Assembly (NCBI GenBank): GCA_002189035.1 | Contig: NEEC01000004.1 | Location: 1,302,001-1,366,000, forward strand | DNA length: 64,000 nt | From: Utricularia gibba | Lineage: Eukaryota > Streptophyta > Magnoliopsida > Lamiales > Lentibulariaceae | Reading direction: 5' to 3' | In this document: positions 1-64,000 of the stretch, piece after piece | Layout: each line of letters starts with the position of its first letter | Position numbering within the stretch: the first letter of the stretch is position 1 | Position numbers and translations under genes: made by a program | Notes under the pieces: generated by a model | Told to the model about the DNA's origin: nothing | The model's database searches: none | What the model saw: only the letters and a program-made list of their open reading frames with translations

Positions 1-2287
<2,287 letters not shown>

Positions 2288-3945
2288 CACCCACTCCCGA
2301 TAATCCTGGCTTCTTAGTTCAAAAACACAAACCCGAAAAAAGCCCCCTATCAAAGCCGGAACCTGATGACCCACAATGCGAGCGCACCTTCACACGAACA
2401 GGAGGTCAAGGAATTCAAAATCCATCACAAACCTAACGAAAAAATAAAACCCACAAGCAACGCGAATCAGACAACACACACACCACCCTGAAATTGAACG
2501 ATTGAACCCACAGATCTGACAAAAAAAACACCCGAATGAAAAAAAAAAGAGAGAGAGAGATCAAGACTATCGGACAAGAAAAAGAAGTTATCGTAGGGTT
2601 GTGTAATGGGAACGGTAGGGCAAAACTGAAACCTCCGATTCGTGCACCGATTAAGATCGAGTTGGAATTGCAGAACGCCTGAAACCGCGGGCAGATATTT
2701 TTAATGGAATTCGTTCTCCGGATTTTGTTTGGATTTTTGATTTGGGGCCGCCACCCCTTTCCATTGACTGACCACTGCCTTAAAAGCCCCCCCCCCCCCC
2801 CCCCAAAATATTTAGATTTTTTGGTAGTAATTAATTTTTATTTTTTGGGTAAAAAATAACAAAATTATAAATCACGGGTACTTTAATGGATGGTTGGTAA
2901 CATGTTCACACCAACAACAATGTCTCATACACAACTACCATACTTGATTCAACCTTTAAAGTTGAAATTATTAAAATAAGATTTAAATAAAATTCAATAT
3001 TATCTTTAACTTTTAACATATTTTATATTTTGTTTATAAAATTCTATTAATTAATAAAAAGATATTAATGAAATATTTTTGTTATTTCAATCATCAACAA
3101 TGACACATGTTGTTGGTCTTTAGAAGAATTATCACTCAAAAATCATCATTGAATAATTTTCATTTTTTAATTGACATTCACAAATATGAATTGTAATTAA
3201 GATAATAAAAAAACATAAATATAATTAGATAATTAATTTCAAAGATTATCATCATGCTAAAAAAATTGACAATCATTTAACAATCCCTTTATTAAAATCA
3301 ATTAATGTATAATTATCAAATCCATTGGACTGAAAAATAATGGGACTTTTTTATTTAAATAATTCTTTGAATTAATTTTGTTTAATATTTATCCGTTCTA
3401 ATTAGATAAGAAGTCAGATTTTGAAATTAAATTAAAAATTTATTAAAATTTTTGAATATATATATATAATGATTAAATAAAATATTAATTAAGAAAATTG
3501 TATTATTTCATTTTTACACATTTTCATCATATTCAATTATATAATGAGTATATTAAATTTTTATAATATATACTTATATTATCTCATAAAACAATTTTAT
3601 AATTATAAAATAAATTTTATTCTAAATAATTTGTAACCCACTTTACATTACCATTCCAATATGATCATTAAACTAATTTATTGAATTTTTGTATTATAAT
3701 TTATATATGAATGTTGTATAATTAGCTTGATAATATTTTTAATTCATAGTTGAGAATGTGAATATGGTGATTTTATAGGCGTAACATTTATTCAATAATA
3801 TTAAATTGAAAAATATTAATTAGTTATATAGTTTATTTTATGTAATATACCTTTTTTTTTTTTTGCGAAGGGCTCTGATCTTATGGCCTCGCCGGCTCCG
3901 ACGACGGCCGGGTCAGATGCATTTCAAGCCTCCGTACAAAGGAAT
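2288..3945. other. PAP 5' leader, C18 run and AT-rich spacer
   Basis: Bases 2288-2690 are moderately GC-rich and contain a GA run near 2550; they are probably the 5' leader and promoter of the poly(A) polymerase. An uninterrupted run of 18 C lies at 2787-2804. Bases 2810-3850 are very AT-rich with no ORF that looks like protein. Bases 3860-3945 are probably the 3' UTR of the OXS3-like gene. No gene seen. Confidence 0.6.
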
Positions 3946-4574
3946 TTACACCTCCAGATTCGGGTGAAGATGATGAAGCAGACCCGATTTACTGCTACCA
4001 AAACCCTGTCGTTTCGCTGCCGTAGAGAAGCAACAAGCCTTGGGCGTCGCCCCCCGCTTCGCGATCCTCGCCCTCGGAAGAGTGCACGCCTTGTAGCTAA
4101 GCCCGTTGCCGCAGCTGTTGGAAGCCTTGAGAAATCTTCTCCTGTACGGACAAGTTTTCTTGGCCAGATCCTCGGCGCTTCTTAGCGAACCCGAGAGCGA
4201 TAGCGACACGAAGGACTCCGATTTGCCCTGGTAGAACTTGGACAACCCTCTTCTGCGCAAAATCAGACCCGTAAGAAAAGAAAAGAAGAATTTTATCGAT
4301 GATGATGTGCTGATTCGACGAGGCAAAAAGGAAGGAAGCTTATTTACTTGATGGGTAGCTGATTCATGATGTCGGAGAGGTCGGAGAGGGCTCCGCCGGC
4401 GGAGGGGGTCTCCAACGAGGATGCGTCGTCGTTGGTTTCCGTTTCCGATGAAGCGCCGTTGGAGTCGATCGACGAATCCTCGCCGATGGAAGAGGAGGTG
4501 GTGCATTTGTCGTCATCACGAGAAGAATAGCGAAACCACGAATCTTGGATTAGGAAACGAGCTGCGTCCTCCAT
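3946..4574 (-). CDS. OXS3: OXIDATIVE STRESS 3 (OXS3)-like protein
   Basis: Small nuclear stress-tolerance protein of a plant-specific family linked to heavy-metal and oxidative stress tolerance; the biochemical role is poorly defined. Exons 4348-4574 and 3946-4252, ATG at 4572-4574. Joining CCCATCAA|GT to AG|AAGAGG restores the family hallmark LPIKRGLSKFYQGKS, followed by ESFVSL and, further on, AEDLAKK. The 177-residue product begins MEDAARF, then has a Ser/Asp-rich stretch (DDDKCTTSSSIGEDSS) and the SDIMNQLPIK hinge. The C-terminal half is basic and may carry nuclear localisation. A G-box and a TGACGTGA element lie 230-290 bp upstream, which fits a stress-inducible gene. The family call rests on the LPIKRGLSKFYQGKS block and its Ser-rich preface. 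Confidence 0.85.
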
Positions 4575-6616
4575 AGAAATCTCTTGGATTATGCCCGGAA
4601 TGAGATGAAACCAAATGAACGTGGGGAGAAGAAACAGGATGCGGTTTTGTAATGTGAATTTTGACCGGTGGGACCCCCATTTCCCCTAATTTTCTTTATT
4701 AATTAATTTCCCAAGTAAAAGAAAGTGACACGCGGCAGAAAAGTGATCGACAACACAGCGCTCCCGATTGGATAAGCTTCAGATGTCGTGGACGGAGAAG
4801 GGGACGCCACGTGGAGCAACGCGAGTGGGGTTTGTTGCGCTCCACGGTGACGTGACTCCCTTGGGGAGTTTTAAAGAGATAAAACCCGACGCTTTTTTGC
4901 GCTTATCCCTGCGATCCGATAAAGCTTGCGTGCTGGCAATTTTATCTGTTATTTTTTGCATTTATCCATTCATTGAAAAGTTGGCTCATTTCCCAGCAGT
5001 CAGCGGATGGGGGAATTCGCGCAGCACAGCAGCAACCAGATGGATGCAACGCACCAAGTCTAATATATTCAGATTAAAAATAAAAAAGGCAGCCCTCCGG
5101 TGTACGGAAGGGCTGTTGCCGGAGGGTCCATGGCTTCTGAAATTCTAGTTGAAGCAGGGTTTTCCAATGTTTGCTCGGGCAAGGGGGGAAAGGAGCAGGT
5201 TAGCGAAAGCCTATACATGGGAGAGTGGTGGAGCAGGGCAGGGCAAGTGGGGAGAAATGAAAGCGATCCCTCGTTTCGGATTACACGGTGGGCGCCGCCG
5301 AAGTTGAGGTTTGCCGTAAACAGGGGAACCGCTCCCGGAAAAGAGCCCGGAACACGTTCCTTTTTTGATAAATTATCAATTTGTTTTTAATAATGTTTTA
5401 AATATGGAAATTCTTAAATTTTCTTTGACAATAAAATTCTACAAAAAGACAATGATTATTCGATACAGGTTTCGTTAATTCTATGATTAAGGAAATTAAT
5501 CCAAAATTAAAAACGAGGAAATTAATCCAAAATTACGATTTTTCATGAAAATTATAGAATCAAATTTTGAAAACTAATTTTATAAACCCTAAAAACAAAA
5601 AAAAACCGCTTAAAGCATTTTGGGAAACGGTAAGACTCTAAAAATTACTTTTTAAAATTATTTTACTGGAGCTGTCCTAAAGACGGCTCTTAAATTTGGT
5701 TAATTATTATTCTATATTGATTATCATCATAATTCAAAACATTATCATATATAATGTAATTTATGGGCCGCATTCGGATTCATGTTGTGGGCCCAAAAAT
5801 GATACACAGTCCAACATGATATAGAGCCCAACCCAATAATAACTTTGAGAATTAGGGTTCACAATTCACGATTTCTTCGGAGCGGCACCATAGAAGGGCT
5901 GCGTATGTGAAAAAAACCAGGGTTCCATTGGGCACACCAGAGATTACGATATTGGGGGTCCCGAAAGGAAACGATCAGATAACAAAGCACGATGCATAAT
6001 GTGAGGAAGATGATTGTTGAACAGATTCAATAGATGAAATGAATCACAACTGCCCATCTTCCCCTGGAAATTCGATTTCGCAGAGAACACTTTCGAACGA
6101 GGTGCACTCTGAATTGAATTCGCACCACGCCGATACACACAATCTCTGCATTTCATCAACACGAATAAGAACGGGGACCGAGAGATCGCAAGAAGGAAAC
6201 CACAAAGAAGCAGAGAAAACAAAGAAATATGGAGAAGGACGCAGGCTGCGCACCTCGGAGGACGTTTAAATAATCGGCTGGGTAGGGTTTAACAAAAAAA
6301 AAAAAGGAAAGGAGAAAGTCCCAGAATACCACTCCTCTACCTGCATACTGAGGCAAGAAAATATATTGGTTTTAGGGGTAAAGTGGGAATTTGTTGTACC
6401 ATGCCTTTTTTGTTTTGGATTTCTTAAATTGAAAAATGAAACCCGACCCGTTCTTTATTGAGTGGACGGACTACAGAAAAACATTGCTGCCTTCTGATGG
6501 CAGATATGAAGAACGCCCTGAAGAAGAAGAAGATCCTAAAGACGCTGCCTTATTGTCTGAAGGAGAGCTCTGTAACTGTTGAAGGATGCGCAAGATCAAC
6601 CGGGTGGCGAAGATGA
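4575..6616. other. OXS3 promoter, AT-rich spacer, unresolved transcribed-looking segment, profilin 3' flank
   Basis: 4575-5370 is fairly GC-rich and holds the G-box region. Its ORFs lack family similarity and I do not call them. 5390-5760 is AT-rich. 5760-6300 has promoter-like TGGGCCC/GCCCA boxes and a telo-box-like ATTAGGGTT near 5860, then a GC-balanced stretch that could be a non-coding transcript or UTR exon; only short unconvincing ORFs occur on either strand. 6430-6616 is probably the profilin 3' UTR. Confidence 0.4.
4807..4855. promoter_or_regulatory. G-box (CCACGTGG) and TGACGTGA element upstream of OXS3-like gene
   Basis: The palindrome CCACGTGG lies at 4807-4814 and TGACGTGA at 4848-4855, about 235-280 bp upstream of the OXS3-like ATG at 4574 (reverse strand). 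CACGTG is a bZIP/bHLH site (ABRE/G-box) and TGACG is a TGA-type bZIP site. Their use here is inferred from position only. Confidence 0.4.
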
Positions 6617-7389
6617 TTAAAGGCCTTGATCGATAAGGTAATCTCCCAGCTTCTCCACGACCAGATTGCACTGGCCAGGAGTCATCGGCTCCTCGTACAC
6701 TCCCATGATCAGTGCTTGTGCAGTTTTCTTCACGGTGATCCCACCGGAGCCCTGAAACGCCACCAGATCAACGCGAAAATGTGAGACTGTAGTTATATCA
6801 CTGCTCTGCAAGACTGAAGCACGGCCGGGTGATCAAGAAGTGCACCTTTTTACCACGAATCACAGCCCCTGGTTCTCCTTGGATAACCATGTACTTGGCA
6901 CCACCAAGGTAGAGTCCGGTCGGAGCAAGGAACCCCGGCTCGTCGAAATCCCTAACAATGTTGGAAATCTCCTCTGCTTTGAACTGCAATCAATGATCCA
7001 GAACCAACGTATTAACTATCATGACACCTACAATGGCATCGCTAAAATGCTTGATTGTCAATACTACTCCATCATTTTGTTGAGGACAGTGGTGCGTCGA
7101 AATGAAGATCACACGATCAAGTGAAGAGCTGGAGTCGTGAAGCAGATGATTCAAATCAAAAGTCTATGAGGAAACACCTTCTACAGTCATATAGAACCAC
7201 CCAACTTTCTCGGAGAAAACAAAAAAAAAAATTCCATGACTAAAAAAAGTTTTTTTTGTTTCCCACCTGCGGAAATGTAGCGCTCTGAGCCCATACACTC
7301 CCGTCGACGCCTATGATCGCGGCGGCGGTGAGATGGACGCCCTCGACGTCGCACATCAGGTGATCGTCGACGTAATTCTGCCAAGACAT
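6617..7389 (-). CDS. PRF: Profilin
   Basis: Binds monomeric actin and poly-proline proteins and controls actin filament growth in the cytosol. The three exons have the classic plant profilin layout: 7267-7389 (41 codons), 6846-6983 (46 codons) and 6617-6751 (44 codons plus stop), giving 131 residues, the standard family length. The N-terminus [13 protein letters not shown] is diagnostic, followed by [12 protein letters not shown]. The middle exon ends GAVIRGKK. The C-terminal actin-binding helix segment reads [17 protein letters not shown] and the protein ends YLIDQGL. No odd residues; all splice borders are GT-AG and phase 0. Plant profilins of this type are also well-known pan-allergens. 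Confidence 0.98.
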
Positions 7390-8276
7390 CCCAACCCCTT
7401 ATCCGAAAATTGGTTTGGTGATCGATTCAGAAACAAAGTTCTCCCCTGCAACGAGAAAATGGTGAATTAATACCGACGCTTTATGGAGAAGGAGAAGTGG
7501 CATCCACCACCATCGCCACTGCTTCCCGACTTTAATGCCCGTCGATTTGAACGGGTGCGCGCACAATGCCTCCGCCCTAAGGAATACTGCTAATTATAGC
7601 ACTTCTTTCATCCCTCTCCTCCATTATTATTATTATTATTATTAATTTCATTATTCTTTGCAGAAATTAAATCGCAATCAAAGAAAAGGATTTATTTAAT
7701 ATCTGCATTAATGCATATTTTATCAGCCAATGATAAATATTTATTTTCTAATTTGTTTACTCGAATTTAGCCTTGTTCCTCATTTAATTTAAATTCAAAA
7801 TAATACGCAACAGAAAGCATACGATTTTGGCCTTCAGCAGTAACTGTACAGGGAACACACGACGCAAGGAATTTAAAGAGATGAATTCAAAGTTTCAAAC
7901 ATTCGAGTTTTGTGTTTAAACGCCAACTTCTTTTCTGGAAAGCAAGATGCGATTCGAACACCCGTTTCTTTTTTTGTTGACCAATCAGCGATTGGCCGGT
8001 GACGCGACGCTGCGCAACTTCTGTGGCCTTTCTTATTTTTGACGAACTGGAGACATGGAGTCAGGTCAGAGAGGAATAGGGTAACAGGGACGGCAGCGAT
8101 TGCTTAATAGTCAAAGGAATACCCGATTTCTGTGAAACCCAGAATTTGTTTCCTTTTATGAAGTGGGTTTTTCAGATTATTTATGTTGGTTATGTCCGGG
8201 ATTCAGATGGAGGATGAAGGGGAGGTGGAAGAGTGATCATGTATTGGTTTGATTGATTCAGAAGCCTGGGGTGTTT
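7390..8276. other. Divergent intergenic region between profilin and CHUP1-like gene
   Basis: Two diverging promoters share this spacer. 7390-7560 is probably the profilin leader. An (ATT)n microsatellite of about seven units lies at 7624-7645. 8040-8276 is GC-balanced and probably the leader of the CHUP1-like gene; short ATG-led ORFs there end quickly. Nothing else seen. Confidence 0.5.
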
Positions 8277-10201
8277 ATGGGGATCAAAGAAAGAAGGGGG
8301 AACCCTGAACTTTTGAAACTTGGATTAGGTTTGATTTTATCACTTGGTGGGATTGTTTTCACCTTTTTAAATCACAGAAGAGTAAAGTCACCGGATGCAA
8401 ATCTTCCTGGTAAGATTTTTGTTTTGCAGGGTTCGTTTTTCTATGCGTTTTTATCATGTTTTGTGCAGGGGAGGGCGGGTACTCGAAGTTGAAGAAGGAT
8501 CATCATCAGTATCAGGTATGCATCCAGATAGTTATGATTCTGTATGCCTGAGCTTATTTGGAAATTTTCATTTATACAGGATGATGACTCTGGTGCAGAG
8601 GATTCTTCTCCAAACGCCCTTCATGATCCTTCCTCGAGTAATAAGGATGGCTTTTTATTGCCTGAGTTTGATTTGCTCGTAGAGGCGTACTCCATGGGAG
8701 ATGAAGCTCCATGTAGAGTAAATTGGCCGTGTCCTGTTCCGGTCGCCGAGGCACCTGAAGGAGATATGCTTTCTGAAGAAAAGGAAGATGGGAACAGGAT
8801 TAGGAACCTGGAGAATAAGGTCATGTCTCTTGAAGCCAGGGAGAAGGTCCTTGAGAGACAACTGCTTGAGTTTTATGGTTTTAAGGAGCAGGAGATGGTT
8901 ATCAAGGAGCTTCAGGACCGGCTTCGAGTACATAATTCGGAAGCCAAAGTGTATCAGCTGAAAATCGAATCCCTCCAGGAGTGCAACAGGAAGTTAGAGG
9001 CAAGAGTTGCTGATTATACGAAAGTGGTGATGGAGTTGGAAGAAGCAAAAGCCATGCTGAAGGTCCTGAGAAAGAAACTTCGGTCTGAGGCGCACCAGAA
9101 TAGGGAGCAGATTTTAAATCTTCAAGAACGAGTGATGAAGATGCAGGAAGAGCAAATGGGGGATCGAAAAAACGTTGCGAATTTAGATGCAGGGTCTGAT
9201 GAAACCAGGGAGCTGGAGATGATGAAGAAAGACAACGAGAATCTGAAGATGGAGAACTCACAGTTGGCTTCTGAATTGGAAAAGATGCAAATCCTTGCCA
9301 CATCTGCTTTAGACAAGCGACGGGTAAGTCTTGTCACCACCTTTCTCCCATAGATTTCAGATTCGACTATTTCCTCTGCTGGCTGTGATGAAATGATATG
9401 CCACAGGTTGAGGAACTGGAAAGAGAGAATGGGCATCTTGCAGAGCAAAACAAGGCTTTGAACGAGGAAATCGAGCGACTACAGACAGATCGGTGTGCTG
9501 ACGTCGAGGAGCTTGTGTACCTCCGATGGGTAAATGCTTGCTTGCGGTATGAACTGAGGCACTACCAACCCAATCCTGGGGAGACCACTGCAAAGGATCT
9601 CGGCAGAACATTGAGCCCCAAGTCGGAGGACAATGCGAAGCGGCTTATACTCGAATATGCAATGAGAGAAGGCGCACAGGAGAAAGCATTGAGCTTTGAT
9701 TGCAGCCAGTGGCATCCTGATATGCTGCCATCTGCAGAGCTGTCACTCAAGAAGCCAGACTCTTCAAGGCACTCTACAGTATTTGCAAAGCTGGCAAAGA
9801 TATGGAGAGAAAGGGACAATAGGGATCATGATCAGAAACCTGCTGATGACAGCATTGTAGCCGGGGAGGTGATCAACTTGAAAACACCTGGTGCATCGTC
9901 ATTACCCTCACACAGATCTTCCTTCGACCACCATGGGTCAGATTCAGGATGGCAGATGAGCAGTACCAGTGATGGAAGCACCCCTTTCTCCCGAAGAACA
10001 AGTGAAGATCACGACTTGACAATATTTAGGAAAATCAGCAGCGTCCGAGGAAGTAATGACAGTTCATCCACAGCCTTTCCACCTCAGGAAGATTCAAAAG
10101 ACTCATTTAGAGATGAGCTGGTGAAGTATGCAGAAGCCCTGGAGATATCCCATCCGATGCCCCCGGCCCGCCGGAGGTCAGTCCAGTTTAGCTCTTTTTG
10201 A
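8277..10201 (+). CDS. CHUP1/IPGA1-like coiled-coil protein (AR791 type)
   Basis: Member of the CHUP1-related family that links organelles or membranes to actin or cortical microtubules. Exons 8277-8409, 8469-8515, 8580-9323 and 9407-10201 give 572 residues. The ATG at 8277 (MGIKERRG) is chosen because upstream in-frame codons offer only non-ATG starts. Residues about 11-33 form one hydrophobic segment (LLKLGLGLILSLGGIVFTFL), probably a membrane anchor. Residues about 125-310 are a long Glu/Lys-rich coiled coil. Near the C-terminus the family signature VEELVYLRWVNACLRYELR appears, then SPKSEDNAKRLILEYA. The long proline-rich actin-binding tract of true CHUP1 is absent, so this is closer to the shorter CHUP1-like proteins such as At1g52080 (AR791). 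The protein ends PARRRSVQFSSF. Confidence 0.85.
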
Positions 10202-11166
10202 CGCCATTAATCCACACCCATATTGTGTTACAGGTATGATGACTAACTTAGCATAGAAAAGAAGGCAGACAGGGGGCATAGAATGCGTTGTGCAGAACAA
10301 TAAGCAATGCACAAGCCATAGTTGAAGATCTTCTGTTTATCCCACACAATTTTGCACTAGCATGAAATGGTTAAATGGGGCACAGAATCAAAGGATTATC
10401 TCAACCATATGATGTGATCTATTTATTGCACAGAAAAGCGGCATGGAGCGTCTCTTCGAATTTTAAAAAAATATTCATATCACTCATCTTCAAAATTTTG
10501 GAAGGTTTTTATTTCACTAAATATTATCTGATAACCAATTTTTATGAATTTTTTTATTGTAAGTAAAACATTGATTTAAATAAAATAAAATAATTATTTA
10601 AATTTAATATTTAATCATAATTTAATAATATCATTTTAAACATTGTCATTTTTTGCAAATTAGAAGATTTTATATGTTCTCAGACTGATTATTAGGTTTG
10701 TTTTGTCACTAAAATTTATTGAGTTTAATTTTTATATATTTAAATTTTCATCTTTTTTATAAAAAAAACTATAAATTCAGATTTCGATATTAATTTAAAA
10801 AAATATTGGATTTCTTTGAATCCTCGGTTTCACAATATTAATTAAAAAATAACATTATTCAATTTTTATATATTCTAAAATACATTTGTATTCTCATATT
10901 AAACAATTTCAATACTACTTAACAATTTAATTTACTATTCTTACTCACCCATCAAATTATATAATATGTAATTTTATCATATTTTACAAAATAGTTTTAT
11001 AATATAAAATTAAATATTATTTATCATTATTAAAATGATTTTATTATACATATTCTGAAAACACGAATAAAAAACATAAAATGGACTCCATAATTTTATC
11101 AATTCATTTTAAGCAGGTTGAATACAGAAAATGGATTTTCTTATTGAATTGGATTTGTGTTTTGTT
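10202..11166. other. AT-rich spacer between convergent genes
   Basis: The CHUP1-like 3' UTR runs to roughly 10450, followed by about 650 bp of very AT-rich sequence without protein-like ORFs. The bHLH 3' UTR probably lies just left of 11167. No gene seen. Confidence 0.5.
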
Positions 11167-12119
11167 TCATCCGTGTCCTGACTTTACGGTCTCGGGCGGC
11201 GGCTGCATGGAAAATGAGATGCTTGAGACCGGAGGTAAAATTCCACCGGCTCCGTGACCTCGGCCCTCCAGAGCTTGGAGGAGGTTCACCTGTTCAAAGA
11301 AACATATTGTCTGATAGCCGAAACTCGTGCTGTTAGCGGGATGGTGTTGTTTGTTACCTGAGACCTCAAGAACTTGAGGTAGTTTGCAGCTTCATCGAGC
11401 ATGGAGGCCGTGTCCATTTTGCTGCCCCCCGGAACCAGTTTCTGCAAAACTCTCATCTTCTCGCTGATCTTCTCCCTCCGCCGACGTGCTGCAGCCGTTT
11501 GTGGGTCTTCGGAGAGTTTCACATTCTTCCTTTTTGGCTTCTCCGGTTTCTCCACCCCCGTGCCCACCGGCCGGAGAGCCGCTGCTCTGTAAATCATCTC
11601 CTTCATGCACGCAAACGCCTCTGTGTCGGACTCGGGCGTCGATGCGCCGGACTGGAAACTTATGATCGATGACGAAACCGATGGTTGTGAGTAGATAGAA
11701 AATGCGGCTGCAGGGGTTGCACGCTTTTTAGCTTTCGGTATCTGGAAATTGGGTTTCCATCTGCGCTGCTTCTCGGTAAGAATTGGGTGATCGAAATGGG
11801 TGGTTGTGTCTCCGGCGTTTGATGTGACGGAGTACAAATTTGGTTTCCGTCTTCTCGAAGAAGATGAAATCGCGTCACCTTCTCCGAGAACAGAGTCTCC
11901 CATGAAATCCCTATCACCGGAATACACCGTGGTGGCGCCGCCGCCTTCATTTTCTACAGATGCAGGGGAGCAGCAAGTGATCATATCTTCAGACAGAACC
12001 GCCGCCATGGGATCAAGGATCAAGGCATCCTCCCCACAGAAATCAATCCCCAGAAAAATAGCTTCTTCCTCTTCCCACTGAAACTGAGGCATCAAAAAAT
12101 CAGCTTCCGAATCCGCCAT
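11167..12119 (-). CDS. bHLH transcription factor, bHLH87/HECATE type
   Basis: DNA-binding regulator. Exons 11358-12119 (254 codons, from the first [11 protein letters not shown]) and 11167-11289 give 294 residues. The bHLH domain sits at about residues 206-257: a basic region with [21 protein letters not shown], a loop with [17 protein letters not shown], and helix 2 [10 protein letters not shown], which runs into exon 2 (VNLLQAL). The Ala/Asp-containing basic region and the [15 protein letters not shown] loop are typical of the bHLH87/HECATE clade (At3g21330-like), which acts in reproductive and tissue patterning. The canonical Glu of the E-box-reading HxxRE motif is displaced: the segment reads AAARRRRE, so His is missing, as in HECATE proteins. 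The N-terminal 200 residues are acidic and then low-complexity. Confidence 0.88.
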
Positions 12120-13560
12120 CGCCAACCTCCTGCTCAATCTCCCTGCACAAATTCATCCATTTTAAAGCCACTCCACGCAGATTCAGGCACCGAAAACACG
12201 AAAATCTAGCACCCTTTTCAGTTCCTTGTAATAATGGAGGTCTCCAAAAACAAGCATCACCTTGTAACTGAAATGAACCAGATGACGATTGTGATCAACA
12301 GCTCGAGAAAGAATACGATGACACGGGGACACCGGACACGGGCTGAGTCCGGTTTATCGACCCCGGTGGATGCCACCGGTCAGCATCAAACGTCAAATGG
12401 AACTTGAGAAGCGTGCTCTCTGAAGGAAGATAAAATGCGAACACGGTGCGCCAAGCCAATACATAGACCGTCGTTGAAGAGATTGAACCGGATTGGCTAT
12501 TATTATTTTATTATTTTTTATATCTAATAAAAAAAAGTCTACACGAATGCAAAATTTACTAACAAGAACAATTTTTTAATCCAATGATGCGTAAATTAGA
12601 TAATATTACAATTAAAATAATGTGCAAACAATTATTGGGCTTTTTAATCTTTGTGTATGTTTCATGGGGTTAATCACGTGATCATTACGAAGCTTCGAAT
12701 TTATCAGGTGCAAAAACTAAAGGAACGTTTGAAAATCAATTCTATTCCGTAAAATTGATACTAACTTTTAAATGTGTACTTGATTCTATTCTACAAGAAT
12801 AATTTTGAATAATCACTTTAATTTTATTAAAAGCAAAAATGGATAGTTTATTATACAAAATCATTTTCTAAAAATTGATCTTGATAAATGAATTTACTAT
12901 TATACATATTTTTTAATAAAAAATTATAATTAATACTATTTTTAAAATAAATATTGATTTACATTCTTTTTTTATCAAAATTTAAGATTATTATACCTAT
13001 AAGGTTGTAAAACTTTTCAATTGACATCAAATAATATTTATTTTAATAAATATAGATAAATATATCATTTATTTATAATATTTATTTTTTTCAGATTTCA
13101 AATATTAATTAACTTAAATTCATCTTCGGCTATACTTCTTCAAAAACACAAGTGTCGTGCTTTTGCATCTTCTTAAGAATAATAAACGTTTCGAGATTTT
13201 TGAGTTTTTTGTATTATAAATTATTTATGTTTTCGAACAAAACAATTTTTCAAAAATAAATTTATTACTAAATATGAAGAACTTCTTCTTGAAGCTAAAA
13301 TTAGAATCACTTCTTATATTAAATTAGTGTTTTGGAAAATTTATGAAACCTGTTTTTACTTTTTAAAATTATTTTAAAAAAATAGAAATAAGAAGTAAAA
13401 GTAATATACTCATTATTTTTCCCAAAATAATTTTTATAGTATAATTTCAAAAGTATTTTTTGATAGAATTATTTTTATAATTGATATTATTTTAGAATAA
13501 AATTATTTTTACTTTTAAAAAAATTTCAGAGCATGTCTAGATATTCGATTTTTGCATAAA
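12120..13560. other. bHLH upstream region and AT-rich spacer
   Basis: 12120-12480 is probably the promoter and leader. A perfect inverted repeat CCGGTGG-atg-CCACCGG lies at 12363-12379. 12490-13560 is very AT-rich, with no protein-like ORF and no clear repeat ends. Confidence 0.45.
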
Positions 13561-14060
13561 TAATAATAACCAAACCGAGGGGACGTTGAAAGGTTATATT
13601 AGACGGAGAAAGGAGAGGGAGAGACAATCCGGTGATGGGTGGGTGGCATCGAAGTTGGAGCCACCTGACCCAGTTTGGGAGTTTGAGAGGCTTGACTTTT
13701 GGGTGTTTCGGTTTCCGATCCTGCGATGCGATGCGATGGGGCTTTTCCAAGTGGGTGATCATCGCATTGCAGGTAGGAGATAAGGAAGGCTATCCAGGAG
13801 CATCCATCCATCATCTTCCTCCCTTGGCCTTGAGCTGAGCTGATCTGATCTGATCTGAGGCAGACCGCCGACGGCCGACCCACTGGTTGGGATGAGTTGG
13901 GGTCCATAATTGGCCCAATCCGCTCAAGCTTCTCAGCAGCATCCTCCATCCAAGTTGCTGATTTTTCCCTTGTCTTTCTCACCATTTCACAGTTTCCGAT
14001 GTGTGATATCTGTGTAGCATTTTTGGCACATGTTTAAACTAAACGGAGTAGCTTCCCAAA
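13560..14060. other. GC-richer unassigned island
   Basis: About 500 bp with higher GC than its surroundings. A reverse-strand ATG at 13983-13985 opens 128 codons (MVRKTREKSATWMEDAAEKL...), and a short tandem repeat of CTGAT units lies at 13838-13857. I recognise no family. It may be a gene fragment, a small gene or a transcribed non-coding region. Confidence 0.25.
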
Positions 14061-14823
14061 AACCCTAAAACTCTCATTCCTCCCCAATTCATATGAATTG
14101 GTTGAAGGGAGGAGGATAAAATAAGTTTAGTTTGCTTACATTTAAATAAACGTAATATAAAAGAATTAGCTCTTTTTTTTTAGTAGTGTTCGCCTAATAG
14201 AATTAGAACTGATATTAAATAAAATAAAAAAATATATGATTTTAAAGAAACATATGTACATAGGATTAAAAAAAATCTTCGTAATCTCAATTTCTTTTAA
14301 ATTCATAAAATAAATGCAATATAATTTACAATCGTTACGATATTGGTGACTCAAAAAACTAGGAAATGAAATGTTGATGAACGATGCGACTACTAAAGGA
14401 ACACAAAAAATTCAAATAATACTTATAAATGACTTATACAAATGGACTTCATCCTTAGAATAATACTTTAGTCATCTTGTGCTCGCGGGAACATACAGTT
14501 ACGGTGGTCAGAACAATAGCACTCTATCATATTATTGTTGTAGCAAGGTACCCCATGAATTAATTAATAGGTAAGATGTTTGTGCATTATAAGTGAAAAA
14601 ATATGCTAGGGATGTGTGTCACTTGACACTACTCCAAAAAAAATTACTGCATGTACTATTAAAATTATAAATTTAAATTATTATTAATTTGGTATCATTA
14701 AAAAATAAAATTCTAATTTAAAAATGTAGATGGCATTATATATTACAAATTGTAACTACACCACTGATCACATTGCATTTCAATGGAGAGGCCAATGGAT
14801 CTACTTTAGTCAATCATATATGA

Positions 14824-15195
14824 CTTTGATTGTGTTTGATAGTTGGATATAGAAGATTTATACTCAAATTTACACATATACCATTATTTGATTTACTATT
14901 ACATGTGTCAATCTCGTATGATTATATTACTCAAAGAGTATTTGATAAAAGAGTATACAGAGTTTATACTCAAATTTACATATATACCATTATTTGATTA
15001 ATTAGTATATGTATACTAATTTTATATGACAATATCACTCATATAATCATTTTTTTAAGTATATGAATAATATATATAAATGGAGAGTGAGGATTATATG
15101 TATATTATTCACATATTTAAATTTATATTTTTGAATATCAAACGTTATGTATAATTGAATATGTAAATACCAATACATTGGTGTCAAATAACCTC
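14824..15195. repeat. MITE-like AT-rich element with an internal direct repeat
   Basis: Two near-identical segments of about 45 bp, with the core TTTATACTCAAATTTACA, lie at about 14858-14901 and 14963-15005, some 105 bp apart. The block opens with TTGTGTTTGATAG and closes with GGTGTCAAATAACC, loosely inverted ends of the kind seen in small non-autonomous DNA elements. The 61772-61985 block carries similar end wording. No target duplication was verified. Confidence 0.35.
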
Positions 15196-15407
15196 TTTAT
15201 GATATATATATCTAGTATGATAATTTAATTAATAATATATTTAAATAAATATTTTTGTATATAGATTTTACAGATGTGTTGTTAGTATGATATTGTTTTT
15301 CATGCATATGTTGAGAATATATAGAAAAAAAAAATTGAACCTTGCTTAATTAAGAAAAAAAACTCAATTTTGAAAAACATGAACTATATATAGATTTATC
15401 TTCTTTA

Positions 15408-16253
15408 TTAATTGATAAAAAATTTGTCCGAGTACTTATATGTGAGATGAAATGATGAAGCGTTTCCGGCTCTCCCTGCGTAAGCTGCGGTATATCGGTC
15501 TATAGACGTACGGAAGCGATATGATACGGCGTGTACAGTATACCAGTGTGGAAGATGAAGAAGGTGGCTGAGTAGAATTTGGGGTATGCGCATTCTGCTA
15601 TGCTTTTTAACATAAAAATCACTTGGGGTGGTTGGAGCTGCTACCTGTAGCAGCCCTCAGCCATCGTTTCTATGGTGGAGGGGCTCTGATGCAGCAATGC
15701 TTGTATACTCATAGTCGTAGGGTTCTGATTCACTACTGGATCCACAGCTTATGGCTTTGAAGCTTGTCCTGTCCGCCCGCTGTTTCCCGTAAGAAACAGC
15801 ATATGCAGACTGTTTTATGGAGGGGGTAGGTGAAGAAGGTGGCGTAGTAGAATTTAGGGAGTATGGGGGTGCTAAAATCAATATCCACAGGCGTAGGCTT
15901 TTAGTTTTAACAAGAGGGAGAGGGAGAGGGAGGGGAGGGGTGGCTAAAATGGCCGTGGAGTCAGAAGTGGAGTGCCGAGTCATTATTCCATTCCCTTTTC
16001 CCGTACATCGGGATCCTGTTGTTGCCCCATGCGGAGTGGAGATCAGTGCCATTGGGGGGATTTGTAGCGACAGCAGGCGCAACCCATGAACGCCGCTTAA
16101 CTTCTGCGTTGAATCTCGGTGATGTGAACCGTTGGAGCGACAATTTAAAGCCGCTGAAAATGGTCTCCAGGAAAAACTTCCGTTATCGTTGTTAGCACAC
16201 TCCCATACGTTTTTCCTGTGTATTAAATCACCCCCGCAATCTTCTGGATTCAC
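15408..16253 (-). other. Unassigned reverse-strand ORF region with a partial tandem duplication
   Basis: A reverse-strand frame is open from 16253 to 15657 (198 codons, but it begins with GTG). It contains NSTTPPSSPTPSIKQSAY followed by a Ser-rich tail ending LHHRNDG. A diverged second copy of the segment lies at about 15435-15600: the stretch coding for NSTTPPSSP recurs there as NSTQPPSSS. The composition looks protein-like, but I recognise no family and find no convincing ATG. It may be an exon of a small gene, or a decayed one, upstream of the divergent glycosyltransferase. Confidence 0.3.
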
Positions 16254-16441
16254 GGTGATGTTTCATGTCCCTCGCTGCGTTATTGGGTACGAGATTATCG
16301 AATATCAAGTGGATTTGATTCTGTTGGAAGACTTGTGAAATTTCATCGTGTTTGGATTATCTGGGAGTGGGACTCATGTTTAAGGGGTAAGGATGTTCGT
16401 CGTCTGGTACTGAGAAATCTACTTTCATATTGTAGTGAAAG

Positions 16442-17693
16442 ATGCTGCAGGCGAGAACAGGGAGCTCTGGTTCATTAGAGGAAGGCAACAATGGGGCGCC
16501 TGGTTTCAGAACGATAGGCAAATCTTGGAGACGATTTCCATTGGCATTGAGAACTCTCAAGGTGCTTTTGTTTCTGTTGGGAATTGGAATAGTCTTCTCG
16601 TTTCTGTGTATGTACACCAGCCGTTTGATTAAAGTCACCAATGAGCTCCCTGTGAGAGTAAGATTTCAACCTTGTGCTCAAGATCATGGGAATTTAGCAA
16701 GCTGGATTAGAGCTCCTTCTAAGGTGAAGCATGATATGAATGATACTGAGCTTTTTTGGCGATCTTCGTTTATTCCAACGATTCAGGAATTCCCATTCAA
16801 GAGGATTCCTAAGATTGCATTCATGTTCTTGACTAGAGGACCTTTACCCTTGGCTCCTCTTTGGGAGAGATTCTTCCAGGGAAACAAAAAGTATTACTCT
16901 ATTTATGTTCATACATCACCTTCTTATCAGCCTGACTTCTCCCCTTCATCAGTCTTCTATGGCAGGCAAATTCCAAGCCAGGTAACAAGCAAATCTGTTG
17001 ACCATGATTGTAGGAAAGTGGTGCTTTCTGATCACATTGCTGTGTTTTTACCAGGTTGCTGAATGGGGGATGATGAGTATGTGTGATGCTGAAAGAAGAC
17101 TTCTTGCCAATGCATTACTTGATATCTCCAATGAATGGTTCATCCTGCTCTCAGAAGCTTGCATTCCAGTAATGAGCTTTGATTTCATATACAGTTACAT
17201 TTCAAAGTCAAGGTACAGCTTCATGGGTTCTTTCGACGAGCCTGGCCCTTATGGAAGAGGACGATACAACACTAACATGTCACCTACAGTCAACCTCACA
17301 GATTGGCGGAAAGGTTCACAGTGGTTTGAGATAAACAGACATCTTGCAGTTAAGATTGTTCAAGACAAGAAATATTACCCCTTGTTTGAGCAGTTCTGTC
17401 GACCAGGCTGCTATGTTGACGAGCATTACTTCCAGACAATGCTGACCATGGAATCACCTCATCTTCTAGCTAACCGAACCCTTACATGGGCGGATTGGTC
17501 AAGAGGGGGAGCTCATCCGGCCACCTTCAGTGAACCTGATCTAACACAAGGTTTCTTTGAGAAGCTCTTCCGTGGTAAGCCCTGCGAATACAATGATCAG
17601 CTCGCCACTGTCTGCTTCTTGTTTGTCCGGAAGATTGCTCCCAGTGCGTTGGATCATTTGTTAGAGAATTCTTCCAATTTTTTAGGGTTCTGA
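16442..17693 (+). CDS. Core-2/I-branching-type glycosyltransferase (GT14, DUF266, BC10-like)
   Basis: Golgi type II membrane glycosyltransferase family, implicated in wall or proteoglycan glycosylation (rice BC10 is a member). Exons 16442-16981 and 17055-17693 (73-bp intron) give 392 residues. Residues about 36-55 are a single membrane anchor (LKVLLFLLGIGIVFSFLCMY). The catalytic domain starts at KIAFMFLTRGPLPLAPLWERFF. Strongly conserved blocks follow: VAEWGMMSMCDAERRLLANA, DISNEWFILLSEACIPV, RYSFMGSFDEPGPYGRGRY, WRKGSQWFEINR, CYVDEHYF and NRTLTWADWSRGGAHPATF. The protein ends SSNFLGF as expected. The intron count is lower than in many plant homologues, but the product is full length. Confidence 0.93.
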
Positions 17694-18009
17694 TTCCAAT
17701 TCAAAGCTTGCTTTCTTTCCAATAGTTTTTTTTTTTTTTCATTGAGACAAGCTGCAGCTTGGTCAGTGTGTCTCCCTATACTCAAAAGTCCTTTATTGAT
17801 GCTATGTTAAACACACTATTCCCACAGTTTAGATGCTAACATTAGTACTTCTTGGCTACATAAACACACACCATGAGAGGGTTATAAACAAGATCTCAAA
17901 GATGTGAAGGGATCAAGAGTAGAAGTCACCAAACCAGAAACAACTACACTTGAAACCCTGAACAAGGTATTAGAAAGTGGTACATTCACTAGGCCAAAAG
18001 CCTGCAACT
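17694..18009. other. Convergent 3' flanks
   Basis: Only about 316 bp separate the stop of the glycosyltransferase (+) from the stop of the GDH-like gene (-); 3' UTRs probably abut or overlap here. A T15 run lies near 17726. Confidence 0.5.
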
Positions 18010-21000
18010 CTATACACATCCTTGATCAGCCATGCTACTTGCGATCGCTAGGAAGGAGGCGATAGCAGCTCCATGAACCAGTACCCTGTACGAGAGATGC
18101 AGCAAATATGAGGTAACAGGCCGATGGTTGAACATCATTTATAAAGATTCATTGAGTGAAGAATGTGATGGTTGTCTTTACTCCGGACTCTCTTTGGAGT
18201 AACCAAAATCGCAGGCGGCTTTAAGAGTTCTTTGGTATGTCTGTTTCATTGCATCTTGTAGTTTTGTTTCAAAATCTTCAGGAGACCAATTCAAGTTGCA
18301 CTCTTTCAGTTCGAGTTCCCCAGCAACTACCTGCAATAGTTTGGCTGCTGCATCATCCAGAGACAGCTTGAAATGATATCAAGAGAGTTGGATACTCATT
18401 GATACTTACCCCTGCCACTCCGGCAGCTATGGAGGGGGCAACAAGAACGTTGGACTTCCTCAGAACATCATTGGCTTCAGGGGTACATGGCATGTTGGAG
18501 CCTAAGAGTTTTAAAACAAATTCTTGTTGAAGGGTAATCAGGAATCTAAGGCTATATACTCAGAGCAGGGACTCACCTTCTACGAGAATACGGCAACCTG
18601 AATTAACCAAATTGATGGCATCTGATTGATCAATCTCGTTCTGGCAAGCACAAGGAAATGCAACATCACAGCTTTCACTCCAGGGCTTTGCTTCATCATA
18701 GTACTTAGAGCGGGCATACGTTTTGGAGTAATCCCTGTAGCTGATTCCCATGAGCTGATGCATACCAACATTTAACAGCAGCAGAAAACAGTTGCAAACC
18801 TCAGACTTCTGTTCTGTTCTTTTATTTCTCTTAGGAAGGATATCTTCACGAAATCGAAACCATCCTCATCCATCAGATAACCCTTTGAATCTGCAGGATA
18901 AAAAAAATGCATTAGTGATACCATCATGATAATGGGTGATTTACTAAAGTAACTACCCACGCAATATTGCAACAGCAATAACACAGGAAATGAGGAGCTT
19001 GGCAAACCTGAGACAGTGACTGGTACTGCACCGTATGCAATAAGTTTCTCCAAAACATGCATTGATATCTTTCCAGAGCCACTAACTGCACATCTGGAAG
19101 AATGAATTTTTTACACCAGGGCTAAGAGCCAAAAGATGCAAAGAGGAAAAGGAAATTTCAGGCAATGACATCAAGAATGTGGATCCCAACCTGAGCCCCT
19201 TGAGATCTTTATTCATATCAGCAAGCATGAGTTGAGCAAAGAAGACCTGAAAATCATGGAAGCCATATTCCAATGACGAAGCTAGAAGCATACTGGAAAA
19301 AAAATAGATATAGTTACCAATCCATATCCTGTAGCTTCAGTTCGAAGGCTAGAGCCGGACCAGTTGACTCTGGGTCCTGTGAAACTACCCTGCAAACTAA
19401 GTCATGAATAACGGATTGCCAAAATGGGATGACTCCACGTTAGCATGTCCAGCTCTAGCTAAAAGTAAAGACAACGTAGAATTCAATACATTTTATCAAA
19501 TGTGAGCATAGGTGACACAGAACAACCTGAGAATGACCAACCAGACGCCTATAATGACCATATAAATAACCCATTTCACGCGTTCCGACCCCCATTTCTT
19601 CTGAAGGAAGATCCTGAGTATTCCCTTGAGTTAGAAGAAGTGCGTGACTGAAAACTGCAGAAGTAAACTGGATAATACCTTATCTGGACCCAAGTAACGG
19701 TACAGCTCGTTCATGAAGCTTTGACAGAACCGCAAGATCTGCATATAATTACAATTTTGAAAACACAGGTTACTGTTTGCATGACATCAAATGGACTATG
19801 GCACCAGATAAAACACCTCACTGTTACTTTTTCCCTTAGGATCAAAATCACTTCCACCAGAAGAGCCTCCAAGTCTGTATGGAGATAATGCATTCTTTAA
19901 GGTCTGCATATACAATAAAAACAAAGCATGAATCGAATAACATGAAAAGAATTTTCCAGAAATGATTTCGCGTATCAGATACCAATTTAAGCATTTAGAA
20001 TAAGGAAAAGGTCTATAATACTAAATGGTGAATAGCAGAAGCATCCAGAAATAAAATTTAATAGTTTCAGACAGCAGTTCAATCAGACTCAACATGTTTT
20101 CTGAATTATATAGCAGCAGTCAACAAATGATGGTAGTATGCAACACCTGTTCAAAACCAAGAAACTTTGCAATGCTCAAGTTCATCGAGGGATGGAAACG
20201 CAAACCACCTCTACACGGGCCCAGGGTCTGGTTGAAGTGAATGCGAAATCCTCGGTTAATATGTGTCTCACCCATGTCATCAGTCCATGGGACCCGAAAG
20301 ATGATTATACGCTCAGCTTCTAGCAGGCGTTCCATGGAGTTGACATAGCTGTAACATTAAGAGCCACAGCATGAACCCATATGCTGGTCCAGGTAGATAA
20401 AAATATATACAAATAACAAAGAGATCGCACTTGGAATTTTTTGAAATTACTCTTTCTAGAGCATGAACGGCTTCTTGAACAGACTGGATAAATTCAGCTT
20501 CAAGAGGATCTCTTCTCAGTACAGCTTCAACAATAGAACTAGCAGTTTTCGACATAAGAGCTGTCCCAGTGGACTCAGCACCGGAAATAATGTAACAGAT
20601 GCTATCAGATAATGAACAATATCCAATGGACATCAAAAGCATATCAATATGAAAACACATGGAAGCTCTCTATCATAGCATGGAAGTCAGAGGAAACCTC
20701 TTCTTCATGCTTATTAAAGAAAGATATAATTTTCATTGGAGCACAAAAACAGAAGAACGCATATAATTAAACAAAGAAACCGAAAGAAAAGAGAAGAAGC
20801 TAGGCAATAAAGAACTCCACATGCTAAGTAGAAAAGACACTACATTGAAATACACCTTTTACATAGATCGGCTTCTCAACAATTATCTTTTCTTTAGATG
20901 CTTGCTGTAGCCTAAGTGCCTCTTTGTGAAGCAAGCTGTTATTGTGCTCCTCTAGAGCACTCATCTGCATATTCCTACTACCTTCATTTCCATAGGGGTT

Positions 21001-21411
21001 ACGCCTATGCTTCCTGCCATACTCTCTGCACACTGAACAGAATATTCTAGCTGTGTTATCCCGAATATCAGCATAAGCCCATTTGTACGTGTCCGCCCAC
21101 TCCTCTCTCCACCTTTTAACGACCTTCTTCTTCCTTTTCCCAGACTGTGTCTTTAAAAAACCTGGATCTTCAGATGGATGTTGAGAACCCATAATAAGCT
21201 TGTCTTCAGAATTATCTTTTACAGAGGAATCATGGGATTGACCACCAAGAAGAGTTTCATCTGCATAAGGCGGGTCATCATCCCCAGGGCCTATTTCCAA
21301 ATCAATCTCCTCACCAAGTTCCCTAACAACAAGATGATGCCTATGAGCCTGCTGGATTAAGTTAATATCATCCATTCTAGTAGTCATACCAACTCCAGAT
21401 GGAAGCAACAT
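18010..21411 (-). CDS. Zinc-finger/glutamate-dehydrogenase-like protein (At1g51720 type), likely pseudoenzyme
   Basis: Fourteen exons: 20856-21411, 20431-20560, 20147-20348, 19817-19903, 19679-19738, 19527-19613, 19318-19389, 19191-19246, 19008-19093, 18800-18890, 18577-18734, 18410-18501, 18182-18330 and 18010-18085. They join in phase to 633 residues, close to the Arabidopsis relative. Residues 1-185 are a plant-specific extension with a C2-H2-like finger (CSVC at 125-128, His156 and His162). From residue 229 the chain follows bacterial NADP-type GDH: FNQTLGPCRGGLRFHPSMN, GFEQTLKNAL, SDFDPKGKS, and a Rossmann loop VSGSGKISM. Against C. symbiosum GDH, Lys89 is Arg275, catalytic Lys125 is Ser311, catalytic Asp165 is Glu351 and Ser380 is about Ala562; Lys113 is kept (Lys299). 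I infer loss of GDH catalysis and a regulatory or binding role. The protein ends ADQGCV. Confidence 0.93.
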
Positions 21412-22947
21412 TCAGCATAAGACCTTCGTCATAAACTACAGACAGCTAAATAACCCCACGATAAAATTCAATAAGTACTAGGATCATTTTTCATCATGAC
21501 AATCTAACCCCATGAGCATATTAAAGCTGAATGAAGTATGAGGATCCAATTATTTCAGTTTCAATCTAGAAACTGAATCTTAAACTCCCTTCATTCACCA
21601 ATTCCAGTATCTTCAGTGAACATACGGTAGGAGTTCCATTTTTTTCATCAAGGCAGCTGTATCGTAAAACAGTACCACGAAAACAAAACAAATTTTCCTT
21701 TTTCGACCCAAACCAGCTATCCAACTACTAGTACGGAGAACCTGCAAACACCAGAAAGCATTTAATTGATCAAACCGTAAGAATTGATATTTCGTTTATG
21801 TTACAGAAATGCGTTAGCAATAAAACAAAAAAAATCATGAAAGGGAATATTTTGACAATCTGGACAACAAGCAACAACCACTACATTTCCGAACCAATGA
21901 AAACCACGAAGAAACTACACAGGCTCAAGTTTCCAAACCCAGAAAACAAAAACCAATACGCCATAAATGAAAATAGTACCTCAAAGGAAATGTCTCGAAT
22001 TTGCTATCGGTGAAATCTAAGGAAATCATTTCACAATCTCGAAAACAAGCTACAAAAACCACACCTCCGAAGCAATGAAAACCACGAAGAAACTAAACAG
22101 GCTCAGGTTTCCATACCCAGAAAACAAAACCAATACGCCATAATGAAACTAGTACCTCAAAGGAAAAGCCTTGAATTCGCTATCGCTGAAATCTACGCCT
22201 GGGGTTTGTTCCTAATGAAAAGCTAATTAATGGGTATCACCTTCCGGATCGGATCACCTCCTCAAATGTTTCTTACAAGAAGAGCAAAACGTCCGGAACG
22301 CTCGGCTTCTGAAGGGAAGACAAAGAACGGCTTCTGAAACAACAGCTTGAGTTTTAGGATGGCGCAAAAAGCGACGGAGTGAAAAAAAGAAGTCAATTCC
22401 AACTACTACCGTTGCTGTTAGCATCGAGAAAATGACGCCATTCAGAATTAATTGCAGAGCAGACGAAGAAAGGGCCGAGCGCCCATTTTCGTGTAAACAA
22501 CACTAAAGAAATAATCGATCCAAAATTACGAACTTTGCCCAAGCGCCATATTATTGCAAGCAGCAAATTTGATTCTCCCGGTGGATTCTCCAGATCGTTA
22601 ACATTAAGTTTGTCCTGTCTTCAGTTTAATTTATGATTTCTATGTAAAATACGAAGTTTAGACAATGATGCACCGACATGGCATTCATATGAGAAATATG
22701 CTTACAAACATTACATCCGCATCAAGGTATTCATGCACCCAAAGTAGCTTAACATGAAGAGAAGTGATTGCATTACCAGCAGGCAACTGGAAAGTTTAGA
22801 TCTTTGAGTAAAAAATTTCCAGAACATTCAGTTTCAGTGTTGGCTGAAGCTCCCTGGGAGGTTACAGTGACATGAAACCGGAAAGGCGTAGCGTTCATTC
22901 TTTTAAACTGGAGCTTTAGCAAAGGCAAGCACATGTAGCTCTCTTCT
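21412..22947. other. GDH-like 5' leader with introns, and RPS15A 3' flank
   Basis: Reverse-strand splice donors (GAG|GTACTA) at about 22153 and a related one near 21976 suggest 5'-UTR exons and introns for the GDH-like gene; its start is probably near 22450. 22500-22947 is unassigned sequence and the 3' flank of RPS15A. No further gene is supported. Confidence 0.45.
21862..22200. repeat. Tandem duplication of about 178 bp in the GDH-like 5' region
   Basis: Two copies, about 21862-22022 and 22040-22200, with period close to 178 bp. Shared blocks include AATGAAAACCACGAAGAAACT, at 21896 and 22074, then AGTACCTCAAAGGAAA with a reverse-strand splice donor in each. The copies differ at scattered positions, so the duplication is not brand new. 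Confidence 0.75.
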
Positions 22948-24069
22948 TCAATAGAAGTATCCGAGCACTTGCCCACCTACTTTCTGTCGAATCGCCTCTT
23001 CGTGGTCCAAAACTCCATTAGGGGTGGTGATCACGACATAACCCCACTGCAGGAATAAAAGGCGAGCAGATTTCTTAATACAAAGATGACAAAGAACACT
23101 ATTACGGTTAAACTAGTGCATCTTAGAAGCTCAAAGGCATCAAGACTTTGAATGGCATCGTTCTTCCATCAAAGGCAATGCAACAGGGGGACAGCCCTTT
23201 TTTTCTATACAACCGTTGATGAAAATGCATCTCCATCGTCTTGGACGTGAAAAGATAATGGCATTACAGATGACCTAGGAGGTCCAGATTCCTTCTATGC
23301 AATCTCCCCTGTTCGGACCAACAATTCACTATTTAACCCAGCAGCCAAAAGCAATCAGCTATCAATGCTACTTGACAGCCAATAATTCACCATTTGGACA
23401 AAGGTTTTGTTCCATCACACTTTTAACCCAACCCGCTTATGATAAGACTCATTGAAAATCAGCTAGAAGGTTTAAAATTCTTTCAATCCAATCATCAAGA
23501 CTGTTGAAGTAAAAAGTGATAGTATTGTTCCATCGCAGATAGTACACCCACATTCCGCGTACATTGACGAAGAAAACCACATAATTTAGCAGACCAAGCA
23601 GAAATGCAGATCTATAAGAGCAATGGCTACAAATACTGACCTGATGAGTGGGAAGGTAACGTGTTTTGAACGCATCGATATTTTCCGCCTTAATATCTTG
23701 CCTATACATAATGGCTCGGCAATCAGTGACCCTCCCCAGCAGCTGCACCGCTATTTTCTCCACTCTATGCTGCTCGTGCACTTCAAAATCTTTGATATAA
23801 CCTGCAATTTCGCATCTTTTTTCATTCCTAATACCTACGGAGCGCTTTGAGAACACCCTTCTTTTTTCAATTCAAATTTATTCAATGCGATGAATTCTCC
23901 GAATCGTACGACTATAGAAAGTAATAACAGTACGCATACCACGATACTTCATGATCTGCAGAAAAGAGGAGATGATATTGGAGGTTGGTTTCAGCTCGGC
24001 GGAAGCGAACCCTCTCTTCTCAGCGTTGACGATCGTTCTCAGCGCCTCGTTGAGTATTCTTCTTCCCAT
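22948..24069 (-). CDS. RPS15A: Ribosomal protein S15a (divergent type II, RPS15aB/E-like)
   Basis: Small-subunit ribosomal protein of the uS8 family. Exons 23940-24069, 23641-23801 and 22948-23046 give 129 residues: [20 protein letters not shown], then [20 protein letters not shown] after splicing CGTG|GT to AG|GTTATATC, then [15 protein letters not shown], and a last exon starting [19 protein letters not shown] and ending VLGYFY. The [19 protein letters not shown] start and the divergent middle resemble the plant type II S15a proteins (At2g19720/At4g29430), reported to serve mitochondrial ribosomes, rather than the very conserved cytosolic form. The second intron is long (594 bp) and holds no other gene that I can see. 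Confidence 0.93.
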
Positions 24070-24459
24070 CCTGCGCTAAACCCTCACTCTGGACTCCCCA
24101 ATTCAGCGTTGTCTCGCGGCCTTAAACCCTAGACCCACACGTAAATGCAAGAACATAATATTATTGCAAATATTATTTATTTATTTACTTTCCCACAAAT
24201 ATAATATGAATATCCAGTAAAAAAAATTAATCAACATTATCCCATTCTTAACCTAACCTGCAACGAGGCAGGCAAATACAACACAGATCAGATATAAATT
24301 CTGCATCATCTTGTTTTCCCTTCAGTTCCCAGGCCTCAACAGCTTTCCTCTCCCCAGCATTTCCGAATTCAAACTCAAGAAACGTCGGTGATGCAAAGAG
24401 GTGCAGGGCAAATGGGTATGCAGCCATCTAATCTAGTCATCATTTGAGACCAGCTTCTG
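24070..24459. other. RPS15A promoter / pseudogene flank
   Basis: About 390 bp between the RPS15A ATG and the crooked-neck pseudogene. TAAACCCT boxes near the ATG (24075-24130) are telo-box-like elements common in plant ribosomal-protein promoters. No gene seen. Confidence 0.4.
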
Positions 24460-25114
24460 CTACTTCCATCTGATTGCAGCTTCCAGGATCTTGAGATTTG
24501 TGGTTTGAGTTTCTTCTGGGAATAAGTAGTCGATGTACTCCTCGTACCTGCAACAGGTCTGATTGTTATGGAAGAACCACCCATTTACAACAGGAGTAGC
24601 TGCAGGCCAGCCACCAGGACTTGGAACACATGCTACTTTTTGCAAAGAGAATGAAACGAAGTGAATACCCTGCCGGAGCATCCTCAGATTTTATCTGCTT
24701 TCTCGTTTTTTCAGTTTCTTGGGTATCTTAAAACGGATCGATTCAATGTTCCCGAGCTCTGCAAAGCTGCTTTTCATGTTCAACCACTCTTCCAGCAGCA
24801 TGGCTCTATCTTCTTATAGTTCTGGGGCGGAGTTTCTGAAGTGGCTGAGGGCTCTTTCAAAAACAGCTGGTGGAAAGTAGATGATTAAGGGAAAATATGC
24901 AAGAAGGCTAGAAACCAAATGTATCATGGGGTTTAAAATCACCTCTTGCACGTTCAACACAATCATATTCTGGGAGCCCAGTAGATGATGTTGTTGTCTT
25001 CGGGGAGGCCAGATTCTGGAACTTCTTCAACTGCAGATGCCTCAAATTTGGCATAGATGATCCACACCTTCAAGTGTTTCGTTCTGACTCAGATATTGCA
25101 AAGTCAATATATGC
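24460..25114 (-). pseudogene. Crooked-neck-like (CRNKL1/CLF1 splicing factor) C-terminal pseudogene
   Basis: Degenerate copy of the last part of the HAT-repeat spliceosome protein crooked neck. Recognisable pieces in order: AYIDFAISESERN, then after an internal deletion and frameshift LKVWIIYAKFEASA, then VFERALSHFRNSAPEL, a stop where Lys is expected (TAA), RAMLLEEWLNMKSSF, PKKLKKR, a 2-nt frameshift, KQIKSEDAPAG, a conserved intron position, and YEEYIDYLFPEETQTTNLKI. A TAG replaces the Lys codon in the expected WKKQK end (WK-stop-QKL). Introns are kept, so this is a duplicated and decayed gene rather than a processed copy. Nothing upstream of 25114 resembles the rest of the protein. Confidence 0.85.
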
Positions 25115-26636
25115 CTGCCATAGGAGTAGATAATTAGATCGGAAATGAAAATAACAAAAAGACCTGAAGCTTGCGCAATGTAATTTATGAAAGGGATAAA
25201 AAAAACTAGCCATGGATGAGAGGCCTTTCCTCTGGTATTTCCAACCTGCCAGTCTATTCAACAGAATACAAATGATTCATTCCATCCATGACTCACTTCC
25301 AAGAGTTCAGAAGCACAGTGTACAAAAAATCGCCAACACTACTACACACAATGCACGAAAATTTCGTACTCACCAAGATACCACAATTACGATCACCCCA
25401 TAAACGAACATTAGTTTATACCTGAAAACATTATTTAACAAAAATGAAAAATCGAAAGTGCAGTTGTCCGAAAACTTCGATATCAAAACATTCCATAAGA
25501 ACAGGAGACATCGTAAAGGAAGAAACTTCGCCTCCGGAAAAACTGAGAAAGCGCTTGAAGAAAATAAACCGAATTCCAGGTTCGGAAATCCTTCATTACC
25601 CAACTCTACCTGTGTCGAAGGCTTAAAGTCGACGTAAAAACAAAAACAATAAAAAAGAAAAAGAAATACAAACCGGATGTTTTGAAAAATGTAGAATACA
25701 CAAAAGGCCAACTGCATATGGCCCATGGACTCATCAAGATTCATTGGCCCATCTATCAAAAGGCCCATATTTTTTAATGGTTGGGATTTAATGATGGTTT
25801 TCAAATATGTTTTATTTAAGATTTACGTTTAGGAAGAAGCTTTAAATTAAATCATTAATTTAATTTAAAATAAATTAAAATCATATATATAATTATTAAA
25901 CATTGAGAAGATAGTAGGTTTCATATTAAACCACGTATTTATTTCTAATTTAACTTTCTTCTTACTTTTATTTCAAAATAAATATAAAGTTAATTATTTG
26001 AAAATACAATCTAAATATTTTTATAATAAAATATAACATATCTAAACTTAGCTATCAAACACATTTTATATCTGAAATTATAAAATATATTTTATATTAA
26101 ACTATATAACTAAAATCTTAAATCAGCTATCAAACACCACCTAAATCTTATCCCAAAAAGAATGATGAAGTGTGAAATATGTCACGATAGGACTCGTAGT
26201 GTATTGTACAACTAATGAGTTTATAAGAGCCCGTATTGAACCAATTTTGTCAATTTAGTCAATTTTTTCAAAATTAATTCCCATTGTCACAAAGAAAATG
26301 ACTCAAATGAATTTTTAAAATTAATTAATTCCCTTATCAAGAATAAGTTCTATTGCATAATTCTGTTCTCTTGGATTAGATGCCAAGTGTACCAATCACA
26401 TCCATGGACATTGGAGAATCAATTTTCTTAAAAACCAGCCACAAATTAGATATGCGGCCAATTTGTGGGTCTGTTATAAATTTAGTATAAATAATCAATA
26501 AATAGTTTTAATTCATCATAAATTATAAATTAAAAATTTTGAAAAGGAAAATCCTAGGCAGGATTAAATTGAAATCATGATTATATTGTGAAATTAATTT
26601 AGAAAATCTGTGTGAATCTTCTCAGGAACAAGATTG

Positions 26637-26644
26637 GAATATTC
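26637..26644 (+). promoter_or_regulatory. P1BS phosphate-starvation element 1 (GAATATTC)
   Basis: Matches GNATATNC, the PHR1 binding site, 346 bp upstream of the PECP1-like ATG. Confidence 0.6.
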
Positions 26645-26697
26645 TCCGGCAGTTACACATCCACGTTTTCTTTTGTTCCACGAATTTCCGGAAATAA

Positions 26698-26705
26698 GAA
26701 TATTC
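26698..26705 (+). promoter_or_regulatory. P1BS phosphate-starvation element 2 (GAATATTC)
   Basis: Second perfect match to GNATATNC, 285 bp upstream of the ATG and 61 bp from the first. Confidence 0.6.
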
Positions 26706-26876
26706 GCTTATTCCTCGATTTTCCTGTTAACGGATAAGCGGATACCCACCGTCGGATCACTTTCCAACGGTTGAGATCATCCGGAACGAGGGAAAATGGA
26801 GCTCAATTTCGAATGGCTCAGCTTTCTGTCTTCGCTTCCATGATCCCACCTCCACTTCCAGAGTAATATTCCGATG

Positions 26877-26884
26877 GCATATTC
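26877..26884 (+). promoter_or_regulatory. P1BS phosphate-starvation element 3 (GCATATTC)
   Basis: Third match to GNATATNC, 106 bp upstream of the ATG and just ahead of the TATA box. Confidence 0.55.
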
Positions 26885-26910
26885 CAAATCCTAATCCCCT
26901 GAACTCGTCT

Positions 26911-26920
26911 CTATATAAAC
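26911..26920 (+). promoter_or_regulatory. TATA box of the PECP1-like gene
   Basis: CTATATAAAC lies 63-72 bp upstream of the ATG, which puts transcription start near 26945. Confidence 0.7.
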
Positions 26921-26982
26921 GCAGCCCTCACATTGGTGACCCCAGCACAAACAGTACGTGAAAAATAGAGAGTTCTCGGAAG

Positions 26983-28032
26983 ATGGCGGGAATCGTGGTG
27001 GTTTTCGATTTCGACAAGACGATTATCGATGTGGATAGCGATAATTGGGTAGTCGATGAACTGGGTTTCACCGATTTGTTCAATCAGCTGCTTCCCACAA
27101 TGCCTTGGAACACATTGATGGTGAAAACTCTCGATTTTTTTCGGGTTTTGGAGGTTTTCAAGGTGAAATCTTTGTTTACGTTTTTCGTGATGTTTACAGG
27201 ATACAATGATGAGGGAATTGCATCTGAATGGGAAGAGTGCGGATGAGATTAAACAAGTGTTGAAAAGAGCCCCGATTCATCCCAGGATTGTGCCCGCCAT
27301 CAAGAAAGCGCATGCTCTGGGGTAACTGACTAACTGGTTTATTTTCTTGTTTCCTGCTCTTCGTGGTCTGTGTTTATCGTTAATGACGATGGTGTTTGTT
27401 CGGCTTCCAGATGTGATTTGAGAGTAGTGAGCGACGCAAATGTCTTCTTCATTGAAACGATCCTTGAGCATCTTGGAATCAGGGATTTGTTCACTGAAAT
27501 CAACACAAATCCTGGTTATGTTGATGAAGAAGGACGAGTTAGAATTTCTCCCTACATCGATTTCAACACCTCTCCCCACTGTTGCCCCCGTTGCCCTCCA
27601 AACATGTGCAAGGTAAACATACAGAATCAACTTAAAAGCGTTAACTTCTGGCCACTAAACCTGTGTCGTTTTGGTTAAAAGGGACTGATCATAGAGAGGA
27701 TTCAAGCGTCACTGACGAAAGAAGGGAAGAAAAAAAGGATCATGTATCTGGGGGATGGATCAGGCGATTTTTGCCCAAGCTTGAAACTGAAGGAAGATGA
27801 TTTCATGATGCCGAGGAAACATTTTCCAGTATGGGATTTGATCTGCGAAAACAGGAGCCGTGTTCAGGCTTCTGTTCACGAATGGAGCGACGGCGCGCAG
27901 CTTGAGCATGCTCTACTGAAGCTAATCGTCAACACACTCTCTCCAGCCGTCGACTACAAGTTGGAGAATTTCCCGGTCATCCTACCCGCCGCCCACGAGG
28001 CGTCCCTTCCTGTTCTGAAGGTTCGTCACTAG
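26983..28032 (+). CDS. PECP1: Phosphoethanolamine/phosphocholine phosphatase (PECP1/PS2, HAD family)
   Basis: Cytosolic HAD-type phosphatase that frees phosphate from phosphoethanolamine and phosphocholine (also described with pyrophosphatase activity); classic phosphate-starvation gene. Exons 26983-27120, 27200-27321, 27411-27612 and 27682-28032 give 270 residues. HAD motif I is VVFDFDKTIIDVDSDNW (nucleophile Asp and the DxDxT pattern). Motif II is LRVVSDANVFFIETIL. The Cys cluster PHCCPRCPPNMCKG is typical of this subfamily, and motif III reads IMYLGDGSGDFCPSLKL. The protein ends LPVLKVRH. No defect is visible. Three P1BS sites in the 350 bp upstream argue for PHR1-driven induction at low phosphate. 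Confidence 0.95.
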
Positions 28033-31000
28033 GACGATCCGACGGCTGCGAGTCAAACATGAGCATCCCATCTGACCGTTGAAAATTACTCCTTGGTATC
28101 TAGCAAACCTTGTTCTTAGCACTTTAGAATTATTGGGCCTACATAGTGGGCTTTAGAGAATCTCTATATTAAGAAATGTGTCATGCAGCCCTGACAGGCC
28201 CATTTCACAAGTTTTTATCCTCTGTACGCGAGTCCACCAAAATTGAGCGTCAAGCAGATTAGACCTCCGATTAAAGAAACCAAAAAGAGCCCACATAAAT
28301 ACTATAATATTTTTTTAAAAAAAATACCATTAAATATTCCAGTATTTAAAAATAAAATAAAATTGAACCCTTAAGGTACGGATCTTAATGGTCCAGCCAA
28401 ATCCCGATAGACTACTACACATAATGAATGGGGGCCTATGTCACGTGACACATTAAAGCCACACCATCATATTCCTCTACATTAATAAAACGTGTCCCCA
28501 CAAGGGCACAATCACGCCTAAGTCGTCATAGGATGGGGATGGGCCCATCCTATCAATCTATCCTTCCATCAGAGGCACGAAAAGCCCCTATCTTGGCACG
28601 ACACGACACGACACGAACCGCGTCCCCAACAAAAGTCATTAACCAACGGTTCACGGTTTTGTCCTTTTGAACCCATTCTCCCCGTTATTAATGTTTTAAA
28701 TTGTCCAAAAAAACCATGAATAAATAATTCCTTATTTGAAAAGTTTAATGATAGTTTAAATCATAATTGAACTGTTTATTTTTTAAAAAAATCAAATCAT
28801 GGTTACACTATAGTTCAACTGTGATGGAATTAAAGTTGAATCGTGATTTGATCTTAATTCATTTTTTATATTTTAAAAATTTTCAAATTTAATCCAATCG
28901 TGTTTACGACATATTTGTAGTTTAAATCGATTTTATTTAATTTTAAAAATCAAATAATATATAGAAAACATTAATTATTATCTTACAACATGTTTATCTA
29001 AATTTTATTAGGATCTTAAGTAACGTTTGGTTGTAGAATTTGATAGATTTAAATGTACAATAATAAATTATTAAACATTTATTTCATGGATTTAAATAAA
29101 CTTGAGATTACATACATTTTTTAATTTTAAATATCTAGGCTTCTTTAAAAACATATCCCTTTTAATTTATTTAATATAACTTAATTCTAATTTTCATTTC
29201 ACTAATTAAGCACGAATTATGCCATGTGCCTGTGAAAACTATCTACACAATTTTATTTATTTATTTATTTTAATGTGGTGAATCATCACACTAGGTTTAC
29301 ATATGGGGAATATCAATGAAGCATGTGATGGCATGATCGGGTGTGGGATTGAACTTTTTGTGGCACGATTGATTAGTTGGGTGCGACATGTGTGTGTTTA
29401 ATGCAGTCCAAGATGAGTTGATGTAACTAGGACATGAACAACCGATGGACACTTAGTGAACTAGGCAAGGCAACAATTATATCACCTTCAGTCTATGGCT
29501 GTCCCCCTCCCGGTCATCCCGCCTTTTAATTACTTTTACTTTCAGCATTTATAATGTCACTTTAGAGATACAAATTATAACCAAAATTAAAAATATTTAG
29601 AATCTCGTTTACAAAATTGACCTACACACAATAAATTAAAATTTTTACATTACGGATGCCCATTTTTCTTGTACATTGAAAAAAAGATGATTATATTTCT
29701 AATAGATTCAATAATGATAAATTACTATTTTACTTTTGATTGATGGGTTTCCACTTTTTATTATTCCTAATTATATCTTAGATTGGTTTTAGATGGTATT
29801 TTATTTAATATAGCTGTTTGTTAGAAAATTTTAAATTAAACTAATAGTTTATTTTAAAATTAATTTTAGATCTTTATTCATTGAAAACAAAAGGAAAGAT
29901 TTGTTTTATGTTAAATTTACAGATGTTTTTTTTATTTAATATATTTTAATTCAGCAATTAAATAAATTTTGAATTGAATGATTAAAATATGTTATTTAAT
30001 TAAAATTTTATATAAAATATTAATTTTAATTTAGGCAAAAAATCAGATAATAGCTCTCTCTGCTGTGCTCTGCACCTCTACGGCTTTTTTGGTCACGTCT
30101 ATTGTGGGAGCATCACTGCATCAGCAATGGGGTGGGTGGTTTAGGGTTTTTTGTTCTTATCTTAACTGAATGGGGTAAGCAGAATTGGAGTGCTGTGTTT
30201 TCCGGCCGCGGGCCTACTACACCCACCGAGGTATAATGGGGCTAACACAGGCTTTTTCTAGGTTGAAGAAGGCATGATAAGTTAATGCTCGATTGATGCC
30301 TTGATCTGGGTGGATGGTGTTGCTACTGTGCCGTAATCACTGCGTTCGCCACATGGGAATGAGGGGGGTTGGTGGGGATGGTTGCTTCTTTTTACCTTGA
30401 AAGTTCAAAAAAATTAACCAGTCCCCTCCACCTCCGTTTCACGCAGCCTCTCACATTTTAGCGCCCTCATGAAACAATTGACTCTGGCCTGGGACGTCTC
30501 TTTCCAGTACTGCGTCTGAGTTGATGGTGGGGTAAGAGTTTCAAGTAAAATGGTGCTGTTGCTATGGAGAAGCTAGTTCGTCGTTCCAGCCGGTGTTTCC
30601 TGTTTTTGGGTTGCGATAATCGAAGGAAGATAGCTAGTTCATGGAAAAAAGTGACCTCGTGAGTGTCGTATCTGATAGATAACAACGAGGCATTAACCGT
30701 ACCCAACGCTTCCGGTGTCTTTTCCAGATTTGTTGTTTCCTACGAGTCAAGCTCCACAGGATTCTACATGGTTTTTTTCTTTTTTGTTGGCTGTGGAAAG
30801 AAAGACGCATCACCTTTCGTAAGGAAACCGTAGAGCCCCATTCCGTGTTTCCTGGATTTCAAACGTAGAACAACGCCACTTTTCTTTTCTCTTCTTTTAT
30901 TCAAAATCCCAGACTTGTTGGCTGGTTGCTTCTTGTTGAGGGTGAAAGTGTATGCGTGCGTGTATTAGCTGTATCGATGTATGTATTCCTTCAAACAGAT

Positions 31001-31423
31001 CATGTGCCCAACATTTAAGCCTTATTCTTGAAAAATACTTGTTTTGAACATCCTTTTCATATGGCTGTCAGGGCAGGGACCTGGGTGGATGAACATTTGT
31101 CTCATTACGCAAAACCCGGAAGGATTTCAGTTTGTTGATTGGAAGAACGGACGGAAAACACGTGTAAGATAACTTTATTGTGCTCCGAAATAAGCGAATA
31201 CTCGGTTAAAAGAATGTATTTTCACCATGCGTCCTTCATCTGCTAAGCATTTTCATCTTGGAGAAACACTCAGAGGTGGGGGCTGAAGGGATAATAATGC
31301 ACCGGTTCTTTCTTGTTGCAGGCAGACGTTGACGTAGTGCTCGCGTGAAGTTATCTATTTAAAGTCAGAAGTCTTGTTTTTAGAGCATTTGGCGTTGTAG
31401 TGAGGACTACTTTGGCTAAAGAA
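28033..31423. other. Long spacer and probable 5'-UTR/intron region of the kinase gene
   Basis: 28033-28280 is the phosphatase 3' flank. A short CACGA tandem repeat lies at 28597-28616. 28280-30050 is AT-rich without protein-like ORFs; AACGTTTGGTTG near 29024 resembles small-element ends. 30050-31420 is GC-balanced with pyrimidine-rich stretches, and a good acceptor (TTCTTGTTGCAG) ends at 31320, so it probably holds the kinase 5' leader and a leader intron. ORFs here are short and unconvincing. Confidence 0.45.
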
Positions 31424-34400
31424 ATGAGCAGAGTGGTGAAGAAAGCCGGGAAAAGGGAGAAGGATTCTGATGCAGCTGAGAAGGTTGTGGTGGCTGTTAA
31501 GGCTTCAAAAGAGGTCCCTAAAAGCGCTCTAATCTGGGCTCTTTCCCATGTTGTCCAGCCCGGAGACTGCATCACCCTTCTTGTCGTAGATTCTTCCCAT
31601 AGCGCAGGTAAAAATATTGCAGTAGATGTCTGCTTTGCTGCCCAGTCTTGGGATGGTAAAATGGCGCTCGTGTGCCCTATTGCTGTTCTATTTTTCAGCT
31701 CTATCTCTGCATTATGATTTAATTGAAAGATTTGAAATTCAACATTTTTCTGCTCTTGAGGCTTATCTCATTTCTTTCTCTTCTTGTTGCAAGTACGTTG
31801 TCAATCTAGTACATGGGTTGTATCAGAGTTCAAAGTGGATTTCTTGGTTCTCGTTTAAATTTGGCCTTTTCTGATCTGCTTGCTTATCCAGTTAAAGCAA
31901 CAATGTCATTGCCAACCTGAACCAGGCCGATGCATGCACCTGCTAATCCCAGATTTCAGAATGATGTGATCCAGTTGTTCCGATATTTCATTTTTTAGTT
32001 TTTTTATTTGCTATGAATTCAGGTAGAAGAACTTGGGGCTTCCCAAGGTTTGCAGGAGACTGTGCAAGTAGCGCCAGGAGGTCTTCATCTGCTCCAAGCG
32101 CAGAGCAGAAAGTTGATCTGACTGATTCATGTGCACAAATGATTCTCCAGCTTCACGATGTATACGATCCCAATAAAGTAAGTATTTATCTTGAGAATCG
32201 CGATGATGGATTTTCTCGTCAGAAAGGCATATGATGGCGGATGGAATGTTTTTTCTTTCTCAATTTTCAGATAAATGTGAAGATCAAAATCGTTTCTGGA
32301 GCATCTTGTGGAGCAGTTGCTGCCGAGGCCAAGAAACATCATGCTAATTGGGTTGTTCTGGACAGGTATGGTCTACATCCTCGTTGTGTTTTTCTAGCTT
32401 CTGTTCAGTACCTGCTTATTATTGAGACATACATTCAGGCACCTCAAGCACGAGGAAAAACGTTGCATGGAAGAGCTACAGTGTAATATTGTTTCCATGA
32501 AGCGCTCCCAAGCAAAAGTTCTGCGGCTGCATCTAGTTGGATCACCCAAAAAGGAAATAGCGGCTATGAGTTCTGACAATAAGCAGTTGCCAAGAAAGTA
32601 CGAAGAAGGGAAAGATGGTAAGAATCCAACTCAAGGGCCATCTGTCACCCCATCTTGTAGCCCAGATGCATTTACTGCAACGGAAGCTGGAACCTCATCT
32701 GTGTCAAGTTCGGATCTTAGAACTTCTCCATTCACCAGAAATGGTCTGCGTAATGGCTTGAAGCAAAATGAACCATTATCTGCAAGACATGAAGATATTG
32801 GAGAATATTGTTCCGGTACTGATGATGAAAGTCTGTCTTCGTCCTCGAGTTTACGGTTTCAACCATGGAGGTCTGAAATTGTTACATCACGATGCCAATC
32901 TTTAGATCATATTTGTGAAAGCTCAGGTCGCTCCAGCAGTAATATCCAGAGTTCCAGCGCTAGAGCTCTGTTGGAAAAGCTCTGCATGCTTGATGATGAA
33001 TATGGTTTTCAATCTCCCAACAACCCGTTAAATCCTGAGGATTTTAAAGGAAGGTTGAGAAGTGTGATTTCTGTCTCAAGGGCCTCACCCCTTGGACCTC
33101 CTCCCCTGTGTTCTGTATGTCAACATAAAGCACCCGTGTTTGGAAAGCCACCGAGATGGTTCACATATGCTGAACTGGAGCATGCCACTGGTGGATTTTC
33201 ACAGTCTAGTTTCTTGGCTGAAGGTGGGTTCGGCTCAGTTCATCGAGGAGTACTCCCTGATGGTCAGGCAATCGCTGTCAAGCAGCACAAGTTGGCGAGT
33301 TCCCAGGGTGATCAAGAATTTTGCTCAGAAGTCGAAGTCTTGAGTTGTGCTCAGCATCGCAATGTTGTTATGTTGATCGGTTTCTGCATCGAGGATGGCA
33401 GGAGATTGTTAGTTTACGAATATGTATGCAATGGATCTCTTGACTCACATCTGTATGGTAATGCCTCATCCTCCACACCATGACTTGATTTCTTATTTGC
33501 CTTTTTGTTCATTGATCATTTATTCACATATGTCACAGGGCGCAATCGAGGAACACTTCCCTGGTCTGCACGACAAAAAATCGCAGTGGGGGCTGCACAG
33601 GGACTGCGGTACCTTCATGAAGAATGCAGGGTTGGTTGCATTGTCCATCGTGACATGCGGCCCAACAATATCCTCATCACACATGATTTTGAACCACTGG
33701 TATGAAATCCTTGGCTCCCTTGTCCCATGAAAACGTTTTCTCCAGCATCACTACTTAGATTCCTAAGGTGTTTTTGTCTCTTACCTCAACCATCATTTGT
33801 TATAAAGGTTGGAGATTTTGGCCTGGCCCGCTGGCAACCTGATGGTGAAGCTGGAGTCGACACGAGAGTAATTGGAACATTTGGGTACTCCACGGATGAT
33901 CACCTGTTCTTCATTTTTATTGCTCATGGTGTAACATATTCCTTTTTTTATTGAAAAAAAGGTACCTAGCTCCAGAATATGCTCAAAGTGGTCAGATAAC
34001 TGAAAAGGCCGATGTCTACTCATTTGGAGTGGTGTTAGTGGAGCTCCTCACTGGTTTGAAGGCCGTAGACTTCAATAGGCCTAAGGGCCAACAATGCCTC
34101 ACAGAATGGGTAAGCAAGCCATCATGTGCTCTCAGTGGCAAATTCCATGATCCCTCTGTAGATCCATTGATGAAATTCTTGCAGGCAAGACCACTACTTG
34201 AAGCTCGAGCTGTCAAGGACTTGATAGACCCATTTTTAGGGATCGGTTACTATGAGCAAGAGGTCCTCTCTATGATGCATGCTGCATCTCTGTGCTTGAG
34301 TCGAGATCCTCACACCAGGCCACGAATGTCGCAGGTACTTGTTAGGTGAACTTGTCAGAGCCTTGAGGTTGGAGTTCTGATCGATTGCTTTGCCCATGTT

Positions 34401-34513
34401 GTCTTCAGGTGCTTCGGATTCTTGAAGGGAATCGTATGGACCTGAGTCAAGTGACTGCAACTGGTTCGGATGCTGGGATCAGATCTGGGGATCACTCCAG
34501 CAGTAAGAGATGA
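31424..34513 (+). CDS. USP-domain receptor-like cytoplasmic kinase (At3g13690/At1g55200 type)
   Basis: Protein kinase fused to an N-terminal adenine-nucleotide alpha-hydrolase (USP-like) domain. Exons 31424-31607, 32023-32177, 32271-32365, 32439-33457, 33539-33699, 33808-33884, 33962-34109, 34185-34334 and 34409-34513 give 697 residues. The USP-like part spans about residues 15-200 ([40 protein letters not shown]). A Ser-rich linker follows. The kinase starts near [13 protein letters not shown], with loop [11 protein letters not shown] (first loop Gly replaced by Ala), Lys in [24 protein letters not shown] and [20 protein letters not shown]. Relatives are labelled inactive protein kinase SELMODRAFT_444075-like, yet Lys, HRD Asp, Asn and DFG are all present. 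Intron 34110-34184 is 75 nt, in frame and stop-free. Confidence 0.93.
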
Positions 34514-34785
34514 AGTTACAAGAGCGTGCTTTGAGTTGGATTGTGCAAGATTTCTCTTCACATAATGTGATGAAGATGCCATTTGTTATCACACGTCAGT
34601 GAAAAATTTGCGTCATGTTCATACTCCACATTCAATCTAGTAAAAGCTGCTGAGCTGCAGAAGATGGTAATAAGAATGTTAACCACAGACACAAGGTCTT
34701 GTTTCTTGCGAGTTATAAAGCTTCACGCCGATTCCACTGCATCAGAACCACAATGGTGGCTGGAATCCAAGGCCTTGTAAGAATA

Positions 34786-35861
34786 TCAGGACTGATAAGC
34801 GTCATCATCAGGGTGGTGAAGAGAGCCATCACTCTGATCTGCTGTGTTATGAGCAACAATGGCATCCTTCAATCTCTAGAGCTGCAGCACATTTTCTTCT
34901 GTATAGTTATGATTCCTAAATGCTAAGATCCCGCAGAAGAGTAGAATAGAGAAAAGTTTACTGTGCCAAACCTTTGCAAGGGAGCAAGAAAATGAATCCA
35001 CCAAGCCATCAGCTCCCCTGTAGAAGTGGAAATATGGTAGGACTTTCACATTCAAACTCTTGCAGAGGGATTTATTCTGATCAAAGTTCACTTTGAGGAA
35101 AAGAATTTCCGGGTGTTGCTCAGCGAGTCTGCAGACCTAGTCAAGCAAAAGCATCTGAAAAATGTAGCTGAATGAACCGAACACAGAACACAACTGAAAC
35201 TATGAAGCAGAGAAGCAAATCACTCACTTTGGGATACAGAGCTCTACATGAAGCACACCAGGTACCAAAGAACTCGACGATGACCAGCCCATCACTGGCC
35301 TGACTTAAACAATCCAGAAATTCTTCTGCAGAATGAACATCAACCATATTTGGGCCAGCATTCTTCTCCCACCATTTTGACTCATTTGTTTGAGCAGCAG
35401 TTGCATGTGCCTGAATGAAGTACTTAGCTCAATAAACTAAGGATCTGACTAATACCCACAGATTCTACTGCTTCAACAGCATCCAAACCAATAATAAAAC
35501 ATACAACGCGTTCCATTGACATTTACACATCTAACAAATGCCCCAAAAGTACGAATCCAACTGTCTAATACAACCAAAACTCATCCAGCTCAATCAGTGT
35601 AACAGAAAATATGCGGTTACCCACTGCCCAGATATTAAACCCGTGCCCAAAAAAGGAAAACACTGGGTCTTTTCTCACCTTCGATGACAAAAGTCGCCTT
35701 CTCCGTACACTGCCCAAGTTGTGGACAACAAAAGAATCAGCAAATGTGGCAGTCTTGGAAATTAGCTTGTTTTCACTACTGGGAACAAGAAAGCACGTCG
35801 TCTTTGAAAACAGGACGACACCCGAAACGTCGTACACTAGTTTAAGAGAACCCCACTTCAT
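34786..35861 (-). CDS. ACHT: ACHT-type atypical thioredoxin (chloroplast)
   Basis: Atypical Cys/His-rich thioredoxin, a plastid redox relay that oxidises or reduces targets via a CxxC site. Exons 35679-35861, 35228-35410, 34972-35136 and probably 34786-34875 give about 206 residues. The N-terminus ([14 protein letters not shown], ending [11 protein letters not shown]) is Ser/Arg-rich and suits a transit peptide. The catalytic exon has [20 protein letters not shown], then [18 protein letters not shown] with active site WCASC. Exon 3 has [19 protein letters not shown], then [20 protein letters not shown] and SCSLAK. The last exon is less certain: taking the acceptor CTCTAG gives [11 protein letters not shown] and an acidic end. 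The gene converges on the kinase gene, with 272 bp between stops. Confidence 0.9.
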
Positions 35862-36482
35862 GGTGTATGCAATTTCCCCTTCTCCTGGCTCCCGATCAAT
35901 GTGCAACTCTCGGATACCGCTCCTTCAAGCAACTTCAAGCAGCAAAACGCCAAAACCACGACAAGACTAGTAGAAGGTTCCTAAATCCAGTGGCGGAACG
36001 GTGACGATGACCCCCCGACCGGGCCGTCGGAAGACGGTCCCATTGTTTTCGAATTTCGATTTAACAAAATAAAATATTTAATTTCCATCCTTTATTTTTT
36101 TATTATTTTAGTGTTAATGTTCTGTATAAATCCATTGGTAAAGTTATAATTTAAATTTACATAATAGTCTTTCTTTACACAATATTTTTATAATAAATTT
36201 AATTGAGACCAATTTTAAAACACTTTACTTTGGAAGTTTGAAAAACAAATAATGTTACAATTAATAATATGAAAAAGCATAGATTGCATCCTCAGTGAGG
36301 AGCTGGTGGCTTCCAAGAACAAGCAACAGATACCCAACACATTCCACATAATGGCATCGCTCCTCCAAAGATCATATCACTGTGAGGGAGGGGAAACCAA
36401 GCAGACTTGCACCAAATCATCAGCCAGTACTGAAACCGCAGGCACAGCAACAAGAAACACCTTTAGACTGTTGAAAGTGAGT
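35862..36482. other. Thioredoxin promoter and AT-rich spacer
   Basis: 35862-36060 is GC-balanced upstream sequence with CG-rich blocks near 36005-36040, 36060-36290 is AT-rich, and 36300-36482 is probably the 3' UTR of the next reverse-strand gene. No gene seen. Confidence 0.4.
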
Positions 36483-37493
36483 TCAGAGGTTTGGAATGGA
36501 CTTAGCTCGAATGAACTGCTTGAGAACAGCTTTGTCTTCATCGAGCCGCTTTTTCTCATCACGGCCTTTTGGCTTTACCTTCCTTTTCTCTTCCAGGATC
36601 CATCTGAAGAGTTCCCTCTGTTGATCCTCAGGGATGGGATCTCGTGCCTTCGGTGTCACCACAGTAATGGGAACTGCAGGTTTTTCAGTTGTTGAGATGG
36701 TAGCAGAAAGCGTGGAGGGAGGGGTTGAGGGTGAAGCAGAGGTTTCAGTATCATCCTTGATTTTCTCAGTCTCTGTTGGGCTCTCGGTTTTCAATGTAGT
36801 TGTCCATAGAGCATAACCTGCACATTGGTGTTTGCTAATGAAAATCCTCAGAATTTCAACACAAGGATGAGTGAAACTTCAACAGAAATTGTGAAGGCAG
36901 GATTTTTCCATTCCACAGTCATCACAAGCTATCCAATGAATCATATCAAACCGTGAGGATCCAACCACTATGTTCATTGGATGAACACCCCATCACATAT
37001 GATGCAATGAATGAAGAAGGGTGAACACGCACTGAAGCGTATGTCTCAGGAATTTGAATCAATCCTCCAAACCAAAAATTAGATAACTTTAATCCCATCC
37101 CACTCCGAAATCACAGAACTTGCTTTCATTGGTATCATTCTATGCATGCATATAGCTAGGTTTTTTTTTTAAGTTTAACGGTTGGCTTGAATTCTGCAAT
37201 TAACCCAAAAGCAAAGGAAAGTAATCAGAAAAGCAGCAGCAGCAGCATATTCTACTATCTTCTACACAAGAAATGCCTCAGATTACGCTTCACCCGTTCA
37301 ATTCAAGAAGCAATTAGTCAAGCAATCGAAAAATTGAGCAAAGAAAAAAAACGACCTCACAAATTGAAAGTAAAAGGAAAAGCAAGGGCGAACCTCCGGC
37401 GCCAGCGCCAATAAGAAGCAGAAATGGCCAGAGAGGCCTAGACCGCCTGATCACCGGAGGCGTCTGCGGAGGATTCGGAGGCGCTTCCGCCAT
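36483..37493 (-). CDS. Small plant protein with one N-terminal membrane segment (unknown function)
   Basis: Exons 37394-37493 and 36483-36817 give 144 residues; the first ATG is at 37491-37493. After a proline-rich start (MAEAPPNPPQTPPVIRRSR), residues about 21-40 form one hydrophobic segment (PLWPFLLLIGAGAGGYALW). A Ser/Thr/Pro-rich linker follows, then a highly charged C-terminal region (DPIPEDQQRELFRWILEEKR, later DEDKAVLKQFIRAKSIPNL). That last block looks strongly constrained, which together with clean splicing argues for a real gene. I do not recognise a characterised family. The single anchor and positive flank would suit an organelle or ER membrane protein; this is inference only. Confidence 0.75.
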
Positions 37494-40400
37494 AGCCACG
37501 GACGCCAAGGGGGAATCTTTGTTACGCTAAACTCAACTAGGCGGTTTGTACCCTTATCCATGGATTGATCACCTGGAAAGTGACTAGAATACAACAAAAG
37601 ATTCCAAAAGCAAATTGAAAACACATTTCTTTCTCATTTTTTAAGATATAATAATTTTCAAATTAGAATTACAGTTTTCATTATTCATCTCCACAAGGTG
37701 ACAGAATCTTCCTGCTCGTTTACTACAGCAGCAATGATTGGAACCTCCTTGAGAAATCATACATGCCCTTGCTCTGCTAAACTCACATGTTGGAGGTGGA
37801 AACTCAGTCCAGGGAGCTCCAAAAATCCTACCCAGAACCCTTTTTTTTCTGGATGATCCAACAAAACAGGGCAACAGCATAGCAGACGCACTGGAGACTG
37901 CACACACAAACATTGGTAACTGCTGCTCATTTTCTTCACAAAGAGTTATCCCACCATCCAACATTCATCTCTGCTCTCCTGTTTCCAAGGCTCCTTGGAC
38001 GTCCATCCCAAAATGAGGCAGTTTTACAGTGATTATTTACCGTCTGGTTAATCTATCTGGAGGCTGCGGATGGTGGGGCTGAGGATTTTACTTTCACCTA
38101 TCGTAATGGCATTCAACCAACAGTTTCTGCATGCCCCACCGATGCAGATTCCAAATCTGTAACTTGCACCACTGCCTCTCTTTTTTTACCTGAAGAATCA
38201 AGTTACCTTTACTGAAACTTAATTCCCACCCACATCTTCCCTTCTTCAATGCAGATCTTACAGCATTTTCCTTCACCGAAGCAAGGTTTTATTGGCATCA
38301 GGTCCCCTAATTACTATGCAACCCATGTTTAGAGGTTTCTTCATTAAACTCAGCTGCTCCCTGCCCTGCGTTTCCACTACAACTCACTGAACCAAATATA
38401 TTCAGAACCAGATAGGCCCTCTAGAAAAATGTATGATTTAAGAATAATTATGTGAAATGGGAACATGCTGTTGTTGGGATTCGGTATGGTGTCGCTAGTG
38501 CACTTGGACACTCTCACGAAACAATAAGGAAACAGATTGTATCAAGATTTGCTTCAGGATTTGTTGAAAGGAACTTGCCCATATGTAAGGTGCCAAAAAT
38601 AATCAAGAAGTAGTCTACAAAGAGCACAAAAGTGGTCCAAGAAATGAGCTTGAGATAGCAACCCACATCAACCTAACAAAGTGATAACACAATGAAGGTT
38701 GATTCCTTTCTCCCAACATCAGAAAAAAGAAAAAGGTGCACTGAGAAACAACAACAATAACAGCAAATTATTGGCAGACTATGGGTAACAAAAACATCTA
38801 AGGCTTAAAATATTAGCTTTTTCACTTGCAAATCACAGCAACAGCAGCAAGCAGTTACGTTTATGCAACAGCAGGAACATTTGTCTGAACTCAGATCTAA
38901 GGTACCATTTTTATTACTAAACAAGGTTCATATAACAGGTGAGACAGTGTTGCTGCAATCAAATAATGCGAGAAACAGATACAGAATTTTGATTGGAGAA
39001 TTGCTGGAGCCGTACAGCCTGCATTAATGAAGGGTGTTTGGGTAATTCTACAACCAAAGAACATCCAAGTAATAATTTAGTTCAGCACAGTGAAATGGGG
39101 TGAGGAGAAATAAAATTCATCATGTGCTTCTGTCAGTTTGAATTCAATGTTGTGGCAGGGAAGATGGACATTGCAATTTAATGGCCAGACCATTTTCTTG
39201 CTACATTGCGCTTATTAAGTATTTGTCTGAAGCTACACCTAAAGATAAACCTACCACGTCTTAGTGCTATTTACTGGTTGGCTCTCAAGCCAACCGTTTT
39301 CACCCACAGACTACCTCCCTTAACTTATGGCCATTATCACCTTGCTTCGTGTGTTGTGGTACTTGGCAACCGAGTTATCCTGTTTGAAAACTGCCGGGGA
39401 CAGCAATCTTCATTCTTCTTAATGCTCATTAAAAATCCACACTTATGTTCAGTTATCATCCTCTAAGTGTTACTCTATTTGCTATGTAATTCAAATACAA
39501 CATTAATAGGTCAAAGGAATGTCTGGCAGAAGATGTACTGGCCTAAGCAATTATCACACTTTGAGCTTGCTCTTAAATTGTAATCTCCAATTACATGTAA
39601 ACTGCACGGTGTCCAAACACAGTACATGAAATAATACGACTCTTTTATAATATACTATACTATAATGGACCATAATGGCAACCATAAACTCGACTATCTA
39701 CCATCTCAGGCTCATAAAGGTGTCCCAACTCTTAATCATAACATGATAAATTATGCGTGGGCCAAAATTCAGACATCATTTATGTACAACATTCAAAACA
39801 CACTAAATGAGTGATGAAATTAGGAGAAGATTTCATTCTCAAATTCAAAAGAGGATAATTGTGTGTTTTTAGTAATTAAAGTAAGTTTTCCCATGCATAT
39901 ATATGTGGATTTAACTCTAAGCACCTTATGCAATTATACTCTATGTAGATTATGAAATAAAAGGAATCGTGAATGAGTAAATTAAAAACAACTTCTAGAA
40001 GCATCCGAAAACTACCTCGGTCTCTCTAGCTGACGCTCTACTGACAGGCCAACAACACGATCCTTGCCAAGATTAGACCGAAGCAGGTGCATGACCACAT
40101 TGGAGCTGCGGAGCAAACACAACAAGAATACGTGTATGTAAAAGCATATATTTCTTTCTCAGTGTTCATGCGCCACAACATGCCCTGCTCTTTCTCATTT
40201 CATTCTAAACATTCCTGTAGTACACCACCCAAAGAGTCTAAGATTCACATAGAAGTTAACATTCGTGGCGAAAATCGAAAACTGAAGAAGCTGCAAGCAA
40301 AGTGATTGTAATATTGATCTACTGCTGCATAGTCCATCATTGAAATGAATATATGCATATTAAAAAGGACGTACTAGGTGGTGCAGTGGGTGAGGAATTG

Positions 40401-40996
40401 AATGCCATCCATAATATGGAGTTAGGAAAGGTTCCAGTGTGCGGGGATGGTTGAAGGGGAGGGGAGGGTAGTATGTAGGAACCCAGCTGACACCTGCAAG
40501 TTGAGCTGTCATCTGCAGAAAGCAGCAAAAAATATTAAAAATAGAAGAGAAGCAAAAACGCTGAACACAAAATACAAAGGGCGTGAATGCATTCATAGCT
40601 TCTCCAACCGTGCTCATTAAATTCTCCATAAATGCAAACGTCCCTCTCGTGTTTTGTGTACAATTACCAACACAGAAGACAGGATGCTTTGCTTGCTAAT
40701 TTGTAATTTAAATCTTGACGCTCAAGTTCAAGGTGGCTCCACTGCCTAAGGCGTTCACTCCCTCCGAAATCTAAATTATTCAAAAGAAAAATGAAGAGGC
40801 GGCTGGAGTTCGTTTAAAGCGCATATAAAAAGTGCATGCTTCAGAGCTAGGGGAGTATAATATAAAATTCAAGGAAACGTTGAGTACCCCAACCAGTGAA
40901 AGCCACATCAAGAAGCCTAACGAGATACCTTGTGGCTGGAGAGGCTCTGGAGGTTTGAGACACTGTGTGCATTTTTCCCACATTCCCTCCCCAATC
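37494..40996. other. 3.5-kb region without a recognised gene; scattered coding-like fragments
   Basis: Base composition is milder than in the AT-rich spacers. Plus strand: 38437-38613 is a 58-codon open frame without ATG, containing YVKWEHAVVGIRYGVASALG and ending VPKIIKK; 38064-38216 reads EAADGGAEDFTFTYRNGIQP and stops; 38847-38909 is a Gln-rich stretch (QQQQAVTFMQQQEH) flanked by AG and GT. Minus strand: 40629-40379 opens MENLMSTVGEAMNAF and, after a possible intron, TAQLAGVSWVPTYYPP; 40105-40013 (flanked by AG and GT) reads SNVVMHLLRSNLGKDRV. I cannot join these into a gene or name a family. Confidence 0.3.
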
Positions 40997-43403
40997 ATGG
41001 CTGTCGTTGGTGGTGGTGAACCTGGAATCTCGCTGCTCATCGTGGGCTGTGTATGGATCACCACTATGCTCACCCTCTGTCAAGGTTCTTACTCTTTCCG
41101 CTCCTTCTTTCTTTCAGTTTCTTCTTCACACAGGTGGTGGGTGCGATAAATCTCAAGCAAAGCTTCAAGATTTTTTTTTAAAAAAATTGAACTCGTTTTT
41201 TGGCTGCTCATCAAGGGATATTCATTCTGTTCTTCACCAGCATGACAACCAAAATGCTGTGTTTACAGGTATCCAGTACGATCACCCGGCTCAATACCGC
41301 TACCCTTTCATCAAACCTGCAAGCACATTCTCAACTGCGCCATCCGCCTCCGATTCCCACTCCCCAGCTCCCACAGCATACGATTACATAATAATCGGCG
41401 GCGGAACGGCCGGATGCCCTCTCGCGGCCACTCTGTCCCGACACTACACCGTTTTGCTCCTGGAGAGAGGAGGCACCCCGTTCGCCAACTGGAATGTCTC
41501 CTTCATGGCGAATTTCCACCTCACTCTCGCCGATACTTCCGCCACGTCGGCGTCCCAAATGTTCATCTCCACCGATGGGGTTTTCAACTCTAGGGCTCGA
41601 ATTTTGGGCGGAGGTACCTGCATCAATGCCGGATTTTACACCCGGGCAAGCGCCAGGTGCAACATTCTCACCCTTCAAACTTAACATGTGCTATTTCGAA
41701 ACCCCGGCAATGCTGTTTGTGTTTTTTTTCAACGGCAAGATTGGGCAGTGCTGTTAGTTGAGTTCTTCCGCGTTTCTGTCTTTTGATGGGGTTTGTAGCT
41801 AAGTGAGAAATTGTGGTGTCATGTGTAGTTATATCGAGAATGTGGGATGGGATTCCAAGCTTGTGAACGAATCATTCCAATGGGTTGAGAAGCAGATTGT
41901 GAGACTTCCGGAGCTGGCTCCATGGCAGAAAGTGCTGAGAGATAGCTTAATAGATGCAGGGGTTTCTCCCTTCAATGGCTTCACTTATGATCATATATAC
42001 GGAACCAAAGTCGGGGGAACAATCTTCGACCGATTCGGGCGACGTCACACGGCTGCTGAGCTTCTCGAGTCCTCTGATCCGCAGAACCTGCAAGTCCTGG
42101 TTCATGCTACGGTTCAGAAAATAGAGTTCGACACCATCGGTATGGTACCGTGTTGTGTCGTCTGAATGGTGACTGCGTGGATGATGCTGGGAAATGATGC
42201 TTCTTGGTTCTTGTTGCAGGAGGGAAGCCTAGAGCTAAAGGGGTTGTTTTCAGAGACGAAAGGGGAGTGATCCACAGAGCAACTCTTTCCGATCGGCCGG
42301 AGAGCGAAATCGTCGTGTCGGCTGGTGCAATAGGGACTCCCCATCTGCTTCTTCTCAGTGGGATCGGCCCTAGAGAAGAGCTCAAGAAGTTCAACATTCC
42401 AGTTGTTCTTGAAAACGAGTTTGTTGGGAAGGAAATGGCTGATAACCCTCTGAACACCATCTTTGTTCCAAGCAAAACACCTGTTGAGCAGTCCCTTATA
42501 CAAACTGTGGGGATCACCAAACAGGGAGTGTACATCGAATCGAGCAGCGGATACGGCCAATCCAAGGACAGCATTCGTTGCAACCATGGGATCGCTTCAG
42601 CTGAGGTCAGCAACATTCATATTTTCATGCTTCTACTTTTACAGTTCTTCAAATCTTGTTCTCAATTTGGGGTTATGTTTATGCAGATTGGCCAGATTTC
42701 AACAGTTCCTCCTAGACTCAGGACTGAAGCTATGATCCATGAATTCAAACAGAGAAAGAGAAACCTTCCATACGAAGCCTTTCAAGGAGGTTTCATCTTA
42801 GAGAAGATAGCCTCCCCTCTTTCCAAAGGTGGAATCCGCCTAAAAAACACAAATATTGATGACAATCCCGTGGTAACCTTCAACTACTTCAGCCACCCAG
42901 CTGATCTTGCACGTTGTGTGGAAGGAATACGTGTGGTGGAGAAGGTGCTGACAACCAAGCACTTCTCCAAATACAGGGACTGTGAAACGGAATCAGTGCA
43001 GAGGCTGCTAAACATGAGTGTGCAGGCTAACATCAATCTCATACCAAAGCACACCAATGACACCAAGTCCCTGGAGCAGTTCTGCAGAGACACTGTGCTA
43101 ACCATTTGGCATTACCACGGAGGCTGCCATATTGGGCAGGTGGTCAACTCAGAGTACAAGGTTCTCGGAGTCGAGAGGCTCCGCATCGTCGACGGCTCCG
43201 TCTTCCGTGAATCTCCGGGCACGAATCCACAGGCCACAGTCATGATGATGGGGAGGTAAGATGACTCCTCAAAATCCAATCTTTTTTTTCCCAAAAATGC
43301 AGCTGCTAGTGAAGAAATCAATCCATGACCACAATCTTTTGAAAACAGGTACATGGGAGTGAAGATTTTAAGGGAGAGATTAGGAAGCGCAGCAGGAGCT
43401 TGA
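40997..43403 (+). CDS. HOTHEAD-like GMC oxidoreductase (FAD)
   Basis: Secreted FAD-dependent GMC oxidoreductase; HOTHEAD relatives act in long-chain fatty acid omega-oxidation for cutin and in organ separation. Exons 40997-41084, 41269-41656, 41829-42139, 42220-42605, 42687-43255 and 43349-43403 give 598 residues. Residues about 8-29 form a signal peptide (GEPGISLLIVGCVWITTMLT). The FAD-binding motif DYIIIGGGTAGCPLAATLS follows near residue 60, then LLLERGG and the GMC signature region ILGGGTCINAGFY. The C-terminal catalytic block reads WHYHGGCHIGQVV, then GVERLRIVDGSVFRESPGTN and PQATVMMMGRYMG. Splicing GCCAG to TTATATCGAG gives the expected join RASASYIENVGWD. Length and motifs are normal. 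Confidence 0.94.
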
Positions 43404-43845
43404 GCCGCAAGCAATAGAAGTTCAGTTTATGGATCTTTTAGTAGGACAATTTGTAGCCATTCATCATCTTCCTTGTAACGGTTATCTTTGCCCGCAAGCA
43501 TGACAACTGCTGATCGTGGTAATCGTGCAATAAACTTTTGTATGTTTTTGTAGAACCGAGTCTATTTGTTCTACCTAGGTGTGAACCGGATAGGGGTTTG
43601 GGCCGGTTCCCTCCGGTCTGCACTTCAATAACCAATTCATACAATGCCTCAAGTCACTTTTATACAAAATGGCGTGAACCAAAGAAGAAAGCATATATTA
43701 TACGAATATTATTTAAGAAACTAATCACAAATGAATAAATTTGATAAAATCACAATTAAATAATTTAAATCGTCTTATAGGAAAATGCATAATATATATA
43801 AATAGAACCTCAATCTGGTTCTTTTCGGGGAATAAATGATCCCAC
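43404..43845. other. Convergent 3' flanks
   Basis: 3' UTRs of the HOTHEAD-like gene (+) and the NHL gene (-). 43680-43810 is AT-rich. No gene seen. Confidence 0.5.
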
Positions 43846-44633
43846 TTATGTTGTCCACCGTAGGATCTTCACACGTGGATCCAGCTTGCACTTGCTGTTT
43901 CCGGTGGTAGCAGACGACGCCGTATTGCTCGAAGGGACGGGGATTTTGATACCCTCGCAGACGATCCTGATTCCGAGCTTCCCCGTCCCTAGTTTTCCGA
44001 TCTTCGCTTTGATTTTTGTGTCCATCTGAATCTTGATCGGCAGTTTCCCCCTCCGCAAGGTTGATTTCAGAGCGGTTACATCGCCGTCCTCAAGGTATGT
44101 GTTCTTGGGGGCCGCAATAATCGCTCTCAGGTTGGTGACATTTTTGGTGCCCTGGGTAAGGCTTGGGAAAGATCCGTTGCCGACAGCGACAGATCCGGCG
44201 AGTAATTGAACTGTAAATTGGTCGTAAATGAAGGAGATAATGGAATTAGGATTGCGAGCGGCGACGGAGATATTGAAATTGGAGGTCAGGGAGGTGTCGG
44301 TGAGGTTGAATTTGGAGAGATTCAAAGATGTAACGGAGAAGGAAGGGCGGTGAGGATGGTAGATGAGATAAAACACGCCGCCTGCAATCGCTGCCACGAC
44401 GGCGATGAGGAGAACCAGCCCGTCGTCCAGAGGCAGCACCTGCACCAACAGCCTCGTCGGTGGCTCCGCCTCAAGGGAGGCTGTGGGCGGTAACTCGTCC
44501 GCGTAGCGTTGTAGGCCTGGGCCTTGTTCTGCGGAAGCTTGCGATTTGCATCCCTTACTCCTCCTCCTCCTCCTCCCGCGGCAGCGGCGGTGGGTGGTGG
44601 CGGCTTCGCGGATGGATGGACTTTGTCTGTCAT
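43846..44633 (-). pseudogene. NHL/HIN1-like (LEA2) membrane protein with a single frameshift
   Basis: NDR1/HIN1-like proteins are plasma-membrane anchored and linked to defence and ABA responses. The ATG at 44631-44633 opens MTDKVHPSAKPPPPT, then NKAQAYNATRTSYRPQPP and the Cys-rich CWCRCCLWTTG, all typical of the N-terminus. At about 44419-44422 the frame must shift by one base: the continuation LVLLIAVVAAIAGGVFYLIY, HPHRPSFSVTSLNLSKFNL and the LEA2 domain run in the next frame to the stop at 43846, ending VKILRWTT. The downstream frame has no ATG of its own. Everything else is intact and about 262 residues would result, so this is either a recent lesion or a one-base assembly error beside a GGG run. 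Confidence 0.85.
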
Positions 44634-45010
44634 CTTTCCTGCAGGAGCTCAGATCCCGGAATTGCACCTCCGGATTTCTCTATCTCCTCCCCAGTTAGTG
44701 GATCTCTCCGCGTAGAAGGCCTAGTGACAGGTGTACTTATGCAGAGAAGGAGACAATGCTCGTGACTTTGAGCAAAGCATCATTTATTGAGGATGGCCTC
44801 AAAAGAAAAAGAAACAAAAAAAACCTACTGCGCCATGAACCCAAGCACGTTGCCAACTGAGACCCTGCTTGATCCACACTGACAAACCGTGTGAACGAAG
44901 AAGAAAGCAGTCGGACAAACAACAGCTGAGCACATGACCTGGAAAATGAATACATTTTCTGCAAATTGATTCCTTTTCATTCTTTTTCCTTCCCTAGATA
45001 TTAGGCCTAT
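44634..45010. other. Spacer between NHL gene and LBD pseudogene
   Basis: About 375 bp: NHL leader (GGAGGA repeats near 44560 belong to its coding start), then sequence with no protein-like ORF. Confidence 0.4.
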
Positions 45011-45925
45011 CGTGGCACGAAAATGATTGGAATTCCACTGTAATTCTCAAAATGGATGAACATGGCTGCTGCTTTCAGATCTTCATGATCTTTGACATAA
45101 CCGAAACAAGCATCATCTTCTTCGTTGAACCTATCTTCTCCTCCGGACTGTGGTTGAAAATCAAGTTTATCAGGGTTCACGGCGTTTTCCCTTCTGCTGG
45201 TAAATGTAAAACGAGATCAGTATATGGTGGTTTTGGATACGCGGTTGGAACATCTGATACCTGGAGATGAGATTTCCATTGGAATTGAATTTGAGGGAAA
45301 CGTCTTGGTCGTCGGTTTCTCCGTCCCAATCCAGTTGATCCAGAATCGGCGAGATGAAATCGGCGTCACTGCAGTACTCCACTCTGCGGATCATGTTGAT
45401 AAGGAAAGGAAGAAGATACGGATTCCGAATTCGTTTGCATACTTTCCTGAGGCAAACATCCGCACGAGTTCACATCTTCCACGGCCGGGGTAACAATCTC
45501 CGGTTTCCAGAGGCCGGAAAAGCGCGAGGTGATGGAGGGCAATTTCGTGCTCTGCTTCCGCGATCGAGATTCTGTTTTCCAGTTCACGAGTAATCCGGTA
45601 ACATCCTCCGACTGGATCGGCGGAATAATCGTGCGCATCGCCTGGTCCTTCGATGCCGGATCGAGGATCCGGACGATTTTCGCAATGTTGCTAACGCCGA
45701 ATAGACGGTGGGCGTTGAGGAATTGACAGTGGCTCACCTGTGGGAAATAAGGCGCGAGAATGCAATCAGAGGCGCACTTCCGGCGTTGTTACTTACACGC
45801 GGCCCACGCTTGTGTGGTGGATCCATAGCTGCCTGAGGGCTGTGATATGGCGGCGATTGTGGCCAGCTTAGAGTCCCGGCGGATGTAATGTTGCCATTGG
45901 GCTGAAGAATTGATTGCTGGTTCAT
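45010..45925 (-). pseudogene. LOB-domain (LBD) transcription factor pseudogene
   Basis: Remains of a class I LBD gene. The ATG at 45923-45925 opens MNQQSILQPNGN and runs to MDPPHKRG. The zinc finger CxxC..QRRKC lies in another frame (AWAACK, then TAA at 45789-45791, then QRRKCASDCILAPYFPQ), so a one-base shift near 45806-45811 and a nonsense codon both break it. The next block CQFLNAHRLFGVSNIAKIV, LDPASKDQAMRTII is in frame, but at about 45621-45626 a deletion shifts the frame, and the conserved ADPVGGCYRITRELENRISI and EAEHEIALHHLALFRP continue in another one. The acidic tail (NPDKLDFQPQSGGEDRFNEE) is in yet another frame. The LBD22-like family is my best guess. Confidence 0.82.
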
Positions 45926-46371
45926 AGTTCTGGTGTAATAATATAATTAATATCTTAATATTATTATAATATCGTATTTACTGGCCCGGCAGGAATGCGA
46001 AAGCGGCAAACTTTTTAAGTTCTATAGTTGAATTAAATATAGTTGAATTAAGGCTTCCTTCGTGGTGTCTCTTTCACTAAAAATGGCTAATCATGGAAAG
46101 CTTAAGAGATATTTTAGGATACGTGGAAAACTCAAATTTCCAAATTTGGATTTGGACCATCGCAGTGTTATCGCAGTGCATGTAATCAATAGTTATAATT
46201 AGGATTAAATTAGTTGCATCAATTCAATTTTATTTATTACAAATTGAATAATTGTAATGATTATCCTGTAATCATTATAAAAAATAATTTTGTAATTTAC
46301 AAATGTTCAATAAAATATTTTAATTTTTATAATTGAGTTTTACCATTTTTATTTTAAAACATTATGAGCAA
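45926..46371. other. AT-rich spacer
   Basis: About 445 bp, mostly AT-rich, between the LBD pseudogene start and the MYB stop. A short direct repeat TATAGTTGAATTAA occurs at 46022 and 46037. No gene. Confidence 0.5.
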
Positions 46372-47462
46372 TTACATCTGCCAATCGGAAGGTGGTGGAA
46401 ACTCCGGAACCAACGAGTTTCCGGTCGCCGGAGCCCCTGTCTGCGCGAAATTCGCCATCAAAGCCGTGATGTTGTCTATGTGGTAGGGGTGCATCTCCTC
46501 ACAGCCAGACAAATACCCTCCTGTGTATTCACTCCGGAAGCAACGAGTGAATGACGACGATTCTTCGCGGTTGAGCTCCGGTAGCAGTGCCTCAAGGATC
46601 TCCTTGTCGAGATCATAACTCCGATGATCCTCAAACGGGAATATGGCGCCTTCATCTTTCTCCCCCGATTGATCCGACGGTGAAGCCCATGGCCCGAAGT
46701 CGCAATGAGTTAATTCCTTCGAAACGGTGACCAGAGATGGAGATGATTCGAGAGCATTCACCATGGAACCCAATGACGAGTCCGTGGGATCATACAGAGG
46801 AGCCGTCGCTGATTCAGGTGGCATGAAAAGTTGGTCGACATGAGGATTTGGGAGCATCGTGCTGCTGCTGCTGCTGCTCTCGCTACAAATGGACGGATCT
46901 TGATGCGACCTGGCTGCAAAGTACAGATCCGAGGGTCGAAAATGTCTAGCGTGAGCTAACAGCTTCTTCTTTATGCTTGAGTTCCAAAAGTTCTTCACTT
47001 CGTTATCCGTCCTCCCAGGCAGATACTTCGCCATCTGCGACCATCTACCAAACAAAAGGGATTGAATTTATCGCCCTATACATGAAATCACACTAAAAAA
47101 TCCGACTACCTTCAGTTTGGACGCACCTGTTGCCGAGAATTCTGTGAAGCTCGATGATCAGAGCAGCTTCCTGAGGAGTAAAGTTGCCCCTCTTCACATC
47201 AGGTCTCAGATAATTTATCCATCTCAGTCTACAGCTCTTCCCGCATCTCTGCAACCCTGAGCGCGCAGCACAATTCAATGACTCACAAGCCGCGATTAAC
47301 AAGCTTAATCCCAAGTAAATGAATACCAGCAAGTCTGGGAACGGAGCTCCAGCATCCGTGGCCGTGAGCCGTGACATAGTCGATGAGCTTCTGGTCCTCC
47401 TCCGGCGACCACAGGCCACGGTTTACCTTCTGCCGGTCGCAGCACGTGTGGTGCGACGCCAT
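46372..47462 (-). CDS. R2R3-MYB transcription factor (MYB26/MYB67-like)
   Basis: DNA-binding regulator. Exons 47327-47462, 47127-47256 and 46372-47044 give 312 residues, with the two introns at the standard R2R3 positions. R2 begins [19 protein letters not shown] and continues [20 protein letters not shown] and [21 protein letters not shown]3 follows: [39 protein letters not shown]. The phrase [15 protein letters not shown], instead of the common FWNTRIKKK, and the start [11 protein letters not shown] point to the MYB26/MYB67 or secondary-wall-related group. The C-terminus contains a Ser run ([11 protein letters not shown]), an acidic segment, and ends [14 protein letters not shown]26 promotes anther endothecium wall thickening; orthology is not proven. 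Confidence 0.92.
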
Positions 47463-47888
47463 GAGCCTGAACGGATGCCAGAGGACGAGGAGAAGAGCTT
47501 TATAGGGATGAAAGGAGAGGAAGGGTGTGGGCGTGTCCACGAGTCGTTCATGCAAGTGGGGACACCGTCAGCAGAGGAGGCTTTTTGTGTTGAGAGGGGA
47601 GGGGAGGCTCGCCTGAGTAGGCACTCGTCTGTCAAGGACGCGCACCAATCAAAATGTGTGTAATGTAATCGTCGTTGTGTGTAAATCCAAGTGGGGATGC
47701 AGCTGTCATGGCCTTTGGAGTATGTCTCTTCCTGGAATAAAATAAAAAAAGCCTTGAATTTTGGCGGGAAATGGGGATTATTATATGACATTAGTTTTAT
47801 TATATATATATATTTTTACAATATATTTATTTTTTAAAATTCTGTCGGTGGGTTCGTTACTACTTTTCGAGAGAGCAAAAGATAGGCG
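47463..47888. other. MYB promoter and AT-rich gap
   Basis: 47463-47760 is GC-balanced upstream sequence; reverse-strand ORFs here lack family similarity. A (TA)n stretch lies at 47801-47812. No other gene seen. Confidence 0.4.
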
Positions 47889-47912
47889 CGCTAGAGGAAG
47901 GGCTTGAACCTT

Positions 47913-47945
<33 letters not shown>

Positions 47946-47962
47946 AACTGAGCTACTCCAGC
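47889..47962 (-). tRNA. trnN-GUU: tRNA-Asn (GUU)
   Basis: A 74-nt cloverleaf on the reverse strand. The acceptor arm GCTGGAG pairs with CTCTAGC, with G as discriminator. The A box reads TAGCTCAGTTGGTTAGAG, the anticodon loop CTGTTAA carries GTT, and the T arm has GGTTCAAGCC. No intron and no encoded CCA, as usual for nuclear genes. A TTTT terminator for polymerase III follows about 10 nt downstream (AAAA at 47877-47880 on the plus strand). Confidence 0.96.
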
Positions 47963-48945
47963 TGTTTGTGATGTATTCCAAATACATTATGTAACTCATA
48001 TTTTTATGGTTTCAATTGAAAATATTTTAGAAACCTATAAAATACTTTTTATTTCTAAGGAAATTAAATTAGTACAAAAATAAAAAAAAATCAATGAAAA
48101 TTAATACTAAAATTAAGTAAAATTAACCAAAGAAAATAATGCTTTTAGCGACAAACATTAATTTCCAAGTTTATTTTAAGAACCTCCCAGCACACTAAGA
48201 ATAACATAACTAGCTTATTGATCTCATAGAAATAGAGATTAACGTTGTGGCTACAATGCAGATGTAGCCCTGTGAAAAGAAAGCGCAGCAGCGTAATAAA
48301 TACTAGTTGTAGTTGGAGTGCTGCTTTGAAAGATCATCAGGGAAGTGACGTAAGATGCTAAAAGCACCGGATTTGGGAAGCATGAGAAGGAAGATTATGA
48401 TTTTATTGGGTGGCTCAGAAGAAGCTGCGGGATCATGGGGTCATCCCAAGTTCCATTCCACGTGTGCAGTGGAACTCCGATGGAATCTAATGGGTGTATT
48501 TGATCGCGGTTGCAAGGAAGGTGATGGGGTGATGCCGCTGTGGTGTGTTGTGGGGTTCTGAGTCAAAGAAAAGGATGAAAATGATGGTGGTGGTCTTCTC
48601 CTCCGGCAGGTTCTTTATTTGGGTTTCTGAGTGAAAAGCAAGCATCAGGCACTGCAGTCTATGCTCCAGACCAGTCCAATAAATACCCTTTCTTCGTCTG
48701 CCTGCCTCCCCGCTCACACATCTTAAACGCGCTGTAGTGGTGGCTGGCTATTTGGGAGAACACAGCGCAAAACACACAGAAAACCCCTTAGTCAAACCCC
48801 AGGTTCTTTCTCAGTTAACTCGTCTCGGAATCTGCTCTCATTCATTTACTTACAGCAACGCAACGCGATACCGGAGCTTCTTCCCTAGCTTTATCTTTTT
48901 TTGGTAAAAACAAGAAAACTCACTCTCTCCCCTTTCGCCTTCATC
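47963..48945. other. Spacer and EPFL upstream region
   Basis: 47963-48200 is AT-rich. 48300-48945 is GC-balanced, with a 68-codon ATG-led plus-strand ORF at 48355-48561 (MLKAPDLGSMRRK...) of no known family; the rest looks like promoter and leader of the EPFL gene. Confidence 0.4.
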
Positions 48946-49470
48946 ATGAGATTCTCCTGGTTTCTTTTTGTCTTGTTTATCGGCTTCTACTTAATGCTGC
49001 TTCTTGGTGTCCCTGCGGCCTCCACCAGGCAGACGCCTCCGCTTGTCTCTCGAACCAGAAACGGTGTTACCCAGGAAGGTATGCGGTGCCGCGTCATTCA
49101 TCTTTCTTTCTTCTCCTCGCAGCTGTCTGATATCTCCTTTTTGGCGGATCGTGTATTGTTTGTTGCAGCGGAAGTGCGCCACTCTCCGAAAACACCCCAC
49201 GCAACCCAGTTCTCAACCAAGGTACTCCTCTGACCTGCTGCTCTTGTTTAAAATCTAGGCTGAAATCGAAATTGGTGATGTTGGTGGTTCAAGGCGGAGA
49301 AGAAAATGGGTTCCAGGCCGCCGAGATGCGAGCACAAGTGCTACGAGTGCCAGCCCTGCGAGGCCGTACAAGTTCCGACCAAGACCAACGGCGGGTTGCA
49401 TTTGGAGTACACCAATTACGAGCCCGAGGGTTGGAAATGCAAATGCGGCCCAACTTTTTACACCCCTTGA
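48946..49470 (+). CDS. EPFL: EPIDERMAL PATTERNING FACTOR-like (EPFL) secreted peptide
   Basis: Cys-rich secreted ligand for ERECTA-family receptor kinases, controlling stomatal or organ patterning. Exons 48946-49078, 49169-49221 and 49294-49470 give a 120-residue precursor. Residues 1-26 are a strong signal peptide (MRFSWFLFVLFIGFYLMLLL...). The mature C-terminal domain starts AEKKMGSRPPRCEHKCYECQ, then CEAVQVPTK, and ends NYEPEGWKCKCGPTFYTP, with the six conserved Cys. The loop between Cys clusters is short. The GSRPPRCE start and the GWKCKCGPTFY end point to the EPFL1/2/3 type rather than stomatal EPF1/2. The third acceptor (GGTTCAAG before GCGGAG) is weak in pyrimidines; it was chosen because the better-looking TCTAG at 49259 leads to a stop in frame. 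Confidence 0.9.
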
Positions 49471-49800
49471 CCCGAAATTCAAACCCATCGCGACCCGACC
49501 CGACCCGACTATGTACAATCCATCCACTTGTAGCTTAAGAATTGAATTTGAACGAGAACCATGGTTTTTATATACTCAGAAAATGTGGGCCCACTGCAGT
49601 ATCGACATAACTCTCACGCGAAGTGGACAAAGGCCCAATAATATTTAGGTCCAACAGGCCCAACCAATAAAAAGTCCACTGCTGTTTTCTTTTCTTCGTC
49701 TTCTTGTTGGGTAGTGAAGGGGGTACAATTGTGAAGAATTCTTCGTTTCTTCTTTGCTCTGGTGCTGTGTTTTTTTAGCTGAATTCTCGGAAAGCGAACA
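49471..49800. other. Intergenic segment with a CGACC tandem repeat
   Basis: A short CGACC repeat lies at 49490-49507 in the EPFL 3' UTR. TGGGCC/GGCCCA boxes at 49588-49662 are typical of plant housekeeping promoters and probably serve the COP-zeta gene. Confidence 0.5.
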
Positions 49801-51092
49801 ATGGCCACCTACCTCAGCCGGGTAAGTTTTCTGCGTCATTCGACACGGATCCGTTACCGGATCTGAGGACGGATCAGATGGGATCCGGCGACCACTTGTA
49901 ATCGACGTGTTTTTTTTCGTCGTAATCGCGAGGTTTGGATGGTGATTGATCGAAGTTTTTTGGATTTTAGGAGGCTTGTCCGACTATTAAGAACATTCTT
50001 CTATTGGATTCGGAAGGTAAACGCGTCGCGGTTAAGTATTACTCAGATGACTGGCCGACCAACACCGCGAAACTGGCTTTTGAGAAGTCTATTTTCACCA
50101 AAACTCAAAAGACGAATGCTCGCAGTGAAGGTGCAATCTTCGGATCCAAACCCTTGATTTGTGCCTTTACAGATGAGGGGATTTTTTTCCTTAGTAGCTT
50201 TTGATGTGCATACACAGCGGAGATTACCATGGTGGAGAACAATATCATTGTGTACAGATTTGTTCAGGATCTACACTTCTTTGTGACTGGTGGAGATGAT
50301 GAAAATGAGTTGATCCTTGCGTCTGTGCTGCAAGGATTCTATGATGCAGTCACCATTCTGCTCAGGTTTGTATTCGAGCTAGTATCTAGGTTGCTTGGTG
50401 TGTTCACACTGTTGACAATTTCTGGTGTCTTCGTTTTATTGTTCTAGGAACAATGTTGACTTAAGGGAGGCACTTGAAAATTTGGATCTCATTCTCTTGT
50501 GCCTTGATGAGATAGTCGATGGAGGGTACGCCCTCACCTCTGCTCTTTTACGCTGCTTTACATTCCAGACTTCTTGCTACAAGAGGACATCACCATTGAA
50601 CTTCCAAAGCCATCACATATCTACATGGTTGCCAGATAGATGCTCATGCATGAATATGGGGTTATTTGATTACTGATATTTAGCAGGAAGAGCTACGATT
50701 TTTTCGTTTTCTTCCTCTTCATTTCACCCCGACTGCTGCTTTGTGCATTTTACAATTGTTCTAGCATCCGGGAATGTTGCTTTGCATTCTTGTATTCACT
50801 GAACTCCTTTGTCTTCCCATGTTTGTTGAAGCATTGTGTCTGCATTTCAGGATCATTCTAGAAACCGATGGCAATGTCATTGCCAGTAAGGTTGGGTCAG
50901 CTAATGCAGAGGATGGTGCTCCTCTATCCGAGCAGGTGATTTATATGTGCATTGTTTTCCATCCAATACACTGGCCCTTCAGTCCGTATTCCATGATTTC
51001 CTGATGAAACTTGGCTTTGGTTAATTTCACAGACGATCACCCAAGCTCTGGCTACTGCTCGTGAGCATCTGACTAGATCGCTTCTGAGATAG
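49801..51092 (+). CDS. Coatomer subunit zeta (COPI)
   Basis: Small adaptor-like subunit of the COPI vesicle coat for Golgi-to-ER and intra-Golgi traffic. Exons 49801-49821, 49971-50130, 50218-50365, 50448-50525, 50851-50935 and 51033-51092 give 183 residues, close to the usual plant length. The first exon codes only MATYLSR. The longin-like fold follows: [27 protein letters not shown], then [60 protein letters not shown] and EIVDGGIILETD. It ends with [11 protein letters not shown]-like residues ([11 protein letters not shown]). All introns are GT-AG and in phase; no defects. Confidence 0.96.
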
Positions 51093-51923
51093 ATGGATGG
51101 ATTACTTCCACCCCAGGCCAATGTTTCAAGGATCATTCTATTTTGTTCTGTTCAGTGAGAAACAAAAGAATCAGTGTTGTAAGGTCACCTCCTGTTTGAC
51201 TCAAAGGTTTGGGACGATCGAAATCGTTGTTAAGTTTTTAAAAACCGAGATGTTTCAAGGATAAAACATGTCCCAGAACAGCCAAACTTGCAAGTCATTC
51301 ATCACGGATGACAAGCAAGCATTAAAGTTCTGTTTTTTGAATATCAGGGGATGGATTCATCAGGCAAAGCAGGCAGCCACTGTTCAACAACAGGCTCCTC
51401 CCAGCCACATCCCCATAACTTCTAGTTTCCGATACTCAAAAACACCATCTCTCAGCAAGCTTACACACGCCATTGACAACAAAGGTACTGACTTTGACGC
51501 TTCAGCTACATCTCAACCCTAGAAAAGTTTTCGGACTAATCGGAACTACGTCTTTCTCTAGTAAATTGCACCATCCTGAAACAACCAGAACAGCGGGGAT
51601 CGAAACGCTGTAAGAGAAAAGCCTCAAAATCAGCTTCATCGATGCCTGATTCTTCATGATGGCAGTCTATCCAACAGAACGGCATAAAAAGGTCGCATCC
51701 TAGCAAAACGATGCCGAAATAAAGGAACGAAAAACCGACGACAGCATCAGGGGCCTAGGCGAACTGCCAAAATCACCAAATCTAGCGTGAAATCGAAGCT
51801 TCGAACTGAAATCAGCATCGTTCAGGGCTGATTTATTTAAGAAGAGCATAAGCGCGGCGGCGGAGAAGAGGATATGCGAATCCTAGAGTTTGTAACCCTG
51901 CAACAGATGACAAGCCCTTTTCT

Positions 51924-51942
51924 AATTGGGCTAAGCCCAATT
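51924..51942. promoter_or_regulatory. Perfect inverted repeat AATTGGGCT-A-AGCCCAATT
   Basis: Two 9-bp arms around one base. Each arm contains TGGGCT/AGCCCA, the site II (TCP-type) element common in plant growth and housekeeping promoters. It sits just upstream of the reverse-strand segment 51890-51510. Confidence 0.4.
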
Positions 51943-54433
51943 TAGAATAAGTGGTTTCTTGGCTAACGACCTATTCATCATAACGCTCATCGCCCTATTT
52001 GGAAGAATCGTATCCGTTGATCCACTTACTGCTATTAAATCAACGGAGAGGAACGAAAGACCGAAGATTGAGTCCCGTGGGTTCCTCGATTTCCAACCAT
52101 GTGCTGTACAGATGCCTCATTTCACAGTCATCAGAGTTCGTGTACTCTCCAAACCCTGAACAAGAAAATCTGTATAAAAAAATATGGCAATTCTGGAGGT
52201 GTAAAAGCAACAACATGATGCATACAGTGACTGGTGAGTGGATCTCCATTCTTCTCGGTGGCTGCAGAACAGGAACAGTTCGAATGTCGAAACAAGCACG
52301 AATTCTTGCATCTCTACACAGTAAGATTAACCGAGAAGGGCTTGCCACCTAAAAAACCTGGGAATTTCGATCAATGGAGAGAGATTATCAGCACCAGACA
52401 AACAACCAACCTAAGACAACGAGGTGGTAACTACATGATGCATACCAGCGCCCTCTGCTAATTGTATTCACCAATGCATGATCAATGAGTATGTGCTGCT
52501 CTGGTGAACAAAATAAAAGCTCCCACAATGAGAGGTCAGTAAAAAATCAAAGATGTAAATCTGGAGCAACTTTTACGTAGGCTTCTTTAGACAAGAAAAG
52601 GGAGCAATGAATCTCTTACAAGAGAACATTTTTTTTTTCAGATTCTTGCTGCGTATTGGCAACTTTGATTCGATAATTTGGTAGCAGGGTGTCCGAAGAA
52701 AGGAATGATTTCGCTATTGGGTTTCACACTTTTGCAAGGATTGAAAAAGGTAAAGCCACAGTGCTGCTTTCTTTTGATTTTTGCATGCTCGTTTTTTGGG
52801 ATCTTGGATCAGCAGCATGCAGCTTTTGTTCTATAATATGGTGTACACTGTGTTAGCGTTGATATTTCCTTCTTTGCCTTTAACTTTGAAACCCTTCTTT
52901 ACTACTTCGATAATGTTTTTTCTTGGTTTCCTTATTATGTTCATCATTTTGGTCATAATGCATGGTATATTTGTATAATATTATTCGTTTTGCATATCCA
53001 ATCTTCATAATTTTATATTTTTCTTTTTCTTAAAAAAAGTATCATATAAGTTTATGAGTGTATCAATATTTAATCACATATTATATTCTATTTATAATCA
53101 ATGTGGTATATCTTTACTAGACTCTTGATTTTATATTCCTAGTTTTCATCTCTCTCTCGCCATTGAGATTGGTACTTAATATTTTTAAAAATTAAAAAAT
53201 TATTTCCAACATGTTATCCCATATGTTTTAGAATAATGTCAAAATTAGTTTATTTTATGTTAACACATTGATAAAATTGATTCCTAATATTTTAATAATC
53301 AATAATTGAATACAAATAATTTCATTGCATGAAATAATTGATATAATTAATTTCCAATTAGATCAAATTAAATGCAACCAATCATGTCTAGTTTTTGAAT
53401 CGTGAAATACTGATTATGCTGGATATTCAAACAATGAAAACTAAAAAAAATCTAAATATAAAATTTTAGGTGCTTAAATATGTTTCATATACCACTCTGG
53501 AGAGTAATTATGTCTAATACACTAAACCTTAGAGATCCATTTTATTAGTAAAGACAAATTATGCAATTTATACAAAAATATGAATCAAAATATTAACAAT
53601 TTTTCATTATAATTTCCTCTTTCTCTCTCATACCATATGCCCTAATTTTGAACTGATCCAATAATTTCAAGAGTAGCGACTGAATAAATGTTGTGTGTTT
53701 TTTTTTTTTAATTTCCAGACAATTTACACTTTTTGTGAATTATCTTCTTGTCGATGGTGGTCTTATTTGACGAGTCATTTAGAAAATGTAAATCCTTGTT
53801 TAATTTATAGTCACTTTTATAGTATAATATATTAGTTATTTCACCCGAGAGCATGTGCGCGTGAGTTTAGTCTAACCGGCACCAGGCGAGGCCACCACAG
53901 CATGTCAGTAATGAACTTGGGAGACATCCTTTTTCCACACGCGCCTTTGAATTCATCACAATCTTGCCTCCTTTATTCGCCCGCAACACCATCCATCATG
54001 TACACACGAGCAGCCACGGGATAAAGTTGGTTTAGTTACATAATGGGATACTATATTTTTGAGTGATTTTGAAAAATACCCACTGTCAATTGAATGCATA
54101 AGAAAATTATACATTATTAATGTTTGAGAAATCATATATTTTTAGTGTATTATAAAATTGAAGACCCCAATATACAAATTTGATGTGAATATGCGAAGGA
54201 TGAAGTACCCACTAGTATAATAAATGACTACAGGGAAGGGCTCTCACATTGCACTCCACCCCATGTCGATCATTTTGCTTGGTATGTGTGTTGTTTTTTG
54301 AAGGTAAAAGGAGTAAAAAATGGTTGGGATGATTTTGTTACCTTAGAAATAAGGTGTATTAGGAGAGCCGTTTCGTTTCTAGTATAAAGCCTGGTGCCCC
54401 TGCAGCTGCTCTGCTGCATTTGTGCACAACCGT

Positions 54434-54453
54434 CTCTCTCTCTCTCTCTCTGT
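54434..54453 (+). promoter_or_regulatory. CT dinucleotide run in the BG1-like leader
   Basis: About ten CT units at 54434-54453, some 235 bp upstream of the ATG. Such GA/CT runs are binding sites of plant BPC/GAGA factors and are common in leaders. Confidence 0.45.
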
Positions 54454-54685
54454 TTTTTTCTCTTTCTCCGGCTTCGTGGGCGGCCGTGGATTCCCGGCGG
54501 GGAGCTATCATTGGTTGGTTTACTTTGGGGCAAAGCAAAACACAGTGGGAAAAGGGGTTCTGTTTGTGTGTCTCTTGTGGTGTCTACGATTCTCTTTTTG
54601 CAGCTTTTGGTTTGTGTGTGTGCGGACAGTAAAGTGTTTGTCCACGGGATTGTCTTGTTTGCGCAGGGTAATAAATTTTAAACCC

Positions 54686-55708
54686 ATGGCGGAGAGGAGA
54701 GGCCATGGCAGGGAAGCTCAGGCTTCGTCATTGCCGCGATTCGGGTACTCTTCTCGAAGCCCCTCTTTCTCTTCTTCGCTGCTTGACGCTGTGTATCGGT
54801 CGATTGATTTGGGGGAGGAGGAGTTGGCTCTTCGTGGCGAGACGGTGAAAATGAAGGAGCGGCGTCTTCCCGGCGGGGGGATCAGGGGAGTGGAGAAGGA
54901 ACAGGGGAGTCTGCAGAGGGCGTCTGTGATTGAGAAATGGATCCAGGAGAAGAGCATTCAGGGGAATATTGGTGAACGGAGGAAACCTGGGGGGGTGTAC
55001 TACTGTGGCAACGCCGTGTCGGCGAAGGATGTGTTTCAGGGGCCGAGGCCGGTACGGACGGCGGTGGAGAAAAGCAAAAGTAAAAGTAAGGGTGGTGATG
55101 AAATCGAGGGTGGGGAGAATAAGCGTGAAGGAGGAGGATTTTCGAAGACGAAATCGCGGGCGACTAAAATCTACTGCGAATTGAAGAAAGTGAAACAGCC
55201 GATTTCTCCCGGTGGGAAGCTCGTCGAAATCCTAAATTCCCTTTTCGCCGGCAACCAAAAGAAGCACAAAATCGGCGCCGACACCCACTCCGGCAACACC
55301 TCAACCTGCTCCTCCGCATCCTCATTCTCCCGCTCAATCAACACCACCCAAACTCCCTCCTCCGCCGCCGCAAAAAGATCAGTCAAATTCTCCTCCGCAA
55401 ACGAGTACATCTCCAGAAACCCAATCCGCACAACCATCAGAAACGCCATCGACGCCGAGCTAACCACCGAATCCTCAACAGATCCGAAAACCCGCAACGA
55501 CTCCTACACAAAAGGAAAACATAATCCAACCCTTGACGAGGACGACGGAGCCAGCTGCGCCAGCTCTGACTTGTTCGAGCTGGAGAACTTGTCGGCCATC
55601 GGAATCATTGAGAAGCACAGGGAAAGCGGCGAAGACGATGAATTACCCGTTTACGAGACAACCAATCTCCGCACCAACCGCGCCATCGCGCAAGGCCTCA
55701 TCCTGTAA
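54686..55708 (+). CDS. BIG GRAIN 1-like protein
   Basis: Single-exon gene for a plant-specific, plasma-membrane-associated regulator of auxin response and organ size (rice BG1 family). 340 residues. The ATG at 54686 (MAERRGHG) is chosen because the frame upstream to 54422 has no ATG. Family motifs: SFSSSLLDAVYRSID near the N-terminus, VIEKWIQEK, then SKTKSRATKIYCELKKVKQP and ISPGGKLVEILNSLFAG, a Ser-rich stretch, KRSVKFS, an acidic SCASSDLFELENLSAIG, and ETTNLRTNRAIAQGLIL at the end. No introns, as in relatives. Codon composition changes markedly along the gene: the first half is G-rich and the second half C/A-rich on the coding strand. Confidence 0.92.
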   Translation: MAERRGHGREAQASSLPRFGYSSRSPSFSSSLLDAVYRSIDLGEEELALRGETVKMKERRLPGGGIRGVEKEQGSLQRASVIEKWIQEKSIQGNIGERRKPGGVYYCGNAVSAKDVFQGPRPVRTAVEKSKSKSKGGDEIEGGENKREGGGFSKTKSRATKIYCELKKVKQPISPGGKLVEILNSLFAGNQKKHKIGADTHSGNTSTCSSASSFSRSINTTQTPSSAAAKRSVKFSSANEYISRNPIRTTIRNAIDAELTTESSTDPKTRNDSYTKGKHNPTLDEDDGASCASSDLFELENLSAIGIIEKHRESGEDDELPVYETTNLRTNRAIAQGLIL

Positions 55709-57851
55709 ACCTAATCCCCTACGTGGCAGTTCCATTTATTTAAAATATTATTTTTATTTCCTCCCTAAAAAAATATCACGCCTATTAATTAATAAATCAA
55801 CACGAAATCAATTTAATTAATGTGTCAAAATTCACTTAATTGTCCTAGTGACGGCGCGTTCAGTTAGTGATGGCGTGGTCATTGGATTAACATGTTGTCG
55901 GTTATTAATGAATGCATGCTCCCATGTGTACATTCATCGCCCACATGATGGTTTCGGTGAGCATACCAAAGTTCATATTAAATTTCACAATCGGGAATGT
56001 GATCCAAATTTAATTTGATTTGATTTCGAATTTAATTCACGTTAAATTCAGATTAAGTCAACTAATCACATTCAATATTTCTAGAAAGATATTTAAAAAT
56101 ATTGATAGTATAAATTTAAAACCGTGATTCAAATGATATAAAATAAAATCTATAAACAGAATTAATTTTGATATTATAAAATTGTTTGGATGATTGTATA
56201 AGATTATATTAGATAATTTAATCAAGTAAAATACATATTATAAATTTTATATATTTAAATTATTATATAAACTTATTTTTAATATATATAAATATTGAAT
56301 AATATAATTTTCTAATTAATCTTTATTTAATCAATAAAACATATATTCAATAAATTTAATTTCTTAAATTTATCACAGAATTCAAATTTATGATTTTAAT
56401 AAAAAATAAATAAATATTAAATAAAATCAATTCAAAAAAATATATACTCAGTTCCTACATTTAGATCAAAAATCGTTATGAAGTAATTTTAAATAAATGA
56501 TATGTTTTAAGCATGAAATGGAATCGAAATGTGCCATTGTGGGTTCGGTTATTTCGGTTATATTACTAAATGGATGGTCTTTATTTTCATTAATGTTATT
56601 CAGCTATAATTAATGCTTTTTTTTTACTCGTTCAATGAATCGAGTGAGCGCGATGGGGATCGAGCTGTCGCTGTCGAGGGTGTCCCTTTTGATTTGAGGC
56701 CAAATATTTCGGATGGTCGGGGATTGCAATATATTCGAAAATTCAAAAAATAAAATAAATAAAACTAAAACTACATATTTAATTCCAATATATTTAATTG
56801 AGAATTAGGTGGCCGGTTCGATTCAAGAATGGCGGTTTGGGGGTTTATTTGAAAAAAAATAAAAGAAAATAATTATTTTACTGTACCGCGGCTACAAAAT
56901 GAATATTTATTAAAAAAATAATTATCCGGGGGGGGGGGGGGGGGGGGGGGATTTAGGATTATTGCAACGTGGGCGTGGCCACACGGACGCCTTCATCCAA
57001 AACGCTGTCGTCTGGTGAGAGTACAAGTCACATCCGCCCGCACGTGACGGGCTGCCCCTCGTGCCCCTAAAAAGAGCACCGCCTGTTATCCAGCGCTTGC
57101 CTTGTCGTCTCCCATTTCAAATTTTCGAATTTTTTTGAACCAAAATAAAATAAAAAGGTTTTTTATTTCTTGCTAAGCGACAGAGGAATAGGAATTCAAA
57201 TTTGTTTATTGTTTGAAATAGATTTCAACGATTGCGGACCCTCTTTTGGATATTAAAAGATTAATGGGTTGAAATGTAAAATTGGACGTTTATGAAAAAT
57301 ATAAAATATCTTATTTGTGGACAGATCAGAATATTAATTAATATTGCATGATTGGATAGTTTTTTTTTAAAAAAAGTCTTAAATAAACTGTAGACAGGTT
57401 ATGGATTGGATTTTATGAAAATTATGCTTGAAATTATGTAAAATAGAATCAGTTTTAAAATTATGTGCATAAACTAAATTTGAGATTATAAAATTGTTTT
57501 GAGAGATAATATAAAATTTAATAAATTAAAATATATATTATGAAGTTTAATATATTATGATATAAATATATTTTTAAAATAGAAAAAAAATTAAATAACA
57601 TAATTTTTTTGATTAATCTATTACTTAATTTCTGAAACATAGGTTGAAGAAATTCAATAATTTCTAAGTTAATAATACAATTAGAATTTCTGATTTTATT
57701 ATCGAATGTCTAAAAATTACAATTTTAAAGAATTAAATAAAATCAATTCAAAAAATTAATAATACACCCGTCCTAGAACATGGAACACAGGGAACTCCCA
57801 ATTGGTAACATGTGTGGTCTGGTTGTGGCATACAAGTAGGAGAAGCCCACT
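55709..57851. other. AT-rich spacer with a G23 run
   Basis: About 2.1 kb without protein-like ORFs, mostly AT-rich. An uninterrupted run of 23 G lies at 56928-56950. 56950-57130 is GC-balanced with ACGTG boxes. No gene seen. Confidence 0.5.
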
Positions 57852-59521
57852 TAGAGGTGGGTTCGATTCCGAACCGTCGGTTCCAAAACCGCGGTTCACT
57901 GTAAACAACGGTTCCGGTTTCGATTCGGAACCGTACGGACGAAGCCTTGAACCGAACAGAAACCGGAACCATACGGAAGGTTTCGATTCGAAATCGGAAT
58001 CGAGATTCGGGAACCGAACCGTAACCGGAACCGATCGGTTACTGTTTATAGGTGTTTTCTAGATATCCATATGAATCATTGTGGGTGCGTGACAGTTAAA
58101 TTTGTAATAATAATTATTATTTTTATATTTAAATATTATCAAACAATATATTTAATAATATTAATTTTTGTATTTAACTATATATATTATGTAATATAGT
58201 ATATTAATTTATAAAAAACTATAACTTAAATTACTTGATAAACTATCTCAATAAAATATAATTAAAATAAATATAATTTGTGACTTAAATAAATAAAATA
58301 AATAATTAAATTATTAGTATTTGAATATATATTTGATAAAATTAAATTTTTTAAAACAAATATAACAAGATTACAAATCATATAAAACGAATGGAATTAT
58401 TATTTATATATTTATTTTTTTAAAATGAAAATATTTATATAGTTGTTTTATATAATCTTTTATAAGTATTGTGTATTTTTCAAATTAAAATAAAACATCA
58501 TATATTTCATATATTTTGGAAACAAAATATTAGAAGTATTAAATACATTGGATTTTCAAAATTAACATAACATATTTCACGTCTTTTAATAATCGTTAAA
58601 GGTGTACAGACTCCAGAGAAGATCCCAGACACCCTCAATAACGGATTAGAGTGGTTGAATAACCTCTAATCACAACCCTAATTCTAAAGTGCACACTGCC
58701 TTCGTTAAGAGTGTACAAACTCCAGAGAAGATCCTACGTACCCTGAATAATGGATCAGAGTACCTGGACGACCTCGAACGACAACCCTAATTTTGAGTCT
58801 CACGATGTCGAGGCATTAGAGCCACCCTTAGAAATCATTATACGTGACTCAAAAATGAATTTAAAGGATCACTATTTACTAGAACTATCGAAATTATTCA
58901 ATAAATTTGAGTAATTTAGTATTTTTATATTGAGTTTATACATTTTATATTTATTAATTTCATTCTAATTTTATAATTTATAGTATATAAATAAATGAAA
59001 TAAATTATTAAAATGATAAAATTATCAGTAATTGAAAACATATATAATAAAATTAAATTTTTTTAAGACATCAATATTAGCTTGTGAGTGTTCAGGAAGA
59101 ACATCTCAAAGACAAAGACCAGCCACCCGCATTTACTCATGGCTTATGTAAAAGTGTTATGAGGGCGCCTGAAATCATTTTCCAGTCACCTATATCATTT
59201 TCCAGTCACCTATATCTATCATTTACCCACTTCCATCGTATGGGTGTTTGAAATCATATACATTTATTTATTTATTTTTTAATTTTTTAATTTTTTTTAA
59301 TTTTTTTTAATTTTTTTCAAATTTTTATTATTTTTATTATTTTTATTTCGATTCCGAACTGACGGTTTTGGTTCGGAACCGTGAACAGTACGGTTCATAC
59401 ACGGGTCGGAACCGTCGGTTCCACGGTTCCAAATTGCCGAACCGAATCAGAACCGTACGGACATCCACCTTCTGGAACCGAACCGGAGCCACGGTTCCGG
59501 TTCGAACCGAACCCACCTCTA
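57852..59521. mobile_element. Non-autonomous hAT-type DNA transposon, about 1.67 kb
   Basis: The ends are a perfect inverted repeat: TAGAGGTGGGTTCG at 57852-57865 and its complement CGAACCCACCTCTA at 59508-59521; TAGAGGTGG-like ends are typical of hAT elements. Flanking 8-bp direct repeats agree at 6 of 8 positions (AGCCCACT at 57844-57851, AGCCAAGT at 59522-59529), the hAT target-duplication length. The outer 180-200 bp on each side are packed with short palindromic motifs (GGTTCCGG, GGAACCG in both directions), like subterminal transposase-binding repeats. The middle is AT-rich and has no transposase ORF, so it would need a transposase in trans. The mismatched target repeats suggest an old insertion. 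Confidence 0.82.
58597..58810. repeat. Diverged tandem repeat inside the hAT element
   Basis: Two units of about 106 bp start at about 58601 and 58712. Shared blocks include CTCCAGAGAAGATCC and ACAACCCTAATT, which suggests an internal duplication of a captured or amplified segment. A second short direct repeat (ATCATTTTCCAGTCACCTAT) lies at about 59174-59213. Confidence 0.7.
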
Positions 59522-60125
59522 AGCCAAGTGAACCAAAATCCACGGTCTTTTATTCTCTCTTGCGTTTTTGTGGGCTTTTTTTTCTTGGGGGAAAATGAAA
59601 GCAACGGAGGATTTGTATGGAAAAGAGGTAAGTTTGTGTGTTATTTTAAACTCCATGGATCTTTGATGCTGGAGGTTCGAGTGGAAATTTATCTCTCCAA
59701 AGAGCAAAGAGGACGCAAATGCTGTTCACAGAAGGACTACTCTGATCCAATAATGGGGATCAAGCGGAGTGATTAACGTCCAAGTGCATATTCTCGAAAG
59801 GAGTAGTGAAGATGGGTTGACTTTCCATTTGTATGCTGCTGCTGCTGCCCAAGATGGGTTTGCAGAGGTAGCGTCTGAACTTAATGCAAGAGTGCATGCT
59901 TGTTTCACAGGGAAAGCAGTAATGAGGAGCTATGAGATCAGAGCTTGTTCATGTAGAAGAAGCATACAAATGTTGGGCTACAAGGCAATGGCATCACGAG
60001 ACACAGCTCTGTGAGTGGAGGTGTATCCATGTTACATAAACTCGTTAATACAGATAAGACTGGGGAGGGAGATGATGCCTTACAATGAAGATAAAGCTTA
60101 CTTTGGGAGTCATAGTGTCTGTCCG
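59522..60125. other. Unassigned region between hAT element and ELF4-like gene
   Basis: A plus-strand frame from 59769 to 60014 is open (begins with GTG; contains GLTFHLYAAAAAQDGFAEVA and SELNARVHACFTGKAVM). It looks protein-like but has no ATG in frame, and I recognise no family; it may be a gene fragment. The rest is probably the 3' flank of the ELF4-like gene. Confidence 0.3.
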
Positions 60126-60473
60126 TTAACTACTGGGTCTAATTCTCTTGTGTCCACCTTGTCCATCTGATTTGCTTGTCCCTGCAGAGTCTGCTTCAGA
60201 AGAAGCCTCCATGGATTTGGTGAAGGAGCAGGAGAGATCGGCATAGATATCGACAACCCTTCTGATGTTGTTATTGAGCTCTCTGATCAGACCCACGTTT
60301 CGGGTCAGGTTCACGGGGATCTTTGATTCTTGGTTCTGGTTAATCTCGTTGATTAAAAGGCGGTTCTGGTCAAGAATGTTTTGAACTTGCATGAAGTTTT
60401 TCTGCAGCTTCTGGAGAACCTTGCTCTCCAACTGTGCTGCATCCACAATCCCAGAAAACATATCGTCTTCCAT
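60126..60473 (-). CDS. EFL: EARLY FLOWERING 4-like protein (EFL3/4 type)
   Basis: Small DUF1313 protein related to ELF4, a component of the evening complex of the circadian clock. One coding exon, 115 residues, ATG at 60471-60473. The dimerising helical core spans about residues 18-82: SKVLQKLQKNFMQVQNILDQ, NRLLINEINQNQESK, NVGLIRELNNNIRRVVDIYA and DLSCSF. The NNNIRRV wording and the Ser-rich, basic tail (ASSEADSAGTSKSDG... HKRIRPSS) fit EFL3/EFL4 rather than ELF4 itself. A leader intron is likely: donor GTAAGTCTC near 61079 and acceptor CTTACAG near 60500. Confidence 0.93.
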   Translation of the reverse strand: MEDDMFSGIVDAAQLESKVLQKLQKNFMQVQNILDQNRLLINEINQNQESKIPVNLTRNVGLIRELNNNIRRVVDIYADLSCSFTKSMEASSEADSAGTSKSDGQGGHKRIRPSS

Positions 60474-62221
60474 AATAACCTTACAGCTTCAACATTCCTG
60501 TAAGTTCACAAGAGAAGAAACATATGGGTGTAACTGGCCGGATCATAGCTTGAAAATCTGAATGCAAATACAGAATTTCTTGATCACCCACAAAACCTTA
60601 CTAGATTCAACGAAGAACACGAAAATCAGAGAAAACGCAGCTATAACAACAGGCTCAGTAGTGTTAGTGTTCTCTTTTTTCACAAAGAAGATGGTGCAAG
60701 AGGCGATGTCATGTAACAAAAATTCCATTCTCCTCCCAGGAGCTAAACAGAGTACAAGAATTCGATGCATGGAGATCCATTTGGGAACTCATGAAACATA
60801 AAAGGGCATGCGCTACAGAAACCTTTTAAGAATTCAAAATGCTAACAAGTACAAAAAGGTAAAATCTATTCAAAAAACACCACACTTTTCAGCAGGGTAC
60901 ATGAATTCCGCGACAAAGATTCAACCAAATGCAAATCTTTCTAAACGGAGGAAAGCCCAAGTTGTGGATCACAAGCCAACACATCCCAATTAGCCAACGC
61001 TCAGAAACCCAGATACAAAACTAGCCAGAACATAGAAAACGGGGAATACTCAGATCGTAGCGGAGTTGAGAGACTTACGACACAGTTCCGTTTTCTGCCC
61101 GAAAAGTTAGATACCAAAATTGAAGCCTTGTATAAAACAGGATCAGCCCCGGAATCAGGGAAAAAGAGGAGGCCTCCACCAACAAAAATGTTCGCGCATC
61201 TCGGATTCAACAACGACTCAACAGTAGCCCTCTGCTGTCGGCTTCTTGTATTAAATTCACTCTTTTCTCCTCGAAATGACCATTTCTGCTCTTACATACA
61301 CGAACGACTTTCTATAAGTCTTTCCGATTTTGCAGTTCAGTGCTTCTACTCTTGGCTTATTCCATCTTAGGTCCGGCCCAATACATTTTCAGCCCCAGTG
61401 AGGCCTTGGCCTCCATTGACAAAAAAACAAAGAGAGAGATTTGGGGTGCGCAGGTATGAAATTTTTCGATTTCAAGAATCCAATTTTTAGGGTGTGTTAA
61501 GAGTACATTATTTCAAAAACATGTTGAGAAACATATTCAAATAAAAGGAATATTAAAACAAGAAATCATTCAATTTCAAAATTCAAATTAAGGAATAGAG
61601 AAATAATAGAAAGAACATATAAACATTAATTAAAGTATATATATATATATACACACAAACACTTTGCACGCATCTGATTTCCCACGAAATCGTAACCCAA
61701 TTGCACGTAGCTCCTATCTTTGCTATAGAATACGGAATACTGTGTTCTAATTTGAAAGTCTATTTATTTAGAGTACGTTTGGTAAATTGGATAAATTATA
61801 TCAAGTATAATAAGGAATATATTAATAAGGATGATATGATAATATAATTTTATACTAACTTTTATTTTCTAATTATTTTATCTTATATTCATATGAGTAT
61901 AATTTATTCTATCTATTAAACATATTATTTTCTTTTTTTCATTTAATTATTCATTTTATACTTTACACCAAACACAATCTTAATATTTTCCCGTAATAAA
62001 CTGCTGCATAACCATGAAGGCAAGTGAATGTTAAAGAATTCAACAAGGAGTTACTACAGACATACCAACATGCATTTCCTACAATTAGTTACAGTGAATC
62101 AGGGGGCTCAAAAAACCTGACGTGCAGATGGAGCTTCTTCCTTGCTAAATTCCAAAACCGGGTGCACAGATGGAATGCGGAGTCCAGACTCTATACCCTT
62201 GTGGAGATCAGTAAGAGATCC
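60474..62221. other. ELF4-like leader/promoter, AT-rich spacer
   Basis: 60500-61079 is the probable leader intron and 61079-61350 the leader and promoter. 61440-62000 is AT-rich, with a TATA/CACA microsatellite at 61638-61661. No gene is supported. Confidence 0.45.
61772..61985. repeat. Possible small MITE-like element
   Basis: An AT-rich block bounded by GTACGTTTGGT and ACACCAAACACAATCT; ACCAAAC and its complement give a short imperfect inverted end. Similar end wording occurs around 14824-15195. No clear target duplication. Confidence 0.3.
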
Positions 62222-64000
62222 TTAAGAAACATATACCCTTACGGAGCCTCTGACTGACTGCCTACAGACGGGGCAAAGGGGTGCGGTTTCTCGTTCTATT
62301 GTGAAGGCACAGCGTTGGCAGCAGACAAGATGACCACAAGGGGTGAAGGCAACTCGCCGCCTATGCATCACACAGACCACACATAATTCACCATCAGGAA
62401 CATCACCAGAGTCTTCTTCTGCCGTGCTCTCGGGAGGAGGAGCTTGGCTGGTCATCGAGCTACTTGCAGATCGGAGATGCCTCCGTTCCTTCCATCTTCT
62501 CCAATGCCTGTAAGCCAACTGGTCAGCAATGTGGTATACAATGGACTGGGTTGTAAACCTAATATAAGTGCGGGTTTTCAGCAATGTACCTGCGCATAGA
62601 GTAACCCAAGATGCCTACAGCAAGGGAACCGAGAACTAAACCACTGCACATCAGAACTTTCATCTTTAAGGAAATATCTGAAACCATTTGACTCTTAGTC
62701 TTCTCAGACCTAGGCATATGCATTGCAAACATTTGTGAGAAGGGAAAACCAATATAACTAGCAAAGAAAAATTAAATAAACAACATCTAAACAAAGTTGC
62801 ATACAAGAAATATGGAAGATCATCGCATGATTCAATCTCTAAAGTCCCATGATCCTTTGGACGACAAATGCCAATAGCAGTTATTTCCTTGCCAAAAGGT
62901 AGTATCTTCTCTTCATATAGAACTCCAACCTGCGAGAACGCTAAGTTAATATCGATTTGGGAGAAGTTCCAAATGACATTAAAGTGACGAAAAACTTACT
63001 GGATACTTAATACCCGCCAACGCACAAAATATACTGAAGGAGTGGCACCAGTTGCCTGAAAGTCCTGATAAACTGCCTTAAGGGTAGTGGATGCGTTGAT
63101 CCCTCAAGATTGACAAGAACAAAGTCAGGCAGTGATGGGTTCCCTGGGTCAACCAGAACAAAAGGAACCTGAGAAGGAGGCATGTTCTTAGAATATTAAA
63201 CATAAAAAATCAATGAATCCATCGGTTGCTTCAAGCTCAAGCTTGCACTTCCGAACAAAAAATAGATCAGGACAATGTCAGCAACTATTTGACATGACGT
63301 TCACATAGATTCAAAAGTAACAAATGCGAAACTCATACTAAATACAAAGTAATTCCATATTCAGTGGATCAGCCAGAAATGGACTTACCTTCTTCAAAAT
63401 GAGTGACTGTTTTTCGCCCCAGGAGCTTGAAATAATCGACCAAAGATCAGAAGTCCACGCAAAAGCTCTCCTCCATTCGTTGTAAACACACTTTTAGACA
63501 GAAAAAAAAAAACAAAGTAAAATTAGTGAAACATATTTTTTTGCCACAAAATTTTAAGCTATCAACAAGTTTCCAGTCCCCATACTACTTCCAAATCACT
63601 CTATGCATGCGGAATGCAGAATTAAGAAGTTCAAAATTCTATAACTTGAAGCGAAAACCCCACCAACTGATCACAACAAGAAATCACTGAATTGGTACCA
63701 TATACAAACAATCGCCAAAGAAATGCAGAACTCACCGTTTGAGACTGCTCCAAAACAACACCCTTCTCCCCGGATTGCGGAGAAATAACAAAACTGTTGC
63801 CCTTCCGATCCCCCTTCGCAGCTTCCACGACACCTCTAACAATCACCAATTTTCCAGAACCGACACCATCTTCCCGATCATCATATCCTGAAAGGATGGT
63901 GCGGAGGTCGGTAGGTTTCACTTCCGACGCTGATTGGATCTCTAGCCGAGCAGATGAAAATTGGGTGTACTTCTGGATGCAACGATACGCTACGTATGCA
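62222..64000 (-). CDS. SPL2: SP1/SPL2-type RING E3 ubiquitin ligase (MULAN homologue), partial, with two one-base losses
   Basis: Membrane E3 ligase of chloroplast/mitochondrial/peroxisomal outer membranes. Exons: 63736->64000, 63389-63490, 63000-63168, 62805-62929, 62590-62709 and 62222-62507; the first membrane helix lies beyond the edge. Seen: SSARLEIQSASEVKPTDLRT, CVYNEWRRAFAW, VPFVLVDPG, VGVLYEEKILPFGKEITAIG, the second membrane segment VLMCSGLVLGSLAVGILGYS, and a C3HC4 RING DGELCVVCVMHRRRVAFTPC, GHLVCCQRC, CPVCRQSVRGSVRVYVS. Exon 63000-63168 (169 nt) reads through three frames: GSTHPLPL, then KAVYQDFQATGATP, then SFSIFCALAGIKYP. Adding one base near 63080 and one near 63040 makes 171 nt and keeps both splice phases, so the exon lacks two bases, by mutation or assembly error. 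Confidence 0.88.

Follow-up and report, generated by a model that had tools for sequence, protein, structure and literature searches.

Whether higher plants possess a real NADP-dependent glutamate dehydrogenase (GDH) is an old question, and the locus described here, in a 64,000-nucleotide stretch of the Utricularia gibba genome (the window), raises it again: is the product of a gene whose family is annotated as NADP-GDH still an enzyme? By rebuilding the gene model from the six-frame translation of the window, we obtained 14 exons on the minus strand, running from 21411 to 18010 (exons 1-14: 21411-20856, 20560-20431, 20348-20147, 19903-19817, 19738-19679, 19613-19527, 19389-19318, 19246-19191, 19093-19008, 18890-18800, 18734-18577, 18501-18410, 18330-18182 and 18085-18010), with GT-AG borders at every intron, agreeing phases and a frame that stays open across all joins. 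The coding sequence of 1902 nt comprises 633 codons plus the stop, with zero internal stops and an in-frame TGA immediately 5' of the ATG, and its product has the same 633-residue length as that given in the first-pass annotation of this DNA.

The C-terminal part of the protein carries both GDH domains, namely ELFV_dehydrog_N, the substrate and dimerisation domain (PF02812, E = 1.6e-43; residues 241-367, exons 3-6, 19553..20312, minus strand), and the Rossmann domain ELFV_dehydrog (PF00208, E = 1.3e-62; residues 386-631, exons 7-14, approximately 18016..19369, minus strand). The best matches in the PDB are class I GDHs, such as those of Plasmodium falciparum (3r3j), Corynebacterium glutamicum (5ijz) and Clostridium symbiosum (1bgv), and with these and the Chlorella enzyme the protein shares the two domains in full at approximately 45-47% identity, together with the motifs GGLRFHP, KFLGFEQ, GGSDFDPKGKS and ATGYG, which makes it a class I NADP-GDH by homology. 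It scored 517.5 bits against the NCBIfam equivalog for NADP-GDH (NF006929, PRK09414), under the cut-off of 536. Unlike the class I enzymes, it has K89, K125, G164, D165, N240, N373 and S380 replaced (C. symbiosum numbering, used throughout for equivalents), has a zinc finger added at its N-terminus and shows no obvious organelle presequence.

To place these replacements, we compared the protein with 95 usable class I GDHs, drawn from 80 loci of bacterial and archaeal genomes and 16 of viral contigs, and took as near-invariant the 108 columns that are at least 97% invariant among them. The first-pass annotation had reported four changes and one retained lysine. Three of those changes hold in both the rebuilt protein and the alignment: Lys89 is R275 (codon 20209..20211, minus strand; K in 93/93 aligned GDHs), the catalytic Lys125 is S311 (19843..19845, minus strand; K in 94/95 and A in one) and Asp165 is E351, adjoining a second new glutamate, E350, at the position of G164 (19601..19606, minus strand; G and D each in 95/95). 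The retained Lys113 is likewise found, as K299 (19879..19881, minus strand; K in 95/95), and the equivalents of Q110 and T209 are also kept. The fourth change is real in that the serine of position 380 is absent, but the ungapped register places it at G563, one residue from the Ala562 originally proposed. The fold blocks were correctly described as kept, but the Rossmann loop only in part, as GSGNVA reads GSGKIS, with N240 replaced by K425. The loss is also wider than had been stated, since further near-invariant substrate and cofactor positions are changed: A163 to S349, K370 to I553, N373 to G556, A374-G375 to V557-A558 and the lysine of GVLTGK to P380. A change of Pro to Arg, R306, lies five residues before S311, just upstream of GGSSGG.

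In bacterial GDH, mutating K125 and D165 destroys activity, and of this catalytic pair, on which an assignment to EC 1.4.1.4 depends, the window protein has S311 and E351, just as the site for the side-chain carboxylate of glutamate, formed by Lys89 and Ser380, has become R275 and G563. Not all of these changes weigh the same. Because large GDHs naturally carry arginine at the position of K89 (PMC1716157), K89R and the conservative D165E are by themselves insufficient to argue for lost catalysis, and both are weaker evidence than the first-pass annotation made of them. No lysine that could stand in for the catalytic one lies beside S311. An artefact of alignment was rejected, as previously claimed, because the motifs on either side align gap-free and the losses recur in a second alignment, made with class II GDHs; an assembly error is unlikely, because several independent substitutions fall in five exons. 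A pseudoenzyme is defined by conserved catalytic residues that are missing by sequence analysis (PMC10211241), and the window protein lacks such residues. The claim that it is one, with loss of classical catalysis, is thus well supported as a prediction from sequence, the catalytic lysine being gone and further substrate and cofactor residues with it. The single comparison sequence without Lys125 is a GDH from a Desulfosarcina metagenome-assembled genome (L050, 601-1944), which has alanine there (GGGAGGSDFDPK), departs from the set at five more near-invariant positions and is possibly a bacterial pseudo-GDH or an error of that assembly.

Is this loss selective or general? The window protein keeps 84 of the 108 near-invariant columns, and the changes are concentrated at nine classical active-site positions, a set which we take to be that of the bacterial GDH active-site annotation: six of these nine are changed and three kept, whereas of the remaining 99 columns 18 are changed and 81 kept (Fisher p = 0.0036). 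The N-terminal half gives the same picture. There, class I GDHs and the three class II NAD-GDHs of U. gibba have 29 columns in common, of which the window protein keeps 24, among them every G, P, R and H scaffold column, and loses five: K275R (K89), V284M, K311S (K125), A349S (A163) and D351E (D165). These two patterns mean that constraint acts on the scaffold and not on the chemistry, and that the losses are not random decay.

The first-pass annotation overlooked what we consider the main clue to function, a zinc finger in front of the GDH fold. Exon 1 (20856..21411, minus strand; residues 1-185) encodes an acidic N-terminus that by eye bears no resemblance to a transit peptide, a basic stretch, GKRKKKVVKR (residues 91-100), that by eye is like a nuclear localization signal, and then a zf-C17orf113 finger (PF25431, E = 1.7e-24; 85.9 bits, above the gathering cut-off of 29.5) at residues 109-172 (20896..21087, minus strand). 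The finger matches the family over its full length, with CxxC and paired histidines (H-x5-H), and its zinc ligands would be C125, C128, H156 and H162, judging by this pattern and the Pfam match. Other known members of the family are transposase-derived or uncharacterised proteins, whereas here the finger is joined to a GDH fold. It is the single match in the U. gibba genome (100 Mb in 516 contigs, possibly incomplete). A search of PDB sequences with the finger gave no credible match to any solved structure, and a search of the openly available literature on C17orf113 found no paper. An AlphaFold2 single-sequence model of the finger stretch alone was all-helix with a pTM of 0.26 and was discarded as unusable.

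A protein search of the same genome with the 633-residue product returned only the exons of the window gene, and no second class I GDH, within those 100 Mb. Three further GDH loci, on contigs C1 (~1254828), C244 (~3053890) and C213 (~1516037), are matched by PF00208, yet were absent from the returns of that search. They read MKGGIRYHP, GGAKGG, VPAPDMG and GFGNVG, and NAGGVTVSYFEW was read in two of the three, C244 and C213. By these motifs they are ordinary class II NAD-GDHs, with the catalytic motifs intact as far as read, and the GDH activity of the plant is therefore independent of the window gene.

The family itself is already known and treated in the literature as NADP-GDH (PMC9820731; PMC13259437), which bears out the first-pass annotation on how such proteins are named. 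AT1G51720 is termed a putative GDH in a study of nitrate starvation (PMC7285260), and the Capsicum protein CcGDH (PHU30311.1), described as of the NADP-type class and annotated as an AT1G51720 counterpart, has 634 residues, nearly the length of the window protein, is 78.49% identical to AT1G51720 and was predicted as "Nu/Mit", with no transit peptide (PMC13259437). For the AtGDH4/OsGDH4 class, stronger conservation than that of the NAD-GDHs is reported, together with broad expression (PMC9820731). By length and annotation in these two sources, AT1G51720, OsGDH4 (Os01g0558200) and CcGDH are most likely orthologues, and it is through these papers that the long-term conservation proposed in the first-pass annotation finds its backing. 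In the literature searched, which lay outside subscription journals and included partial texts, we found no mention of catalytic loss or of a zinc finger in this family. The "amino acid dehydrogenase family" gene of a paper on essential genes is At3g12290, distinct from AT1G51720.

A quick maximum-likelihood tree grouped the window protein with two eukaryotic GDHs whose structures are solved (SH-aLRT 86). Its terminal branch measures 3.06 changes per column, and those of the two GDHs measure 0.83 and 1.01. Where so long a branch belongs is uncertain. Such a length is what a shift in constraint would be expected to give. In the green alga Chlorella the active NADP-GDH carries all three lysines together with the motifs GAGNVA and GVLTGKG (PMC1716157), and a simple story would be that the plant protein came from a Chlorella-like active enzyme, then lost catalysis and gained the finger. 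A scan of viral contigs for relatives found GDHs, and nothing resembling the plant protein. Five class I GDH genes found on IMG/VR contigs 61-170 kb in length (L104, L105, L110, L112 and L114) are close relatives of one another and make up a clade with full support, which a long stem sets apart from the cellular GDHs sampled; they are apparently carried by viruses.

Because key chemical residues are lost and a zinc finger is added at the N-terminus, the protein probably works as a regulator or sensor, on the frame of an old enzyme, and not as an enzyme itself. We favour, with some confidence, a conserved and probably nuclear hexamer, in which the C-terminal two thirds has a class I NADP-type GDH fold without classical catalysis and the finger stands in front of it. 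Class I GDHs are hexamers; if the GDH part still is, it would therefore display six zinc fingers. The NLS-like stretch and the finger suggest a DNA-binding regulator in the nucleus, where the fingers would bind nucleic acid or a partner in chromatin and the former active-site cleft could serve as a platform or ligand pocket. The sensing or scaffolding role proposed in the first-pass annotation is plausible, and the finger makes it more specific. We would guess that a dicarboxylate, for example 2-oxoglutarate, could still be bound by the kept Lys113 with R275, and that the SDS-G segment past the second Rossmann strand could remain a site for NADP(H); E350, in place of glycine, may close the pocket, and the choice between sensor and scaffold would turn on the state of that pocket. 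In its boldest form, which we put forward tentatively and regard as rather doubtful, the protein would be a single-copy plant nuclear regulator of transcription or chromatin, with a dead hexameric NADP-GDH that detects a dicarboxylate or NADP(H) and governs the activity of six linked fingers, making a direct carbon/nitrogen or redox sensor out of an enzyme of ammonium-assimilating algae. Dehydrogenase folds do act in gene regulation, sometimes without catalysis, as in CtBP/ANGUSTIFOLIA, Gal80 and the Bacillus subtilis trigger enzymes RocG/GudB; the first two belong to different dehydrogenase families and the last are active class II GDHs, and none of them is known to carry a zf-C17orf113 finger.

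It might be argued that the protein is still an active dehydrogenase with altered chemistry, working on another amino or keto acid with R306, E350 or E351 in place of K125 and D165. Lys113 and the glycine-rich frame are kept, E351 retains a carboxylate, R306 is near S311 and other pseudoenzymes offer examples of catalytic residues that have migrated (PMC10211241). However, besides the substrate positions, coenzyme positions are lost (N240K, and proline for the lysine of GVLTGK), and a 2006 survey of 116 GDHs, which excluded sequences labelled putative or similar, found lysines equivalent to K113 and K125 in every one of its 15 subsets (PMC1716157), so that we judge this unlikely. Pseudoenzymes commonly regulate active kin (PMC10211241), and with three active-type NAD-GDH genes in the genome an inactive chain could join other proteins, possibly active GDHs, and tune them. 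These kin are, however, class II GDHs of the mitochondrial type, distant in sequence from the class I domain, there is no evidence for hexamers mixed between classes and the zinc finger is left unexplained, which makes such a regulatory subunit quite improbable.

That the protein is simply an ordinary NADP-GDH, as its family annotation (OsGDH4; PMC9820731) and the strong overall GDH match would have it, is very improbable with the catalytic lysine absent and five other active-site positions changed. Hardly credible is a relic on its way to loss, with catalytic residues changed by drift: the long branch would fit, but the 14-exon frame is intact and the invariant scaffold kept, and a dying gene is further argued against by a likely orthologue of near-equal length and high identity in other families, as in Capsicum, and by the broad expression and high conservation of OsGDH4/AtGDH4 (PMC13259437; PMC9820731). 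The reading as a zinc-finger/pseudo-GDH regulator or sensor has consequences beyond U. gibba, since the family is counted and profiled as NADP-GDHs in work on plant nitrogen (PMC9820731; PMC13259437; PMC7285260). Should the protein be unable to catalyse, those interpretations will have to be revised and, if the reading is true, a zinc-finger/pseudo-GDH that is conserved and broadly expressed becomes a candidate for linking nitrogen metabolites to gene regulation.

The surroundings of the gene are ordinary for plants on its 3' side, where a Core-2/I-branching glycosyltransferase-like gene (16439-17690, plus strand; PF02485, E = 6.9e-63) is convergent with it and ends approximately 300 bases from its 3' end. 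Upstream of the start codon, two near-identical stretches of the form aaaaccacgaagaaacta...caggctca.gtttcca, approximately 190 bases apart, were seen by eye at 21880-22160 (plus strand), and they form a small direct duplication in the probable 5' region of the GDH-like gene.
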